From Inquilinus sp. Marseille-Q2685 (GTDB taxonomy: Bacteria; Pseudomonadota; Alphaproteobacteria; DSM-16000; Inquilinaceae): a stretch of 64,000 nt of DNA. The translations under genes and the position numbers were made by a program. Below are positions 1 through 64,000 of this stretch, piece after piece (position 1 is the stretch's first letter; every line of letters starts with the position of its first letter). The notes beneath the pieces are model-generated. The model worked only from the letters and a program-made list of their open reading frames with translations. It was not told the DNA's origin and ran no database searches. The stretch covers positions 1,428,001 to 1,492,000 of the forward strand of contig NZ_CAKAKL010000002.1 of assembly GCF_916619195.1 (NCBI RefSeq), in the 5' to 3' direction.

Positions 1-550
1 GATCGGGGTGATCGGGCTGCTCGCCCTCGGCGCCCTGCGCGCGGTGCTGGTGACGCCGCAATGCGGCCGCGACTGCATCGGCCTGGTGCTGGTGGCGACG
101 CTGAAGCCGGTGCTGATCGGCATCATCGCGGTGCTGCTGGTCTTCGCCCTGATCGACATGGTGCTGCAGCGCTGGCTGTTCCAGCGCGACCAGCGGATGA
201 CCCGCAGCGAGATGAAGCGCGAGCGCAAGGAGCAGGAGGGCGATCCGCATATCCGCAGCACCCGGCGGCAGCTGCATCGCGGCCTGGCCCGCGGCGAGGG
301 CCGGTCGTCCGCGCCGACGCTGTTCGTCACCGACGGCGAGGTCACCGTCGGCATCCGCTTCGTTGCCGGCGAGACGGCGGTGCCGATGCTGGTCAGCAAG
401 TCGTTCAAGGGCGGCATGGCCAACGTGCCGGTGGAGACGGCGCCCCTGCTGGCGCGGCAGCTGCACGCCGACGGCAAGATCGGCGAAGCCGTTCCGACCG
501 AGCATTTCGACGCCCTGGCCCGCATCCTGTTGCGGCTCGGCGCAGTGTGA
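1..550 (+). CDS. Type III secretion export-gate protein, SctU/FlhB family (5' end outside window)
   Basis: The reading frame is open to the left edge, so the N-terminus is missing; about 182 residues are visible. It shows the end of the membrane domain (a hydrophobic segment near visible residues 32-58), then the charged linker KRERKEQEGDPHIRSTRRQ typical of FlhB/SctU, then a C-terminal domain ending APLLARQLHADGKIGEAVP and EHFDALARIL. In this family the linker leads into a cytoplasmic domain that self-cleaves at an NPTH motif to switch export specificity. Here the corresponding place reads FVTDGEVTVGIRF, with no NPTH, so normal autocleavage is not expected. No other secretion genes follow; the rest of the cluster, if any, lies to the left. 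Family assignment is firm; flagellar versus injectisome is undecided, although loss of NPTH argues against a standard flagellar FlhB. Confidence 0.85.
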   Translation, partial: IGVIGLLALGALRAVLVTPQCGRDCIGLVLVATLKPVLIGIIAVLLVFALIDMVLQRWLFQRDQRMTRSEMKRERKEQEGDPHIRSTRRQLHRGLARGEGRSSAPTLFVTDGEVTVGIRFVAGETAVPMLVSKSFKGGMANVPVETAPLLARQLHADGKIGEAVPTEHFDALARILLRLGAV

Positions 551-609
551 GTCCCCCGCCCTCCCCCGTCCTGCGCTAAAATCCGCGCGACGAGAGCGGG
601 AGACGCGCG

Positions 610-1026
610 ATGGAGTCGAGGGAAGCGCCGCGGCCGGTGGCGGAGATCGCCAGCTATCACGCCCATGTCTATTTCGATCCGGCGGCCACCCGCGACCGGG
701 CGGAACGGCTGCGCGGCTGGATCGGCGAGCGCTTCCGCGTCCGCCTCGGCCGCTGGCACGAGGTCAGGGTCGGTCCGCACGACCAGGCGATGTTCCAGGT
801 CTCCTTCGCCACGGAGCTGTTCGCGACGCTGGTGCCCTGGCTGATGCTGAACCATGGGGGCTTGAGCATCCTGGTCCACCCCAACACCAGCAACCCGCGC
901 CGGGACCATCTGGCCGACCCGATCTGGATCGGCACGCCGCTGCCGGTGCATGGCGACGTTCTGCCGGAAGCGGACGAGGCCGAGGGACCGCTGGAGCCGA
1001 ACACGGACCCGGACCGACCCGCCTGA
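610..1026 (+). CDS. DOPA 4,5-dioxygenase family protein
   Basis: A 138-residue protein of the small DOPA dioxygenase family, known in fungi and bacteria for extradiol-type cleavage of catechol substrates such as L-DOPA. It opens with the YHAHVYFDP motif (His17, His19), has further histidines at 50, 57, 82 and 100, and carries HPNTSN at 90-95, matching the family's conserved HPHTG-like segment. The length is normal. The physiological substrate in bacteria is mostly unknown, and nothing nearby identifies it. The ATG follows a GGGAGA-containing stretch. The gene converges on the TetR gene, and the two stop codons lie on opposite arms of one hairpin. Confidence 0.8.
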
Positions 1027-1047
1027 GCCTCTGCCCCCGGGCTCAGG
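1022..1047. terminator. Shared hairpin between convergent genes
   Basis: CCTGAGCC (1022-1029) and GGCTCAGG (1040-1047) form an 8-bp stem with a 10-base loop. The dioxygenase stop lies in the left arm and the TetR stop in the right arm. No T-run follows on either strand, so it is a weak intrinsic terminator candidate at best. It may instead protect 3' ends. Confidence 0.35.
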
Positions 1048-1669
1048 GCGCGGCGGGGCCGCGCGGCAGGAAGGCAGCGATGATCGCCTCGGCCATCCGG
1101 ATGAAACGGGCGCTGGGGCCTTCGGCGCCGACGCTCTGCCGGCTCACCCGCGCCCCTTCCAGCAGCAGCCACAGCGTGTCGGCCAGAAGCTCCGCCTGGG
1201 TGGCGCCGGCGGTCCGGCACAGCCGCACCAGACGGTCGCGCTGGGCCGTCTTGAAGTCCTCGATCACGCGGCGGGCGGGATGGTCGGGCTCGGTCAACTC
1301 GACCGCGGCATTGACCATGTCGCAGCCGCGCGCATCCGCGATCGCGCAGTCGGCCCCGGCCCGGACCCATGCATGCAGCTGCGCCGCCGGATCGCCGGGA
1401 TGCTTCGCCTCGAAGCCCGCCCAGATGGCGTCGGCCTCGCCGGCAAGGCGCTGCAGGCATTCGACGATCAGGTCGTCCTTCGACCCGAAATGCCGGTACA
1501 GCGTCATCTTGTTGGTGCCGGCCGCCTCGGCGATGGCGTCGACGCCGACTCCGCGATAGCCGTGCTTGTGGAACAGGTCGCGCGCGGTGCCGAGGATCCG
1601 GTCGCGCGGCCTCAATTCGCCGCTCGGCGCTGACCGGCTCTCCTGCCTCGAGGGTGTGATCGTCGTCAT
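1043..1669 (-). CDS. TetR/AcrR family transcriptional regulator
   Basis: A 208-residue regulator with an N-terminal TetR helix-turn-helix at about residues 41-62 (VGVDAIAEAAGTNKMTLYRH, then FGSKDDL), followed by a ligand-binding domain resembling the TetR_C class seen in regulators of drug and solvent response. It is divergent from the RND pump gene at 1955, and two perfect palindromes lie between them (1700-1709 and 1715-1732). Repression of the pump and of its own gene, relieved by a pump substrate, is the likely arrangement; this is inferred from family and position. The ligand cannot be read from sequence. Confidence 0.88.
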   Translation of the reverse strand: MTTITPSRQESRSAPSGELRPRDRILGTARDLFHKHGYRGVGVDAIAEAAGTNKMTLYRHFGSKDDLIVECLQRLAGEADAIWAGFEAKHPGDPAAQLHAWVRAGADCAIADARGCDMVNAAVELTEPDHPARRVIEDFKTAQRDRLVRLCRTAGATQAELLADTLWLLLEGARVSRQSVGAEGPSARFIRMAEAIIAAFLPRGPAAP

Positions 1670-1685
1670 AGCTCCTGAATTGTCC

Positions 1686-1732
1686 TTGACGGTATGATCG
1701 GTCTAGACCAATACTGTTACTTACCGGTAACA
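1686..1732. promoter_or_regulatory. Candidate promoter and TetR operators between regulator and RND pump
   Basis: GGTCTAGACC (1700-1709) is a perfect 10-bp palindrome. TGTTACTTACCGGTAACA (1715-1732) has perfect 6-bp arms and an inner perfect palindrome TTACCGGTAA. On the + strand TTGACG (1686-1691) and AATACT (1710-1715) are 18 bases apart and could be -35 and -10 boxes, with the first palindrome filling the spacer. Bound TetR protein would block this promoter. The palindromes are seen directly; their assignment to this TetR protein is inferred from adjacency. Confidence 0.6.
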
Positions 1733-1792
1733 CCCTAGCAGGATCAGGTCAAGATCCGACCCAGCCAGCGGGTGTCCGGGCCGAAGCTCTGC

Positions 1793-1819
1793 TTGACGAC
1801 GGCCCGCCGGAACGATAAT
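1793..1819 (+). promoter_or_regulatory. Second candidate promoter for the RND leader
   Basis: TTGACG (1793-1798) is followed after 15 bases by GATAAT (1814-1819), a good -10 match at a shorter than ideal spacing. Transcription from here would start just before the ribosome-binding site of the small ORF at 1854. It is not known which of the two candidates is used. Confidence 0.35.
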
Positions 1820-1853
1820 CAACCACAAAGTTAACTTAACCAAGAGGTTTAAC

Positions 1854-1958
1854 ATGGCCTGGGGGTCGGCCTCGGCAATTTCCTGCGATGCGCGCGACGG
1901 CGGCGCGGTGCAGTGCTGCCTGTTCGGCCGGACCGCGGCGCGGGTGACCCGGCCATGA
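1854..1958 (+). CDS. Putative 34-residue leader ORF overlapping the RND start
   Basis: ATG at 1854 is preceded by AAGAGG (1842-1847) with a 6-base spacer, a better ribosome-binding site than anything directly before the pump gene. The peptide begins MAWGSASAISCDARDGG, contains a CC pair and ends RVTRP. Its TGA stop (1956-1958) overlaps the pump's ATG (1955-1957) as ATGA, the arrangement used for translational coupling. No known leader peptide is recognised. It could be a regulatory upstream ORF or a chance ORF in GC-rich DNA; the ribosome-binding site and exact overlap favour the former. Confidence 0.45.
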   Translation: MAWGSASAISCDARDGGAVQCCLFGRTAARVTRP

Positions 1959-4900
1959 TCGGCTTCTTCATCCAGCGCCCCATCTTCGCCTCGGCGATCG
2001 CGGTGATCATGGTCCTGGCGGGCGGCATCTCGTACTTCCTGCTGCCGGTCTCGCAATTCCCCGACATCACGCCGCCCCAGGTGGTGGTCAGCGCGACATA
2101 TCCGGGCGCCAGCGCCCAGGTCGTGGCCGACACCGTGACCACGCCGCTGGAACAGCAGATCAACGGCGTCGAGGGCATGATGTACATGTCCTCGACCTCG
2201 TCGAACGACGGCACCTCGACCATCACCGTCACCTTCGAGGTCGGCTATCCGCTGAGCATCGCCGCGGTCGACGTGCAGAACCGGGTGTCGCAGGCGGCCT
2301 CGTCGCTGCCGGCGATCGTCAACCAGGGCGGCATCACGATCCAGAAGCAGAACCCGAACTTCGTGCTGATCGTCGACCTGACGTCGCCGGACGGGTCGGT
2401 CGACCCGGTGGAGCTGAGCAACTACGCCTATCTGCAGATCGTCGACCCGATCAAGCGCCTGCCCGGCGTCGGCAACGTCCAGATCTTCGGCGAGCGGCGC
2501 TATTCCATGCGCATCTGGCTGGACCCGGACAAGCTGGCCAATCTGGGCGTCACCGCGGTCGACGTGCAGAACGCGGTGGCCGAGCAGAACGTGCAGGTCG
2601 CGGCCGGCAAGATCGGCCAGTCGCCCGCCCCCGCGGGCACGGCGTTCGAGCTGCAGATCAACGCCCAGGGCCGCCTGAGCGACCCGCAGCAATTCGGCGA
2701 CATCGTCGTCCGCGCCGACCCGGCGACCGGGTCGGTGGTGCGGCTGCGCGACGTTGCCCGGATCGAGCTGGGCGCCCTGCAATACTCGTCCTCGGGCTAT
2801 TTCGGCGGCCGGCCCGCCGTGGTCGTGGCCGTGTTCCAGCAGCCCGGGTCGAACGCGCTGGCGCTGCAGGAGGCCGTGCAGGCCAAGATGGAGGAGCTGA
2901 AGCAGCGCTTCCCCCAGGGCATCGAATACGGCATCCGCTACGACACCACCCGCTTCGTGTCGGCGGCGATGGAAGACGTGCTGAAGACGCTGCTCGAGGC
3001 GCTGGCACTGGTCGTGCTGGTGGTCTTCATCTTCCTGCAGAACTGGCGCACCACCCTGATCCCCGTCATCGCCATCCCGGTGTCGCTGATCGCGACGCTG
3101 GTGGTCATGGACGGCATGGGCTTCTCGCTGAACATGCTGAGCCTGCTCGGCATGGTGCTCGCCATCGGCCTGGTGGTCGACGACGCCATCGTCGTGGTCG
3201 AGAACGTCGAACGCCAGCTCGAGGCCGGGCTGCCGCCGCTGGCCGCGACGCGCAAGGCGATGAGCGAGGTCACCGGCCCGATCATCGCCACCACGGCGGT
3301 GCTGATGGCGGTGTTCATTCCGGTCGCCTTCATCCCCGGCGTGTCCGGCCGCCTGTACAACCAGTTCGCCCTGACCGTCGCCATCTCCGTCGGCCTGTCG
3401 GCGTTCAACTCGCTGACGCTGAGCCCGGCCCTGAGCGCCGCGTTCCTGCGGCACCGGGCGCACACGCCGTTCTTCCTGTTCCGCTGGTTCAACGCCGGCT
3501 TCAACGCGCTGTCGCACGGCTATGCCGCCCTGGTGCGGTTCCTGATCCGCATCCGCTGGCTGGTCATGGTCCTGTTCGTGGCCTGCCTCGGCCTGACCTA
3601 CTGGGTGTCGACGCGCCTGCCCTCGACTTTCCTGCCGGTCGAGGACCAGGGCTATTTCTTCGTCGTCATCCAGCTGCCCGACGGCGCGTCGCTGGAGCGC
3701 ACCGAGGCGGTGGCGAAGAAGACCCGCGCCATCCTGGAGGCGACGCCGGGTGTCGAGACGGTCGGCGAGATCGTCGGCCTGAACTTCCTGACCAGCGCCG
3801 CCCAGTCGAACTCCGCGGCCCAGTTCGCCATCCTGAAGCCGTGGTCCGAGCGCGGGCCGGATCAGAGCGCGTCGGCCCTGGCCCAGAAGGTGGGCGCGCA
3901 GCTGATGCAGATTCCCGACGCCTTCGCGCTGGCCTTCGACCCGCCGTCGATTCCCGGCATCAGCACCACGGGCGGCTTCGAGTTCCAGGTCGAGGATCTG
4001 TCCGGCCAGGGCGCCGGCGCCCTGGACGCGGCGACCCAGGCGGTGCTGGCCGAGGCCCGGAAGCAGCCCGAGCTGGACCCGCACCAGATGTTCAGCACCT
4101 TCAGCACCACGACCCCGCAGTACAACTACGACCTGGACCGCAACAAGGCGAAGATGCTGGGGCTGAACCTGCCGGACGTGTTCAACACGCTGCAGATCTA
4201 TCTCGGGTCGCTCTACGTCAACGACTTCAACCTGTTCGGCCGCACCTTCCGCGTCACCTTGCAGGCAGAGAAGGACGCCCGCGGGTCGGCGACCGACATC
4301 TCGCGCCTGTATGTCCGCAACGCGGCGGGCGGCATGGTGCCGCTGAGCACGCTGGGCGACCTGAAGCCGATCGCGGGGCCGGAAACGGTGCCGCACTACA
4401 ACAACTACACCTCGGCCAAGATCAACGGCGCCCCGGCCCCCGGCTACAGCTCGGGCCAGGCGATCGCGGCGATGGAGCGGGCAGCGGCCACGGCGCTGCC
4501 GCGCGACTTCACCTATGAATGGACCGGCATCACCTTCCAGGAGCTGCAGGCGGGATCGGTGGCGGCGCTGGTGTTCGGCCTCGCCCTCGTCTTCGTGTTC
4601 CTGATCCTGGCGGCCCAGTATGAAAGCTGGTCGATGCCGTTCATGGTGCTGCTGGCGGTGCCGCTGGCCCTGTTCGGGGCGTTCGCCGCGCTGTGGGCCC
4701 GGCAGATGCAGATCGACGTCTACTCGCAGATCGGCCTGGTCATGCTGATCGGCCTGGCGGCGAAGAACGCCATCCTGATCGTGGAGTTCGCCAAGCGCCT
4801 GCGCGAGGAAGGCCACAGCATCGTCGAGGCGGCGGCGGAAGCCGGGCGGCTGCGCCTGCGGCCCATCCTGATGACGGCCTTCGCCTTCATCCTGGGCGTG

Positions 4901-5119
4901 GTGCCGCTGATGATCGCCACCGGCGCCGGCGCCGCCAGCCGCCAGTCGATCGGCACCACCGTGTTCGGCGGCATGCTGGCCGCCACCATCCTGACCCTGA
5001 TCTTCGTTCCCGTGTTCTACGCCGTGATCGAGTCCTTCCGTGAACGCCGCGGCGGCACGGACAGCCCCCATGTCACCGACGGCCATCGGCTGGAGCCGAA
5101 GGCCGGCCCGGCCGAATAG
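1955..5119 (+). CDS. RND multidrug efflux permease (AcrB/MexF-like, HAE1)
   Basis: A 1054-residue inner-membrane proton/drug antiporter, normal length for HAE1 pumps. It begins MIGFFIQRPIFASAIAVIM, the typical first helix. The transmembrane-4 proton-relay pair is present in GLVVDDAIVVVENVE (Asp near residues 408-409), and the transmembrane-10 lysine in GLAAKNAILIVEFAKR (about 936). Two large periplasmic loops lie between the membrane blocks. The start was set at 1955 because homologues begin with MIGFFI; an in-frame upstream codon at 1913 would add a non-conserved extension. The adaptor gene follows after 16 bases. Order is pump then adaptor, the reverse of acrAB, and no outer-membrane channel gene is nearby. 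Control by the divergent TetR gene and possibly by the leader ORF is likely. Confidence 0.95.
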   Translation: MIGFFIQRPIFASAIAVIMVLAGGISYFLLPVSQFPDITPPQVVVSATYPGASAQVVADTVTTPLEQQINGVEGMMYMSSTSSNDGTSTITVTFEVGYPLSIAAVDVQNRVSQAASSLPAIVNQGGITIQKQNPNFVLIVDLTSPDGSVDPVELSNYAYLQIVDPIKRLPGVGNVQIFGERRYSMRIWLDPDKLANLGVTAVDVQNAVAEQNVQVAAGKIGQSPAPAGTAFELQINAQGRLSDPQQFGDIVVRADPATGSVVRLRDVARIELGALQYSSSGYFGGRPAVVVAVFQQPGSNALALQEAVQAKMEELKQRFPQGIEYGIRYDTTRFVSAAMEDVLKTLLEALALVVLVVFIFLQNWRTTLIPVIAIPVSLIATLVVMDGMGFSLNMLSLLGMVLAIGLVVDDAIVVVENVERQLEAGLPPLAATRKAMSEVTGPIIATTAVLMAVFIPVAFIPGVSGRLYNQFALTVAISVGLSAFNSLTLSPALSAAFLRHRAHTPFFLFRWFNAGFNALSHGYAALVRFLIRIRWLVMVLFVACLGLTYWVSTRLPSTFLPVEDQGYFFVVIQLPDGASLERTEAVAKKTRAILEATPGVETVGEIVGLNFLTSAAQSNSAAQFAILKPWSERGPDQSASALAQKVGAQLMQIPDAFALAFDPPSIPGISTTGGFEFQVEDLSGQGAGALDAATQAVLAEARKQPELDPHQMFSTFSTTTPQYNYDLDRNKAKMLGLNLPDVFNTLQIYLGSLYVNDFNLFGRTFRVTLQAEKDARGSATDISRLYVRNAAGGMVPLSTLGDLKPIAGPETVPHYNNYTSAKINGAPAPGYSSGQAIAAMERAAATALPRDFTYEWTGITFQELQAGSVAALVFGLALVFVFLILAAQYESWSMPFMVLLAVPLALFGAFAALWARQMQIDVYSQIGLVMLIGLAAKNAILIVEFAKRLREEGHSIVEAAAEAGRLRLRPILMTAFAFILGVVPLMIATGAGAASRQSIGTTVFGGMLAATILTLIFVPVFYAVIESFRERRGGTDSPHVTDGHRLEPKAGPAE

Positions 5120-5135
5120 AGTGGAGAACCGCGCC

Positions 5136-6311
5136 ATGCGCGTCCGTACCGTCCTCCTGGGATCGATCGTCGTGGCCGCCGCTGTCGTCGCCGGCCTGTA
5201 CCAGACCGGCCGCCTCCCCCCGGGCCTGCTGACGCTGGGCGGTGAAACGGCGCAGGCCGAGGCCGCGCCGGGCGGGCCGCCCCCCGCCATGCCGGTGCCG
5301 GTGGCGCCGGTGCTCAAGCGGTCGCTGCCGGTCTATCTCGACTATTCCGCCCGCACCGAATCGATCGCCGCCATCAGCCTGCAGGCGAAGGTGTCCGGCT
5401 ACATCCAGGCGCAGCCGGCGGCCGACGGCAGCGACGTCAAGCAGGGCGACCTGCTGTACAAGATCGATCCCCGCGACTTCCAGGCCGCTCTGGACCAGGC
5501 CAACGCGCAGCTGCAGCGCGACCAGGCCAATATCGACTATCTGCGGTCGAACTACGACCGCGGCAGCGAGCTGAGCAAGAACGGCTGGCTGGACAAGGAC
5601 ACCTTCGACCAGCGCCAGAGCAACCTGAAGCAGGCCCAGGCCACCCTGGCCGCCGATCAGGCGGCGCAGCGCCAGGCCGAGCTGAACCTGGGCTATACCG
5701 AGATCCGGGCCCCCTTCGCCGGGCGGCTCGGCCGCAACCAGGCGCCGATCGGGACGCTGGTCAGCGTCGGCGGCAGCGCCCTCAACACCCTGGTGCAGCT
5801 CGACCCGATCTACGTCACCTTCAACCCCAGCGAAAACGAGCTGGGCAAGATCCGGGCGGCGCAGGCCGCGGGGAAGGTCATGGTCGACGTGCTGCTGCCG
5901 GGCGAGACCGAGGCGAAGCACCAGGGCGAGCTGACCTTCCTGGACAACGCCGTCGACAACCAGACCGGGACGATCCTGGCCCGCGCCACCGTCCGCAACG
6001 GCGACTTCGGCCTGCTGCCCGGCCAGTATGTCCGCGTGCGCGTCCATCTGAAGCCGCAGCCGGACGCATTGATGGTGCCGCAGGTGGCGGTCGCCGCCAG
6101 CCAGTTCGGCCGTTACGTCTATGTCGTCAGCAAGGACAACAGGGCGGAGCAGCGGCTGGTGACGCTGGGGGGGACGGACGGCGCCCTGGTCTCGGTCGAG
6201 AAGGGCCTGGCCGAGGGCGACCGCGTCATCACCGGCAACCTGCAGAAGATCTTCTTCCCCGGCATGCCGGTGCAGCCGCTGCCGCAGCAGCAGGCCAACG
6301 CCGGGTCGTAA
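5136..6311 (+). CDS. RND efflux periplasmic adaptor subunit (membrane fusion protein)
   Basis: A 391-residue HlyD/AcrA-type adaptor linking the RND pump to an outer-membrane channel. A hydrophobic anchor (VLLGSIVVAAAVVAGLY, about residues 6-22) lacks a lipobox cysteine, so it is probably held by a signal anchor. It is followed by the barrel-sandwich/lipoyl half-motif (AKVSGYIQ...VKQGDLLYKIDPRDF), a coiled-coil hairpin rich in Gln and Ala (LDQANAQLQRDQANIDYL onward), the second lipoyl half (GYTEIRAPFAGRLGR) and a membrane-proximal domain. The ATG at 5136 has TGGAGAA upstream. It is co-transcribed with the pump. An inverted repeat (6334-6425) follows the stop. Confidence 0.93.
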   Translation: MRVRTVLLGSIVVAAAVVAGLYQTGRLPPGLLTLGGETAQAEAAPGGPPPAMPVPVAPVLKRSLPVYLDYSARTESIAAISLQAKVSGYIQAQPAADGSDVKQGDLLYKIDPRDFQAALDQANAQLQRDQANIDYLRSNYDRGSELSKNGWLDKDTFDQRQSNLKQAQATLAADQAAQRQAELNLGYTEIRAPFAGRLGRNQAPIGTLVSVGGSALNTLVQLDPIYVTFNPSENELGKIRAAQAAGKVMVDVLLPGETEAKHQGELTFLDNAVDNQTGTILARATVRNGDFGLLPGQYVRVRVHLKPQPDALMVPQVAVAASQFGRYVYVVSKDNRAEQRLVTLGGTDGALVSVEKGLAEGDRVITGNLQKIFFPGMPVQPLPQQQANAGS

Positions 6312-6333
6312 TCGGCAGGACGTTCCCAAATTC

Positions 6334-6425
6334 GTCATGGCGAGCCCCGCAGAGGCGTGGCCATCCAGCGGCACCGCCCTCTGGATGGCCACGTCGCTTC
6401 GCTCCTCGCCATGACGGCCTCTTGC
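6334..6425. repeat. Intergenic palindromic repeat, family A copy 1
   Basis: The outer arms GTCATGGCGAG (6334-6344) and CTCGCCATGAC (6415-6425) are perfect complements; inner arms GTGGCCATCCAG and CTGGATGGCCAC also pair perfectly. Related copies occur at 32350-32437 and 57891-57973. It lies between convergent transcription units, where it could act as a bidirectional terminator or mRNA stabiliser. It contains no ORF. Confidence 0.85.
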
Positions 6426-6437
6426 TGATGGTCGCTG

Positions 6438-7934
6438 TCACCCGTCCAGCCGCCGCATCAAATCGCGCGTCGCCGGATACAGCGCCTTGAACACGCCGAA
6501 CTGCCGCCGGTAGACCTCGGCATGGGCGGGGTCGGGCGTGATCTCCGATTCGGTCGGGTTCCACGCCCGGATGTCGCCCGGCCGGACGTCGCCGACCGCC
6601 AGCGCCGCCAGGAAGGCGTCGCCGTAGCTGGCGCCGAAGGTCTTCTGCCGCAGGATCTGCGGATGGCCGGAGATGTCGGAGGTCGCCTGCGACCACACCC
6701 GGTTCCGGGTGCCGCCGCCGACCGAGTAGACCGCGCGCGGCACCTGCCCGGCCTCGCGATAGGTCTCGACGATATGGGCGGTGCCGCAGGCGATGCCCTC
6801 GAACAGCGCCCGGCAGATGTCGCCGCGGGTGTGGGTCAGGTTCAGGCCGAACAGCACGCCCTTGGCCTGCGGGTCATGGATCGGCGTGCGCTCGCCGGAG
6901 AAATAGGGCAGCAGCACCAGCCCCCGCGCGCCGGGCGGCGACTGCTCGGCCTCCGCCACCAGCGCCGGGATCGCCGTGGCCGGGTCCAGCTCGCGCGCGA
7001 ACTGGTCGCGGAACCAGTGGCTGAGCGTGCCGCTGGTGGCGAGGCCGGCCAGCGCCGCGTGCTGGCCCGGCATCAGCCAGGGCGCCCACCACAGCCGCGG
7101 GTCGCGCAGTCGGGTGTCGCCGAGCAGGATGGTGAAGATGGTCGACCCGTACATCACCATCATGTCGCCGTTGTCGAGCACGCCGACGCTGACCGCCTCC
7201 GCCGCCGCGTCGATGGTGCCGGCGATCACCGGCGTGCCCTCGGCCAGCCCGGTCTCCGCCGCCGCCTGCCGGGTGACGGTGCCGACGATGTCGGTGCTCC
7301 AGGCCAGGTCCGGCATCAGCCCGAGATCGACGATGCCGGGCGCCAGCGCGTCGCTCCAGGCCAGCTCGTCGGCCAGGTAGAACGGGCTGGAGTTCGCCGC
7401 GGTGTAGTGGTCGATGACGAAGCGCCCGGTCAGCCGGTGCACCAGGAACGAGGTCGAGGTCAGGATCTTCGCCGTGCGGGCGAAGATCTCCGGCCGGTTG
7501 CGCTTCAGCCACAGGATCTTGGGCCCGACCGACTGCGAGGTCAGGGCGTTGCCGCAGCGCTCCAGCAGCACGTCCTCGCCGATCTGGGCCGTCAGGTCCG
7601 CGATCTCCTGATGGGCGCGGGTGTCGACGCCGTACAGCACGGCGTTCATCAGCGGCTCGCCCGCCGCGTCGACCGGCAGCATGCACGGCCCGATGGCGCT
7701 GGTGCCGACCGCCCGGATGGATTCGGCCGGCACGCCGCTCTCCGCCAGCAGCCTGCGGCAGAGGAAGGTGACGTCGTCCCACCAATCCTCCTTCGGCCGG
7801 TGCTCGGCCCAGCCGGGCTGAGGCACGATCAGCTTGTGCGGCTTGGCGGCCATGGCGGCGATGCTGCCGTCCGCCGCCACCAGCACGCCCTTGGATTCGA
7901 AAGTCCCGATGTCGATGCCGAGGTAATGGGTCAT
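6438..7934 (-). CDS. FGGY-family carbohydrate kinase (xylulokinase-like)
   Basis: A 498-residue sugar kinase of the FGGY family, which phosphorylates ketoses, polyols or related sugars with ATP. The N-terminal phosphate-binding segment is YLGIDIGTFESKGVLVAADG (residues 4-23). The second domain contains GTPVIAGTIDAAAEAVSVGV and a C-terminal VYSVGGGTRNRVWSQ adenosine-site motif. Its ATG overlaps the stop of the M42 gene (ATGA), and it is the last gene of the BtpA/M42/kinase operon. Specificity cannot be assigned; the operon partners point to an uncommon sugar or sugar derivative. Confidence 0.88.
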   Translation of the reverse strand: MTHYLGIDIGTFESKGVLVAADGSIAAMAAKPHKLIVPQPGWAEHRPKEDWWDDVTFLCRRLLAESGVPAESIRAVGTSAIGPCMLPVDAAGEPLMNAVLYGVDTRAHQEIADLTAQIGEDVLLERCGNALTSQSVGPKILWLKRNRPEIFARTAKILTSTSFLVHRLTGRFVIDHYTAANSSPFYLADELAWSDALAPGIVDLGLMPDLAWSTDIVGTVTRQAAAETGLAEGTPVIAGTIDAAAEAVSVGVLDNGDMMVMYGSTIFTILLGDTRLRDPRLWWAPWLMPGQHAALAGLATSGTLSHWFRDQFARELDPATAIPALVAEAEQSPPGARGLVLLPYFSGERTPIHDPQAKGVLFGLNLTHTRGDICRALFEGIACGTAHIVETYREAGQVPRAVYSVGGGTRNRVWSQATSDISGHPQILRQKTFGASYGDAFLAALAVGDVRPGDIRAWNPTESEITPDPAHAEVYRRQFGVFKALYPATRDLMRRLDG

Positions 7935-9067
7935 GTCTCGTACCGGTCGCGGTCCAGGCTGAAGCTGTCGTCGATGCGGCCGATACCGGCGGCCAGCAGG
8001 CGCACCAGACCGGCCAGGTCGGAGAGGTCGCAGATCTCGAGCGAGGAATGAGTGCCGCGGGCCGGGTAGCCGAGGTCGATTGCGGCGACGCCGGAATGGA
8101 CCAACTGCACATAGGAGGAATCGGTCAGCAGGCCGACATGCGCGCTCTTCTGCAGCACGATGCCCTCGCCGCGCGCGGCCTCGCCGAACAGGGCGACCAG
8201 CGCCGGATGCGGGATGGTGCCGTTCAGCGTGCCGCGGCCATGGAAGCTGTACAGGCTCATCGCCGGCCCGCCGCCCAGCCGGACATCGCCGCGCTGGGCC
8301 ATGTCCGGCGTGTCGGTGGCCAGCACGATGTCGAGCTGGATGGCGATGTCCGGCGCCAGCGCCTGCGCCGCCGTGACCGCGCCGCGCAGGTTGAACTCCT
8401 CCTGCACCGAGAACACCAGATGCACGGTCGGCCGCCGCGGCGTCGCCAGCAGGGCCCGGGCGACCTCGACGATCACGGCGCAGCCGGCGCGGTCGTCCAC
8501 CGCCGTGCCGGCGATGCGGTCGCCGGCCAGCTCGACCACCTTCGGCGCATAGACCACGGGCGTGCCGATGTCGATGCCGGCCGCCAGCACCGCGGCGGCA
8601 CTGTCGAAGCCGGCGTCGATATAGATCTCCGGATAGGGCAGGACCCGGTACTTCTCCTCCTGCGCGGTGGCGTGGTGGCTCTTGTTGGCGATCACGCCCG
8701 GCACGTCGCGGCCGGCGCCGACGCAGAACACCACCGATTGCGAGGCCAGCGCCTTCTCCGGCACCCCGCCCAGCCGCTCCACCCGCACCAGCCCGCCGGG
8801 CTCGATCTTGCGGACGATCAGGCCCAGCTGGTCCATATGGGCGAACAGCATCACGCTCGGTCCCGCGACCGTGCCCTCGATCGTCGCGATCAGGTTGCCC
8901 AGCCGGTCGGAGCGCGAGGCGAGGCCGAGCCCGGAGAGCAGCCCGGCGATGTGCCGCCGCACCCGCCCCTCATGGCCGCTGAGGCCGGGGATCAGCATCA
9001 GCTCCGCCACCAGCCTGCGCAGGCGCTGCTTGACCGGGTCTGCGCCCCGCACTTCCTCCGTCGTCAT
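7931..9067 (-). CDS. M42-family aminopeptidase/SgcX-like zinc hydrolase
   Basis: A 378-residue M42 protein (family includes FrvX, SgcX and TET aminopeptidases). The di-zinc ligand motifs are visible: AHMDQLG (His77, Asp79), AVDDRAG (Asp191/192), SVQEEFNLRG (Glu223, Glu224), ATDTPD (Asp252), and a C-terminal histidine in RGTHSSLE. The start at 9067 (MTTEEVRG) leaves a 5-base gap after the BtpA gene; longer upstream frames run into that gene. In E. coli the homologue sgcX lies in the sgc operon with sgcQ, as here beside a BtpA/SgcQ gene. Whether the substrate is a peptide, a sugar amide or a glycoside is not known; annotations as endoglucanase in this family are not well supported. Confidence 0.87.
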   Translation of the reverse strand: MTTEEVRGADPVKQRLRRLVAELMLIPGLSGHEGRVRRHIAGLLSGLGLASRSDRLGNLIATIEGTVAGPSVMLFAHMDQLGLIVRKIEPGGLVRVERLGGVPEKALASQSVVFCVGAGRDVPGVIANKSHHATAQEEKYRVLPYPEIYIDAGFDSAAAVLAAGIDIGTPVVYAPKVVELAGDRIAGTAVDDRAGCAVIVEVARALLATPRRPTVHLVFSVQEEFNLRGAVTAAQALAPDIAIQLDIVLATDTPDMAQRGDVRLGGGPAMSLYSFHGRGTLNGTIPHPALVALFGEAARGEGIVLQKSAHVGLLTDSSYVQLVHSGVAAIDLGYPARGTHSSLEICDLSDLAGLVRLLAAGIGRIDDSFSLDRDRYET

Positions 9068-9072
9068 CGCCG

Positions 9073-9891
9073 TCAGCCCTTCCGCGCCGCCCGCGCCAGA
9101 TGCATGAACTCCGCCGCCCTGTCGGGGTCCACCGCGTTCCAGGTGTGGCCGTTGACCTTGAGCGAGGAGCCGACGATGCAGCCATCCGCCACCCGCAGCA
9201 CGTCGGCGACCGTCTCGTGCTTCACCCCGGTGTTGGCCAGGACTGGTGTATGCGGCAGCGCCTGCTTCACTGCCTCGAGGTCCGACATCGCCGCCGCCTC
9301 GCCGGTGATCGCGCCGGAGACCAGGACAGCGTCCGGGATGCTGGAGAACACCGCGCTGCGCGCCCGGTCGGCCAGGTCGCGGCGGTCCAGCGACCAGGCG
9401 AATTCGGCGGAGATGTTGTACAGCATCGCCAGGTCCTGGCGGCCGAGCCGGTTGCGGTACCGCATCGCCGCGCCGGCATCCGGGTTCCACGGCCCCATGT
9501 CCGAGGCGTAGGTGCCGGTCATGATCTCGCGGATGAAGGCGGCGCCGGTGGCGGCCGCCAGCGCGACCGAGCCGGCTGGGTCCCACAGCACGTTGACGCC
9601 GAAGGGCACCGTGATCTCCGGCCGCAGCCGGCCGATCAGATAGGCCATGGTCGCGATCGAGGCCGTATCGACCTTGAACTCATAGGGCCGGTCGTTCTCG
9701 TTGCCGAACATCACGGCGTCGAAGCCGGCGGCCTGCAGCGCCTGCAGGTCGCGCCGCGCGCCCTCCAGCAGCCCGTCGAGCCCGGCCGCCGAGTCGTAGA
9801 GCGGCGCGCCCGGCAGGGCCCCGAAATGCACCATGGCGATCACCGGCTTCCGGTCGCCGAACACCCGCTGGAAATTGCCTGTAGCGCCCAT
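9073..9891 (-). CDS. BtpA/SgcQ family protein
   Basis: A 272-residue TIM-barrel-type protein of the BtpA family. It opens VFGDRKPVIAMVHFGALPGA, carries GFDAVMFGNENDRPY and ends ANTGVKHETVADVLRVADG then CIVGSSLKVNGHTWN, all family signatures. BtpA was named for photosystem I biogenesis in cyanobacteria, but heterotrophs keep the family in sugar operons (SgcQ of E. coli), where its reaction is uncertain. It is the first gene of a leftward operon with the M42 protein and an FGGY kinase. GGGAAGGGA precedes the ATG. The promoter region holds a LacI-type palindrome shared with the divergent ABC operon. Confidence 0.88.
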   Translation of the reverse strand: MGATGNFQRVFGDRKPVIAMVHFGALPGAPLYDSAAGLDGLLEGARRDLQALQAAGFDAVMFGNENDRPYEFKVDTASIATMAYLIGRLRPEITVPFGVNVLWDPAGSVALAAATGAAFIREIMTGTYASDMGPWNPDAGAAMRYRNRLGRQDLAMLYNISAEFAWSLDRRDLADRARSAVFSSIPDAVLVSGAITGEAAAMSDLEAVKQALPHTPVLANTGVKHETVADVLRVADGCIVGSSLKVNGHTWNAVDPDRAAEFMHLARAARKG

Positions 9892-10025
9892 TCGCGCGCG
9901 TCCCTTCCCTGCTCCGAGTGGCGTAGAACGGCTCCCCGGCCGCTCCCTTGCGCCCCCATTGAGGCCGCATCATACTCAGGATCGCCTACGGCACCCGCCG
10001 AAATCGCATCCTTGGCCGTCATCTT

Positions 10026-10039
10026 GTGAAACGTTTCAC
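10026..10039. promoter_or_regulatory. LacI-type operator between divergent sugar operons
   Basis: GTGAAACGTTTCAC is a perfect 14-bp palindrome with central CG, the standard form of LacI/GalR-family operators. It lies in the 221-base gap between the BtpA operon and the ABC operon, so one repressor could control both. No LacI-type gene is adjacent; the only one in the window is at 56772. Confidence 0.7.
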
Positions 10040-10112
10040 GATGGCGGTACGGGGATGACGGTCCGGGACGGCCGAGGGCGACAAGAACGATAATGCCACA
10101 GGGAGATTCGCG

Positions 10113-11774
10113 GTGAAGCTACAGGACTACGACCGTCTCGTCGCGGCGCAGGCCACCCGGCGCACGGTTCTGAAAGGTGCGGCCGGGCTCGGCGCCGCGC
10201 TGGGCACGACAGGCCTGTTCGGCCCCCTTTCCTCGACCGCGCTGGCGCAGGACAGCCTGCGCGCCCAGATCCTGCAGATCCCCGGGGTGGGCAAGGGATC
10301 GCCGACCGACGCCGACTGGCAGAAGGTCGGCGAGCTGTGCCTCGGCCCGACCAAGGCGACGGTGAAGGAGGGCGAGTTCAACGGCGTCCAGCTGACCTTC
10401 ATGGGGCTGAACAACCAGAACCTGCACAACCTGCTGTTCCGCGGCTTCCTGAAGCCGTGGGAGGCCTATACCGGCGCGAAAATCACCTGGATCGACCTGG
10501 CCCAGGCCGACTACAACCCGCGGCTGCAGCAGGCGATCGCCACCGGCACGGTGGATTTCGACATCGTCGAGATGGGCGCCCCGTTCGAGGGCGACGTCTG
10601 CGGCAAGGGCTTGGCCTCGGAGATGCCGGACTGGGTCAAGGCCCAGATCGACATGGACGACTATGTCGGCTACCTCAAGGCCCCGGTCGGCACCTGGGAG
10701 GGCAAGACCTACCGGATCTCGATCGACGGCGACTGCCACACCTTCAACTACCGCACCGACGTCTTCTCCGACGCCGACTTGGCCAAGGCCTGGAAGGACG
10801 GCGGCGGCCAGGGCGACTGGGGCGTGCCGAAGACCTGGCAGCAGGTCCAGGCGGCGACCAGGTTCCTGAAGGGCAAGAAGGTGGCCGGCCAGGACGCCTA
10901 CGGCTATCTCGACGCGCCCAAGGCCTGGGGCGGCTTCGGCTTCTATTTCCTGGGCAGCCGGGCCTCGGCCTATGCCAAGCACCCGGACGACAAGGCCTGG
11001 CTGTTCGACGTCGACACCATGAAGCCGCGGATCAACAACCCGGCCTGGGTGCGGGCGATCCAGGACGTGATCGACGCGCTGCCGTCGGAACCGGCGGACC
11101 AGCTGGGCGCCGACCCCAACACCACCGCCTTCCAGCAGTTCCTGGCCGGGACCGGGTCGATGGTGGCGTGGTGGGGCGATGTCGGGTCGAACGCCAAGAC
11201 CAGCGATTCCTCGGTCATCGGCGACGTCTGCGGCTTCAGCATCCTGCCGGGTTCGGACGATGTGTACAACGCCAAGACCGGGGCCTGGGACAAGCTGCCG
11301 GGCGGCCCGAACTACGCGCCGAACATGGCCTATCTGGGCTGGGGCGTCTATGTCATGGCCCGCGTCGACGGCGACGCCGCCAAGCACAAGGCGGCCTGGA
11401 GCGCCGCGGCCCATCTCGGCGGCAAGGACCTGTCGCTGTGGATGGCGGCCTACCCCTCGGGCTTCCAGCCCTACCGGAACAGCCACTTCCAGATCCCGGA
11501 ATGGGTCGCGGCCGGCTATGACGAGGCTTTCATCACCTCCTACCTGAAGGCCAACGCGGACTCCTACAACCACCCGAATGCGGCGATCGAGCCGCGCATC
11601 CCCGGCATCTTCCAGTACTACAGCGTGGCCGAGGATGAGCTGGCCAAGATCTTCGCCGGCCAGAGCGACGCCCAGAAGGGCGCCGACGCCATCGCCGCGG
11701 CCTGGGAGAAGATCACCGACCAGATCGGCCGCGAGAAGCAGATCGCCCTCTACAAGGCGTCGCTCGGGCTGTGA
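10113..11774 (+). CDS. Extracellular solute-binding protein, sugar ABC transporter (family 1, Tat-exported)
   Basis: A 553-residue periplasmic binding protein, larger than typical MalE-like proteins. The N-terminus has a twin-arginine signal (TRRTVLKGAAGLGAALG, cleavage likely after ALAQ near residue 45), suggesting export in folded form. The GTG start at 10113 is supported by GGGAGA eight bases upstream. Internal segments such as FDIVEMGAPFEGDV and MVAWWGDVGS fit the sugar-binding fold. Two permease genes follow after a 292-base gap that carries a long inverted repeat. No ATPase gene is in this operon. Cargo is unknown; the divergent BtpA/M42/kinase operon probably processes it. Confidence 0.88.
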   Translation: MKLQDYDRLVAAQATRRTVLKGAAGLGAALGTTGLFGPLSSTALAQDSLRAQILQIPGVGKGSPTDADWQKVGELCLGPTKATVKEGEFNGVQLTFMGLNNQNLHNLLFRGFLKPWEAYTGAKITWIDLAQADYNPRLQQAIATGTVDFDIVEMGAPFEGDVCGKGLASEMPDWVKAQIDMDDYVGYLKAPVGTWEGKTYRISIDGDCHTFNYRTDVFSDADLAKAWKDGGGQGDWGVPKTWQQVQAATRFLKGKKVAGQDAYGYLDAPKAWGGFGFYFLGSRASAYAKHPDDKAWLFDVDTMKPRINNPAWVRAIQDVIDALPSEPADQLGADPNTTAFQQFLAGTGSMVAWWGDVGSNAKTSDSSVIGDVCGFSILPGSDDVYNAKTGAWDKLPGGPNYAPNMAYLGWGVYVMARVDGDAAKHKAAWSAAAHLGGKDLSLWMAAYPSGFQPYRNSHFQIPEWVAAGYDEAFITSYLKANADSYNHPNAAIEPRIPGIFQYYSVAEDELAKIFAGQSDAQKGADAIAAAWEKITDQIGREKQIALYKASLGL

Positions 11775-11810
11775 CGCCCGAATTGATCGGGGCGACCTAT
11801 CCCTTCAATC

Positions 11811-11959
11811 CTCCCCCTCCCCTTGCGGGAGGGTAGGGGGAGGGGTTTGGCGCCAACGGAATCGATGTCGGGCGTCACCACACGCCCCGCAGAGATCCTG
11901 GCTGACCCCAGGCCGGCTCCTGTCATTGACACCCTCCCCTCCCGCAAGGGGAGGGGGAG
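11811..11959. repeat. GC-rich inverted repeat inside the ABC operon
   Basis: A perfect 23-bp inverted repeat (arms 11811-11833 and 11937-11959, core CCCCTTGCGGGAGGG) flanks about 100 bases. It fills most of the gap between the binding-protein gene and the first permease gene. Similar CCTCCCC/GGGGAGG hairpins occur at 14118-14249 and 39258-39421. In such a position hairpins can stabilise upstream mRNA and raise the level of binding protein over permeases. No gene is visible in 11775-12066. Confidence 0.85.
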
Positions 11960-12066
11960 TGTGGAAAGTACGGGTCGGTTCATGTGATCGGATTCCGCAA
12001 GAGCCTCGCAAGCAGGCGCGGCGACGCTTTGTCTCCCACCATCATCCGTTTGCGGTCCGGACCAGC

Positions 12067-13197
12067 ATGAGCGAAGCGGAGATCGGCGCCGGCGCCCTGG
12101 CCGGCGAGCACAGCATCAAGCCCGTCTCGTCGCACATCCCGGCCGGCCGCAAGGTCGCGGGGCGGTGGCTGATCCGGGTCGCCACGCTCGCGCTCGCGGC
12201 GATGCTGCTGCTGCAGGTGCTGGATTCGGCCGAGGTGATCGCGATCGGCTTCGAGACCTGGCGCCCCCTGCTCTACACCTATCTGGCCTGGGCGGTGGCG
12301 CTCGGCGCCGGGCAGGTGATGATCCGGGGCGAGGCCGGCCACCGGGCGTTGTTCCTGCTGCCAGCGGTGCTGTTCACCGTCTCGATGGTGATCTTCCCCA
12401 CCCTCTTCGGCCTCTACATCGCCTTCACCGACTGGAACCTCAGCTCCTTCGCCGGCCGGCAGCTCAACGGCCTCGACAATCTGCGCACGCTCTGGGCCGA
12501 TCCCTATTACTGGAACGCGCTCGGCAACATGGTCTGGTACGTGCTGGCGGTGCTGGTGCAATACGCCATCGCCTTCGGCCTGGCGCTGCTGCTGAACGCC
12601 GAGATCCGGGCGCGCAAGTTCTTCCGCGTCGCCTTCCTGATGCCGTTCATGCTGAGCCCGGTCGCGGTCAGCTGGATGATCGGCAAGTCGATCATGGAGT
12701 ACCGCTTCGGCCCGGCGGCGTCGCTGGCCCGGTTCCTGGGCTGGGAGAACCCGGCCTTCTTCGCCTCGCCCTGGATGGCGCGGCTCAGCATCATGGCGAT
12801 GGACGGCTGGGTCTCGATCCCCTTCGTCATGATCCTGCTGCTGGCCGGGCTGCAGGCCATCCCGAACGACATCCTGGAGGCGGCGCGGATCGACGGCGCC
12901 AAGGCCTGGCAGTCCTTCTGGAAGATCACCTTTCCGCTGATGCTGCCGGTCAGCGTCACCGCGGTGATCCTCAGGATCATCTTCGAGCTGAAGCTGGCCG
13001 ACATCGTCATCAACGTGACCGCCGGCGGGCCCGGCGGCGCCACCGACACGGTGTCGAGCTTCATCTACCGCGAGTACCGGGACCGGTCGAATGTCGGCTA
13101 CGGCACCATGCTGGCGCAGGTCTATTTCATCATGATCATCGTCTTCGTGACCGCGCTGCTCAGCCTGGTCAGCCGCTGGATGCGGCGGCTGACATGA
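12067..13197 (+). CDS. Sugar ABC transporter permease (MalF-like)
   Basis: A 376-residue inner-membrane permease. An N-terminal extension with two extra membrane segments precedes the usual six-helix core (from about LFLLPAVLFTVSMVIFPTLF). The ATPase-docking EAA loop is present as EAARIDGAKAWQSFWKITFP. The ATG at 12067 (MSEAEIGAG) was chosen because upstream in-frame sequence is repeat-derived. The stop overlaps the next permease start (ATGA). It pairs with the permease at 13194 and the binding protein at 10113. Confidence 0.9.
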   Translation: MSEAEIGAGALAGEHSIKPVSSHIPAGRKVAGRWLIRVATLALAAMLLLQVLDSAEVIAIGFETWRPLLYTYLAWAVALGAGQVMIRGEAGHRALFLLPAVLFTVSMVIFPTLFGLYIAFTDWNLSSFAGRQLNGLDNLRTLWADPYYWNALGNMVWYVLAVLVQYAIAFGLALLLNAEIRARKFFRVAFLMPFMLSPVAVSWMIGKSIMEYRFGPAASLARFLGWENPAFFASPWMARLSIMAMDGWVSIPFVMILLLAGLQAIPNDILEAARIDGAKAWQSFWKITFPLMLPVSVTAVILRIIFELKLADIVINVTAGGPGGATDTVSSFIYREYRDRSNVGYGTMLAQVYFIMIIVFVTALLSLVSRWMRRLT

Positions 13198-14087
13198 GCG
13201 GCGCGGCGACCTGGCGCGCCCGGCGCATCTCCGGCCGCACGCTGCTCTACGCCGCGGCGCTGCTGTGGGCCTTCATCTCGCTGTTCCCGATCTACTGGAC
13301 GGTGACGACCTCGTTCAAGACCGCGGTCGACGTCACCCAGGGGCACCTGATCCCCTGGATCGACTATCAGCCGGACTGGCGCGGCTGGCGCTCGCTGGGC
13401 CTGTCGCCGGACACGATCGGCGCCACCTCGACGGTGCGGGAGGAGTTCCTGCTGCGCTTCGAGAACAGCGTCGTGGCCTCGGTCGGCGCCTCGGTGCTGG
13501 CGGTCGCCATCGGCTCGCTCGCCGCCTACGGCCTCAGCCGCCTCCGCTACAAATTCGGGCCCCGGCGCAACAAGGACATCTCCTTCTGGTTCCTGTCGCA
13601 GCTGATCCTGCCGCCGGGGGTTTTGGCGATGCCGTTCCTGGTCCTGTACAAGGAGCTGGCGCTGCTGGACACGCGGATCGGGCTGATCCTGGTCTATGCG
13701 CTGATGGTGCTGCCGATCGTGATCTGGATCATGCGCGACCAGTTCGCCTCGATCCCGATCGAGCTGGAGGAGGCGGCGCGGGTCGACGGCGCCACGGTGT
13801 GGCAGGCCTTCCTGCGCATCGTGCTGCCGCTGGCTCTGCCCGGCATGGTGGCGGCCTTCATCCTGTCGGTCGTGCTGTGCTGGAACGAGTATTTCTTCGC
13901 CGCGCTGCTGACCAGCACCGACGCCAAGACCCTGCCGGTGATGGTGGCCAGCCAGACCGGGTCGCAGGGCATCAACTGGTGGTCGATGGCGGCGCTGTCG
14001 ACCGCGGCGATCGCGCCGCTGGCCGTGATCGGCATCTTCCTCGAGCGCTACATCATCCGCGGCCTGACCGCCGGGGCAGTGAAGTAA
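13194..14087 (+). CDS. Sugar ABC transporter permease (MalG-like)
   Basis: A 297-residue permease with about six membrane helices. The first is LLYAAALLWAFISLFPIYW, and the EAA loop reads EEAARVDGATVWQAFLRIVL. A C-terminal IIRGLTAGAVK tail is typical of MalG-type subunits. It overlaps the upstream permease by 4 bases and ends the operon. With no ATPase here, the transporter must use an ATPase encoded elsewhere, possibly a shared MalK/UgpC-type subunit. Confidence 0.9.
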   Translation: MSGAATWRARRISGRTLLYAAALLWAFISLFPIYWTVTTSFKTAVDVTQGHLIPWIDYQPDWRGWRSLGLSPDTIGATSTVREEFLLRFENSVVASVGASVLAVAIGSLAAYGLSRLRYKFGPRRNKDISFWFLSQLILPPGVLAMPFLVLYKELALLDTRIGLILVYALMVLPIVIWIMRDQFASIPIELEEAARVDGATVWQAFLRIVLPLALPGMVAAFILSVVLCWNEYFFAALLTSTDAKTLPVMVASQTGSQGINWWSMAALSTAAIAPLAVIGIFLERYIIRGLTAGAVK

Positions 14088-14117
14088 TCTAGAGCCACCT
14101 CGATCGGCGGTGATGCG

Positions 14118-14249
14118 TGCCTCTCCCGTTTACGAGAGAGGTCGGAGACGCGAAGCGGCTCCGGGTGAGGGGATTTTGTCGAGGCCGGGACCAGCCCTCA
14201 CCCGGCCGTCCTGCGGACGTCCGACCTCTCCCGCCAGGCGGGAGAGGCA
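14118..14249. repeat. GC-rich inverted repeat between convergent operons
   Basis: The outer arms TGCCTCTCCCG (14118-14128) and CGGGAGAGGCA (14239-14249) pair perfectly, and the inner segments also pair extensively (GGTCGGA with TCCGACC; CCGGGTGAGGG with CCCTCACCCGG). It resembles common alphaproteobacterial intergenic palindromes. Placed between convergent transcription units, it may act as a bidirectional terminator. Confidence 0.8.
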
Positions 14250-14312
14250 ATCCGAGCTGCTCGATATCCTTTCAGCCCATGATCGAGAGCTCGGAGAGCG
14301 GACGCCCTTCCC

Positions 14313-15080
14313 TCACCAGCAGACGAAGCCGCCGTCGACGATCAGGTCCACGCCGGTGCAGAAGGACGAGGCGGCGCTGGCCAGGAACACCGCCGGGCCG
14401 ACCAGCTCGTCCACCGTCGCCATCCGGCCCATCGGCGTGTCGCGCTCGAAGATCTTGCGCTGCTCCGCCACCTCAGGGCGCAGGTTCATCGGCGTCAGCG
14501 TGTAGCCGGGGCTGATCGCATTCACCCGCAGGCCGCGACCGGCCCATTCCATCGCCAGGCTCTTGGTCAGGTGGATCACCCCGGCCTTGGAGGTGTTGTA
14601 ATGCGCCTGCAGCAGGCCGCGATTGACGATCGACCCCGACATCGAGGCGATGTTGACGATCGAGCCGCGCTTGCGCGGCAGCATCACCCGGGCCTCGGCC
14701 TGGGCGGAGAGGAAGACGCCGGTCAGGTTGACGTCGATGGTGCGCTGCCACTGCGCCTCCGGCAGGTCCTCCGCCGCCGTGGCGTTGGCTATGCCGGCGC
14801 AGTTGACCGCGACCGTGAGCGCGCCGAGCTGGGACTCGACCGCATCCACCGCCTTGGCGAGATCCTCGGCCTTGGTCACGTCGCCGGCCAGGGTCAGCGC
14901 CCGGCGGCCCAGCGCCCGGATGCGGCCGGCGGTGTCGGCCAGGCCGGCCTCCGATGCCGCAAGGTCGAACAGGGCGACATCGGCGCCGGCCTCGGCCAGG
15001 CCGACGGCGATGCGCTGGCCGATGCCGCTGCCGGCGCCGGTGACGAAGGCGATCTGATCATCGAGCCGGAAGATCTGCAC
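14313..15080 (-). CDS. SDR family oxidoreductase (polyol/sugar dehydrogenase-like)
   Basis: A 255-residue classical short-chain dehydrogenase. TGAGSGIG (residues 14-21) binds NAD(P), VNCAGIA is the NAG-equivalent motif, and YNTSK is the catalytic Tyr-Lys pair. It ends DLIVDGGFVCW. The GTG at 15080 was chosen because it follows AGAGG by 7 bases and gives the usual N-terminus. It is the last gene of the leftward Rbs-type operon and probably oxidises the imported polyol or sugar before or after the FGGY kinase acts. The exact substrate is not readable. Confidence 0.87.
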   Translation of the reverse strand: MQIFRLDDQIAFVTGAGSGIGQRIAVGLAEAGADVALFDLAASEAGLADTAGRIRALGRRALTLAGDVTKAEDLAKAVDAVESQLGALTVAVNCAGIANATAAEDLPEAQWQRTIDVNLTGVFLSAQAEARVMLPRKRGSIVNIASMSGSIVNRGLLQAHYNTSKAGVIHLTKSLAMEWAGRGLRVNAISPGYTLTPMNLRPEVAEQRKIFERDTPMGRMATVDELVGPAVFLASAASSFCTGVDLIVDGGFVCW

Positions 15081-15094
15081 GGAAGCCTCTGGGT

Positions 15095-16614
<1,520 letters not shown>

Positions 16615-16615
<1 letters not shown>

Positions 16616-17544
16616 TACGGGTGCTTCTCGATGAAGCCGGCGACGTTGTCCTTGGTGGTCAGCGTCGCCTGCTGCAGCTGCTCGGCCGGGACGGTCTTGC
16701 CCTCGGCGAGGTCGAGCGCCGACTGCAGCGCCAGCCGGCCCATCTGCTGGGTGGTCTGGGTCATGGTCGCGTCCAGCGTGCCGGCCTGCACCGCCTTCAG
16801 CCCGGCGACGTCGCCGTCGAAGCCGAAGATCCAGGTCTTGTGGTCGAGATTGGCCACCTTCACCGCCTGGGCCGCCCCCAGCGCCAGCGCGTCGGCCCGG
16901 CCGAAGAAGACCGAGATGTCCGGGTCGCGTTGCAGCATGTCCTGGGCGATGTTGAAGCCCTCGTCCTGCATCCACATGGTGCTGGCCTGCTTGGCGACGA
17001 CCTTCAGCCCCGGGCACTTCTCCAGCGCCTCGGTGAAGCCCTTGTCGCGGTCCTGCTCCGGCGTGGTGCCGAGCTGGCCCTGGATGATGGCGACGTTGCC
17101 CTGGCCGCCCGTCACCTTGCAGACATGCTCGCCCAGCGTGCGGGCGGCGGCGACGCTGTCGGTGGCGATGAAGGTGTCGCCCGGCGCATCGGCCGGGTTG
17201 CGGTCGACCGCGACCACCGGGATGCCGGCCGCCTTGGCCGCCTTCACCGGCACGCTGGCGGCGGTGGCGCCGGCCGGGATGTAGATCAGCGCGTCGATCT
17301 GCTGGGTGATCAGGTCCTGGATCTGGCTGACCTGGGTGGCGGAATCGCCCTTGGCGTCGACGGTGACGACCTTGATCCCCTGCTCCTTGGCCGAGGCCTC
17401 GACCGACTGTTTGATCTGGTTGAAGAAGTCGGCCTGCAGGTTGGCGACGGCCAGGCCGATCACCTTGTCCTTGGCCCAGGCGGGGGAGCCGAGGGCGGTG
17501 CCGGCCAGAAGGGCCAGCGCGGCGACGGCGATACGGGTCTTCAT
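16615..17544 (-). CDS. Sugar ABC transporter substrate-binding protein (RbsB-like)
   Basis: A 309-residue periplasmic binding protein of the type 1 (peripla_BP_4) class. A Sec signal peptide (MKTRIAVAALALLAGTALG, cleavage after PAWA) precedes the mature KDKVIGLAVANLQADFF. It contains DALIYIPAGATAASVPVKAA and VVAVDRNPAD, typical ribose/xylitol-type binding segments. The ATG at 17544 has AGGAGAGG upstream. Pentose, polyol or similar cargo is likely from family and neighbours. Confidence 0.92.
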
Positions 17545-17593
17545 GGGTCGGTCCTCTCCTGTTGCGACGGTCATTCCGTCTTTGTGGTCCCGG

Positions 17594-18574
17594 TCAGCGG
17601 TTGCGCCGGCCGAGGGTGTCGAAGGTGACGGCGGCGGCGATCACGAGGCCGATCACCACCTGCTGCACGAAGGGCGAGACGCCGAGCAGGTTCAGCCCGT
17701 TGCGCAGCACGCCGATGATCAGGACGCCGACGACCGTGCCGCCGATGCTGCCGACGCCGCCCGACAGGCTGGCGCCGCCGATCACGACCGCGGCGATGGT
17801 GTCGAGCTCGTAGCCGAGCCCGGCGCTGGGCTGCGAGGAATCGAGGCGCGAGGCCAGCGCCATGCCGGCGACGCCGGCCAGCGCCCCGGCCGCGGCGTAG
17901 ACCGCGATCGTCACCCGGCCGACATGGATGCCGGCCAGCCGGGCCACCTCGCGGCTGCCGCCGATGGCGTAGAGATTGCGGCCGCTGGGCCGGAAGGTCA
18001 GGTACAGCCAGCTGACCGCCACCAGCACCAGGAACAGCGCCACGGTCAGCGACAGGAAGCCGAAATTGCGCACGGTGGCCAGCGCGGTGAACCAGTCCGG
18101 ATAGCCGACGATCTGGGTGCCGTCGGTCAGGATGTTGGCCAGGCCGCGGGCCACCGACATCATCGTCAGCGTGGCGATGAAGGCCGGCAGCCGCGCCAGG
18201 GTGATCAGGAGGCCGGAGGCCAGGCCGCACAGCGCGCCGGCGCCGATGCCGAGCAGGATGGCCAGCGCCATCGGCAGCTCCATGTCGCGCGCCAGCCAGC
18301 CCATCACCATCATCGACAGCGCCAGGACCGACCCGACCGACAGGTCGATGCCGCCGATCACGATCACCGCCGTCATGCCGATGGCGAGGATGCCGAGCAC
18401 GGTGACCTGGTCCAGCACATTGAGGCCGTTGCGGACCGACAGGAAATGGTCCGAGGCGAAGGAGAAGATCACGCACAGCAGGATCAGGCCGATCAGCGGG
18501 CCCTGGGCGCCGCTGGTCAGGCTGATCCGTGGGAGGATCGTCCTGGTGGCCGGTCGGTCGATGCGCGCTTCCAT
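17594..18574 (-). CDS. Sugar ABC transporter permease (RbsC-like)
   Basis: A 326-residue permease of the RbsC/XylH/AraH family with about eight to ten helices. The family signatures GGIDLSVGSVLALS and RNLYAIGGSREVARLAGI are both present, as is GGASLSGGVGSIGGT. It lies between the FGGY kinase gene (18611) and the binding-protein gene (16615) in one leftward operon. Confidence 0.93.
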   Translation of the reverse strand: MEARIDRPATRTILPRISLTSGAQGPLIGLILLCVIFSFASDHFLSVRNGLNVLDQVTVLGILAIGMTAVIVIGGIDLSVGSVLALSMMVMGWLARDMELPMALAILLGIGAGALCGLASGLLITLARLPAFIATLTMMSVARGLANILTDGTQIVGYPDWFTALATVRNFGFLSLTVALFLVLVAVSWLYLTFRPSGRNLYAIGGSREVARLAGIHVGRVTIAVYAAAGALAGVAGMALASRLDSSQPSAGLGYELDTIAAVVIGGASLSGGVGSIGGTVVGVLIIGVLRNGLNLLGVSPFVQQVVIGLVIAAAVTFDTLGRRNR

Positions 18575-18610
18575 TCCCTACATCCTTTTCGTGTCACCAG
18601 GCGAGGCGGG

Positions 18611-20086
18611 TCAGCGCCCCGCCGTCTCCGGCGGCGTGCCGGAGGCGCGCCGCACCGCCCGCCGCCAGCCGTCCCGCTCGGCCCGGCGCCGCTCCGCCGG
18701 CATCGCCGGGGCGAAGCCGTGCCGGTCGCGCAGCAGCGCCGCGAGACCGTCCCAGTCCCAGATCCCGGCGCCGAGGCCAGCGAGATGCGCCGCGCCGAGG
18801 GCCGACAGCTCGGCCGTGTCCGACCGCAGCACCTCACAGCCGGCGAGGTCGGCCAGGGCCTGCATCAGCACCGGGTTGCGGGTCGGCCCGCCATCGACAT
18901 GCAGCGCCCGGACTTGCCCGACGCTGCGGTCGATCGCCTCCACCACATCCGCGATCTGGTGCGGGATTGATTCCAGCGCCGCGCGGGCGACCGCCGCCCG
19001 GCCGGTGCCGAGGGTGAAGCCGGCCAGCAGGCCGACCGCGTTCAGGTCCCACCACGGCGCGCCGAGGCCGTTGAAGCCGGGCACCAGGTAGACGCCGTCG
19101 CTGGAAGCGTCCGCCGCGAGATCGGCCAGGTCCTGGGTCGACAGGCCCAGCAGCTCCGCCGCCCAGCGCAGGGTCGACCCGGCCGAGCGGATGTTGCCTT
19201 CCGCCGCCAGGGCCGGACGGCCGTCGACCGACCAGGCGATGGTCAGGCACAGGCCCGGGTCCAGCGCCTCGGCCCGGTCGATCAGCCCCATGACGGAGGA
19301 TCCTGTGCCCATCGTCGCCTTGATCTGGCCCGGGGCGAAGGCGCCATGGGCGAACAGCGCCGCATGGGAATCGCCGAGCACCGCCGCCACCGGCACGCCA
19401 TCCGGCAGCGGGTCGAGGCCGCGGACGGCCGGGAACGGCCCGATCGAGGACACGACGCGGGGCAGCGCCGCCTCCGGCACGCCGAACAGGTCCATCAGGT
19501 CGGGGTCCCAGGCGGCGCGGCGGACATCCAGCAGCTGGGTGCGCGAGGCGTTGCCGGCCTCGGTCACCGCCTCCCCGCCGAAGCGGCTGAGCAGCCAGGC
19601 ATCGACCGTGCCGAGGCAGATCTCCCCGGCCCTGGCCCGCACCCGGTCCGGGTCGAGCGTGTCGAGCAGCCATTTCGCCTTGGCGGCCGAGAACATCGGG
19701 TCGAGCGGCAGGCCGCTGCGCTCTCGCGCCAGCCGCTCGGACTCGGGCGAGCGCAGCGCCTCGCACAGCGCGCCGGTGCGCTGGTCCTGCCAGCTGATCA
19801 GCGGCGACAGCGCCGCGCCGGTGCGGCGGTCCCACATCAGCAGGGATTCGCGCTGGGTGCTGAAGCCGACCGCCGCGACCGACTTCGGGTCCCGCCCCTC
19901 CAGGCAGGCGGCGACGGCGGCGCGCACGCTGTCCCGGATCGCGGCCGGGTCCTGCTCGACCCAGCCCGGCTTCGGATGCGTCTCGCCCAGCGGCGCGGAG
20001 CCCCGCGCCACCACCGCGCCCGCGGCATCGACCAGCAGCGCCTTGGTGGAGCTGGTGCCCTGGTCGATGGCGAGGACGAAGCTCAT
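18611..20086 (-). CDS. FGGY-family carbohydrate kinase (glycerol-kinase-like branch)
   Basis: A 491-residue kinase. The N-terminal phosphate loop is LAIDQGTSSTKALLVDAAG, followed by PKPGWVEQDP as in the glycerol-kinase-like branch. ATMGTGSSVMGLI and LHVDGGPTRNPVLMQ mark the second domain. The start is 2 bases after the transketolase C-terminal gene, in the same operon. It may phosphorylate a ketopentose, tetrulose or apulose-type sugar made by the operon SDR, feeding the split transketolase. Not identified as glpK: no glycerol facilitator or glycerol-phosphate dehydrogenase is nearby. Confidence 0.88.
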   Translation of the reverse strand: MSFVLAIDQGTSSTKALLVDAAGAVVARGSAPLGETHPKPGWVEQDPAAIRDSVRAAVAACLEGRDPKSVAAVGFSTQRESLLMWDRRTGAALSPLISWQDQRTGALCEALRSPESERLARERSGLPLDPMFSAAKAKWLLDTLDPDRVRARAGEICLGTVDAWLLSRFGGEAVTEAGNASRTQLLDVRRAAWDPDLMDLFGVPEAALPRVVSSIGPFPAVRGLDPLPDGVPVAAVLGDSHAALFAHGAFAPGQIKATMGTGSSVMGLIDRAEALDPGLCLTIAWSVDGRPALAAEGNIRSAGSTLRWAAELLGLSTQDLADLAADASSDGVYLVPGFNGLGAPWWDLNAVGLLAGFTLGTGRAAVARAALESIPHQIADVVEAIDRSVGQVRALHVDGGPTRNPVLMQALADLAGCEVLRSDTAELSALGAAHLAGLGAGIWDWDGLAALLRDRHGFAPAMPAERRRAERDGWRRAVRRASGTPPETAGR

Positions 20087-20088
20087 GG

Positions 20089-21039
20089 TCAGGCCACCAG
20101 CTCGCGGGCGGCGGCAGCGATGCCGGCCGGGTTCAGCCCGAAATGGTCCAAGAGGAAGGCGGCGCTGCCGGTCGGGGCGAAGCCGGTGACGCCGAGGATG
20201 CGCATCGGCACCGGCCGCGCCTGCGACACCACCTCGGCCACGGCGCCGCCGAGGCCGCCCTGCACCACAGCCTCCTCGACGGTGACGATGCGGCCGGTCT
20301 CGGCCGCGGCGCGCAGCAGCGGCTCGGGGTCCAGCGGCTTGAGGGTGGCGACGTTCAGCACTCGGGCCTCAACCCCTTCGCCGGCCAGAAGCTCCGCCGC
20401 CTCCAGCGCCCGCGACACCATGGTCCCGGTCGCCACCAGCGTGACGTCGCCGCCGGCGCGCAGCTGCTGCGTCGCGCCTTCATCGAACGCGGCGCCGGGC
20501 GGCGTCACCTCCGGCACCGGGAAGCGGCCGATGCGCAGGAACACCGGGCGTCCGGCGCCTGCGGCCCAGCACACCGCCGCGCGGGTCTGGGCCGGGTCGG
20601 CTGGCACCATCACCGTCAGCTCCGGGATCGCCCGGGTCCAGGCCAGGTCCTCGATCGAATGATGGGTCGGCCCGAGCTCGCCATAGGCCATGCCCGGGCT
20701 CATGCCGCACAGCACCATCGGATACTGGCTGTAAGCCGCGTCGGCCTTGATCTGCTCCAGCGCCCGGCCGGTCAGGAAGGGCGAGGCGGCGCAGACGAAG
20801 GGTACGAAGCCGCCATTGGCCAGGCCGGCGGCGACCCCGACCATGGCCTGCTCGGCGATGCCGACATTGACCAGCCGGTCGGGGAACTCGGCGGCGAAGC
20901 CGGTCAGGTTGCTGGAGCCGACGGAATCGTTGCACACGGCGACGATGCGCCGATCGGTCCGCGCCAGCTCGGTCAGCGTCTCGGCAAAGGCCTTGCGGCA
21001 GTCGAAGGTGCCGGCCTTGGCGACGACATCGGCGCTCAT
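20089..21039 (-). CDS. Transketolase, C-terminal subunit (split transketolase)
   Basis: A 316-residue protein carrying the pyrimidine-binding and C-terminal domains of transketolase. RLVNVGIAEQAMVGVAAGLA contains the conserved Glu (about residue 63) that activates thiamine diphosphate. It starts inside the stop of the N-terminal subunit gene (ATGA), giving translational coupling and likely 1:1 assembly. Split transketolases of this form occur in sugar operons and act on phosphorylated ketoses made by a neighbouring kinase. Confidence 0.92.
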   Translation of the reverse strand: MSADVVAKAGTFDCRKAFAETLTELARTDRRIVAVCNDSVGSSNLTGFAAEFPDRLVNVGIAEQAMVGVAAGLANGGFVPFVCAASPFLTGRALEQIKADAAYSQYPMVLCGMSPGMAYGELGPTHHSIEDLAWTRAIPELTVMVPADPAQTRAAVCWAAGAGRPVFLRIGRFPVPEVTPPGAAFDEGATQQLRAGGDVTLVATGTMVSRALEAAELLAGEGVEARVLNVATLKPLDPEPLLRAAAETGRIVTVEEAVVQGGLGGAVAEVVSQARPVPMRILGVTGFAPTGSAAFLLDHFGLNPAGIAAAARELVA

Positions 21040-21917
21040 CGGGCCACCTCGATCAGGGCCTGCTCGATCTGCGCCGGCGACGGCACCTTGTGGTGCCACT
21101 CGACGCGGTCTTCCATGAAGGACACGCCCTTCCCCTTGATCGTGCGGGCGATGACGCAGCGCGGCTTGTCCGCCGGCGCGGCGGTGAAGGCGGCCCACAG
21201 CGCGGCGTGGTCGTGGCCGTCCAGCTCGATCGCCTCCCAGCCGAAGGCGCGCCACTTGTCGGCCAGCGGCTCCAGCCGGTTGGTGTCCTCGGTGCGGGCA
21301 CCCTGCTGCAGGCGGTTGCGGTCGACGACGGCCGTGAGGTTGTCGAGCCCGCGATGGCCGGCCGACATCGCGGCCTCCCAGTTGCTGCCCTCCTGCAGCT
21401 CGCCGTCGCCGAGCACGACGAAGGTGCGCCAGGGCTTCCCCGACAGCCGGGCCGCGATGGCGGAGCCGACGGCGATCGGCAGGCCGTGGCCGAGGGGGCC
21501 GGTGTTCGCCTCGACCCCAGGCACCTTGCGCCGGTTCGGATGGCCGTTCAGCGCCGAGAGCGGCTTCATGAAGCTGCCGAGCAGATCCGCCGGGATGAAG
21601 CCGCGCAGCGCCAGCGTGCTGTACAGCGCGGCGGCGCAATGGCCCTTGCTGAGGATGAAGCGGTCGCGGTCGGGCCGCGTCGGGTCGGCAGGATCGAGGT
21701 CGAGCACGCCGAAGAACAGCGTCGCCAGGATATCGGTCACCGACAGGTCGCCGCCGACATGGCCGAGGCCGGCCTGCCCGATCATGCGCAGCACGGAGGC
21801 GCGGATCTCCGCCGCCGCCCCGGCCAGGAGGCGCGCCCGCTCGGCCCCGTCCGCCGCGGCGACGCGCGCCGGGTCGGGGACCGGGTCCAGGACGATTGAG
21901 GGCTTGGGGTCGAGCAC
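21036..21917 (-). CDS. Transketolase, N-terminal subunit (split transketolase)
   Basis: A 293-residue thiamine-diphosphate-binding half. The cofactor motif starts GDGELQEGSNWEAAM (170-184) and runs to the second part near VVDRN (about 201). GHVGGDLSVTDILATLFFG and FILSKGHCAAALYSTLA are conserved substrate-binding segments. It is the first gene of a seven-gene leftward operon with its partner subunit, FGGY kinase, RbsC, RbsB, RbsA and SDR. The upstream region has a perfect AT-rich palindrome at 21930-21945, the probable SorC operator. Confidence 0.92.
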   Translation of the reverse strand: MLDPKPSIVLDPVPDPARVAAADGAERARLLAGAAAEIRASVLRMIGQAGLGHVGGDLSVTDILATLFFGVLDLDPADPTRPDRDRFILSKGHCAAALYSTLALRGFIPADLLGSFMKPLSALNGHPNRRKVPGVEANTGPLGHGLPIAVGSAIAARLSGKPWRTFVVLGDGELQEGSNWEAAMSAGHRGLDNLTAVVDRNRLQQGARTEDTNRLEPLADKWRAFGWEAIELDGHDHAALWAAFTAAPADKPRCVIARTIKGKGVSFMEDRVEWHHKVPSPAQIEQALIEVAR

Positions 21918-21929
21918 CGCTCCTCCGAC

Positions 21930-21945
21930 TTGAATAATTATTCAA
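21930..21945. promoter_or_regulatory. Palindromic operator for the divergent SorC-type regulator
   Basis: TTGAATAATTATTCAA is a perfect 16-bp palindrome 13 bases before the transketolase operon start. The half TGAATAAT recurs at 22106-22113 inside CTGAATAATCAG (22105-22116), nearer the regulator gene. Two sites sharing one half-site fit a tetrameric SorC/DeoR-type repressor that could loop the 261-base gap. The assignment to the regulator at 22179 is inferred. Confidence 0.65.
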
Positions 21946-22178
21946 CTCTAGATTTAAATTCATGCTATTCCCGAGTCGGGAGAGCGTCAAGCCGCTCAGC
22001 CCAGCATTCGCCCAAGGGACGAAGAGAACCAGGAATTAGGAGAAAATTCTGAACCTTGGTGGCGATCACGCGCAGCTTCCGCTTGACCGATCCCCAGCGA
22101 GCATCTGAATAATCAGGCTGTGATGCATAAAATTTCGAATCAGCCACACGGGCGACCGACGATCGAGGCAACGCCAAG

Positions 22179-23153
22179 ATGAGCCGCGTCAACGAACTTC
22201 GTCTGATCACCCGGGTGGCGCAGATGTACTATGTCGACCGGCTGAAGCAGTCCGACATCTCGCAGCGGCTGCACATCTCGCAGGCCACGATCTCGCGCCT
22301 GCTGAAGCGGGCCGAAGAGGAATCGATCGTCCGCATCACCATCAACGCGCCGCGCGGCACCTATGTCGACCTGGAGACGGGGCTGCGCGAACGCTTCGGA
22401 CTGACCGAGGCGATCGTCGCCGAATGCGGCGAGGACCGCGAGGAATCGATCCTGGCCGGCATCGGCGACGCCGCCGCGCATTTCCTGGAGACGACGCTGG
22501 ACCAGGGCGAGGTGATCGGCATCTCGTCCTGGAGCGCATCGCTGCTGCGCATGGTCGACGCCGTCAACCCGCTGAAGCGGGTGGCGGCCGAGCGGGTGGT
22601 GCAGATGCTGGGCGGCATGGGCAACCCCGCGGTGCAGGGCCACGCCACCCACCTGACCACGCGCCTGGCCCAGTTGACAGGGTCGCAGCCGCAGCTCCTT
22701 CCCGCCCCCGGCGTCGCCGGCTCGGCCTCGGCGAAACGGGCCCTCCTGGCCGACCCCTATGTCCGGGCGACGATGGAGCAGTGGCGGCGCATCACCCTGG
22801 CGCTGGTCGGCATCGGCGCGGTCGAGCCGTCGAAGATGCTGGCCAACAGCGGCAACGTCTTCACCGGCGAGGAGCTGGAAGCGGTGGCCAGGAGCGGCGG
22901 CGTCGGCGATATCTGCCTGCGCTTCTTCGGCGCTTATGGCGCCCCGGTCCAGACGTCGCTGGACGAGCGGGTGATCTCGATGTCGCTGGACGAGATCGGC
23001 ACCATCCCGCGTATCGTCGGCGTCGCCGGCGGCGACCGCAAGGTGGCGGCGATCCGCGGCGCCCTGCTGGGCCGCCACATCAACATCCTGATCACCGACC
23101 GCTTCACGGCGGAGAAGCTGCTGGCCCAGTCCGACGGCGACTTCGCCCGCTGA
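22179..23153 (+). CDS. SorC/DeoR-family sugar-binding transcriptional regulator
   Basis: A 324-residue regulator with an N-terminal helix-turn-helix (QSDISQRLHISQATISRLLK, residues 24-43) and a C-terminal sugar-phosphate-binding domain (GISSWSASLLRMVDAV; VVQMLGGMGN; ALVGIGAVEPSKM; GVAGGDRKVAAIRGALLG). Such proteins respond to a phosphorylated intermediate of the pathway they control, here probably the product of the FGGY kinase. It is divergent from the transketolase operon, with palindromes between, and is followed after 29 bases by an SDR gene in the same direction. Confidence 0.9.
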   Translation: MSRVNELRLITRVAQMYYVDRLKQSDISQRLHISQATISRLLKRAEEESIVRITINAPRGTYVDLETGLRERFGLTEAIVAECGEDREESILAGIGDAAAHFLETTLDQGEVIGISSWSASLLRMVDAVNPLKRVAAERVVQMLGGMGNPAVQGHATHLTTRLAQLTGSQPQLLPAPGVAGSASAKRALLADPYVRATMEQWRRITLALVGIGAVEPSKMLANSGNVFTGEELEAVARSGGVGDICLRFFGAYGAPVQTSLDERVISMSLDEIGTIPRIVGVAGGDRKVAAIRGALLGRHINILITDRFTAEKLLAQSDGDFAR

Positions 23154-23182
23154 CCCAAACCGAGAGTTCCGGGAGAGAGACC

Positions 23183-23965
23183 ATGCCCCGCTTCACCGAC
23201 AGGACCGTCGTCATCACCGGCGCCAGCCGCGGCATCGGCGCCGCCATCGCCCGCCGCTTCGCCGCCGAGGGCGCGTCCGTGCTGCTGGCGGCCAACGAGC
23301 CCGCCGTGGCCGAGACCGCAGAGCGGATCGCGCAGGAGGGCGGCCGCACCGCCTCCTTCGTCGCCGACGTCACCGACCCGGCCCAGGTCGCGGCGCTCTA
23401 TGACGAGGCGGAGCGGCGCTTCGGCAAGGTCGACATCTCGATCCAGAACGCCGGCGTCATCACCATCGCCCGGATCGAGGAGATGACCGAGGCGGAGTGG
23501 GACAAGGTGCTGGCGGTCAACACCAAGGGCGTCTTCCTGTGCTGCCAGGAAGCGATCCGCCGGATCCGCAAGCACGGCCGCGGCGGCCGGCTGATCAACA
23601 CCGCCTCCGGCCAGGCGCGCCAGGGCTTCATCTTCACCCCGCACTACGCCGCCTCGAAGTTCGGCGTCGTCGGCGTGACCCAGAGCCTGGCCAAGGAGGT
23701 GGCGAAGGAAGGCATCACCGTGAACGCCTTCTGCCCCGGCATCATCGACACCGACATGTGGGCCTACAACGACACCGCCTGGGGCAGGCTCTTGGGCGAC
23801 TACAAGCCGGGCGAGCTGATGGCGGAGTGGGTGCGCGGCATCCCGATGGGCCGCGCCGGCAGCGGCGAGGACGTCGCCGGCCTGGTCGCCTTCCTGGCCA
23901 GCGACGACGCCGCCTATATCACCGGCCAGACCATCAATGTCGATGGCGGCCTGATCATGTCGTGA
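23183..23965 (+). CDS. SDR family oxidoreductase (sorbitol/polyol dehydrogenase-like)
   Basis: A 260-residue classical SDR. TGASRGIG (12-19) is the cofactor loop, IQNAGVI replaces NNAG, and YAASK (Tyr155, Lys159) is catalytic; it ends INVDGGLIMS. GGGAGAGAGA precedes the ATG. Its position behind the SorC regulator suggests it belongs to the same sugar pathway as the leftward operon, giving that locus two SDRs, perhaps for two oxidation steps or two stereoisomers. The gene end overlaps the convergent small gene by 11 bases. Confidence 0.87.
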   Translation: MPRFTDRTVVITGASRGIGAAIARRFAAEGASVLLAANEPAVAETAERIAQEGGRTASFVADVTDPAQVAALYDEAERRFGKVDISIQNAGVITIARIEEMTEAEWDKVLAVNTKGVFLCCQEAIRRIRKHGRGGRLINTASGQARQGFIFTPHYAASKFGVVGVTQSLAKEVAKEGITVNAFCPGIIDTDMWAYNDTAWGRLLGDYKPGELMAEWVRGIPMGRAGSGEDVAGLVAFLASDDAAYITGQTINVDGGLIMS

Positions 23966-24206
23966 CCGGCGGGGGGCCGGGCTCCGGCTCGTCCTCCTCC
24001 GGCGCCAGCAGCTCGACCAGGGCGGCGACCCGGCCGCCCGGCAGCGGCCGGCCGTCGCCGATCATCGCCTCGTCGCTGCTGACCCAGGCCCAGGCCTGGA
24101 CCAGCTCTTCCCGGCTCGCGCCGGTGCGGATGACATCGGCCACCAGCGTCTCGTCGACCGGACCGAGGATCCCCGCGACATCCTCTGCGCTCAGGGTCAT
24201 CGCCAT
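23955..24206 (-). CDS. Small conserved-looking hypothetical protein
   Basis: An 83-residue acidic protein: TLSAEDVAGILGPVDETLVA, then ADVIRTGASREELVQAWAWV with DEAMIGDGRPLPGGRVAALV. Sequences of this style (a short helical protein with a GAT/S..EL..A..W..NDEAL pattern) occur in other alphaproteobacteria, but I know no function. It is convergent with and overlaps the SDR by 11 bases. Codon use matches neighbouring genes, supporting a real gene. Confidence 0.6.
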   Translation of the reverse strand: MAMTLSAEDVAGILGPVDETLVADVIRTGASREELVQAWAWVSSDEAMIGDGRPLPGGRVAALVELLAPEEDEPEPGPPPVTT

Positions 24207-24415
24207 GCTCCCATGCGGCTCATGAGGCTACAGGGACAACCCTCGATCCTTCCCTCGGTTCCGATCCGCGGCCCAATCACAACCCTGCCGCGTCATCCTG
24301 TCCCCAATTCGGCGAACCGGGCTGTGGATAGGTTTCCGTTCATCTCTTGTTAATGATGCAAGGAGGAAGGCCCCGCGGCCGTTCGGCGCGGGGCTCCAAG
24401 GTGAAAGGAGGTGAC

Positions 24416-24784
24416 ATGGAGAGCCGTGAGCCCCCGCCCCGGGTCCTGATCGTCGAAGACGACACCTGGATCGCGGCGATGCTCGAGAGCATCGTGCAGT
24501 CCGCCGGGCTCGAGGTGGTCGGCCCCGTCAGCACGCTGCGCGAGGCGGTTCGGATCGCCAGCTCGGAGCGGCTGGACGCAGCGCTCCTGGATATCGGCCT
24601 CGGCCGCGCGGAGGTCTATGCCGCCGCCGACGTGCTGGAAGAGCGCAACATCCCCTTCGCCTTCGTCACCGGCCGGTCGGAGGCGGAGATCGAGCTGCTG
24701 CATCGCGGCCGCCCGGTGTGGACCAAGCCGCTCCTGCAGCAGCAGATCGCGCAGGGGCTGAAGGACCTGGTCGAGCGGCGGTAA
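24416..24784 (+). CDS. Single-domain response regulator (CheY-like receiver)
   Basis: A 122-residue lone receiver domain. The acidic pocket is VEDD (Glu14-Asp16), the phosphoacceptor is Asp59 in ALLDIGL, Thr85 is in FVTGRS and Lys104 in WTKPLL. There is no output domain. The ATG at 24416 has an excellent ribosome-binding site (AAAGGAGGTGAC). A longer in-frame form from 24347 is less likely. Such proteins act in phosphorelays with separate kinases, often general stress or hybrid-kinase systems in alphaproteobacteria. No kinase is adjacent in the same orientation. Confidence 0.85.
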   Translation: MESREPPPRVLIVEDDTWIAAMLESIVQSAGLEVVGPVSTLREAVRIASSERLDAALLDIGLGRAEVYAAADVLEERNIPFAFVTGRSEAEIELLHRGRPVWTKPLLQQQIAQGLKDLVERR

Positions 24785-24789
24785 GCACC

Positions 24790-26313
24790 TCAGGCCCTGA
24801 GCGCCGCCGCCAGGCGCTGCCCGTGCGGCAGGGCGGGCGGCCGGTGCAACTCGACGCGCGCCCCGGCGGCGGCCCTGCGCTCGGCCCAGTCGGCGATCGT
24901 CTCCATGCTGGTGTGGTCGATCTGGGCCAGCCCGCCGGCATCCAGCCGCACGGTCGCGCGCGGCGGCAGCGCCTCCAGCGCCCGCAGCAGGGCCGGCAGC
25001 TGCAGGAAGGTGGCCGCCCCCTCCAGCCGCAGCTCGGCCTCGCCCGAGGGCAGATCTCGGCGCCGGATCTTCAGCGGCATACGGCGCAGATGCGGCAGCA
25101 CCTCGAGGAACGACAGCGCCAGCCCGACCAGGACACCGGTCAGCAGGTCGGTCGCCACCACCATGACCACGGTCGCGGCCCAGATCGCCGCCGGCAGCAG
25201 GCCGTGCCGGTGCAGTAGCTCGCGCACATGCTTCAGGCTGACCAGCCGCCAGCCGGTGACCACCAGCACGCCGGCCAGCGACGCCATCGGCACCTCGCGC
25301 AGCAGCCAGGGCAGCAGGGCGACGGCGGCGAGGATCCAGGCGCCGTGCAGGATCGTCGACAGCCGGGTGGCGGCCCCGGCCTGGACATTGGCCGAGCTGC
25401 GCACGATCACCCCGGTCATCGGCAGGGCGCCGGCCAGGCCGCAGAGCAGGTTGCCCACGCCCTGGGCCGACAGCTCGCGGTCGTAGTTGGTGCGCACGCC
25501 GTCATGCATCCGGTCGACCGCCGCGGCCGACAGCAGCGTCTCGGCGCTGGCGATCACGGCGATCACCAGCGCCGCGACCAGGATGCCGCTTTCGCCCAGC
25601 CGCGACAGGTCGGCCATGGTCGGGACCGAGACGCTGGCGAGGATCGCGTCGGGCACATCCACCCGCTGGACCGGCAGCGCCAGCACCACGGCCAGGGCCG
25701 TGCCCGCGACGACGCCGACCAGGGCGCCGGGGACGAGGCGGAGCGACCGCGGCCGCAGCCTCTCCCACAGCACCATCGCCAGGATGGTGGCGCCGCCGGC
25801 CAGCACCGCCGCGGTGCCGGAGGACCATTGCAGCGGCACGAGGCCGGCCAGGGCCGCCGGGATCGCCGCCAGGTTCTGCAGCCCGTCCGGCAGCGGCGCG
25901 CGGCCGAACAGCACCTGCAGCTGCGCCGCCACGATCAGCACGCCGATGCCGGCCAGCATGCCGTGCACCACGGCGGGCGAGATGGCGCGGAACCACTTGC
26001 CCAGGCGCAGCACCCCGGCGCCGAGCTGCAGCAGCCCGGCCAGCACCAGGATCGGGCCGAGCATGGCGAGGCCGAAATCCTGCACCAGCTGGAACACGAT
26101 CACGGCGAGACCGGCGGCCGGGCCGCTGACCTGCAGCGGCGATCCGGCCAGGAGGCCGACGACGATGCCACCGATGATGCCGGTCACCAGCCCCTTCTCC
26201 GCCGGCACGCCGGAGGCGACGGCGATGCCCATGCACAGCGGCAGGGCCACCAGGAAGACGACGATCGAGGCCGGCAGGTCGCGGGCCAGCGAGGACGGGA
26301 GGAGGCGCGCCAT
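24790..26313 (-). CDS. SulP-family anion transporter with STAS domain (bicarbonate/sulfate-type)
   Basis: A 507-residue inner-membrane transporter with about 10-14 helices. It opens LPASIVVFLVALPLCMGIAV, and the SulP signature region is QVSGPAAGLAVIVFQLVQDF. ANVQAGAATRLSTILHGAWI is also typical. A short C-terminal STAS domain (about residues 425-507) contains GLAQIDHTSMETIADWAERR. The beta-carbonic anhydrase gene lies 5 bases upstream in the same operon, a pairing (sometimes a fusion) that points to bicarbonate as cargo. Sulfate remains possible. Confidence 0.88.
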   Translation of the reverse strand: MARLLPSSLARDLPASIVVFLVALPLCMGIAVASGVPAEKGLVTGIIGGIVVGLLAGSPLQVSGPAAGLAVIVFQLVQDFGLAMLGPILVLAGLLQLGAGVLRLGKWFRAISPAVVHGMLAGIGVLIVAAQLQVLFGRAPLPDGLQNLAAIPAALAGLVPLQWSSGTAAVLAGGATILAMVLWERLRPRSLRLVPGALVGVVAGTALAVVLALPVQRVDVPDAILASVSVPTMADLSRLGESGILVAALVIAVIASAETLLSAAAVDRMHDGVRTNYDRELSAQGVGNLLCGLAGALPMTGVIVRSSANVQAGAATRLSTILHGAWILAAVALLPWLLREVPMASLAGVLVVTGWRLVSLKHVRELLHRHGLLPAAIWAATVVMVVATDLLTGVLVGLALSFLEVLPHLRRMPLKIRRRDLPSGEAELRLEGAATFLQLPALLRALEALPPRATVRLDAGGLAQIDHTSMETIADWAERRAAAGARVELHRPPALPHGQRLAAALRA

Positions 26314-26318
26314 GCCGC

Positions 26319-26993
26319 CTACTCCGCCGCCAGCCGCGGCATCGGCGGCAGCGCCACCGGCAGGCCGCCGGCGTCGTCGATCCGGCCGAAACGGCCGGCG
26401 GCGCCGTCATAGGCCAGGATCTCGCCGGATTCGAGCTCGAAGAACCAGCCGTGCAGCCGCAGCTGGCCGCGGGCGACCTTGGCCGCGACCGAGGGGTGGG
26501 TGCGCAGGTGGTTCAGCTGCGCCACCACGTTCTCCATCGCCAGCGCGCGCAGCGTCTCGCGCTCGTCGCGGCCCGGCGGATAGGCCTCGCACACCACCCG
26601 GTGGGCGGCATGGCTGTGGCGCAGCCAGGCGGCCACGTTCGGCATGTCCCGCAGCGCCTCGGGATTCAGCAGCCCCTTCATCGCGCCGCAGTCGGAATGG
26701 CCGCAGACCACGATGTCGCGGACGCCGAGCGCCACGACCGCGTATTCGATCGCCGAGGACACGCCGCCATTGGCCTGAGAGAAGGGCGGCACGATGTTGC
26801 CGGCGTTGCGGCAGCAGAAGATCTGGCCCGGGCCGCTTTGGGTGATCAGCTCCGGCACCACCCGGGAATCGGCGCAGGAGATCACCAGCGCCTGGGGCTG
26901 CTGGCCGTCGGTCGCGAGCTTCTGGTACAGCGGCTGCTGCTGCGGGAAGATCTCGGCGCGGAACCGCGCCATTCCGGTGAACAGGTCATCCAT
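26319..26993 (-). CDS. Beta-class carbonic anhydrase
   Basis: A 224-residue enzyme interconverting CO2 and bicarbonate. Zinc ligands are Cys40 (SCADSR), His99 and Cys102 (CGHSDCGAMKG); the catalytic Asp42-Arg44 dyad is intact. The length and the C-terminal LHGWFFELESGEILAYD segment are standard. It leads a two-gene operon with the SulP transporter, consistent with bicarbonate supply or pH control. The upstream gap to the histidine-kinase gene is 91 bases and presumably holds its promoter; I could not define boxes. Confidence 0.93.
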   Translation of the reverse strand: MDDLFTGMARFRAEIFPQQQPLYQKLATDGQQPQALVISCADSRVVPELITQSGPGQIFCCRNAGNIVPPFSQANGGVSSAIEYAVVALGVRDIVVCGHSDCGAMKGLLNPEALRDMPNVAAWLRHSHAAHRVVCEAYPPGRDERETLRALAMENVVAQLNHLRTHPSVAAKVARGQLRLHGWFFELESGEILAYDGAAGRFGRIDDAGGLPVALPPMPRLAAE

Positions 26994-27084
26994 CCCTGGC
27001 CTCCTGTGCTTGGGCGAGAGGTCACGGATGGATAGGATGGGAAGCCTAGATTTCGCATGTGCGAACGGTTCGTGACAAAGTGTT

Positions 27085-28407
27085 TCAGCGCCTTGGCAGC
27101 GTCACCTCCGCAGTCAGGCCGCCGCCGGGCCGGTTGACCAGGGACAGTCGTCCGCCTTCGCGCTCCACCGCCTGCAAGGCAATGGCCAGGCCGAGCCCGA
27201 CGCCGCCGGTGGCGCGGCTGCGCGATCCTTCGATGCGCTGGAACGGCTCCAGGACGCGGATCAGATCCGGTTCCGGGATGCCCGGCCCGTCATCGGCGAT
27301 GGCGACCGTGATCTCGGTCTCGCTGCAACGCAGCACGACCCGCGCCGAGCCGCCATAGGTCACCGCATTGTCGATCAGGTTGGCGAAGGCGCGCTTCAGC
27401 GCCAGCGGCCGGGCCTGCAGCACGGCCCGGTCCGGCCCCCGATAGGCGGCGTCCTGCCCGGCATCGGCCGCGTCATCGACCAGCGTGGTCAGCAGCGCCA
27501 CGAGGTCGACCGCGCGCGGCGGCTCCGGATCGGTGTCGCCCTTGAGATAGGCCAGCACCGAGCCGACCATCTGCTCCATTTCGTCGAGATCGGCCTGCAT
27601 CTCGGCCTGCAGCGGCCGGTCCTCCATCAGGTCGGTGCGCAGGCGCAGCCGGCCGATCGGCGTGCGCAGGTCGTGCGACACGGCGGCCAGGGCCTGGGTC
27701 TGGTCGGCGATCAGCCGGGCCAGCCGGTCCTGCATGGCGTTGAGCGCCCGCGCCAGCCGTCGCACCTCCATCGGTCCCTCGACCGCGACCGGGACGGGAC
27801 GGCCGCGTCCGATCGCATCCGCCGCCCGGACCAGCTGGCGCAAGGGCGCGCCGAGCGCGCGGACCAGCAGCGGCGCCGCGATCAGCAGGCAGCTGGCCAG
27901 CAGCGCGGTGGACAGCAGGCTGCGCAGGATGTCGGGCAGGCCGTGCTGCAGCCGGGTCACGTCGAAGCCGAGGACGGAGCCGTCGGCGAGGCGCAGCTCG
28001 CCCCGGACGCGGTGCGGCTCCCCCTCCCCGACGCCCCGATCCAGGGTGAGGCCGCGCCCGGCCAGGCCGGAATCGCGCTTCTGCAGCCGTGCCTCCAGGT
28101 CGCGCAGCCAGGGCGACGCGACGCCGCCCTCGGCGCCGGCCGAATGGGGCGACCAGCTCAGGGCGAGATCGGCGGTGGACAGCGCCGCGGCCAGTTGCGG
28201 CCGCTGCCCGGGCGGCACGCTGGACAGCGCCCGCTCGCCGATGGCCAGCCGCTCGGCCAGATGGTCGGCATGGACATTGCCCGACTTGGTGCGCTCGGCC
28301 AGCTCCTGCAGCACCGAGGCGCCAACGAACTGCAGCAGCACGGCGGCGAGGACGAGCAGGGTCAGGCGGCCGAGCAGGCCGCGCGGCCAGACGACGCGGC
28401 GGATCAC
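27085..28407 (-). CDS. Sensor histidine kinase (OmpR-type partner)
   Basis: A 440-residue membrane kinase. An N-terminal helix (LLGRLTLLVLAAVLLQFVG) and a second helix near 165-190 flank a periplasmic sensor domain. A HAMP linker (APLRQLVRAADAIGRG) follows. The H-box is AAVSHDLRTPIGRLRLR (His near 245), the N-box FANLIDNAVTYGG, the G1 box DDGPGIPE and the G2 box GVGLGLAI. The GTG start at 28407 overlaps the response-regulator stop (GTGA), so the two genes are coupled. The input signal is unknown. Confidence 0.92.
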   Translation of the reverse strand: MIRRVVWPRGLLGRLTLLVLAAVLLQFVGASVLQELAERTKSGNVHADHLAERLAIGERALSSVPPGQRPQLAAALSTADLALSWSPHSAGAEGGVASPWLRDLEARLQKRDSGLAGRGLTLDRGVGEGEPHRVRGELRLADGSVLGFDVTRLQHGLPDILRSLLSTALLASCLLIAAPLLVRALGAPLRQLVRAADAIGRGRPVPVAVEGPMEVRRLARALNAMQDRLARLIADQTQALAAVSHDLRTPIGRLRLRTDLMEDRPLQAEMQADLDEMEQMVGSVLAYLKGDTDPEPPRAVDLVALLTTLVDDAADAGQDAAYRGPDRAVLQARPLALKRAFANLIDNAVTYGGSARVVLRCSETEITVAIADDGPGIPEPDLIRVLEPFQRIEGSRSRATGGVGLGLAIALQAVEREGGRLSLVNRPGGGLTAEVTLPRR

Positions 28408-29147
28408 CGGTGCTCCACATCCGCCGTGAACATGTAGCCGATGCCGCGGATGGTGCGGATCAGGGCGCCGTCCGGGCCGCTGGACCCGAGCTTGCGCCGC
28501 AGCCGGCTGACCAGCACGTCGATGCTGCGGTCGGACGGGCTGCCGAGGCGCGAGCGCGACAGCTCCAGGAGCCGCTCGCGCCCGATCACGCGCTGGGGAT
28601 GCTCCAGGAAGCTGACCAGCAGGTCGTGCTCCGCCCCCGACAGCTCGACCTCCGCCCCACCGGGATCGGTCAGCCGCCGCCGGCGCCGGTCGAGCGCCCA
28701 GCCGGCGAAGCGCAGCATCTCCCGATGGGAGCGGCCGGGGAACGGCTCCAGCGCCGCGCCCCGGCGCAACGCCGCGCGCACCCGCGCCAGCAGCTCGCGC
28801 CGGCCGAAGGGCTTGCTGATGTAGTCGTCGGCCCCGACCTCGAGCCCGAGCACGCGGTCCATCTCCTCGCCGCGGGCGCTGACCATGATGATCGGCACCG
28901 GGCTGCGGGCCCGGAAGGCGCGGCAGAGGTCGAGCCCGTCGGCGCCCGGCAGCATGACGTCGAGGATCAGCAGGTCGACCGGCGCCGCCTCGATCGAATC
29001 CCACATCTCGCGGCCGTCGCCGACGCCGGTGGCGCGCAGCCCGTTCTCGCGCAGGATGCGCACGATCAGGGAGCGGGTGCCAGGATCGTCTTCGACTACC
29101 AGCACGTGATCCGAGCGCAGGGGGGCGGAACGCAGGAGCTCGTTCAT
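28404..29147 (-). CDS. OmpR-family response regulator
   Basis: A 247-residue regulator with an N-terminal receiver (phosphoacceptor Asp63 in LLILDVMLPGADG, Lys112 in YISKPFGRREL) and a C-terminal winged-helix DNA-binding domain (RSIDVLVSRLRRKLG, then IRTIRGIGYMFTA). The ATG at 29147 is the natural start for the family; an upstream in-frame ATG at 29198 would add 17 unconserved residues. It is first in a two-gene operon with the kinase. The 303-base upstream gap contains inverted TAGTTT motifs that may be binding sites. Confidence 0.92.
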   Translation of the reverse strand: MNELLRSAPLRSDHVLVVEDDPGTRSLIVRILRENGLRATGVGDGREMWDSIEAAPVDLLILDVMLPGADGLDLCRAFRARSPVPIIMVSARGEEMDRVLGLEVGADDYISKPFGRRELLARVRAALRRGAALEPFPGRSHREMLRFAGWALDRRRRRLTDPGGAEVELSGAEHDLLVSFLEHPQRVIGRERLLELSRSRLGSPSDRSIDVLVSRLRRKLGSSGPDGALIRTIRGIGYMFTADVEHR

Positions 29148-29450
29148 CGCGGATCCAAGGGTCCTTTGACAGCGGAAACCGGAACGCGTCCTCCCCATGG
29201 ACCGGCAGGCGCCGGCCGCCGCCGATCGTGTCCGATCGACGAGATTTTCGTTAAAATAATCGACAATGGCCTGGAATAGTTTCCAAGCATAGTCTGATCG
29301 TCGATAGAAGATCCATTCCGATATCTCAACGGAAATAAGGTCGCAGCCGTGCCGAGATAAAGGAAAATTCCAAACTATTCATGATATTTCAACCCGGGGG
29401 TGGAACGATGACACGAAGCGAAGCGGCAAGGTCCACTGTCCTGGTTCGGG
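29148..29450. other. AT-richer intergenic region upstream of the two-component operon
   Basis: No gene is apparent. The stretch is clearly less GC-rich than its surroundings. It holds TGGAATAGTTTCCA (29272-29285, 5-bp arms) and, in inverse orientation, TTCCAAACTATTC near 29369-29380 beside the palindrome GGAAAATTCC (29362-29371). The shared GAATAGTTT core in opposite orientations suggests a regulator site and perhaps two promoters, one for the two-component operon. This is inference. Confidence 0.4.
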
Positions 29451-30359
29451 TCAGCGCCCGGGCTGCAGCACGGCGCGGGCCACGTCGATGAAGGCGCGCA
29501 GCTTGGGCTGGTCCTGGGCCCGCCGCGGGAAGTACAGGAACAGGCCGGGCGTCCGCGGCAGGAAAGGCTGCAGAACCGGCTCGAGCTGGCCGGAGACGAG
29601 CTCCGCCGCCACCGCGATGTCGGGCACGTAGGAGAGGCCAAGCCCCGCCCGGGCGAAGGCGAACAGCAGCCCGCCGTCGTTGACGATCAGGCTGCCGGGC
29701 GGGTCGACCGTCAGGGCGCGGCCGTCGCGCTCGAACTCCCAGCGATAGATCGCGCCGGAGGCGGGGAAGCGGTAGCGGATCGCCTCGTGCCGGGTCAGGT
29801 CCTCCGGCCGCTGCGGCCGGCCGCGGGCGTCGAGATAGGCCGGGCTGCCGACCACGGACCAGGCGATGTCGCGGGTCAGCCGCACCGCCACCATGTCGCG
29901 CTCGACATATTCGCCGATGCGGATGCCTGCATCGTAGCCGCGGGCGGTCAGGTCGACCGTGGCGTCGTCGACCGCGATCTCGACCGCGACCCGCGGATGG
30001 CTGCGCCGCAGCGCCGCCACCACCGGCTCGACCACCAGCGGCACGGCCATGCGCGGCACGGTCAGGCGCAGCAGGCCCGTCGGCTCCGTCCCCATCGCCC
30101 CGGCCGCCTCGACCGCGGCGGCGATCTCCGCCGTCGCCGGCCCGACCCGCGCCAGCAGCGCGGCGCCGGCCTCGGTCAGCCCGACCCGGCGCGTGGTGCG
30201 GACGAACAGCAGCGTCCCCAGCCGGGCCTCCAGCGCCTTCACCGCCTGGCTGACCGCCGCCGGCGACACGCCCAGCCGCGCCGCCGCCCCGGTGAATCCG
30301 CCGGCCTCGGCGACGGCGAGGAAAGCGGACAATCCGGTGAAGGGATCGGGTGGGGGCAT
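29451..30359 (-). CDS. LysR family transcriptional regulator
   Basis: A 302-residue regulator. The N-terminal helix-turn-helix is AGGFTGAAARLGVSPAAVSQ then AVKALEARLG (about residues 19-50), followed by FVRTTRRVGLTEAG. The C-terminal effector domain ends LFLYFPRRAQDQPKLRAFID, typical of the CrgA/DmlR-like group. It is divergent from the SDR gene at 30463 across 103 bases, the usual layout for a LysR protein and its target. The inducer is unknown. Confidence 0.92.
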   Translation of the reverse strand: MPPPDPFTGLSAFLAVAEAGGFTGAAARLGVSPAAVSQAVKALEARLGTLLFVRTTRRVGLTEAGAALLARVGPATAEIAAAVEAAGAMGTEPTGLLRLTVPRMAVPLVVEPVVAALRRSHPRVAVEIAVDDATVDLTARGYDAGIRIGEYVERDMVAVRLTRDIAWSVVGSPAYLDARGRPQRPEDLTRHEAIRYRFPASGAIYRWEFERDGRALTVDPPGSLIVNDGGLLFAFARAGLGLSYVPDIAVAAELVSGQLEPVLQPFLPRTPGLFLYFPRRAQDQPKLRAFIDVARAVLQPGR

Positions 30360-30462
30360 GTGCCGATTATAAATCCGATCTTAAAAGCTTACAAAGACAG
30401 CCCCGATTTTTCGGGGCAATCTTGGGCGGTAGGCTCTCCCCGCACTCAGCAGGGAGGCGACC

Positions 30463-31308
30463 ATGGAAGAGACAGCACTGCCGCGCCGCACCGTCCTGGC
30501 CGGCGCGATCGCGGCCGGCGGGGCGGCGCTTCCGACCACGGCCCCCGCCGCCGAGGCCACGGGCGTGCTGGCCGGCAAGGTGGCGATCGTCACCGGCGGC
30601 ACCTCCGGGATCGGCGCTGTCACCGCGGCCGCGCTGGCCCGGGCCGGCGCCAAGGTCGCCTTCAACGGCCGGCGCGAGGCGCTGGGCCGCGACGTCGAGG
30701 CGCGGATCCGCTGGGACGGCGGCGACGCCGCCTATACCCGCGCCGATGTCCGCGACGCGGCGCAGATGGAGCGCTTCGTCGCCGAGACGGTGGCGCGCTG
30801 GGGCCGGCTGGACATCGCCTTCAACAATGCCGGGATCGACCTGCCGCCGGCGCCGATCGCCGACACCGACATCGCCGGCTTCGACGACCAGGTGGCGACC
30901 AACCTGCGCGGCATCTTCGTCTCGATGAAATACGAGCTGCCGCATCTGGCGCGGGCCCGGGGCGCCATGATCAACATGGCGTCGATCGGCGGCCGCCACG
31001 CCTTCCCGAACATCGTCGCCTATGGTGCCACCAAGGCCGCGGTGATCCACATGACCCGCGCCGCGGCCCAGGAATACGGCCGCGACGTGCGGATCAACGC
31101 CCTCGCGCCCGGTGCGATCGAGACGCCGATGCTGGAGCGGGTGCGGCGCGACTGGAAGGTGACGACCGAGCAGCTGGTCGCGCCCTACCCGATGCGCCGC
31201 GCCGGCACGCCGGAGGAGGTCGCGGCCGTCGTGGTGTTCCTCGCCAGCGACGCCGCCTCCTATGTCAGCGGCCACGTCATCGGCATCGACGGCGGGGATC
31301 TGGCGTGA
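30463..31308 (+). CDS. SDR family oxidoreductase with Tat-like signal
   Basis: A 281-residue classical SDR: TGGTSGIG (44-51), NNAGIDLP, and YGATKAA as catalytic Tyr-Lys; it ends VIGIDGGDLA. Unusually, about 38 residues precede the Rossmann fold and contain PRRTVLAGAIAAGGAALP and APAAEA, which look like a twin-arginine signal peptide and cleavage site. That implies periplasmic location with preloaded cofactor. The start follows GGGAGG by 7 bases, so the extension is translated. The gene abuts the convergent dppF-type stop with no gap. Confidence 0.87.
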   Translation: MEETALPRRTVLAGAIAAGGAALPTTAPAAEATGVLAGKVAIVTGGTSGIGAVTAAALARAGAKVAFNGRREALGRDVEARIRWDGGDAAYTRADVRDAAQMERFVAETVARWGRLDIAFNNAGIDLPPAPIADTDIAGFDDQVATNLRGIFVSMKYELPHLARARGAMINMASIGGRHAFPNIVAYGATKAAVIHMTRAAAQEYGRDVRINALAPGAIETPMLERVRRDWKVTTEQLVAPYPMRRAGTPEEVAAVVVFLASDAASYVSGHVIGIDGGDLA

Positions 31309-32322
31309 TCAGGCCGACGCCAGCGGCGATGCCAAAGCCAGCTCGGGCCGGATGCAGGCGCTGAGATGCCCCTCCCCGACCGCCTGCAGCGGCGGGGCGG
31401 CCTCGGCGCAGGCTGGCAGGGCGTAGCGGCAGCGGGTGCGGAAGGTGCAGCCGGAGGGCGGCGACAGCGGGCTCGGCAGCTCGCCCTTCAGCAGGATCCG
31501 CGGGCGGCGCAGCGTCGGGTCCGGGATCGGCGCCGCCGACAGCAGCGCCTCGGTGTAGGGGTGGCGCGGCGTCTCGAACAGCGCCCGGGCCGGCGCGATC
31601 TCGACGATCCGGCCGAGATACATCACCGCCACCCGGTCGCAGATCTGGCCCACCACCGCCAGATCGTGGCTGATGAAGACGATGGTCAGGTCCAGCCGCC
31701 GCTTCACCTCCATCAGCAGGTTGATGATCTGGGCCTGGACCGAGACGTCGAGGGCGGAGACCGGCTCGTCCGCCACCAGCAACCGCGGCTCGGTCACCAG
31801 GGCGCGGGCGATGCCGATGCGCTGGCGCTGGCCGCCGGAGAACTCGTGCGGGAACCGCTCCGCATGACCGGCGGACAGGCCGACCGTCTCCAGCGCCGCC
31901 GCCACCCTCGCGGCCCGCTCCGCCGTCGGGGGCGCCGCCTTCTGCACCCGGAGCGGCATGGCGACGATGCGGCCGACGGTCATGCGGGGGTTCAGCGACG
32001 CCGCCGGGTCCTGGAACACGAACTGCAGCCGCGGACGGATCGGCTTCAGCTGCCGGCGGCCGAGTGTCGTGATATCGGTGCCCTCGAACAGCACGCGCCC
32101 GCCGGTCGGCCGCATCAGCCGTAAGAGCGTGCGGCCCAGCGTACTCTTGCCCGAGCCGGATTCGCCGACCAGCCCCAGCACCTCGCCCTGGCGCACGGCG
32201 AAGGAGACGCGGTCGACCGCGCGCACCTGCAGCCGCTCGCGCCCGAAGAACGTGCCGCCGACCGGGAAGGACTTGCTGAGCTCCTGCAGCTCGAGGATGG
32301 GCTGGGCCTGCGGCGTCGTCAT
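31309..32322 (-). CDS. Oligopeptide/dipeptide ABC transporter ATP-binding protein (DppF/OppF-like)
   Basis: A 337-residue ATPase. Walker A GESGSGKST (53-61), Q-loop FQDPAASLNPRMTV, signature FSGGQRQRIGIARAL, Walker B LLVADEPVSALDV and a C-terminal oligo_HPY domain with cysteines (CTFRTRCRYALPAC) that may hold an iron-sulfur cluster as in DppD/DppF proteins. It is the last gene of the leftward operon, separated from the DppD gene by a 160-base gap containing a family A repeat. Confidence 0.93.
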   Translation of the reverse strand: MTTPQAQPILELQELSKSFPVGGTFFGRERLQVRAVDRVSFAVRQGEVLGLVGESGSGKSTLGRTLLRLMRPTGGRVLFEGTDITTLGRRQLKPIRPRLQFVFQDPAASLNPRMTVGRIVAMPLRVQKAAPPTAERAARVAAALETVGLSAGHAERFPHEFSGGQRQRIGIARALVTEPRLLVADEPVSALDVSVQAQIINLLMEVKRRLDLTIVFISHDLAVVGQICDRVAVMYLGRIVEIAPARALFETPRHPYTEALLSAAPIPDPTLRRPRILLKGELPSPLSPPSGCTFRTRCRYALPACAEAAPPLQAVGEGHLSACIRPELALASPLASA

Positions 32323-32349
32323 TGCACACCGGCCTCCATGCCCAAACCC

Positions 32350-32437
32350 GTCATGGCGAGGCTAGCAGGGGCGTGGCCATCCAGTGCGGCTCGCCCCGGT
32401 CCCTGGAGGGCCCCCTCGCTTCGCTCCTCGCCATGAC
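32350..32437. repeat. Intergenic palindromic repeat, family A copy 2, inside the dpp-type operon
   Basis: GTCATGGCGAG (32350-32360) and CTCGCCATGAC (32427-32437) are perfect complements, with an internal GTGGCCATCCAG shared with the copy at 6334. The inner right arm is degenerate compared with the other copies. It separates the two ATPase genes of one operon and could attenuate or stabilise the distal mRNA. The rest of 32323-32482 shows no gene. Confidence 0.82.
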
Positions 32438-32482
32438 GGCTGTGGGGCTGGCGGGGACGGTCCTTCACGAGCCTCATCGTCA

Positions 32483-33495
<1,013 letters not shown>

Positions 33496-33496
<1 letters not shown>

Positions 33497-34377
33497 CACG
33501 ACTCCAGCCGGGCGTCGAGCGCGTCGCGCAGCCCGTCGCCGATGAAGTTGAAGCTGGTCACCGCCAGCGTGATCGCGATGCCCGGCACCAGGGCCAGCCA
33601 GGGCGCCGAGGTCAGGTATTGCTGGGCGTTGTTCAGCATGTTGCCCCAGCTCGCGGTCGGCGGCTGGATGCCGTAGCCGAGGAAGCTGATATAGGCCTCC
33701 ATCAGGATGGCGCGGGCGACGGTCAGGGTGGCGGCGACGACGATCGGGCCGACCGCGTTGCGCAGCAGCTCGTCGACCATGATGCGCGCGTCGGACGCGC
33801 CCATCATCTCCGCCGCCAGGGTGAAGTCGCGCTCGCGCAGGGTGCGGATCTGGCTTTCGACCACGCGCGCCACCTCCATCCAGCTGGTCGCGGCGATGAT
33901 CAGGGTGATGGTCACCGGGTCCGGCTTCAGCAGCGCCGCCAGCGTCAGCAGCAGGAACACGGCGGGGAAGCACAGCATGGCGTCGACCAGGCGCATCAGC
34001 ACGGCGCCGACCGCCCGGCCGTAATAGCCGGCCACCACCCCGACGGCGGAGCCGACGAGCGTGCTGATCACCATTGCGGCGAAGGCGACAGAGAGCGAGA
34101 TGCGGCCGGCCATCAGGAGCCGGGCGCAGAGGTCTCGGCCCAGCGGGTCGGTGCCGAACAGGTGCCACCCGGTCAAGGGCGGCGCGAAGCGGGCGCGCAT
34201 GTCGATGCGCAGGTCGTCGAAGGGCAGCAGCCAGGGCCCGGCGACGCAGGCCAGCACCAGCAGCAGGATGCAGGCGACGCCGACCATCGCCAGCCGGTGC
34301 CGGCGGAAGCGGCGCCAGCCGCGGTTGCCGGCGCGGCGGGCGGGTTCGACGGTCGGGACGGCGGCGGCCAGGGTCAT
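33496..34377 (-). CDS. Oligopeptide/dipeptide ABC transporter permease (DppC-like)
   Basis: A 293-residue permease. An N-terminal cytoplasmic stretch RRFRRHRLAMVGVACILLL leads into helix 1; FGTDPLGRDLCARLLMAGRI is the conserved DppC segment and AAEMMGASDARIMVDELLRN the EAA loop. It overlaps the DppD gene and lies 12 bases after the DppB gene. Confidence 0.93.
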
Positions 34378-34389
34378 CGTCCCCTCCCC

Positions 34390-35340
34390 TCAATCCAGCC
34401 GGATGCGCGGGTCGGCGACCGCGCAGAGGATGTCGGCCAAAAGGTTGCCCAGCAGCACCAGCAGGGCCGAGACCATCAGGATCCCCATCACCACCGGATA
34501 GTCGCGATAGCCCAGGGAATCGAGGAACAGCCGGCCCATGCCGGGCCAGGTGAACACCGTCTCGGTCACCAGCGCGCCGCCCAGGAGCGTCGGCAGCTCC
34601 AGTCCTGCCAGGGTGATCATCGGCAGGAGCGCGTTGCGCAGCGCGTGGCGGATCAGCACCCGCTTCTCCGGCAGGCCCTTGGCCCGGGCGGTGCGGATGT
34701 AGTCCTGGTTGATCACGTCGATCATCGAGGCGCGCATATAGCGGCTCCAGATCGCCACCTCGACCAGCGCCAGCACCAGGGCCGGCGCGATCAGATGGTG
34801 CAGGAAGTCGAGCAGCGACCCGTCGCCGACCGTGTACATGTTGCCGGCCGGCAGCCATTGCAGCCGCACCGAGAAGACGTAGATCACCACCAGGCCGAAC
34901 CAGAAGGTCGGGATCGACAGCGCGACCATGGCGCCGACCGTCGCCAGCATGTCGGCGAAGGAATAGCGCCGGACCGCCCCCATGACGCCGATCCAGACGC
35001 CGAGCAGCACCGCGATCAGGATCGCCGTCGCCATCAGCTCGACCGTGGCGAAGAGGTGCGAGCCGATCACGTCCAGCACCGGCGACTGGTCGCGGTAGGA
35101 CCGCCCCCAGTCGCCGGTCAGGAGCCGGCTGGCCCATTCCCAGTATTGCAGCGGCAGCGGGCGGTCGAGGCCCATCTCATGGGCGATCTGGGCCAGCCGC
35201 TCCTGCGTCATGCCCGGGACCAGGGCGAATTGCGACAGCGGGCCGCCCGGGGTCAGGTGCAGCACGGCGAAGCCGATCATCGACACGAGCCAGAGCAGCA
35301 GCAGGCTCTGCAGCGCGCGGCCGAACAGGAATTGCGCCAT
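34390..35340 (-). CDS. Oligopeptide/dipeptide ABC transporter permease (DppB-like)
   Basis: A 316-residue permease. It opens MAQFLFGRALQSLLLLWLVS and carries DWGRSYRDQSPV, an EAA loop YIRTARAKGLPEKRVLIRHA and ETVFTWPGMGRLFLDSLGYR, all standard for DppB. It forms a pair with the permease at 33496. Confidence 0.93.
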   Translation of the reverse strand: MAQFLFGRALQSLLLLWLVSMIGFAVLHLTPGGPLSQFALVPGMTQERLAQIAHEMGLDRPLPLQYWEWASRLLTGDWGRSYRDQSPVLDVIGSHLFATVELMATAILIAVLLGVWIGVMGAVRRYSFADMLATVGAMVALSIPTFWFGLVVIYVFSVRLQWLPAGNMYTVGDGSLLDFLHHLIAPALVLALVEVAIWSRYMRASMIDVINQDYIRTARAKGLPEKRVLIRHALRNALLPMITLAGLELPTLLGGALVTETVFTWPGMGRLFLDSLGYRDYPVVMGILMVSALLVLLGNLLADILCAVADPRIRLD

Positions 35341-35370
35341 GGCTTCCTCCGCTCCCGGGCGGCCCCTCCC

Positions 35371-37050
35371 TCAGCTGGCCCAGTACCAGGTGTGTGCGTT
35401 CCAGCAATTCTCCTGGACGTTGACGTTGGGGGTGAAGCCGGTCAGGCCCTTCTTCACGCCCTGGACCATGGCGTATTGGAAGATCGGCAGGTACGGCAGG
35501 TCCTTGCGCGTGAACTCCTGCATCTTCAGATAGGCCGCCTTGCGCTTGGCCGGGTCCACCGTCGACGCGCCCTCGGCCAGCAGCCTGTCGACATCGGCGC
35601 TCTCATACTGCGTGGTGTTCTGGCCGCCGCCGCCCTTGGCGCCGATCGAGCGGCTGGAGAAATAGTCGGTCGCGTCCGGGTCGGGCCCGACCATGAAGTA
35701 GATCCCGACCATCGCCGTCTCGAACTTCGACTGCATCCAGTAGTCGCCCCACATCACCGCCGGGGGCAGGTTGTTGATGTTCATCTTGACGCCGATGTCG
35801 AGCCAGTTCTGCTGCAGCAGCTGCTGCGCCTGCTCGCGCACATGGTTGCCGGCGGTGGTGGAGTTGACGAATTCCAGCCGCACGCCGTTCTTCTCGCGGA
35901 TGCCGTCGCCGCCCGGGGCCCAGCCGGCGGCGTCCAGGATCTGCTTGGCCTTCTCGGGATCATAGCTCTGCTTCGGCAGGTCCGGGTTGAAGGCCCAGGA
36001 CTGCTTCGGCAGGAAGGATTCGGACGGCGTCGGCAGGCCGTAATAGATGCTGTCGATGATGCTCTGCTTGTCCATCGCGGTGTAGAGGGCCTCGCGCACC
36101 GCCGGGTCCTGGAACACCGGCATCCCGAGATTCAGCGCGATGTTCTCGATGAAGGCCTGCGGCACCGGCGAGACGTCGCGGTCGGCCAGGCCCTTGGCCT
36201 CCTCGTAATGGTCGGCGGTGATGCCCTGCAGCCCGATATAATCGATGTCGCCGGTGGTGAACTGGGTGAACAGGACGGTCAAGTCGGGGATGTACTTGAT
36301 CACCAGCCGCTCGAGATACGGCCCGTCAAGGTGATAGCCCTCATGCGCGGCCAGGGTGATGTGGTCGCCCGGCACGCGCTCGACCCATTTGAACGGCCCG
36401 GTGCCGACCGGCTTGGTGGCGAAGGCCGAGGCGTTGGGGTCGGCCTCCTTCTCCATCAGGTGCTTCGGCACGATGAAGGTCCAGGACAGGATCGACGGAT
36501 AGGGCGCGTAGGGCTTCTCCAGCCGCCAGGTCAGCTCGGTCGGGCTGATCACCTTGATGTCGCGCACCAGCTCGTGCCCGGCGCGTCGGCCGGCGCGGAA
36601 CTTCGGGTTGTTGATCAGGTCGATGGTGTATTTCACGTCCTCGGCGGTGAACGGCGTGCCGTCATGCCATTTGACGTTGTCGCGCAGCTTGACGCGCCAG
36701 GTCAGGCCGTCGGCGGAGATGCCGCCATTCTCCAGGGTCGGTACCTCGGCGGCGAGGTCGGGGATGAAATTGCCCTGCGGGTCGACCTGCCACAGCGGGC
36801 TGAACAGGTTGAAATAGACGCCCTCGTCGACCTCGATGTGCAGCATCAGCGGGTTGAACACCGTCGGCTCCTGCGACAGGCCGATCACCGCCTGGCCGGT
36901 CGGCTTGGCCGGCGGCCCCGCCGCCCGCGCGGCCCTGACCCAGCCCTGGCCGGGGCCGAGCCAGACCGCCGTGCCGGCGGCAAGGCCTGCCGCCAGGAAG
37001 CGGCGGCGGGTGGGCTGGGCGAACGGAAGATCCCTGGTCTCGTCGGTCAT
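35371..37050 (-). CDS. Peptide/opine-type ABC transporter substrate-binding protein (family 5, Tat-exported)
   Basis: A 559-residue SBP_bac_5 protein. The N-terminus has a twin-arginine signal (TRRRFLAAGLAAGTAVWLG, cleavage near RAARAAG). The family hallmarks FIPDLAAEVPTLENGG and LRDNVKWHDGTPFTAEDVKY are present. The start was set at 37050 (MTDETRD). Cargo of this family ranges over peptides, opines, glycosides and nickel; the upstream DAO-type oxidoreductase suggests an amino-acid derivative such as an opine or N-substituted amino acid. Confidence 0.92.
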   Translation of the reverse strand: MTDETRDLPFAQPTRRRFLAAGLAAGTAVWLGPGQGWVRAARAAGPPAKPTGQAVIGLSQEPTVFNPLMLHIEVDEGVYFNLFSPLWQVDPQGNFIPDLAAEVPTLENGGISADGLTWRVKLRDNVKWHDGTPFTAEDVKYTIDLINNPKFRAGRRAGHELVRDIKVISPTELTWRLEKPYAPYPSILSWTFIVPKHLMEKEADPNASAFATKPVGTGPFKWVERVPGDHITLAAHEGYHLDGPYLERLVIKYIPDLTVLFTQFTTGDIDYIGLQGITADHYEEAKGLADRDVSPVPQAFIENIALNLGMPVFQDPAVREALYTAMDKQSIIDSIYYGLPTPSESFLPKQSWAFNPDLPKQSYDPEKAKQILDAAGWAPGGDGIREKNGVRLEFVNSTTAGNHVREQAQQLLQQNWLDIGVKMNINNLPPAVMWGDYWMQSKFETAMVGIYFMVGPDPDATDYFSSRSIGAKGGGGQNTTQYESADVDRLLAEGASTVDPAKRKAAYLKMQEFTRKDLPYLPIFQYAMVQGVKKGLTGFTPNVNVQENCWNAHTWYWAS

Positions 37051-37128
37051 GGTGAAGCTCCCTTGTTCTTGGCCTCCTGGGCCCGGCGGGGGCGGGTCTG
37101 CGCCCGTCTCCCCGCCCGGCCGTCTCAC

Positions 37129-37193
37129 ACCCCGGCCATCGGCCGGAGCTTCGATCCACCCTAGACCCCGGCCATTGGCCGGGGTCTCGATCC
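37129..37193. repeat. Imperfect tandem repeat with hairpin at the end of the DAO-family gene
   Basis: Two 29-base units (37129-37157 and 37165-37193) match at 25 positions. The second contains AGACCCCGGCC (37163-37173), loop ATT, and GGCCGGGGTCT (37177-37187), a perfect 11-bp hairpin that includes part of the oxidoreductase stop codon and encodes its last residues. It stands between the oxidoreductase and binding-protein genes of one operon and may tune their expression. No T-run follows. Confidence 0.7.
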
Positions 37194-38489
37194 GTCACTG
37201 AAGCGCGAGAAGCGGAAATCCTTCGGGTCGACGATCGGGCGGGCGCCGGTCGCGAGATCCGCGGCCAGATGGCCGGCGCCGGGACCGATGCCGAAGCCAT
37301 GGCCGGAGAACCCGGTCGCCACGACCAGGCCCGGCACCTCCTCGACCGTCGAGATCACCGGCACGGCGTCGGGCGTGACGTCGATCAGCCCGGCCCATTC
37401 CTGCACCACCTTGGCCCCGGCGAAGGCCGGGAACTGCTTCGCCAGGTCGGCCATGGCCCGGCGGTTGGCCTGGCGATCGGGCTCCGGGTCCAGCACCCGC
37501 ACCTTCTCATAGGGCGAGGGCTGGTCCAGCGGCACCGGCGCCGCCTCGCGCCATTCCTGCAGGAAACGGTCGTCGAGCCGGATCTTCAGCGACGACCATT
37601 CCATGCGCAGCGCCGGCAGGAAGTCGCTGAAGAAACGGAAGCTGTCCGGCACCAGCGGGGCGATGTTGGAGTTGCCGTTGGCGATGGTGTAGCCGCCGTC
37701 GATGCGCTTGCGCAGCGCAAACTCCTTCGACCACATCGCCGTCTCCGGCGCGCCCTCCAGCGGCGCTGTCCGCTGCACGCTGGCCCGGACCTTGAGCTGC
37801 GGCAGCCGGAGGCCCAGGTCCTTGAGGAAGCGGCGAGACCAGGCGCCGCCGGCCACGATCACCGTGTCGCAGGCGATGCGGCCGCGCTCGGTGACCACGC
37901 CGGCGATGCGCCCGCCGGCCCGCTCGACGCCGCGGACGGCGCAGTCGGTCAGGATGGCAGCGCCGGCCCGGCGTGCGGCGCGGGCGATGGCGGGGGCGGC
38001 GCGCTGCGGCTCCGCCCGTCCGTCGGAGGCGGAGTACAGCGCCGCCTTCCAGCGGCCGCCAGCGCCAGGCATCAGCCGGTCGAACTCGGCCGGGGTGATC
38101 AGCCGCGCGTCGAGCTGGTAGGGCCGCGCATGCTCCAGCCAGGCCTCGTACTCCGCGATCTCCTGGTCGCTCTCGACCGCGAACAGGATGCCGCTCTGGC
38201 GAAAGCCGGTCTCGGCCTCCACCGTCTGGTTCATGCTCTCCCACAGCCGCATGCTCTCGATGATCAGCGGGATCTCCCGCGGATCACGCCGGGTCTTGCG
38301 GCACCAGCCCCAGTTGCGGCTGGACTGCTCGCCGGCGATGTGGCCCTTCTCGCACAGCGCCACCGAGACGCCGCGCCGCGCCAGGGCCAGGGCGGCGCTG
38401 GTGCCGATGATTCCGCCGCCGACGATGACCACGTCGGCCCGCTGCGGCAGCACGGCATCGGGCTCGACGCTCTCGACCTGCGGGCCCAT
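37161..38489 (-). CDS. FAD-dependent oxidoreductase, DAO family
   Basis: A 442-residue flavoprotein of the D-amino-acid oxidase/glycine oxidase/sarcosine oxidase-like superfamily. The dinucleotide-binding motif is VVIVGGGIIGTSAALALARR (20-39), followed by GEQSSRNWGWCRKTRRDP, a hallmark of a subfamily often found beside peptide or polyamine ABC importers. WAGLIDVTPDAVPVI and ATGFSGHGFGIGPGAGHLAA close the FAD fold. The last dozen residues (DGSRPRPMAGV) come from a repeat and are probably not conserved. ATG 38489 overlaps the SDR stop by one base; a GTG one codon upstream is also possible. It probably oxidises the imported amine or amino-acid derivative. Confidence 0.88.
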   Translation of the reverse strand: MGPQVESVEPDAVLPQRADVVIVGGGIIGTSAALALARRGVSVALCEKGHIAGEQSSRNWGWCRKTRRDPREIPLIIESMRLWESMNQTVEAETGFRQSGILFAVESDQEIAEYEAWLEHARPYQLDARLITPAEFDRLMPGAGGRWKAALYSASDGRAEPQRAAPAIARAARRAGAAILTDCAVRGVERAGGRIAGVVTERGRIACDTVIVAGGAWSRRFLKDLGLRLPQLKVRASVQRTAPLEGAPETAMWSKEFALRKRIDGGYTIANGNSNIAPLVPDSFRFFSDFLPALRMEWSSLKIRLDDRFLQEWREAAPVPLDQPSPYEKVRVLDPEPDRQANRRAMADLAKQFPAFAGAKVVQEWAGLIDVTPDAVPVISTVEEVPGLVVATGFSGHGFGIGPGAGHLAADLATGARPIVDPKDFRFSRFSDGSRPRPMAGV

Positions 38490-39196
38490 CACCAGCTCTC
38501 CTCAAGCGTCGAATTGATCGGGATCTCGGCGATGCTCGCCGTGTCCGGCAGGTCCAGCAGGAAGGCGACGATGCGCGCCACATCCCGCGGCTGGGTCAGG
38601 CTTTCGGCCGGCCGGCTGGTCAGCCCCGCGGCCATGTCGGTGGCGACGAAGCCGGGGCAGATCGCGGTGGCGCGCACGCCCTCGTCCCAGCCGGCATGGC
38701 GGATGGCATGGGTCAGCGCCAGCGCCGCGAACTTGCTGACGGCGTAGAGGCCGGAGGTCGCCGACTTCACCCGCTTGCCCGACAGCGAGGCGATGGTGAC
38801 GACGCGGCCATGGCCCGAGGCGACGAGATGCGGCCAGGCGGCCCGCACCAGCCGCAGCGGCGACTTGACGTTGACCTGGATCAGGTCGTCGAGGTCGGCA
38901 TCGTCGGCCGCGATCACCGTCTTCGGGATCATGATGCCGGCATTGGCGATGACGGCGTCGATCCGGCCGAACCGCTCGGCCGTGGCCTCGGCCCAGAGCC
39001 GCTCGGAGTCCGGGTCGCGGGCGTCGAAGCGATGGACCAGGGCGTCGGCGCCGTCGGGCGGGGTCAGGGACGCCGGGTCGCGGGCGCCGAGGCTGAGCCG
39101 CCATCCGGCGCGGGCCAAAGCTGTCGCGATCTCGGCGCCAATGCCGCGTCTGGCACCGGAGATCATGGCGACGCGGGCGATCGTTTCAGACGGCAT
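38489..39196 (-). CDS. SDR family oxidoreductase
   Basis: A 235-residue short-chain dehydrogenase. SGARRGIG (13-20), IANAGIM and YAVSKFAA are the cofactor and catalytic motifs; it ends EIPINSTLEESW. The ATG at 39196 is preceded by GGAGGG with good spacing; a TTG at 39214 is less likely. It is first in the operon with the DAO-family protein and the dpp-type transporter, so it may act on the keto or aldehyde product of the flavoprotein. Confidence 0.87.
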   Translation of the reverse strand: MPSETIARVAMISGARRGIGAEIATALARAGWRLSLGARDPASLTPPDGADALVHRFDARDPDSERLWAEATAERFGRIDAVIANAGIMIPKTVIAADDADLDDLIQVNVKSPLRLVRAAWPHLVASGHGRVVTIASLSGKRVKSATSGLYAVSKFAALALTHAIRHAGWDEGVRATAICPGFVATDMAAGLTSRPAESLTQPRDVARIVAFLLDLPDTASIAEIPINSTLEESW

Positions 39197-39257
39197 GGCG
39201 GTGCCCTCCGTCAACGCCTGCTGTCAGACGCCCGCATCTCTCAGCCAAAGCCAAACG

Positions 39258-39421
39258 AGTCCCCCCTCTCCTCGCGGGAGGGGATAGAGGGGGTTTTCGC
39301 AGCGAGCGCCGGCCCAGACCACCGGCAGGGGTCCTGGGTGGAGAGGCCGGCTCCATGCGCATTCGCGCGCGGACGCGCGCAGCCCCCCCCCTACCCCCCT
39401 CCCGCGAGGGAAGGGGGGACT
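39258..39421. repeat. GC-rich inverted repeat between SDR and MarR genes
   Basis: The left arm at 39258-39283 (AGTCCCCCCTCTCC...) pairs with the right arm at 39396-39421 (...GAAGGGGGGACT) over 26 bases with two mismatches. It is similar in composition to the elements at 11811 and 14118. It occupies the space between the MarR gene and the leftward operon, where it could terminate MarR transcription. Confidence 0.75.
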
Positions 39422-39444
39422 AAAAGGAAGACGATCCGGCCCGC

Positions 39445-39993
39445 TCACTCCACCACCGGGGCCTGCTCGACATAACCAACATAGACCTTGCGCAGGATCC
39501 CCAGCAGATCCGCCTGCTCCCCCGCGCTCAGCATCGAGAAGAACTCGGCGGATTGCCGGCGGGCGACGGCGCGCCCCTGCTCGGCCGGGCGGCGGCCCTT
39601 GCCGGTCAGGTACAGCTCGCGCGCCCGCCGCTCCTCCGGCGAGATCTTCTGCTCGATCAGCCCGGCCTGCTGCAGCTGGTCGAGCAGCCGGCCCATGGCC
39701 GAGCGGTCCTTGAGGATGAAATGCGCCAGCACCGAAGGCCGGATGCCGGGATTGCGGCCGACCAGCAGCAGCGTCGAGATCTTGCCGGTGCCGCCGGCCA
39801 CCTCCAGCGCCTCCATCTGCTCGTCCAGGTCGCGGCTGACCAGCAGGTTGACCGTGCGGACGTAGAAGCTGAGCAGGTCGGTGAAGATGTCGAAGTCGAT
39901 CTCCGAGAAGTCGATCGTCTTCGGGATCTGCGGATTGCTCCGCGGGCGGGCGCGGCGGGTGCGCCCGCTGCGCCCATCGCTCATGGCGGGCAT
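39445..39993 (-). CDS. MarR family transcriptional regulator
   Basis: A 182-residue MarR-type winged-helix protein with a basic N-terminal tail. The DNA-binding region is NPGIRPSVLAHFILKDRSAM then GRLLDQLQQAGLIEQKISPE, with the wing at ERRARELYLTGKG. It is transcribed leftward, 48 bases after the FAD oxidoreductase gene and before the SDR operon, so it may regulate either. The ATG at 39993 follows AAGGAC; a second ATG at 39984 is possible. Confidence 0.88.
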   Translation of the reverse strand: MPAMSDGRSGRTRRARPRSNPQIPKTIDFSEIDFDIFTDLLSFYVRTVNLLVSRDLDEQMEALEVAGGTGKISTLLLVGRNPGIRPSVLAHFILKDRSAMGRLLDQLQQAGLIEQKISPEERRARELYLTGKGRRPAEQGRAVARRQSAEFFSMLSAGEQADLLGILRKVYVGYVEQAPVVE

Positions 39994-40041
39994 AGCCGTC
40001 CTTGGTTTCGGTGGGTTGGGTCAACGGACAGGTCCACATGG

Positions 40042-41358
40042 TCAGAAGGGCGGCGGGTCGAGGCCGTCGCGCCGGGCCGCACGCTGGTCGCGGATCCGCG
40101 ACCAGGCCAGCATGACGCGCGGCATGAAGCGCATGTAGACGGGCGCGCGCTGCAGCGTCTCGACCGGCAGCGCGAGGTCCTGCGGCGGCGTTCCCGTGGC
40201 CCACTCCGCCAGCACCGTGCCCATCATCGTGCCGGTCGGCACGCCGCGGCCGGAATAGCCGAGCGAGGCGACGATGCCGGGCGCCAGGCCGTAGAGCCGC
40301 GGGAAGGTGCGCGGCTGCATGTCGAGCGCGCCGGTCCAGCTGTACTGGAACTCGATGTCGCCAAGCTGCGGCAGCAGCCATTGCAGCTTCCGCCGCATCA
40401 GGTCGTGGGTATAGGCCGGATCGCGGCCGCGCCGTCCCTCGACGAAAAGCGAGGTCACCAGCCGCCCGTCCTTGTCGTATTTCCAGATCGAGATGTCGCG
40501 CCGGCTGTCGACCACGGTGTTGTTGTCCGGCGCGATCGTCCGGCGGACGTTGTCGCCGAGCGGCTGGGTGGCCAGCACGGCGACGCCGAGGCGGGCGAAG
40601 CTCTGCTCCAGCCCCGGCCAGAATCCGTCGGTGTAGGCGCCGGTGCCGCACACAACCTTGTCGGCGACGACGGATCCCGTCGGCGTCTCCACCCGCCAGC
40701 GCCCGCCCTGCGGCCGGATCGCGGTGACCGGCGAGCGGGTGAAGATCTGCGCGCCGCGCGACATGGCCGCCCGCGCCAGGCCGCGGGCGTAGCCGAGCGG
40801 GTTGAGATGTCCGCCCTCCGGATGGAACCAGCCGCCGCAGAAGCGCGGCGACCCGGTCAGGTATTGGGCCTCGTCGCGGCCGAGCATCCGGGTGGCCTTG
40901 CCGACCGCCGCATAGTCGCGGCAGCGCTGCTCCAGCTTCGCCAGGGCCGGGCTGGCATGGGCCGCGTGGATGTAGCCGGTCTGCACCGCCTCGCACTCGA
41001 TGCCGTAGCGGCGGATGATGTCGAAGACCAGGTTGGCGGCGTTGGTCTGCCGCTCGATCAGCCGCGACGCGAAGGGCTCGCCCAGGATCCGCCGGATGGT
41101 CGGGATCTCATGGACATGGAAGGTCGGGGTGCAGTGGCCGGCGTTGCGGCCCGACCCGCCATGGCCGATCTGCTGCGCCTCCAGCACCACCGCGCCGATT
41201 CCGCGCTCGCCAAGATGCAGCGCGGTGGACAGGCCGGTGTAGCCGGCCCCGATCACGCAGACCGGCGCGTCGACCGTGCCGTCCAGCGCCGTCGTCTCCG
41301 GCGCCGGGGCCGCCGTGGCGTACCACAGCGACGGTTCGAGCGGCGTCTTATGTATCAT
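40042..41358 (-). CDS. FAD-dependent oxidoreductase (gamma-glutamylputrescine oxidase/DAO-like)
   Basis: A 438-residue flavoprotein. VCVIGAGYTGLSTALHLGER (33-52) binds FAD, and GHGGSGRNAGHCTPTFH is the PuuB-type second motif. The C-terminal YSWTGALDMQPRTFPRLYGL and GYSGRGVPTGTMMGTVLAEW are typical of this oxidase group. ATG 41358 is supported by GAGGAGGAC directly upstream. It probably oxidises an amine or N-substituted amino acid. It is transcribed toward the MarR gene. The 5' side is AT-rich (41359-41530), likely promoter DNA. Confidence 0.87.
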   Translation of the reverse strand: MIHKTPLEPSLWYATAAPAPETTALDGTVDAPVCVIGAGYTGLSTALHLGERGIGAVVLEAQQIGHGGSGRNAGHCTPTFHVHEIPTIRRILGEPFASRLIERQTNAANLVFDIIRRYGIECEAVQTGYIHAAHASPALAKLEQRCRDYAAVGKATRMLGRDEAQYLTGSPRFCGGWFHPEGGHLNPLGYARGLARAAMSRGAQIFTRSPVTAIRPQGGRWRVETPTGSVVADKVVCGTGAYTDGFWPGLEQSFARLGVAVLATQPLGDNVRRTIAPDNNTVVDSRRDISIWKYDKDGRLVTSLFVEGRRGRDPAYTHDLMRRKLQWLLPQLGDIEFQYSWTGALDMQPRTFPRLYGLAPGIVASLGYSGRGVPTGTMMGTVLAEWATGTPPQDLALPVETLQRAPVYMRFMPRVMLAWSRIRDQRAARRDGLDPPPF

Positions 41359-41525
41359 GTCCTCCTCATCCCGGAAGAACTGACACAATTCCGATGAAAG
41401 AACGCCGAATGCCTATCACAGGCACATCTTGCCTTCTTTTTCATCAGCCGGTGATCAGACAGTACGCGATCGAATGTTCGTAGCCGGACATCGATCCGGA
41501 CTTTCGACCATTTCTTGGGAACTGA

Positions 41526-41771
41526 GATTATGATTGTGATCGTCCATTATGGACGGAGTCAAGCGTCATCTGTTGGTCCGGCAAGATCGACGGCGGCTGG
41601 GTGACGCTGCGGTCCCGGCGCGCGGCGGCGCCCGGCATCGCCGTGCAGCCCTTCACGCCGCGCATCCCGGTCTCGACCGGCCTGATCGTGCCGAGGCGCC
41701 GGCCGCTGTCGCTGGCGGCGCAGGCCTTCCTCGCGGCACTGCAGGACGCGCTCGCGGCCCCGCCGCTGTAG
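41526..41771 (+). pseudogene. Remnant of a LysR-type regulator (C-terminus only)
   Basis: An open frame without a usable start encodes, from about 41577, the stretch SGKIDGGWVTLRSRRAA, then PGIAVQPFTPRIPVSTGLIV and RRRPLSLAAQAFLAALQDAL before a TAG at 41769-41771. This matches the end of LysR effector domains (exposed strand, then RPLSPAAQAFLDAL). The helix-turn-helix and most of the effector domain are absent, and upstream DNA is AT-rich non-coding. It is probably the stump of a deleted regulator that once accompanied the flanking nucleoside-hydrolase or oxidoreductase gene. It ends 2 bases before the convergent hydrolase stop. Confidence 0.55.
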
Positions 41772-41773
41772 CC

Positions 41774-42712
41774 TCAGCCGAGCCGGGTCAGGCGCTCCAG
41801 CATCCGTCCGTAGAAGACCGGCGCGTCGCATCCGGTCAGCCACAGGGCGTTGGCCGGGCGGCCGGAGATGCCCCACCAGTCGACCACGGTCATGCCGAGG
41901 GTCAGCGGCGACGCCGTCTCGATCTCGACATTGCAGTTCCGGCCGCCGAACAGCTCCGGCCAGAGCAGATAGCCGACCGCCAGCGCGTCGTGCAGCGGCC
42001 GGGTGGCGGTGCCGTATTTCTCGTTCCCGAAGCGCTGGAAGAACCGCATCATCCCGGCGCCGGCGGCACCGATGCGGGTGCCAAGCCCTTCGAGGTCGGT
42101 GATCCAGCTCTCCGGCGTCGGCGCCGCATAGGTGCAGTCGATCGGCACGGCCACGAGGTCGATGCCGGCGCCGAACACGATCGCGGCGGCATCCGGGTCG
42201 ACCAGGATGTTGAACTCCGCCGCCGGGGACATGTTGCCGCCCTGGAAGAAGCCGCCCCCCATCAGCACGATCCGACGGATCTTGCGGGCGACCGTCGGGC
42301 TGCGGCGCAAGGCCATGGCGATGTTGGTCAGGGGCCCGACCGGCACCAGCGTGGTCGCGCCGTCCGGCCGGCTCAGCAGCGTCTCGACCATCCAGTCGAC
42401 CGCATGGCCGGGCTCCGGCGGCCGCGCCGGGGCCGGGAAGTCCCAGCCGTCCAGGCCGGACTTGCCGTGCACCTCCTCGGCGAAGCGGGCGGGGCGCAGT
42501 AGCGGCCGCTCGCAGCCCGCCCGCACCGGGACCTCCGGCCGGCCCGCCAGTTCCACCACCCGCCGGGCATTCGCGGCGGTGACGGCGACGGGGACGTTGC
42601 CGGCGACCGTGGTGAGGCCGAGCACCTCGAGCTCCGGCGACGCCAGCGCCAGCAGGATGGCGAAGGCGTCGTCCTGCCCCGGATCGGTGTCGATGATGAT
42701 GGCTTCGGTCAA
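41774..42712 (-). CDS. Nucleoside hydrolase (inosine-uridine preferring family)
   Basis: A 312-residue N-ribohydrolase that splits nucleosides into base and ribose. The calcium-binding cluster DTDPGQDDA (8-16) is intact; VPVGPLTNIAMALRR, MGGGFFQGGNMSPAAEFNIL and VDPDAAAIVF complete the active site. It is divergent from a 2OG oxygenase/ABC/GntR operon, with a tandem operator between, and so probably belongs to the same regulon. Substrate could be an ordinary or modified nucleoside. Confidence 0.92.
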   Translation of the reverse strand: MTEAIIIDTDPGQDDAFAILLALASPELEVLGLTTVAGNVPVAVTAANARRVVELAGRPEVPVRAGCERPLLRPARFAEEVHGKSGLDGWDFPAPARPPEPGHAVDWMVETLLSRPDGATTLVPVGPLTNIAMALRRSPTVARKIRRIVLMGGGFFQGGNMSPAAEFNILVDPDAAAIVFGAGIDLVAVPIDCTYAAPTPESWITDLEGLGTRIGAAGAGMMRFFQRFGNEKYGTATRPLHDALAVGYLLWPELFGGRNCNVEIETASPLTLGMTVVDWWGISGRPANALWLTGCDAPVFYGRMLERLTRLG

Positions 42713-42761
42713 ACCCGCCTCCCTGCCGGCCTGGAAGCGGCCGGTCCTGTTGGTCAGAAAA

Positions 42762-42790
42762 CTGTATACAGAACTGAGTTTCTGTATACA
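42762..42790. promoter_or_regulatory. Tandem GntR/FadR-type operators
   Basis: CTGTATACAG (42762-42771) is a perfect palindrome and CTGTATACA recurs at 42782-42790, exactly 20 bases downstream, so both sites face the same side of the helix. TGTATACA fits the TNGTNNNACNA consensus of FadR-subfamily GntR proteins. The sites lie 50 bases from the nucleoside-hydrolase start and 26 bases from the oxygenase start. The GntR protein at 47621 is the likely ligand. Confidence 0.75.
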
Positions 42791-42816
42791 AATATCCGAA
42801 ACAGGGGAGCTTGCGC

Positions 42817-43791
42817 ATGGGTCGGGGAGAATTCTCGAACATCCCGGTGCTCGACGTGTCGCCGCTGCGCGGCGGCAGGCCGGAGGACCGTGCCGGCACG
42901 GTGGCGGAGCTGCGCCGGACGCTGGAGACGATCGGCTTCGTCTATCTCGCCGATCACGGCGTGCCGGCGGAGCTGGGCGACCGGCTGCACCGCCTGTCGG
43001 TGCGGTTCCACGACCTGCCGGCCGAGGCCAAGCTGCGCATCCGCATGAACGACGCGCATCGCGGCTACATGCCGTTCAGCACCTCGACCATCGTCACCTC
43101 CTCCGTCGCCAACGTCACCAAGCCGAACCAGAGCGAATCCCTGATGGTGATGCACGACCTGGCCGAGGACGACCCGGCGCTGGGCGAGCCGCTGCAGGGC
43201 CCGAACCAGTGGCCGGCGGAGATCCCGGAGCTGCGTCAGGCGGCACTCGACTACATGCGGGCGATGTCGGCGCTGGGCCGCGACATGGCGGTCGCCATCG
43301 CCGAGGCGCTGGGCCTGCCGCCGACCTATTTCCTGCCGCATTTCGACCGCCCCACCCTCTTCCTCCGCCTCCTCCACTATCCGGAGCAGCGGCGCGAGGA
43401 AGGGCTGTTCGGGTCGGCCCCGCACACCGATTACGGCTTCATCACCCTGCTGGCGCAGGACTCCGTGGGCGGGCTCGAGGTCCGCAACCGCGCCGGCGAG
43501 TGGATCCCGGCGCCGCCGATCCCGGACACCTTCGTCATGAATGTCGGCGACATCCTGGCGCGCTGGTCGAACGACCGCTTCGCCTCGACCCCGCACCGGG
43601 TGCTGAACCTGAGCGGCCGCGAGCGCTATTCGCAGCCCTTCTTCTACGACCCGTCGATGGACACGGTGGTCGATTGTCCCGCCGCCATCCTGGCTCCGGG
43701 CGAAGCGCCGCGCCACCCGCCGGTGCGCTACGGCGACTATCTGCTCGATCGGCTGAACAAGAACTACGAGTACCGCAAGAAGGCGTCCTGA
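42817..43791 (+). CDS. 2-oxoglutarate/Fe(II)-dependent oxygenase, isopenicillin-N-synthase-like
   Basis: A 324-residue oxygenase. The iron triad is His203-x-Asp205 (PHTDYGF) and His260 (TPHRVLN), and the 2OG-binding Arg is about 270 (RERYSQPFF). The N-terminal IPVLDVSPLRGG and IGFVYLADHGVP are the DIOX_N domain. ATG 42817 follows GGGGAG with 8 bases of spacing. The same family includes fungal thymine 7-hydroxylase and pyrimidine-nucleoside hydroxylases, so location between a nucleoside hydrolase and an importer suggests hydroxylation of a base or nucleoside. That function is inference; no true penicillin genes are present. Confidence 0.88.
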   Translation: MGRGEFSNIPVLDVSPLRGGRPEDRAGTVAELRRTLETIGFVYLADHGVPAELGDRLHRLSVRFHDLPAEAKLRIRMNDAHRGYMPFSTSTIVTSSVANVTKPNQSESLMVMHDLAEDDPALGEPLQGPNQWPAEIPELRQAALDYMRAMSALGRDMAVAIAEALGLPPTYFLPHFDRPTLFLRLLHYPEQRREEGLFGSAPHTDYGFITLLAQDSVGGLEVRNRAGEWIPAPPIPDTFVMNVGDILARWSNDRFASTPHRVLNLSGRERYSQPFFYDPSMDTVVDCPAAILAPGEAPRHPPVRYGDYLLDRLNKNYEYRKKAS

Positions 43792-43870
43792 GAACGCCAA
43801 GGAACCCGGCAGAGGTTCCACGGGGAGACGCCGCCCAGGTCGGCGGTCCACAAACAGCGGAGACAAGGAC

Positions 43871-44908
43871 ATGCAGCCCACTCGACGGCAGGTTGTCATG
43901 GCATGCGCGGCCCTGATGGGCCCGGCCATGCTGCGCGTCCCGGCCCTGGCGGCCGCGGCGCAGGAGCTGGTCATCACCACCTATGGCGGGGTCTGGGAGG
44001 CGTTCTGGCGCAACAGCCTGGTGCCCGCCTTCGAGACCGCGACCGGCGCCAAGACGAAGCTCGACATCGGCTTCGGCCGCACCTTCACCTCGACCCTGCG
44101 CGCGGCCGGCAAGGACCACCCGCCCTATTCCATGGTGATGATGAACGAGATCTTCGCCTCGCTGCTGCGCAAGGAGGGCTACTTCGAGAAGTTCGACCTC
44201 TCGCTGGTGCCGCACTACAAGGACCTGTACCCGATCGCCCAGACCGGCGACGGCTGGGCCGCGGTCGGCATGATCTCGCCGCTCGGCCTCGGCTACCGTA
44301 CCGACCTGGTGCAGACCCCGCCGAAATCCTGGAAGGACCTGTGGGACAACCCGGAGTTCCAGGGCCGCATCGGCCTCTACAACATCGTCAACTCCGCCGG
44401 CAAGGCGATGGTGATGCTGACCGGCAAGCTGTTCGGCAGCGGCCCGCAGGACCTGGACAAGGCCTATGAGAAGCTGGGCGAGCTGGCGCCCGTGCTGCAG
44501 ACCGACTTCAACATGTCGACCCTGATGTCGACCGGGGAGATCGTGGTCGCGCCCTATGATTTCGGCGAGATCGCCCGGCTGAAGCACCAGGGCCTGCCGG
44601 TCGAGTGCATCGTGCCGGAGGAAGGCCTGCTGATGTGGGACCAGACCTTCAGCATCTGCGCCAACGCCCCGGCGCGCGAGCTGGCCTACAAGTATATCGA
44701 CTTCATCCTGTCACCCGAGACGCAGCTGATGCTGGCGCGGGAGTTCTTCGTCTCCCCGGTCAACCGCACGGTCGAGGTGCCGGAGGATCTGCGCGCCGAT
44801 GTCCCGGTCTACGGCGAGCAGATGGGCAGGATCCTCGCCTGGGACTGGGACTGGGTGAACGCCAATGCCACCGAGATGACGGAACGCTGGAACCGGACCT
44901 TCCAGTGA
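43871..44908 (+). CDS. ABC transporter substrate-binding protein (polyamine-type, PotD-like)
   Basis: A 345-residue periplasmic protein of the SBP_bac_6/8 class. The N-terminus (PTRRQVVMACAALMGPAML, cleavage after ALAAAA) resembles a short twin-arginine signal. Mature sequence begins QELVITTYGGVWEAFWR, as in PotD-like proteins, and ends with the cluster's common SPVNRTVEVPEDL motif. A 79-base gap with a small GGAACC/GGTTCC hairpin separates it from the oxygenase gene. The stop overlaps the ATPase start (GTGA). Confidence 0.9.
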   Translation: MQPTRRQVVMACAALMGPAMLRVPALAAAAQELVITTYGGVWEAFWRNSLVPAFETATGAKTKLDIGFGRTFTSTLRAAGKDHPPYSMVMMNEIFASLLRKEGYFEKFDLSLVPHYKDLYPIAQTGDGWAAVGMISPLGLGYRTDLVQTPPKSWKDLWDNPEFQGRIGLYNIVNSAGKAMVMLTGKLFGSGPQDLDKAYEKLGELAPVLQTDFNMSTLMSTGEIVVAPYDFGEIARLKHQGLPVECIVPEEGLLMWDQTFSICANAPARELAYKYIDFILSPETQLMLAREFFVSPVNRTVEVPEDLRADVPVYGEQMGRILAWDWDWVNANATEMTERWNRTFQ

Positions 44909-45966
44909 CCGAGGTCGTCATTTCAGAGCTGACCCGCAGCTTCGGCGCCGCCCGGGCGGTCGACCGGCTGTCGCTGTCGATCGACAGCGGCGAGTTCGTC
45001 TCGCTGCTGGGCCCGTCGGGCTGCGGCAAGACCACCACGCTGAAGCTGATCGCGGGATTCGAGGAGGCCGAGCACGGCAGCATCGCCTTCGACGGGCGCG
45101 ACGTCTCGGCCTTGCCGCCGGAGCGGCGGGACATCGGCATGGTGTTCCAGTCCTACGCCCTCTTCCCGCACATGACCGTGGCCCGGAACCTGGCCTTCGG
45201 GCTGGAGATGCGGAAGGTCGGCCGGGCCGAGACCGCAACCCGCGTCGCCCGGGTGCTGGAGATGGTGCAGCTGCGCGGGATGGAGGAGCGCTACCCACGC
45301 GAGCTGAGCGGCGGCCAGCAGCAGCGCGTCGCCCTGGCCCGGGCGCTGGTGATCGAGCCGAGCATCCTGCTGCTGGACGAGCCGCTGGCCAATCTCGACG
45401 CCCGGCTGCGCGACGAGATGCGGGTGTTCATCCGCGACCTGCAGCGGCGGGTCGGCATCACCACCATCTACGTCACCCACGACCAGGCCGAGGCGATGAC
45501 GATGTCCGACCGCGTCGTGGTGATGTTCGGCGGCCGCATCGTCCAGGCCGGCGCGCCCGAGGCGATCTACGAGCGGCCGGCCGATGCCAGGGTCGCCAGC
45601 TTCGTCGGCCAGGCCAACCTGCTGCCCGGCATCGTCGTGGCCAACGGATCCGACGCCAAGATCCGCACGGTGTTCGGCGACTGCGCGGCCGACGGGCTGA
45701 ACGGCGCGGCGCCGGGCACCCCGGTCAAGGCGCTGCTGCGGCCGGAGGCGGTCACCCTCGCCCCCGTCGGCATCGGCACGACGGCGACGGAGGGCGTCAT
45801 CGAGGGCCGCTATTATCTGGGCAACATGGTCAACTACCGCATCCGCCTGCCCGACGGCAGCGGCGTGGAGGCCCACAGCCTGACCCAGACCCGCTTCGCC
45901 GAGGGGCAGCGCGTGGCGGTGCGGCCACCCGCCGCCCCGCTCTGGGTCGTCCCGGAGACACCATGA
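44905..45966 (+). CDS. ABC transporter ATP-binding protein (PotA-like)
   Basis: A 353-residue ATPase. Walker A GPSGCGKTT (36-44), Q-loop FQSYALFPHMTV, signature LSGGQQQRVALARAL, Walker B ILLLDEPLANLDA, switch THDQAEAM, then a C-terminal TOBE domain (KALLRPEAVTL onward). The GTG start overlaps the binding-protein stop, and its own stop overlaps the first permease start, so all four transporter genes are translationally coupled. Confidence 0.93.
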   Translation: MTEVVISELTRSFGAARAVDRLSLSIDSGEFVSLLGPSGCGKTTTLKLIAGFEEAEHGSIAFDGRDVSALPPERRDIGMVFQSYALFPHMTVARNLAFGLEMRKVGRAETATRVARVLEMVQLRGMEERYPRELSGGQQQRVALARALVIEPSILLLDEPLANLDARLRDEMRVFIRDLQRRVGITTIYVTHDQAEAMTMSDRVVVMFGGRIVQAGAPEAIYERPADARVASFVGQANLLPGIVVANGSDAKIRTVFGDCAADGLNGAAPGTPVKALLRPEAVTLAPVGIGTTATEGVIEGRYYLGNMVNYRIRLPDGSGVEAHSLTQTRFAEGQRVAVRPPAAPLWVVPETP

Positions 45967-46823
45967 CCGCCCGGCGCAGAAGGCTGCCGCCCTGGACCTG
46001 GCTGATGATCGCGCCGGCGGCGGTGCTGCTGGGCGTGTTCCTGCTGGTGCCCTATCTCAACATCGTGCTGATGAGCGTCCGGCCGCCGGCCACCGGCGCG
46101 CCCTACGGGCCGGGGCTGACGCTGGACAACTACCGGCGCGCCCTGACCGACGGCTACTACCTGGCCCAGCTGGGCAGCACTTTGTGGATCGCGCTCCTGA
46201 CCACCGCGGCGACGCTCCTGATCGGCTTCCCGGTCGCCTGGCAGCTGGCGCGCAGCCGGTCGCGCTGGCGACCGGTGCTGTACGGCATCGTGCTGTCGCC
46301 GCTCCTGGTCGGGATCGTGGTCCGCAGCTTCGGCTGGACCATCCTCCTGGGCAACAACGGCGTCATCAACAAGGCGGCCCGGTCGCTGGGCCTGACCCTG
46401 GCCCCGCTGCCGCTGATGTACAACACGCTCGGCATCGTCATCGCCCTGACCCATGTCTTCCTGCCCTTCATGATCCTGCCGATCATGGCGGCGCTGCAGA
46501 CCATCGATCCGGTGCTGGAGGCGGCGGGGCGGTCGCTCGGCGCCACGCGGCGGGTGGCGTTCCGGCGCATCGTCCTGCCGCTGGCCCTGCCCGGGATCCA
46601 GTCCGGCTGCATCCTGGTCTTCGTGCTGGCGCTCAGCGCCTATGTCACCCCGGTGCTGATCGGCGGCATGCGGGTGAAGACCATGACCCTGACCGTGGTC
46701 GACACCCTGACCGACGCGTTCCAATGGCCGCTGGGCTCGGCCCTGGCGCTGATGCTCAGCGTCGCCGGCGGGCTCTGCGTCGTCCTGTTCGCCCGGGCCA
46801 CGCGGATGCGGTGGGCGCCATGA
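45963..46823 (+). CDS. ABC transporter permease (PotB-like)
   Basis: A 286-residue permease with six predicted helices, beginning PPWTWLMIAPAAVLLGVFLL. The EAA loop reads EAAGRSLGATRRVAFRRIVL. It has 4-base overlaps with the ATPase and the second permease genes. Confidence 0.92.
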   Translation: MTARRRRLPPWTWLMIAPAAVLLGVFLLVPYLNIVLMSVRPPATGAPYGPGLTLDNYRRALTDGYYLAQLGSTLWIALLTTAATLLIGFPVAWQLARSRSRWRPVLYGIVLSPLLVGIVVRSFGWTILLGNNGVINKAARSLGLTLAPLPLMYNTLGIVIALTHVFLPFMILPIMAALQTIDPVLEAAGRSLGATRRVAFRRIVLPLALPGIQSGCILVFVLALSAYVTPVLIGGMRVKTMTLTVVDTLTDAFQWPLGSALALMLSVAGGLCVVLFARATRMRWAP

Positions 46824-47611
46824 AGCCGCGTCGGCCGATCCTGTTCCCGGTGTTCTGCGGGCTGGTCTACGCCTTCCTGCTGGCGCCGATCCTGGTCGTG
46901 GTCGGCGCCTCCTTCAGCGCCGGCGCCTTCCTGGCCTTCCCGCCGCAGGGGCTGTCGCTGCGCTGGTACGAGGCCTTCTTCGGCAACGAGGTGTTCGTCA
47001 CCGCGATCTGGACCTCGCTGCAGGTCGCGGCGATCGCCACCCTGGCCTCCGCCGCGATCGGCACCGCCGCCGCCCTCTACCACGCCCGCCACGCCGGCCG
47101 GGCGAAGGAGGCGATCCGCATCGCCGTGCTGGCGCCGCTGCTGCTGCCCGAGGTGCTGACGGCGATCGCACTGCTGTTCTTCTTCTACGCCATCGGCATC
47201 GGCACGAGGAACCTGGTGGCGCTGGTCACCGGCCATGTGCTGATCACCCTGCCCTTCGTGTTCATGAACGTCTCGGCCTCGCTGCAGGGCTTCGACCGGT
47301 CGTGGGAGCTGGCGGCGCGCAGCCTCGGCGCCCGGCCGTGGCGGGTGTTCCTGCGCATCACCCTGCCGCTGATCAAGCCGGGGCTGATCGGCGGCTGCCT
47401 GTTCGCCTTCATCATCTCCTTCGACACCTTCGCGATCTCGTTCCTCCTGAAGGACGTCGGGACCTCGACGCTGCCGATCCAGCTGTTCGATTATCTTCGC
47501 CTGAACTTCACGCCGGAGGCCGCGGCCGTCTCCACCGTCAGCATCGTCATGACGCTGCTGGTCGTGGTGGTGACCGAGAAGGTCCTCGGCCTCAAGATCC
47601 AGAGGTTCTGA
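46820..47611 (+). CDS. ABC transporter permease (PotC-like)
   Basis: A 263-residue permease; LVYAFLLAPILVVVGASFSA is helix 1, LSLRWYEAFFGN the PotC hallmark, and ELAARSLGARPWRVFLRITL the EAA loop. It completes the importer of the nucleoside-hydrolase/oxygenase module. The GntR gene follows after 9 bases. Confidence 0.92.
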   Translation: MKPRRPILFPVFCGLVYAFLLAPILVVVGASFSAGAFLAFPPQGLSLRWYEAFFGNEVFVTAIWTSLQVAAIATLASAAIGTAAALYHARHAGRAKEAIRIAVLAPLLLPEVLTAIALLFFFYAIGIGTRNLVALVTGHVLITLPFVFMNVSASLQGFDRSWELAARSLGARPWRVFLRITLPLIKPGLIGGCLFAFIISFDTFAISFLLKDVGTSTLPIQLFDYLRLNFTPEAAAVSTVSIVMTLLVVVVTEKVLGLKIQRF

Positions 47612-47620
47612 CGCGCGACC

Positions 47621-48319
47621 ATGGAGACCGCCATCCCGGACGAAGACGGCGGCGCCCCGCGCCGGCCGGTGCTGTCGCAGACGGTGCTCGCCTTCCTTGA
47701 GCGCAAGATCATCCTGCGCGAGCTGCCCCCCGGCGCCAAGCTGGTGGAGGAGGAGCTGTGCGAGCGCTACGGCATCAGCCGGTCGCCGGTGCGCGAGGCG
47801 CTGCGGCTGCTGGAGGGCACCGGGCTGGTGATCCGCCGGCCGCGCCAGGGCGTGCGGGTGGCGCCGATGTCGCTGGCCGATCTCGACCAGATCTATTCCT
47901 GCCGGGTGAAGCTGGAGGCGCTGGCGGCGGAGGGCGCGGCCCGGTCGGCCAATCCGGTCGCGGTCGCCGGCGAGCTCTCGGTCGCCCTCGCAGCGATGCG
48001 GTCGGCACTGGAGGCCGGCGAGGTCGAGCGATGCTTCGACGCCAATGTCGCCCTGACCGAGGCGCTGCACGAGGCCTCCGGCAATGCCGTGCTGCAACGC
48101 CTGCTGGCCATCGTGCAGAAGCCGGCGCTGCGCTACCGCCACCTGGCCTATGGCGTGTCGGCGGAGATGACGGCGATCGCGATCGAGGCCAACCAGCAGA
48201 TGATCGACGCGATCCGCCGCGGCGACGCCCCGGCCGCCGGCCAAGTCACCGCAGGCCTGGTCGAGGTCGCCTGGCAGATCGTCCGCAGGGCGCTGTCCTC
48301 GACCATCGGCAAGCGCTGA
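47621..48319 (+). CDS. GntR family regulator (FadR subfamily, FCD domain)
   Basis: A 232-residue regulator. The winged helix-turn-helix is LVEEELCERYGISRSPVREA (41-60), followed by GTGLVIRRPRQGVRVAPMSL; the all-helical FCD domain from about residue 85 has the usual metal-site region (DANVALTEALHEASGN). It is the last gene of the rightward operon and probably represses it, and the divergent hydrolase, through the CTGTATACA pair at 42762-42790. The effector may be a nucleobase or its oxidised product. Confidence 0.92.
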   Translation: METAIPDEDGGAPRRPVLSQTVLAFLERKIILRELPPGAKLVEEELCERYGISRSPVREALRLLEGTGLVIRRPRQGVRVAPMSLADLDQIYSCRVKLEALAAEGAARSANPVAVAGELSVALAAMRSALEAGEVERCFDANVALTEALHEASGNAVLQRLLAIVQKPALRYRHLAYGVSAEMTAIAIEANQQMIDAIRRGDAPAAGQVTAGLVEVAWQIVRRALSSTIGKR

Positions 48320-48337
48320 CGGGAGGCGTCACCGCTT
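48311..48337. terminator. Hairpin between convergent GntR and methyltransferase genes
   Basis: AAGCGCTGACG (48311-48321) and CGTCACCGCTT (48327-48337) pair with one mismatch around a GGAGG loop. Both stop codons fall in the stem. No T-run follows, so intrinsic termination is uncertain. Confidence 0.4.
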
Positions 48338-48967
48338 CCGTGCCACGAGGAACGGCCGCAGATCCTTGCCGCGCGAGGCGTGGCGCCCGCGCTCGATGAT
48401 CTCGAACCCCGCCGCCGCGATCTCGCGCTCCAACTCCTGCGCCGTGAGAAAGCTCACATAGGGCGCCTTCCCGACGAGCTGCATCAGGGGCAGGACGACG
48501 CGCATCAGCGGGTTCGCCTCGCCGACGCAGGGCGTCTTGGAAATGAAGATCCCGCCCGGCTTCAGCAGCCGATGGACATTTCTCAGCGCAGTCTCCCGCG
48601 CCGCCACCAGATGCAGGACATTGAAGCCCAGGGCGACGTCGAAGGTCCCGTCCGGGCAAGGCATCGCATCGGGGGTCGCGACCCGGAAATCGGCATTGGC
48701 GCATCCCGCGGCTTCGGCCTTCCCGCGGGCGATCGCGATCATCTCGGCCGATATGTCGGTCGCCAGGATGCGCCCGACGGAGGATGCGAGCCTGAGCGCC
48801 GTCGTCCCCGTGCCGCACCCGAATTCGAAGACCGCATCGCCGTCCCTGAGATAGTGCCGCGTGCGCTCCAGCGTCCGCTCGTAGCCCGCCATGTCCGCGA
48901 TCGGATCGGCGGCGTATCTGCCCGCGGCCCGGTCCCAGAAGCGCGCGTCGTTCGCGACCTGCGGCAC
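48329..48967 (-). CDS. Class I SAM-dependent methyltransferase
   Basis: A 212-residue methyltransferase (Methyltransf_11/25 type). Motif I is VFEFGCGTGTTALRLA (about 47-62), followed by ILATDISAEMIAIARGKAEA and FDVALGFNVLHLV. It ends with a basic ARKR tail. The substrate is unknown. It lies 8 bases after a DUF1801 gene in the same direction. Confidence 0.87.
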   Translation of the reverse strand: MPQVANDARFWDRAAGRYAADPIADMAGYERTLERTRHYLRDGDAVFEFGCGTGTTALRLASSVGRILATDISAEMIAIARGKAEAAGCANADFRVATPDAMPCPDGTFDVALGFNVLHLVAARETALRNVHRLLKPGGIFISKTPCVGEANPLMRVVLPLMQLVGKAPYVSFLTAQELEREIAAAGFEIIERGRHASRGKDLRPFLVARKR

Positions 48968-48975
48968 GGCGCGCC

Positions 48976-49392
48976 TCAGCCGCGCTTCCTTCTCGCCTGC
49001 GCCGAAAGGTTCAAGGTCACGGCAGCGCGGATGAGATCCTTCAACGCCGCTTCATCGATCGCGTCGCCCTCGCGGATGTCGATGGCGCGCCGGGTGTTGC
49101 CGTCGAGGCTCGAGTTGAACAGGCCGGACGGGTCCGCCAGCGACGCGCCCTTGGCGAAGGTCAGCTTCACCACCGCCTTGTACGTCTCGCCGGTGCAGAT
49201 GATGCCGGCATGCGACCACACCGGGACCCCTCTCCACTTCCACTCCTCGACCACCTCGGGATCGGCCTGCCTGATCAGGGCCCGGACCCGGGCGAGCGTC
49301 TCGCCCCGCCAGTCCCCCAACTCCTCGATCCTGGCATCGATCAGCCGGGAGGGAGAGCCGCCTTCGGTGGCGGCTGCCGTCGTTGCATTCAT
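48976..49392 (-). CDS. DUF1801 domain-containing protein
   Basis: A 138-residue protein with the DUF1801 (YdhG-like) fold: ETLARVRALIRQADPEVVEE then WKWRGVPVWSHAGIICTGET, with FAKGASLADPSGLFNSSLDG. The family is found in many bacteria, has no established activity and is related to the frataxin-like YdeI group. It is downstream of a second DUF1801 gene (34-base gap) and upstream of the methyltransferase, suggesting a small operon. Confidence 0.85.
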   Translation of the reverse strand: MNATTAAATEGGSPSRLIDARIEELGDWRGETLARVRALIRQADPEVVEEWKWRGVPVWSHAGIICTGETYKAVVKLTFAKGASLADPSGLFNSSLDGNTRRAIDIREGDAIDEAALKDLIRAAVTLNLSAQARRKRG

Positions 49393-49426
49393 GGCTGCTG
49401 TCGCTCCCTCGAGTATCTCTCGCCGC

Positions 49427-49915
49427 TCACATCTTCTCGCCGGGCAGCTCGCTGGCCTGCTTCACCCAGGCGCAGAACTGGGCCTCGTCGAGCGGCTCGT
49501 CCTCGCGGATGTCGAGGTAGCGCACCTCCTTCTGCTTGGACGTGCCGGGCGGGAGAGGCTGCAGCGAGGCGCCGCGGAAGAACGCCACCTTGATGTATTT
49601 CGTGAAGCAATGGATGCCGAGGAACCAGGTCTTCTCCTCCACCCCGTACATCGGCGAGTTCCATTTGACCGCCTTGCGCACGCCGGGGACGGTGCGCTCT
49701 ATCAGAGTGTCGAGCCGGCGCCCGACCTCGCTTTTCCAGCCCGGCATCGCCGCGATATAGGCCTGCACGGGCTCGTCGCCATAGCCCTTCGCGATCTGCG
49801 GGTTGCCGCCCGAGAGCAGGACCGGCGCCGCGGCCGGCTCCGTCGCCTTCGGCTTGCGCGGCTTGGCGGCGGCCGTCCTGGCGGCCTTCGCCTTGGCGGA
49901 TGTCGTGTCGGTCAT
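49427..49915 (-). CDS. DUF1801 domain-containing protein with basic N-terminal tail
   Basis: A 162-residue protein. The first 30 residues are Ala/Lys/Pro-rich (KAKAARTAAAKPRKPKATEP), like histone-H1-type tails. The DUF1801 domain follows: GWKSEVGRRLDTLIERTVPG, VKWNSPMYGVEEKTWF and FFRGASLQPLPPG. It is paralogous to the downstream neighbour but not a recent duplicate. The basic tail may bind nucleic acid; this is speculation. Confidence 0.85.
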   Translation of the reverse strand: MTDTTSAKAKAARTAAAKPRKPKATEPAAAPVLLSGGNPQIAKGYGDEPVQAYIAAMPGWKSEVGRRLDTLIERTVPGVRKAVKWNSPMYGVEEKTWFLGIHCFTKYIKVAFFRGASLQPLPPGTSKQKEVRYLDIREDEPLDEAQFCAWVKQASELPGEKM

Positions 49916-49979
49916 GGCGCTCCCCTCGCTGACAGACAGGCCGCAGAGAATACTTCGATTCCGGCCGATGTCGACCGGC

Positions 49980-51752
49980 TCAGCCCGCCGCCAGGAGCGG
50001 GCGGATCTCGCCGGTGGTGCCGTCGGTCAGGCCGAGGTCGGTGACGTGGGGCCCGGGGTTGCAGGCCAGGCTGGCGCCGACCACCGCCTTGAAGGTGCGG
50101 TAGGGCGGCTGCCAGTCGACGATCCGGTCCGCCGCCGCCTTCACCGCGGCGAAGTCGGCCGCGACCTCCGCCGCCGGCGCGTCCGACAGCAGGCCGCAGA
50201 CCGGCAGGGCCACCTGTGCCGTGACGGCGCCGCCTTCGGCCACCGCCATGCCGCCGCCGGCCGCGATCACCGCATTGGCGGCCGCCGCCATGTCGGCCGG
50301 GTCGCGGCCGAACACGGTCAGGTTGTGGCTGTCGTGCGAGATCGTGGTGGCCAGCGCGCCGCGCCAAGGACCCCAGTCGTCGAGGATGCCGATCTGCGGC
50401 ACCGCCGGGCGCCGGCCATGGCGATGGATCACCGCCATCAGGATCCTGTCCTCCGGCAGCACCACCGCGCCGTCCTTCACCTCGACCGCGAGGTCGCGCC
50501 ATTCGGTGAAGCGCGGCCGGAAGATCGAGTTGACCACGGCCGTGCCGTCGCCCGGCAGGCGGAGGACGAAATCGTCGGTGGTCAGCGGCGGCACCTTCAC
50601 GCTGTCATGGAAGGCATCGGCCGGCCGGCCGAGCGGACCGCCGATCAGGCGCCCCTCGGCCGCGACCTCGCGGCCCGAGGCGAAGACCCGCTCGACCCCC
50701 AGCGTCTCCAGCCCATCCAGCACGACCAGATCGGCGCGGCGGCCGGGCGCGACCAGGCCGAGATCGCGGCGGCCGAGGCGCATCGCCGCATTCAGCGTCG
50801 CCGCCCGGATCGCGTCGACCGGCTTCATGCCGTAGCGGACCAGCCGCCGCAGCACGTCGACGACGCCGCCGGCGGCGACGAGATCGTCCGGAAAGATGTC
50901 GTCGGTGCAGATGGTCAGGGTCTGCGGCAGGTGCGGCAGGCTCGCCAGCGCCTGCACCGCGCCGGGCAGGACATAGTCGTGCGACCCGCGCAGCTCGACC
51001 GTGAAGCCGGCGCGCAGCTTGGCTAGCAGGTCGTCGCCCGAGGTGATCTCGTGGTCCGACTGGATGCCGGCGGCGGCGAAGCCCTGCAGCGACGCGCCCT
51101 CCAGCCCGCGGGCATGGCCGCAGACCAGCTTGCCGCTGGCCAGGCCGGCGGCGACCACGCCCTGCATCGGCTCGCTGCGGTCCAGCACGCCGCGCATGTT
51201 CATCACCTCGGCGACGCCGGCGATCTCCGGCCAGCGCAGCATCTCCGCCATCTCGCCGCCGCCGACCTCGGCGCCCGCCACCTCCAGCCCCGGCGCCGAG
51301 GGCACGCAGGACGGCGCCAGGGTGAGGATCCGCAGCGGCAGCCCCTGCCCGGCCTCGACCGCCCAGCGCACCCCGGCCAGGCCGGCGACGTTGCCGACCT
51401 CGTGCGGATCCCAGCAGATCGTCGTCGTGCCCTGCGGCACCACCACCTCGGCATAGCGCCGCGGCGTCACCATCGAGCTTTCGATGTGCAGATGCGTGTC
51501 GATCAGCCCGGGCGCGACGAAGCGGCCCGCGGCGTCGACCATCCGGCCGGCATCACCGCGGCTGCCGGGGGCGTGCACGCTGGCGACCAGCGGCCCGACC
51601 AGCCCGATATCGGCGGCGCGGACCTCCGAGGTCGCGACGTCGACCAGGCTGGCGCCGGTGATCAGCACGTCGAAAGGCGCGAGCCCGCGGGCGGCGCGCA
51701 CGGCGCGGTCGCGCAGGCCGGGATCGTCCAGGTCGTGGGGTTCGCGGGTCAT
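49980..51752 (-). CDS. ade: Adenine deaminase
   Basis: A 590-residue amidohydrolase converting adenine to hypoxanthine. The metal motif is GLIDTHLHIESSM (His87, His89); TTTICWDPHEVGNVAGLAG and VCGHARGLEG are characteristic of Ade. The C-terminal adenine-deaminase domain contains TISHDSHNLTVFGRDPADMA. The length is normal. The start (51752) overlaps the nucleoside-hydrolase stop by 4 bases. It is the last gene of a LacI-led operon and presumably handles adenine released from imported adenosine. Confidence 0.93.
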   Translation of the reverse strand: MTREPHDLDDPGLRDRAVRAARGLAPFDVLITGASLVDVATSEVRAADIGLVGPLVASVHAPGSRGDAGRMVDAAGRFVAPGLIDTHLHIESSMVTPRRYAEVVVPQGTTTICWDPHEVGNVAGLAGVRWAVEAGQGLPLRILTLAPSCVPSAPGLEVAGAEVGGGEMAEMLRWPEIAGVAEVMNMRGVLDRSEPMQGVVAAGLASGKLVCGHARGLEGASLQGFAAAGIQSDHEITSGDDLLAKLRAGFTVELRGSHDYVLPGAVQALASLPHLPQTLTICTDDIFPDDLVAAGGVVDVLRRLVRYGMKPVDAIRAATLNAAMRLGRRDLGLVAPGRRADLVVLDGLETLGVERVFASGREVAAEGRLIGGPLGRPADAFHDSVKVPPLTTDDFVLRLPGDGTAVVNSIFRPRFTEWRDLAVEVKDGAVVLPEDRILMAVIHRHGRRPAVPQIGILDDWGPWRGALATTISHDSHNLTVFGRDPADMAAAANAVIAAGGGMAVAEGGAVTAQVALPVCGLLSDAPAAEVAADFAAVKAAADRIVDWQPPYRTFKAVVGASLACNPGPHVTDLGLTDGTTGEIRPLLAAG

Positions 51753-52684
51753 GGCTGGACCTTCTGTTGGGCGGCGCGTTCCAGCGCGCCGAGCGCCATC
51801 GCCCGGATGCGCCCGACCTCCGGCACGGTGGCGATGTCGGCGTTGGCGGCGGCCTTGCGCGGCACCCGCCATTCGATGACGGTCATGCCGCGGGTCAGCC
51901 GGCCGGACAGCTCGGCATCCAGCCGGGCCGGGCGGACTCCCATCGTCGCCGGCTCGATCCAGGCGGCGGCCGCCACCGGGTCGTAGAGCGGATGCGGCCC
52001 CCCGGGCTGGCCGATGGAGGCATAGCCCTGCAGCAGGTCGGCCAGCACCGCGGCGCGGTCGCCGCCCATGGCCCGCAGCGTGTCGGCATCGGCGACCGAG
52101 ACCGTGACCGGCCGGCAGGCGTCGAGCCCGACCATGGCGATGCGCACCCCGGCGTCGATCACCGCCTGGATCGCCTCCGGGTCGACCGCGGCGTTGAACT
52201 CGGCGACCGCGGTGTGATTGCCGGGGCCGGCGCTGCCGCCCATCCAGACTAGCCGGATCTGCGCGGCCAGGTCGGGCCGGGCGATCAGCAGCGCCGCGAT
52301 GTTGGTCAGCGGCCCCAGCGCCAGGACCTCGCTTCCGCCCTCCTCCAGGTACCGGACCAGGGCTGACAGCGCCGGCTCCTCGGACAAGGGCGTATCGGCT
52401 TCGGGCAAGCTGCGGCCGACCGTCGGCATGGCGCCGTCGCCGAGGGCATAGGCGGCGGTGACGAGATCGCCGAGCAGCGGCCGGTCGCGGCCGGCATGGA
52501 TGGGCACGTCCCAGCCGAAGAAGGTGGCGGCGTCGCGGGCATTCTGCGCCACCCGGTCCAGCGGGGCGTTGCCGGCGACCAGAGACAGGCCGGCGATCGC
52601 GACGTCCGGCGCATCCGCCACCATGGCGATGGCGACCGCGTCGTCGAAGCCCATATCGGTGTCGATCCACACCCGGCGCATCAT
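51749..52684 (-). CDS. Nucleoside hydrolase (inosine-uridine preferring family)
   Basis: A 311-residue N-ribohydrolase. The calcium cluster DTDMGFDDA (8-16) has Met in place of the usual Pro, a common variant. LALGPLTNIAALLIARP, GNHTAVAEFNAAVDPEA and the C-terminal region are family-typical. Coupled by ATGA overlaps to the ATPase gene upstream and to the ade gene downstream, it very likely cleaves a purine nucleoside whose adenine is then deaminated. Confidence 0.92.
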   Translation of the reverse strand: MMRRVWIDTDMGFDDAVAIAMVADAPDVAIAGLSLVAGNAPLDRVAQNARDAATFFGWDVPIHAGRDRPLLGDLVTAAYALGDGAMPTVGRSLPEADTPLSEEPALSALVRYLEEGGSEVLALGPLTNIAALLIARPDLAAQIRLVWMGGSAGPGNHTAVAEFNAAVDPEAIQAVIDAGVRIAMVGLDACRPVTVSVADADTLRAMGGDRAAVLADLLQGYASIGQPGGPHPLYDPVAAAAWIEPATMGVRPARLDAELSGRLTRGMTVIEWRVPRKAAANADIATVPEVGRIRAMALGALERAAQQKVQP

Positions 52685-53706
52685 GCGTGCTCCATCACCG
52701 CGGCCGTCGCCAGCGGCAGGTCGAAGGCGATCTCCGCCCCCGCCTCGTGCCGCGGTTCGGCCGACGGCACCTCGGCCTTGATCGGGCCGGCCGGCGTTTC
52801 CAGCAGGTATTCCACGGTCTGGCCGAGATAGGAGACGCCGCGCACCCGGCCGCGATGCGGGCCGGCGCCCAGCGCCACCGCCTGCGGCCGCCAGCCCAGC
52901 GCCTTCGCCGCCGCCGGCAGGGCGAAGCCCGGCGCCAGGCTGCCGCCGGCCGTGGCCAGCCGGCCCTCCTCCACCGCGAAGGTGTTCTCGAAGCCCATGA
53001 AGCGGGCCACGAAGGGCGAGCGCGGCGCCTCGTAGATCTCGTCCGGCCGACCCATCTGCTCGATCTGGCCGGCGCGCATGACGATGATCCGGTCGGCCAG
53101 GGCCAGCGCCTCGGCCTGGTCGTGGGTGACGTAGATCATGGTGATGCCGAGCTCGCGCTGCAGGCGGCTGAGCTCGCTGCGCATCTCCAGCCGCAGCCGG
53201 GCGTCGAGATTGGACAAAGGCTCGTCCAGGAGCAGCAGCTGCGGCTCGACCACGATCGACCGGGCCAAAGCGACGCGCTGCTGCTGGCCGCCGGACAGGG
53301 CCTTGGGCAGGCGCTCGGCGAAGCCGGACAAGCCGACATTGGCCAGCGCCGCGCCGACCCGGCTGGTGATCTCCGCCTCCGGCAGCTTCTTCAGCCGCAG
53401 GCCGAAGGCGACGTTCTCGGCCACGGTCAGATGCGGGAACAGGGCGTAGGACTGGAACACCAGCCCGACGCCGCGCCTGTTGGCCGGAACCCGGGTGATG
53501 TCGCGCCCGGCCAGCGTGATCCGGCCGCCGGCCGGCGCCATCAGCCCGGCGATCGCGCGCATCGTCGTGGTCTTGCCGCAGCCGGAGGGGCCGAGCAGCG
53601 CCACCAGCTCGCCGCGCCGGATCGACACGGTCAGCCGGTCGACCACGACCTGGCCGTGATAGGCGAGCGTCAGCCCGTCCAGATGAAGGAAAGCGCTAGC
53701 CTGCAT
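52681..53706 (-). CDS. ABC transporter ATP-binding protein (PotA-like)
   Basis: A 341-residue ATPase. Walker A GPSGCGKTT (39-47), Q-loop FQSYALFPHLTV, signature LSGGQQQRVALARSI, Walker B LLLLDEPLSNLDA, switch THDQAEAL, then a C-terminal TOBE-like domain. Its first codons lie inside the left arm of the inverted repeat 53697-53966, so the ribosome-binding site could be hidden in a long stem. It serves the permeases at 53964 and 54737. Confidence 0.93.
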   Translation of the reverse strand: MQASAFLHLDGLTLAYHGQVVVDRLTVSIRRGELVALLGPSGCGKTTTMRAIAGLMAPAGGRITLAGRDITRVPANRRGVGLVFQSYALFPHLTVAENVAFGLRLKKLPEAEITSRVGAALANVGLSGFAERLPKALSGGQQQRVALARSIVVEPQLLLLDEPLSNLDARLRLEMRSELSRLQRELGITMIYVTHDQAEALALADRIIVMRAGQIEQMGRPDEIYEAPRSPFVARFMGFENTFAVEEGRLATAGGSLAPGFALPAAAKALGWRPQAVALGAGPHRGRVRGVSYLGQTVEYLLETPAGPIKAEVPSAEPRHEAGAEIAFDLPLATAAVMEHA

Positions 53707-53966
53707 TTCTCACCCTCCATGCGGCCTGCGTTGCCTTGCGGCGAGGTGAATGCGGCTCCGGGCGGCGAAGAGCGTATCGGGATATACGGTCGAGCCGCCC
53801 GGGGCCGCAGGCGCCCGCCGCAAGGCAACCCTTTGGGCCGGTTGAAGACGCCGGCAGGGGGCGTCGCCGCGCTTGCCCGATGTGCCGCATCGCGCCGCGC
53901 GCGGCTCCTGCCCTGCCGGCGTCTTGAACCGGCGCAGGCCACATCGAGGGTGAGAAATGCAGGCTA
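53697..53966. repeat. Large nested inverted repeat between permease and ATPase genes
   Basis: Outer arms of 34 bases (53697-53730 and 53933-53966) match at 32 positions; 22 consecutive bases at the gene-facing ends, including GAGGGTGAGAAATGCAGGCT, pair perfectly. Inside are two further hairpin domains: TTGCCTTGCGGCG (53731-53743) with CGCCGCAAGGCAA (53816-53828), and a 23-base pair around GAAGACGCCGGCAGGG (53838-53860 with 53911-53933, one mismatch). The element includes the start of the ATPase gene and the last bases of the permease gene. It could be a fossil mobile element with terminal inverted repeats, or a structured RNA in the operon mRNA. It encodes no protein. Confidence 0.85.
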
Positions 53967-54737
53967 CACATAGCGGGACAGCCCCAGCAGGCGTTCGGCG
54001 ACCAGCACGATGGCCAGCGACATTAGCGCCAGCAGGCCCGACAGGGCGGCCACCGACGGGTCGTAGTTGAATTCCATGTAGAACATCATGTCGATCGGCA
54101 GGGTCGAGACGCCGGGGCCGGACAGGAACAGCGACACCGGCACCTGGTTGAAGGAGGTGACGAAGCCGATGACGAAGGCGGCCATGATGCCGTTGCGGAT
54201 GTTCGGCAGCACCACCCGGAAGAAGGCCCCGGCCCGGCTGGCGCCGAGCAGCACCGCCGCCTCCTCCATGTCCACACGCAGGTTCTTCAGGCTGGCCGAG
54301 GTGATGCGCACGGCATAGGGCACCAGCAGCGCCGTGTGGGCGACGAACAGCGCGGCGATGACCGGGATGCCGGCCGGGATCACCAGATGCCGCAGCAGCG
54401 CAAGGCCGACGATGATGCCGGGCACGATGATCGGCGCCGTGATCACGCCGCGCACCGCCTCGCGCCCCGGCAGGTCGTAGCGTTCCAGCGCGTAGGCGGC
54501 GGGGATGCCCAGCAGCAGCGCCGCCCCGGTGGCGCCGAGGCCGAGCGCCATCGACAGGGCGAAGCTGGTGCGGAAGCTCTCGACCTCGAACACCTTCTCC
54601 ACCCAGCGCAGCGACAGGGCCGGCGGCGGGAAGGCCAGGGTCTCGCCGGCGGACAGGCCGGCGACGCAGATCAGGAGGAACGGGCCGATCAGGAACACCA
54701 TCACGGCGGCGAGCAGGGTGTGGCCGGCGATCCGCAT
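53964..54737 (-). CDS. ABC transporter permease (PotC-like)
   Basis: A 257-residue permease. LLAAVMVFLIGPFLLICVAG is helix 1, LSLRWVEKVFEVESF the PotC-type motif and EEAAVLLGASRAGAFFRVVL the EAA loop. The start overlaps the upstream permease stop by one base (TGATG). The stop lies in the right arm of the inverted repeat, so the last residues (SRYV) may have been altered by that element. Confidence 0.92.
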   Translation of the reverse strand: MRIAGHTLLAAVMVFLIGPFLLICVAGLSAGETLAFPPPALSLRWVEKVFEVESFRTSFALSMALGLGATGAALLLGIPAAYALERYDLPGREAVRGVITAPIIVPGIIVGLALLRHLVIPAGIPVIAALFVAHTALLVPYAVRITSASLKNLRVDMEEAAVLLGASRAGAFFRVVLPNIRNGIMAAFVIGFVTSFNQVPVSLFLSGPGVSTLPIDMMFYMEFNYDPSVAALSGLLALMSLAIVLVAERLLGLSRYV

Positions 54738-55567
54738 CAGCCGGCCCTCCGCCGCGCCGTGGCCAGGCGCTTCAGCCCGCCATGGGTCAGGATGCTCATG
54801 CCGATCAGGATCACGGCGATCACCCCGGCGGCGGCATAGTCGTTGGCGACCGAGACGCGCTGGTACATCAGCGTCTCCAGCATCAGCACCTTGGAGCCGC
54901 CGAGGATCGCCGGGGTGACATAGGCGGTCAGCGAGCCGACGAAGACCAGCGTGCCGCCGACCACCAGCCCCTCGCGGGTCAGCGGCAGCAGGATGCGCCG
55001 GAACACCGTCCACCAGGAGGCGCCGAGCACCCGCGCCGCCGGCACCACGTCGGCCGGCAGGTTCTCCAGCGCGCTGACCAGCGGCAGCACCATCAGCGGG
55101 AAGAACAGCTGGATCAGGCCGATGAAGACCGCGGTCTCGCTGAACAGGAAGCGGATCGGTTCGTCCGACAGGCCGAGGCCGGTCAGCGCCACGTTGACGA
55201 TGCCGGTGCGGCCGAGGATCACCAGCCAGGCATAGGTGCGCGCCACCGGCGAGATCATCAGCGGCAGCACCAGGAGGCCGACCAGCTTGCCCTTCACCCC
55301 CGGCGAGGCGTCGACGATCACCAGCGCCACGGCGTAGCCGATGACCGCCGCCACCGCGGTGACCGTGAGCGCCAGGCGGAAGGTGCGGACAAACACGTCG
55401 CGGTTCAGCGGCTTGGCGAAGAACTCGGTGAAGTTCTCCAGCCCCCAGCCGGCGGCGGAATGGAAGCTGCCGGCCAGCAGGATCGCGACCGGCAGCAGGA
55501 AGCCGACCGCGACGAACAGCGCGGCGGGCGCCATCAGGGCCAGGCCGATGCCTCGCTTCTCGAACAT
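54737..55567 (-). CDS. ABC transporter permease (PotB-like)
   Basis: A 276-residue permease; LALMAPAALFVAVGFLLPVA is helix 1 and VPAARVLGASWWTVFRRILL the EAA loop. It follows the binding-protein gene after a 182-base gap containing an inverted repeat. It forms a heterodimer with the permease at 53964. Confidence 0.92.
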   Translation of the reverse strand: MFEKRGIGLALMAPAALFVAVGFLLPVAILLAGSFHSAAGWGLENFTEFFAKPLNRDVFVRTFRLALTVTAVAAVIGYAVALVIVDASPGVKGKLVGLLVLPLMISPVARTYAWLVILGRTGIVNVALTGLGLSDEPIRFLFSETAVFIGLIQLFFPLMVLPLVSALENLPADVVPAARVLGASWWTVFRRILLPLTREGLVVGGTLVFVGSLTAYVTPAILGGSKVLMLETLMYQRVSVANDYAAAGVIAVILIGMSILTHGGLKRLATARRRAG

Positions 55568-55601
55568 CGGACGCTCAGGACTCCGAACTGAAAAGAAAAA
55601 T

Positions 55602-55690
55602 TGTCATGCCCGGGCTTGATCCGGGCATCCAGAGATGTCGATGCCGCTCTGGGTGGCCTCTGGATTGCCGGGTCAAGCCCGGCAATGACA
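55602..55690. repeat. Intergenic palindromic repeat, family B
   Basis: TGTCATGCCCGGGCTTGATC at 55602-55621 and its inverse near 55671-55690 (GTCAAGCCCGGCAATGACA at the end) form long arms with few mismatches, enclosing a second pair CCAGAG/CTCTGG. GTCATGCCCGGGCTTGA-type palindromes are widespread between genes in alphaproteobacteria. This copy lies between the binding-protein and permease genes. The rest of 55568-55749 shows no gene. Confidence 0.85.
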
Positions 55691-55749
55691 GATGAGAGGA
55701 AGCTTCCCGTTCGGAACGTTTGGTCTCGAACCTGTCCATAGCTGCAGTC

Positions 55750-56775
55750 CTACTGGGCGACCTTGGCGTTCCAGCCGGCGACCCAGGCCTCGCGGTTCTC
55801 CAGCATCGCCACGGGCTTGATGAAGCTGAGGCTGGCGGCGGTCTCGGCGCCATAGGTCAGCGCCTCCGCCGTCTCGGGCGGCACCTCGACCGTCCTGTTC
55901 GCCGGGCTGTCGACCAGGTCCATCGCCAGCCTGGTCTGCACCTCCTTCGACAGCCAGTAGTCGATGAACTTCAGCGCCAGTTCCTCGTTCCTGGAGCCCT
56001 TGACCAGGGTCAGCACGTTCATGCCGCCGGTCTGGCCCTCGCTTGGCGTCGCCCATTGGATCGGCAGGTCGAGCTTCTTGATGTTCGCCCAGCCGAAGCG
56101 GCCGACCACCGCCGCCAATATCTCCTCCTGCTCGAAGAGCTGCGGGATCTGCGAGCCGCGCTCGTAGAAGGTGACCACGTCCTCGCGATGCGCGGCGACG
56201 GCGTCGATGCCGGCCTTCAGGTCGGGCGTGGTGCCGCCCTCGGCCTTGTCGATCATGTAGATCGCCAGCGGCCCCTGGGTGGTGGTGATGTTCGGCAGGG
56301 CGATGCGGCCGGCCAGCTCGGGCTTGAACAGGTCCTTCCAGCTGGAAATCGACACCTTGTCCGAGCGGTAGACGATGCTGGTCGAGTAGAAGGTGTAGCC
56401 GACCGCCAGATGGCCGCCGATCGGGTCCTGGGCGAAGTCGTAGAGCGCACCGTAATTCGACAGCTTCGACACGTCGATCGGCTGGATCAGGTCCTTTCTC
56501 GCCGCCTCCAGCGCGTTGAAGTCGGCGATCGCGGCGACGTCGATCACCGGCGACGCCTTGTTGGCCTCGAGCTTCGCCAGCCGCTCGCTGCTGTTGCCGG
56601 TCTCGACCACCAGCTTGCAGCCGCAGATGGCCTCGAAGGGATCGTAGAGGTCCTTCCTGTAGGCGTCCTGCGCGACGCCGTAGACCGAGATGGTCAGGGT
56701 CGGCGTCTCGGCCAGGGCGGCCGAGGACCCGAGAAGAGCCAGCGTGGCGCCGGCGGCCATCCGTATCGAGATCAT
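55750..56775 (-). CDS. ABC transporter substrate-binding protein (PotD-like)
   Basis: A 341-residue periplasmic protein. The signal peptide is MISIRMAAGATLALLGSSAA with cleavage after ALA. Mature sequence TPTLTISVYGVAQDAYRKDL starts the SBP_bac_6/8 fold and SPANRTVEVPPETA near the end matches the protein at 43871. Cysteines in FEAICGCKLVVETG are unusual. The start at 56775 overlaps the LacI stop (ATGA). From neighbours, its cargo is probably a purine nucleoside or related compound. Confidence 0.9.
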   Translation of the reverse strand: MISIRMAAGATLALLGSSAALAETPTLTISVYGVAQDAYRKDLYDPFEAICGCKLVVETGNSSERLAKLEANKASPVIDVAAIADFNALEAARKDLIQPIDVSKLSNYGALYDFAQDPIGGHLAVGYTFYSTSIVYRSDKVSISSWKDLFKPELAGRIALPNITTTQGPLAIYMIDKAEGGTTPDLKAGIDAVAAHREDVVTFYERGSQIPQLFEQEEILAAVVGRFGWANIKKLDLPIQWATPSEGQTGGMNVLTLVKGSRNEELALKFIDYWLSKEVQTRLAMDLVDSPANRTVEVPPETAEALTYGAETAASLSFIKPVAMLENREAWVAGWNAKVAQ

Positions 56776-57770
56776 GAAGCACCCCCTCTCCGGTTGTCGT
56801 TGACGTGTCGTGGGCCGGCGGTCGAGGCCCGCAGCACGAGCTCGACCGGGAACAGCCGCGCCCCCTGCCGTTCGCCGGTGGCGACGGCGAGCGCATGGTC
56901 GGCGATGGCGGCGAGGTCCTGCCGCACGGTGGTCAAGGGCGGCGAGACGATGCGCGCCCACATCAGGTCGTCGAAGCCGGTGACCGAGACGTCCTGCGGC
57001 ACCCGCACCCCGCGCGCGGCCAGGCCGGTGACGAAGCCGACGGCCAGCGCGTCATAGGCGGCGGCACAGGCGGTGAAGCCGGCGAGGTCGACCTCGGCCG
57101 CGATCTCCGCCCCCACCTCGAAGCTGGTGACGGAATGCCGGATGCGCGGGGTGATGCCGGCCCGGGCGAAGACCTCGCGCATGCCGTCGGTGCGCTCGCG
57201 CGACACCCTGGAATCCTTGGGCCCGGCCAGCAGCAGGATGTCGCGGTGGCCCAGCCCGATCAGGTGGCCGGCGACCTGGCGGCCGCCCTCGCGATGGTTG
57301 CTGGCCGCGGTGTTGCCGCGGGTGGCGGCGCTGTCGATCACCGCCACCGGCACCGGGATCGCGGCGGCGTTGACCGTGGTGCCGCGGGTCGGGATGATCA
57401 CCAGCGCGTCGATGCCGCGGCCGAGCAGGTTGTCGATCTCCGCCGCCTGCCCCGCCGCCGTGCCCAGGCTGTCGCCGACCAGAACGGCGAATCCGCGGCT
57501 CTTGGCGGCGCGCTCGATCGCCTGGGCGAAGATCGGGAACAGCGGCTGTCCGAAATCCGGCACGATCAGGCCGATGGTGGCGCTGCGGCCGGTGCGCAGG
57601 GCCCGGCCGGCATGGGCCGGGATGTAGTGCAGCTCCGCCGCCAGGGCGCGGATCCGGCCCGCCAGTTCCGGCGACAGCCGCCCCTTGCCGCGCAGCGCGT
57701 TCGACACGGTCGCCCGCGACACGCCGAGCCGGCGCGCGAGATCGAGCATGGAGGGCGGCTTGCCGGGCAT
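56772..57770 (-). CDS. LacI family transcriptional regulator
   Basis: A 332-residue repressor. The helix-turn-helix and hinge are MLDLARRLGVSRATVSNALR (8-27) then GKGRLSPELAGRI, followed by a periplasmic-binding-protein-like effector domain (TIGLIVPDFGQPLFPIFAQA; GYDLMWAR-equivalent VTGFDDLMWARIVSPPLTTV). It is the first gene of the operon LacI-SBP-permeases-ATPase-hydrolase-ade, so it probably autoregulates. A near-palindrome at 57795-57810 is the likely operator. The effector may be a nucleoside, adenine or hypoxanthine. Confidence 0.92.
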   Translation of the reverse strand: MPGKPPSMLDLARRLGVSRATVSNALRGKGRLSPELAGRIRALAAELHYIPAHAGRALRTGRSATIGLIVPDFGQPLFPIFAQAIERAAKSRGFAVLVGDSLGTAAGQAAEIDNLLGRGIDALVIIPTRGTTVNAAAIPVPVAVIDSAATRGNTAASNHREGGRQVAGHLIGLGHRDILLLAGPKDSRVSRERTDGMREVFARAGITPRIRHSVTSFEVGAEIAAEVDLAGFTACAAAYDALAVGFVTGLAARGVRVPQDVSVTGFDDLMWARIVSPPLTTVRQDLAAIADHALAVATGERQGARLFPVELVLRASTAGPRHVNDNRRGGAS

Positions 57771-57794
57771 CCTGGTATCACGATTAAGCAGGTT

Positions 57795-57810
57795 GCACGG
57801 TTAACCATGC
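57795..57810. promoter_or_regulatory. Candidate LacI operator upstream of the nucleoside operon
   Basis: GCACGGTTAACCATGC is palindromic at all but one base pair, with a perfect GGTTAACC core. It is 24 bases before the LacI start, suitable for autorepression. It lacks the central CG of the standard LacI operator and differs from the site at 10026, so the assignment is tentative. Confidence 0.5.
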
Positions 57811-57890
57811 GGGACGGCCGCGGCGCAAGCCGAAACGCAGCGAGCCAGCCCGGTACCCGCGGTGCTTGACCGACTCCTCGATCCCTTCCC

Positions 57891-57973
57891 GTCATGGCGA
57901 GGCGCGTAGCGCCGTGGCCATCCCAGGGGTCGGTGCCGCTGGATGGCCACGCCCCTTCGGGGCTCGCCATGAC
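57891..57973. repeat. Intergenic palindromic repeat, family A copy 3
   Basis: GTCATGGCGAG (57891-57901) and CTCGCCATGAC (57963-57973) are perfect complements, with internal GTGGCCATCC and GGATGGCCAC also pairing. It matches the copies at 6334 and 32350. It lies in the divergent gap between the LacI gene and the MFS leader. Confidence 0.85.
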
Positions 57974-58052
57974 GAATCAATGCAATGGAGATTGAACAGA
58001 TACTTGCGCAGAAATTCGATCTGATAATATGTTCATTGCGCAGGAGATAAAA

Positions 58053-58103
58053 ATGCTTCCACCAAATTTCACGATCGTAGGCGAAAGGTGCATGGCCCGA
58101 TAG
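58053..58103 (+). CDS. Putative 16-residue leader peptide upstream of MFS gene
   Basis: ATG at 58053 follows AGGAG (58042-58046) with a 6-base AT-rich spacer, a strong ribosome-binding site. The peptide is MLPPNFTIVGERCMAR, with a Pro-Pro pair at positions 3-4. The stop is 25 bases before a strong terminator. An AT-rich GATAAT (58023-58028) upstream could be a -10 box. The layout is that of a leader peptide whose translation controls termination. It matches no leader peptide I know. Confidence 0.55.
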   Translation: MLPPNFTIVGERCMAR

Positions 58104-58157
58104 CGGACGCCATGTCCGCCGCCATGCGCCCCCGAACCGCCGTTCGGGGGCTTTTTT
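58087..58157 (+). terminator. Intrinsic terminator with alternative upstream pairing (candidate attenuator)
   Basis: GCCCCCGAAC (58128-58137), loop CGCC, GTTCGGGGGC (58142-58151) and TTTTTT (58152-58157) form a 10-bp rightward intrinsic terminator. No gene on the + strand ends before it, so it must end a leader or small RNA. Upstream, GGTGCATGGC (58087-58096, in the leader ORF) can pair with GCCATGCGCC (58121-58130) with one G-U pair, enclosing a 6-bp hairpin GCGGAC/GTCCGC. That stem shares three bases with the terminator's left arm, so the structures compete only partly. Confidence 0.8.
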
Positions 58158-58179
58158 GTTTCAGAGGGTTCGGACACCG

Positions 58180-59376
58180 ATGCGCAAGGCCACCACCCCG
58201 CCCGCCCTGTCGACGCTGATCCTGATGACCGCCACCTCGGTGGTCACGCTGAACATGATCGTACCGTCGCTGGCCAACATCGCGCGGGATCTGGAGGCCG
58301 ACTACGCCCTGGTCGGCCTTGCGCTCGGCGGGTATCTCGCCGTCTCGGCCGCGGTCCAGCTCGGGCTGGGCCCGCTCGCCGACCGGATCGGCCGGCGCCC
58401 GGTGCTGCTGGCGGCGCTCGCGGTCTTCACCCTCGCCTCGCTCGGCTGCGCGGTCGCCCAGACCGTGTGGATGCTGCTGGCGTTCCGGATGCTGCAGGCG
58501 GCGGTGGTTTCGGGCTATGTCCTCTCCCTCGCGATCGTCCGCGATACGGCCGGGGAGGCCGAGGCCGCGCGGCTGCTGGGCCGCATCGGCATGGCGATGG
58601 CCCTGGCCCCGATGCTGGGGCCGATGCTGGGCAGCGTCCTGGACGCCGCCTTCGGGTGGCGCATGGCCTTCCTGCTCCTTGCCGTGGCCGGGGCGGGGCT
58701 CTGGTGCCTGGCGTGGTCGGACCTGGGCGAGACCCTCCGGCCCTCGGCCGGGACGGGGGACGACGGCGGGCGCCTGGCCGCGCTGCTGCGCGAGCCGCTG
58801 TTCTGGTGCCATGCGCTGTGCACCGCCTTCTCGACCGGCGCCTTCTACATCTTCCTGGCCGGGGCGCCCCGGATCGCCACTACCGTCTTCGGGATCGGCA
58901 CGGCGCAGCTGGGCGTGTACGTCGGCAGCATCACCGCGGGCTTCGTCGCCGGCAGCTGGCTGTCGAGCCGCCTGGTCGGCCGGCATCCGCCGGCGACGGT
59001 CATGCTGATGGGCCGGATGCTCGCCTGCCTGGGCCTCCTCGCCGGCCTCGCGGTCATCGCCATGGGCCATCTGACGCCGGCCCTCTACTTCGGATGCACC
59101 GTCTTCGTCGGGCTGGGCAACGGCATGACGACGCCGAACAGCAACGCCGGGGCGATGTCGGTGCGCCCCCGGCTGGCGGGAAGCGCCGCGGGCATCACCG
59201 GCGCCCTGACCGTCCTGGGCGGCGCGCTGACGACGACGCTGACCGGCCTCGCCCTGTCCGGCGAGCCGTCGCCGACGCTCCTGATCTTGCTGATGCTGCT
59301 GGCCTCCTTCCTCGGCCTGCTGGCCGCCGCAGCGGTCCGGCTGAACCGGGCCGCATCCCGCGTAACATCGACATAG
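58180..59376 (+). CDS. MFS drug-efflux transporter (Bcr/CflA-like, DHA1 family)
   Basis: A 398-residue inner-membrane antiporter with 12 predicted helices. Motif A between helices 2 and 3 is GLGPLADRIGRRPVLLAALA; SLAIVRDTAGEAEAARLLGR and MALAPMLGPMLGSVLDAAFG are typical of the Bcr/CflA group. The ATG at 58180 has AGAGGG upstream at a rather long distance. It lies 22 bases beyond a strong terminator, so expression should depend on readthrough. The drug specificity is unknown. Confidence 0.9.
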   Translation: MRKATTPPALSTLILMTATSVVTLNMIVPSLANIARDLEADYALVGLALGGYLAVSAAVQLGLGPLADRIGRRPVLLAALAVFTLASLGCAVAQTVWMLLAFRMLQAAVVSGYVLSLAIVRDTAGEAEAARLLGRIGMAMALAPMLGPMLGSVLDAAFGWRMAFLLLAVAGAGLWCLAWSDLGETLRPSAGTGDDGGRLAALLREPLFWCHALCTAFSTGAFYIFLAGAPRIATTVFGIGTAQLGVYVGSITAGFVAGSWLSSRLVGRHPPATVMLMGRMLACLGLLAGLAVIAMGHLTPALYFGCTVFVGLGNGMTTPNSNAGAMSVRPRLAGSAAGITGALTVLGGALTTTLTGLALSGEPSPTLLILLMLLASFLGLLAAAAVRLNRAASRVTST

Positions 59377-59387
59377 CCGAGGGTGCA

Positions 59388-59416
59388 CAAAGAAATCTTT
59401 GCAAAGATATCTTTGC
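59388..59416. promoter_or_regulatory. Overlapping palindromes upstream of the ArsR-type gene
   Basis: GCAAAGATATCTTTGC (59401-59416) is a perfect 16-bp palindrome, and CAAAGAAATCTTTG (59388-59401) is a near copy overlapping it by one base. The two CAAAGA starts are 14 bases apart. They sit 17 bases before the ArsR-type start and 12 bases after the MFS stop. They are the likely autorepression site of the regulator at 59433. Confidence 0.7.
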
Positions 59417-59432
59417 AAATTAAGCTTGGTGA

Positions 59433-60077
59433 ATGAACCCGCCTCGCCCTCCATCGATTCCCGCCGCGACCGCGCCCCGCGACGTCAGCCGGGTCGTCCC
59501 CTATCCGACGGCCCTCAAGGCGCTGGCGCATCCGGTCCGGTTGCGGATGCTGGGCATGCTCAGGGTCGACGGCCCCGCCACCGCGACGCAGCTGGCGGCG
59601 CGGCTGGGCCTCAACAGCGGCGCGACGAGCTATCACCTCCGCCAGTTGGCCCAGTACGGCTTCATCGAGGAGAAGCCGGGGCCATCCCGGCGCGACCGCT
59701 GGTGGCGCGCCAGCCACGAGCTGACCTCCGTGCTCGAGACGGATGCCGAGGGTGCGGAGCTGGATGCGGGCGTCGCCTTCACCCAGGCGGCGCTGTCCCT
59801 GCAGGTCGGCCAGATGCAGCGGGCCGTCGAGGAATATCCCGAGCTGCCGGCCCCATGGCGCAAGGCCAGCACGGCCAGCGACGTCACCATCCCGCTGACG
59901 GCGGAGCAGGCCGAAGCCCTGACCAGGCGGCTGACCGACATCATGCTGGAGGCGATGCGGGACGCCCCGCCCCTCGGGGAACCGCTGCCCCCGGACATGG
60001 CGCCCTTCACGGTCATGCTACGCGCTTTTCCCTATCCGGGCCGGCTGCCGCACCGCGAGGAGGATGCCGGGCCGTGA
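59433..60077 (+). CDS. ArsR-type winged-helix transcriptional regulator
   Basis: A 214-residue protein with a winged helix-turn-helix near the N-terminus (ALAHPVRLRMLGMLRVDGPA, then ATQLAARLGLNSGATSYHLR, residues 30-70, wing GFIEEKPGPSRRDRWWRAS). The long C-terminal part lacks obvious metal-binding Cys pairs, so it is a non-metal ArsR/HTH_20 type, as is common beside MFS exporters. It overlaps the next gene by 4 bases (GTGA) and probably represses that operon through the CAAAGATATCTTTG site. Confidence 0.88.
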   Translation: MNPPRPPSIPAATAPRDVSRVVPYPTALKALAHPVRLRMLGMLRVDGPATATQLAARLGLNSGATSYHLRQLAQYGFIEEKPGPSRRDRWWRASHELTSVLETDAEGAELDAGVAFTQAALSLQVGQMQRAVEEYPELPAPWRKASTASDVTIPLTAEQAEALTRRLTDIMLEAMRDAPPLGEPLPPDMAPFTVMLRAFPYPGRLPHREEDAGP

Positions 60078-61306
60078 GCGGACGCGCGCCCTTTCTCGCC
60101 CTGGCCGCCGCCGAGACCGTCTCGATCTCCGGCACGAGGCTGTCGACGATCGCCATTCCCTGGCTGGTGCTGAGCACGACGAACAGCCCCGTATCGACCG
60201 GGCTGGTGGCGATGGCGGAAATGCTGCCCTATGTCGTCGCCAAGGCCCTGGGCGGCCCGCTGATCGACCGCGCCGGCCCCAAGCGGATCGCCATCCTCTG
60301 CGATGCGGCCTCGGCGGCCGTGGTCGGGCTGGTGCCCCTGTTGCATCTGCTGGGCATGCTCACCGTCCCGGCCCTGCTCCCCATCGTCTTCGTCCTCGGC
60401 GCGCTGCGCGGCCCGGCCGACGCCGCCAAGCAGGCGATGGTCCCGGACATCGCGGAGCTGGCGGCGGTGCCGCTGGAGCGGGTGACCGGCGTCGTCGGCA
60501 CCATCGAAAGACTGGCCTCGACGGTGGGGGCGGCCGGCGCCGGCGCGCTGATCGCCGTGATGACCGGTCCGGCCCAGGCCCTTGCCTTCAATGCCGCCAC
60601 CTTCGCCGTCGCCGCCCTGATCATCGGGGCGGGCATCCCCGCGCTGCGCCATCCCGCGGTCGCGGCGGCGGCGTCCTATGGCCGGGATCTGCTGGAAGGC
60701 TGGACCTTCCTGCGCCGGGATGCGGTGCTGATGGGCATCGTCGTCATGGTGGCGGCCACCAACCTCCTGGACCAGGCCTTCCACGCCGTCCTGCTGCCGG
60801 TCTGGACGCGGGATGCCGGTCACGGCCCCGAACTGCTGGGGGCGATGCTGGCGGTGTTCTCCGGCAGCTCCATGGTGGGCGCGGCCATCGCCGCCTCGAT
60901 CGGCGAACGGATGCCGCGCCTCGTCGTCTATACGGTCGCGTTCCTCCTGACCGGGTTTCCGCGTTTCCTCGTCCTCGCGGTGGACGTGCCGCTCGCTCTT
61001 GTCTTCGCCACCCTGGCGATCGGCGGCTTTGCCTCGGGCTTCCTCAACCCGATCCTGTTCGCCGTGATGTTCGAGCGGATCCCCAAGCCCTTGGTCGGCC
61101 GCGTCACGTCGATGAGCACGGCGCTCTGCTGGACCCTGATTCCCTTCGGCGGGCTCTTCGGCGGCGCGCTGATCAGCGGCGTCGGCCTCCCCGCCGCGCT
61201 GCTGCTGATCGGGCTGGCATATCTGGCGGCGACGCTGCTGCCGCTGGCGCGCAGGAGCTTCCGCGGGTTCGGGAAACGGCGGGTCGCCGGCGCCGATCCC
61301 TCTTGA
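60074..61306 (+). CDS. MFS transporter (enterobactin-exporter/macrolide-efflux-like)
   Basis: A 410-residue transporter with about 12 helices. It opens FLALAAAETVSISGTRLSTI; GGPLIDRAGPKRIAILCDAA is motif A, and GPADAAKQAMVPDIAE is typical of the MFS_3 (EntS/MefA-like) group. The GTG at 60074 overlaps the ArsR-type stop, so the pair is coupled. It probably exports a hydrophobic compound that also releases the repressor. Confidence 0.89.
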   Translation: MSGRAPFLALAAAETVSISGTRLSTIAIPWLVLSTTNSPVSTGLVAMAEMLPYVVAKALGGPLIDRAGPKRIAILCDAASAAVVGLVPLLHLLGMLTVPALLPIVFVLGALRGPADAAKQAMVPDIAELAAVPLERVTGVVGTIERLASTVGAAGAGALIAVMTGPAQALAFNAATFAVAALIIGAGIPALRHPAVAAAASYGRDLLEGWTFLRRDAVLMGIVVMVAATNLLDQAFHAVLLPVWTRDAGHGPELLGAMLAVFSGSSMVGAAIAASIGERMPRLVVYTVAFLLTGFPRFLVLAVDVPLALVFATLAIGGFASGFLNPILFAVMFERIPKPLVGRVTSMSTALCWTLIPFGGLFGGALISGVGLPAALLLIGLAYLAATLLPLARRSFRGFGKRRVAGADPS

Positions 61307-61324
61307 GCGCCGGGACCATGCCGC

Positions 61325-62233
61325 TCAGCGCGCCCGGCGCTGGGCCGCGACCAGGCGTGAGATGCGGACGAAGTCGAGCACCACCGGCGAGGTCTCGCCG
61401 GCCGGCCAGGCGATGGCCAGCTCCACCGCCTGCGGCAGGTCGTCGAGGGGCCGGTAGGCCAGCTCCGGCAGCGGCATGTGCGACACCCAGGACGGCACGA
61501 TGCCGAGGCCGACCCCGGCGGCGGCCAGGGTGACGATCGACAGGGTGTGCGAGGCGTCCTGCACTACCATCGGCCGCACCCCGGCCTGGCGGAACGCGTC
61601 CAGCACCAGGTTGCTGTAGCTGGCGCCGAGGATCGGCGCATAGCCGATGAAGGGCTGGCCCGAGAAGTCGCGCAGCGACAGGTCGGGCTTGGCGGCGAGC
61701 GGATGCGCCTTCGGCAGCACCGCCACGAAGCCTTCGCTCGACAGCCGCTCCATCTGCATGAAGCCGGCCGCGGTGGTGGGCCGGATGAAGGCGACGTTGA
61801 TGCCGCCGGCCTCCAGCGTCTTCAGCTGCTCGGCCGTGGTGAAGGGCACGACGTCGACCGTGACCGCGGGATAGTCCTGGCGGAACGCCCGGATGATGGC
61901 GGGCAGGAACTGCGACAGCGCCAGATGCACGCCGCCGACCACGAGGTGGCCGACATGCTCGCCCGAGATCGCGCGGGTGTGGGAGATGGCGCGGTCCAGG
62001 CCGCTCAGCACATCCCGGGCGTGGCGCAGCAGGATCTCGCCGGCCGCGGTCAGCTTGACCCGCCGTGTCGTGCGGTCGAACAGGCGCACGCCCAGCCGCT
62101 CCTCCAGCTGCCGGATCTGCTGGCTGAGCGGCGCCTGGGCCATGCCGAGGCGGTCGGCGGCGCGGCCGAAATGCAGCTCCTCCGCCAGGCAGGCGAAGTA
62201 GCTCAGATGACGCAGCTCGATGCCTCTATTCAT
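61325..62233 (-). CDS. LysR family transcriptional regulator
   Basis: A 302-residue regulator. The N-terminal region MNRGIELRHLSYFACLAEEL and LHFGRAADRLGMAQAPLSQQ then IRQLEERLG is the BenM/CbnR/TfdR-type helix-turn-helix. The effector domain carries VDVVPFTTAEQLKTLEAGGI and GVGLGIVPSWVSHM. The start was set at 62233, the family's natural start. It is divergent from the dpp-type operon at 62397 across 163 AT-richer bases and probably controls it. Confidence 0.92.
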   Translation of the reverse strand: MNRGIELRHLSYFACLAEELHFGRAADRLGMAQAPLSQQIRQLEERLGVRLFDRTTRRVKLTAAGEILLRHARDVLSGLDRAISHTRAISGEHVGHLVVGGVHLALSQFLPAIIRAFRQDYPAVTVDVVPFTTAEQLKTLEAGGINVAFIRPTTAAGFMQMERLSSEGFVAVLPKAHPLAAKPDLSLRDFSGQPFIGYAPILGASYSNLVLDAFRQAGVRPMVVQDASHTLSIVTLAAAGVGLGIVPSWVSHMPLPELAYRPLDDLPQAVELAIAWPAGETSPVVLDFVRISRLVAAQRRAR

Positions 62234-62396
62234 ATCTCTGACATATAAATCCCCCTGTAATTTTATGATAGATCCCATGGGATCGCTGTGGTTCGCTACC
62301 GCCCTCGACGCCCCGGATCGGACCCTTTCTTGCCGATCGCGGGCGCCCTCCCGAGACAGGCCCTGCCCGCCCCGACGACGGAGAGAAGGCTGCTGC

Positions 62397-63317
62397 ATGG
62401 TGCGCTTCTGGTCGGTGAAAGCCGCGCGGACCCTCTTGACGCTCTGGTTCGTCGTGACCTTCGCCTTCATCGTGCTGCGGGTCTCGGGCGACCCGGTGCA
62501 GTCGCTGCTGGGGCCGGACGCCACCAATGAGGAGATCGCGCAGTTCCGCGAGGCCTGGGGCCTCGACCGGCCGCTGCCCGAACAGTATCTGCGCTATGTC
62601 GTGCAGATGGCGTCGGGCCAGTTCGGCACCTCCTACCGCGACGGAAGGCCGGTGACGGAGATCATCGCCGAGCGCGTGCCCTGGACCGTGCTGCTCGGCC
62701 TCTCCGCCTATGCCGTCGCCATCCTGGTCGGGGTGCCGGCCGGCATCGTCGCGGCGCTGCGCCGCGGCTCCGCCCTCGACCGGCTGGTGATGGGCTTCGC
62801 CGTGTTCGGCTTCGCCCTGCCGAACTTCTTTCTCGGCATCCTGCTGATCCTCCTGTTCTCCCTGACGCTGCAATGGCTGCCGAGCTCGGGCACCGGCTCG
62901 ATCCTGCACCTGCTGATGCCGGCCGCGACGCTGGGCGTCTACACCGCCGGCACGCTGGCGCGCTTCACCCGTTCGGCGATGCTGGAGGTGCTGGCCAAGC
63001 CCTATATGCGCGCCGCGGCGGCGAAGGGCGCGCCGCCCCTGGTCCGGGTGCTGCGCCATGCCCTGCCCAACGCCGCCATCCCGATCGTCACCATCATCGG
63101 CCTCAATCTCGGCGCGCTGGTCGGCGGCGCGGTGGTGGTGGAGACGGTGTTCGCCTGGCCCGGCATCGGCCGCCTCCTGGTCACCGCCGTGACCTCGCGC
63201 GACCTTGCCGTGGTGCAGGCGCTGGTGCTGCTGGTCGCCGCCACCATGGTCGCGGCCAACCTCGCGGTCGACCTGCTGTACGGGCTGCTCGACCCCCGCA
63301 TCCGCACGGCGCGCTGA
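62397..63317 (+). CDS. Dipeptide/oligopeptide ABC transporter permease (DppB-like)
   Basis: A 306-residue permease. It opens MVRFWSVKAARTLLTLWFVV; RVSGDPVQSLLGPDAT, GQFGTSYRDGRPVTE, the EAA loop YMRAAAAKGAPPLVRVLRHA and ETVFAWPGIGRLLVTAV are all DppB features. The ATG at 62397 is preceded by GGAGAGAAGG. The DppC gene follows after 10 bases. This is a second importer of the class at 31309-37050, without its binding protein in the window. Confidence 0.92.
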   Translation: MVRFWSVKAARTLLTLWFVVTFAFIVLRVSGDPVQSLLGPDATNEEIAQFREAWGLDRPLPEQYLRYVVQMASGQFGTSYRDGRPVTEIIAERVPWTVLLGLSAYAVAILVGVPAGIVAALRRGSALDRLVMGFAVFGFALPNFFLGILLILLFSLTLQWLPSSGTGSILHLLMPAATLGVYTAGTLARFTRSAMLEVLAKPYMRAAAAKGAPPLVRVLRHALPNAAIPIVTIIGLNLGALVGGAVVVETVFAWPGIGRLLVTAVTSRDLAVVQALVLLVAATMVAANLAVDLLYGLLDPRIRTAR

Positions 63318-63327
63318 GGGGCGGGCG

Positions 63328-64000
63328 ATGCGGCGCTTCCCCTGGTTCCTCGCAGCGGCCTTCGCGATCCTGGCGGCGGCGCTGCTGGCCGCCCTGTTCG
63401 GCGGCTGGCTGACTCCGTACGGCGTGACCCAGCAGAACCTGCTGGCCCGGCTGAAGCCGCCGTCCTTCCTGGGCGGCGACCCGCGCTACCTGCTGGGCAC
63501 CGACCGGCTCGGCCGCGACATGGTGGCCCGGCTGGTCGGCGGGCTGCAGATGTCGCTGTCGGTCGCCGTCGCCGGCACGCTGATCGGGGCCGTCGTCGGC
63601 AGCGCCATCGGCTTCATCGCCGCGCATTTCCGCGGCTGGGTCGAGGAGTCGCTGATGATGCTGGTCGACTTCCAGGCGTCGCTGCCCTTTATCCTGATCG
63701 CCCTGACCCTCCTGGCCTTCTTCGGCAACAGCCTGACGCTGTTCGTCATCCTGATGGGGCTGCATGGCTGGGAATCCTCCGCCCGGCTGGCGCGCGGCGT
63801 GGTCCTGTCCGCCGCCAGCCAGCCCTATGCCAAGGCGGTGGTGGCGCTGGGCGCCCCGCCGATGCGGCTCTACCTGCGGCACATCCTGCCGAATGTGGCG
63901 AGCGCGCTGATCGTCCAGGTCACGCTGAACTTCCCGCAGATCATCCTGCTCGAGACCTCGCTGAGCTTCCTCGGCCTCGGCATCCAGCCGCCCCTGACCA
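63328..64000 (+). CDS. Dipeptide/oligopeptide ABC transporter permease (DppC-like, 3' end outside window)
   Basis: The frame opens at ATG 63328 and runs to the window edge; 224 codons are visible. Helix 1 is WFLAAAFAILAAALLAALFG, and LLGTDRLGRDMVARLVGGLQ is the DppC hallmark. The EAA loop reads AVVALGAPPMRLYLRHILPN, followed by ETSLSFLGLGIQPPLT at the edge. Only about 50-60 residues should be missing. ATPases and a binding protein presumably follow outside. Confidence 0.92.
   Translation, partial: MRRFPWFLAAAFAILAAALLAALFGGWLTPYGVTQQNLLARLKPPSFLGGDPRYLLGTDRLGRDMVARLVGGLQMSLSVAVAGTLIGAVVGSAIGFIAAHFRGWVEESLMMLVDFQASLPFILIALTLLAFFGNSLTLFVILMGLHGWESSARLARGVVLSAASQPYAKAVVALGAPPMRLYLRHILPNVASALIVQVTLNFPQIILLETSLSFLGLGIQPPLT

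Follow-up and report, generated by a model that had tools for sequence, protein, structure and literature searches.

The leader locus and the downstream transporter gene

The window, a stretch of 64,000 nucleotides from Inquilinus sp. Marseille-Q2685, contains a short open reading frame (ORF) followed by an intrinsic terminator and, beyond it, a gene for an MFS transporter of the Bcr/CflA type, which is proposed to be the regulated gene. The elements of this region are the following.

58003-58030, + strand: putative promoter, recognized by eye (-35-like CTTGCG at 58003-58008, -10-like TAATAT at 58025-58030)
58042-58047, + strand: Shine-Dalgarno sequence AGGAGA of the leader ORF, similar in relatives
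58053-58103, + strand: leader ORF, product MLPPNFTIVGERCMAR, from ORF reading and homologous leaders in relatives
58074-58079, + strand: codons ATC GTA (Ile8 Val9), the presumed remaining regulatory codons; most relatives have longer Val/Ile/Leu runs
58087-58096, + strand: segment 1, GGTGCATGGC, within the last leader codons, partner of segment 3
58121-58130, + strand: segment 3, GCCATGCGCC, whose 3 final bases form the foot of the terminator stem
58128-58157, + strand: intrinsic terminator (stem 58128-58151, T tract TTTTTT 58152-58157)
58180-59376, + strand: MFS transporter gene, Bcr/CflA type, assigned by family and structure-sequence matches

The terminator stem is formed by 10 pairs, 8 of them G-C, around a loop of 4, and represents the sole + strand terminator-like site within 57.5-59.6 kb. 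Segment 1 is complementary to segment 3 with one G-U pair, and the overlap between segment 3 and the terminator stem comprises 58128-58130. As a whole, the 158-nt leader folds better than its shuffled versions (z -2.7). An earlier note on this DNA had described the leader ORF, the terminator and the 10-bp alternative pairing, and all three lie where it placed them.

Upstream of the leader, the promoter-like pair at 58003-58030, which may serve as the promoter, recurs in the same position in five further genomes of the genus; a sigma-70 consensus scan called none at 58003-58030. Directly upstream of this putative promoter, at 57890-57974, there is a REP-like palindromic element with two facing copies (GGATGGCCACG...CTCGCCATGACG), two further copies of which are located at 6333 and 32349, none being expected by chance.

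The MFS protein comprises 398 residues. Its best NCBIfam match is the Bcr/CflA family of efflux transporters (TIGR00710), with a score of 191.8 bits that lies under the curated cut-off of 200.9, and its best solved-structure sequence matches are EmrD (2gfp) and MdfA (4zow). Some of its relatives carry NCBIfam names of nucleoside or siderophore importers, PunC and FslD. Among the gene neighbours of the MFS orthologues there is no widely recurrent partner, each being found in at most 3 leader-bearing loci, so that the context provides no functional hint. In one sister genome (G003, L018:164-1492), the MFS frame diverges from its relatives around two thirds of the way in, as a result of either a frameshift or an assembly error. 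Beyond the MFS gene, a perfect palindrome, TTTGCAAAGATATCTTTGCAAA, is located at 59398-59419, shortly before the gene of an ArsR-type regulator (59433-60077), which is followed by another MFS-like ORF; this palindrome is possibly the operator of the ArsR-type regulator.

Distribution, kinship and mobility of the leader

When the leader region was used as the query of a DNA search, the leader was found in 5/5 further genomes of the genus, as well as in three that belong to different genera of the family, preceding the same MFS gene each time. In the six genus members, the window included, the ORF length, the start, the pairing segments and the terminator are all intact. A short DNA match in another family (genome G037) revealed a similar leader, MHRLVVIVGKWRMGR, with a terminator, located before ilvB, the gene for the acetolactate synthase large subunit. 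As this counterpart precedes ilvB, the element would represent a branched-chain amino acid attenuator; as the gene downstream in the window is an MFS transporter and not one of branched-chain synthesis, it would be a variant rather than a plain member of the ilvB-type attenuators.

Two covariance models were run over the class, a first one and then a second one built from 46 leaders. With the second model, 17 of 385 genomes had a hit at E<=0.001: 12 before this MFS gene, 4 before ilvB and one that is a chance terminator. Hence, all 16 credible copies in this sample are on ilvB (4) or on this MFS gene (12). The leader is carried by 46/80 MFS orthologues from named genomes (36 with ATG starts were picked up by a script and 10 were read by hand, either having GTG or TTG starts or having been missed by the script), including records of Microvirga, Devosia, Sulfitobacter, Roseobacter, Leisingera, Roseibium, Pelagibius and Kiloniellaceae. 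Exactly two copies, one each on ilvB and MFS, occur in five genomes (Sulfitobacter algicola, Roseobacter sp. CCS2, an uncultured Roseobacter, Leisingera sp. SS27 and a Rhodobacteraceae MAG), while only the MFS copy was found in the tested Inquilinus, Microvirga, Devosia and Roseibium genomes. None of the ilvB genes of the window's own family carried the same leader when searched for it. The earlier note had proposed looking for the ORF and the terminator in relatives: the end of the ORF, the segments that pair and the terminator all recur in >40 of them from many families, and this conservation places the arrangement far beyond chance.

The relationship with ilvB leaders was assessed with R3, a covariance model built from nine ilvB leaders of other genomes and zero MFS leaders. 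Its single hit is the window leader, whether the search covers the 64-kb window (E 3.6e-10) or the whole 7.3-Mb genome to which it belongs (E 4.1e-8), these E-values being rough since they come from a shortened calibration. Applied to 30 MFS loci, R3 found 21/21 leader-bearing and 0/9 leaderless ones. By these sequence comparisons, the window leader is homologous to the ilvB leaders of Roseobacter-type genomes. There is no Rfam family for the ilvB/MFS leader; the Rfam search of the window gave 0 matches at the gathering score and that of three leader loci 0 matches at E<=1, and otherwise weak sub-threshold matches were obtained, none of them credible.

Other leader-like elements were observed along the way. 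Two proteobacterial MAGs, one labelled Gammaproteobacteria (L084 and L100, entered as leaderless in the tree), have different Val-rich leaders, SILCVIAVVVVSVVVRVRLSP and YIETFVVVTVVESLMLSP, with a terminator before the same MFS gene. Likewise, the ilvB gene of genome G020 (L056) is preceded by another branched-chain leader-like uORF, MTTQLVLIRQPLSGRD, that lies outside the ilvB/MFS leader family. Records named Mycobacterium sp. KBS0706 (L078) and Anaerolineae bacterium (L069) carry this alphaproteobacterial locus, and their names are probably wrong.

In the tree, the window MFS groups with that of Inquilinus limosus, in a clade that also takes in Microvirga lupini (81%) and Devosia (80%), both from orders other than that of Inquilinus. 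This clade across orders suggests that leader and gene have been transferred together. Conjugative plasmids also carry the leader-MFS unit, in Roseobacter denitrificans OCh 114 on pTB1 (RD1_RS19855, leader MTVKFVVVVSKRRMVR) and likewise in Phaeobacter piscinae and Leisingera caerulea; the model E-values of these copies range from 1e-22 to 6e-24. Close to the Leisingera caerulea plasmid copy (L174) are genes for a chloramphenicol phosphotransferase and two GNAT acetyltransferases.

Conservation, predicted switch and rival readings

Related leaders encode runs of Val/Ile/Leu, such as FVVVG or VVVVS. In 52 MFS leaders, corresponding to 50 distinct peptides, these residues make up 33% of the total, rising to 45% in the central part. 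Their longest run averages 3.28 residues, whereas a 24% background would give 1.65; this average was reached in 0/5000 within-peptide permutations, and such runs are near absent in the other two frames. Among the Val codons, GTA reaches 26% in the leaders but is rare in the MFS genes, at 5% (Fisher p 6e-18). The alignment advised earlier, aimed at both the peptide and the base pairs, reveals that both are kept, in different parts of the leader. At codons -11 to -8 from the stop, the Val/Ile class is kept while the third bases vary, and therefore the amino acid is selected. At codons -5 and -4 the amino acid changes (AGG/TGG/GGG; TGC/CGC/AGC/TAC), but GG and GC, which pair with the base of the terminator, are mostly retained, so that here the selection is on the RNA.

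The pairing between segments 1 and 3 occurs in 93.2% of cells across the 46 leaders, versus 29-66% when slid, with double changes in five cells; a further double change (GCACATGG with CCATGTGC) is present in an ilvB leader (L170). This pairing beats the shuffle control only modestly, because the 1:3 columns vary little. The terminator stem, paired in 99.4% of cells, is near invariant and for this reason shows no covariation.

From the homology to ilvB leaders and from runs of Val/Ile/Leu far above expectation, sensing of charged Val/Ile tRNA is indicated. It is thus highly probable, judging from sequence comparison, that the element acts by ribosome-dependent transcription attenuation, turning the MFS gene on when Val/Ile-tRNAs are uncharged. 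In this model, transcription would start just upstream of the leader ORF. With Val- and Ile-tRNAs charged, the ribosome would reach the stop codon and cover segment 1, leaving segment 3 free, so that the terminator would form and the MFS gene would be off. With these tRNAs uncharged, the ribosome would stall on the Ile/Val codons, and segment 1 would pair with segment 3, capturing the terminator base and allowing the MFS gene to be transcribed. We infer the stalling signal, the switching step and the continued working of the eroded window copy.

With the ribosome stalled on the Val/Ile codons and segment 1 free, a nascent RNA in which the 3' half of the terminator is still to appear is predicted to fold into the 1:3 helix, at around -13 to -21 kcal/mol in the tested cases and -21.3 kcal/mol for the window, L137 being an exception. 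The exclusion between this helix and the terminator involves 3 bp only, and the inner 6-7 bp of the helix coexist with the full terminator. The earlier remark that the competition is limited to three bases is correct, and this stays the weak point of the mechanism. Equilibrium folding with defined ribosome positions gave a terminator near 1.0 at nearly all of them, stalled ones included, with no clean on/off switch. Therefore, the switch would have to be kinetic or to depend on the three pairs closest to the T tract. It also counts against a Val/Ile attenuator that a Bcr/CflA-type transporter is no obvious member of a branched-chain amino acid regulon.

The window copy itself keeps only Ile-Val, where sister copies in the genus have VVV, AVV, TVV or VSV; with the run cut in this way, sensing in the window could be weak and its sensitivity is uncertain. 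This raises an improbable alternative, namely that the Inquilinus attenuator is a decaying copy whose terminator just lowers MFS expression with no real regulation, as the run has shrunk in the window and is interrupted in some of the sister species, and the terminator is strong in all folds. The intact ORF length, start, pairing segments and terminator of the six genus members argue against decay, and so does the retention of Val at codon -8, encoded in the window by the rare GTA.

As regards the trigger, the earlier proposal of translation-dependent attenuation before the MFS gene is well supported by the comparative evidence; its second element, a ribosome-stalling drug, is not, in view of the ilvB homology and the Val/Ile/Leu runs. 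An inhibitor that stalls the ribosome in the leader and so induces efflux would fit a gene of the drug/H+ antiporter family, as well as the chloramphenicol phosphotransferase and acetyltransferase genes near the Leisingera plasmid copy. Nevertheless, the conserved peptide feature is the Val/Ile/Leu run, and what persists in the conserved RCMVR end is its pairing bases rather than its amino acids, making direct drug sensing very unlikely. Equally slight is the chance that, once terminated, the leader RNA (or the peptide it encodes) has a further role in trans, one that is compatible with attenuation and has an alphaproteobacterial precedent (PMC7298713); the terminator should yield a discrete short RNA of ~120 nt, but cis control accounts for the location before the same MFS gene in dozens of loci. 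A free small RNA as the main reading was rejected, given that every credible copy precedes the MFS gene or ilvB in cis.

If attenuation by Val/Ile-tRNA charging operates, two physiologies may be considered, which we do not rank: the transporter may import branched-chain amino acids or their precursors during starvation, or it may export an inhibitor that causes the starvation. A more specific version of the latter, which we regard as doubtful, is that a mobile resistance-type pump exports a natural compound that blocks either branched-chain amino acid synthesis or the charging of Val/Ile-tRNA, the borrowed ilvB-type attenuator detecting this inhibitor through uncharged Val/Ile tRNA and not by binding it. 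An orphan transporter group annotated only as multidrug efflux would be tied to branched-chain amino acid starvation in a wide range of Alphaproteobacteria, and the substrate of the MFS protein would be narrowed, in a testable manner, to something linked with Val/Ile supply. One amino-acid attenuator would be common to a biosynthetic gene and a transporter, spreading with the latter, conjugative plasmids included.

Relation to known systems

Ile/Val attenuation of Caulobacter crescentus ilvBN (ilvIH) and an alphaproteobacterial ilvB leader peptide are already known (Tarleton 1994 and Vitreschak 2004, as cited in PMC4117421 and PMC1273637). As far as these citations describe it, the ilvBN attenuator resembles the present element in its layout, with Ile/Val codons in a short leader ORF and a Rho-independent terminator after it, uncharged tRNA leading to read-through. 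The target here is, in contrast, an MFS transporter and not acetolactate synthase, and the ilvB genes of the window's own family lack such a leader. While this type of attenuator is known, an MFS gene as the target of a Val/Ile attenuator was not found in the literature searched, although Vitreschak 2004 and Tarleton 1994 may mention one.

Outside this class, the uORF of Corynebacterium ilvBNC (PMC10272879, PMC11857589) also exerts uORF-dependent control, there of a branched-chain amino acid gene; it differs in belonging to another phylum and in having ilvB as its target. The closest conceptual neighbour is rnTrpL/peTrpL of the alphaproteobacterium Sinorhizobium meliloti, in which a Trp leader peptide is reported to influence an operon for multidrug efflux, so that an amino-acid attenuator leader is likewise linked to an efflux function (PMC7298713). 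In that system the link is established in trans and depends on antibiotics, whereas here a Val/Ile-type leader lies in cis, directly before the transporter gene.
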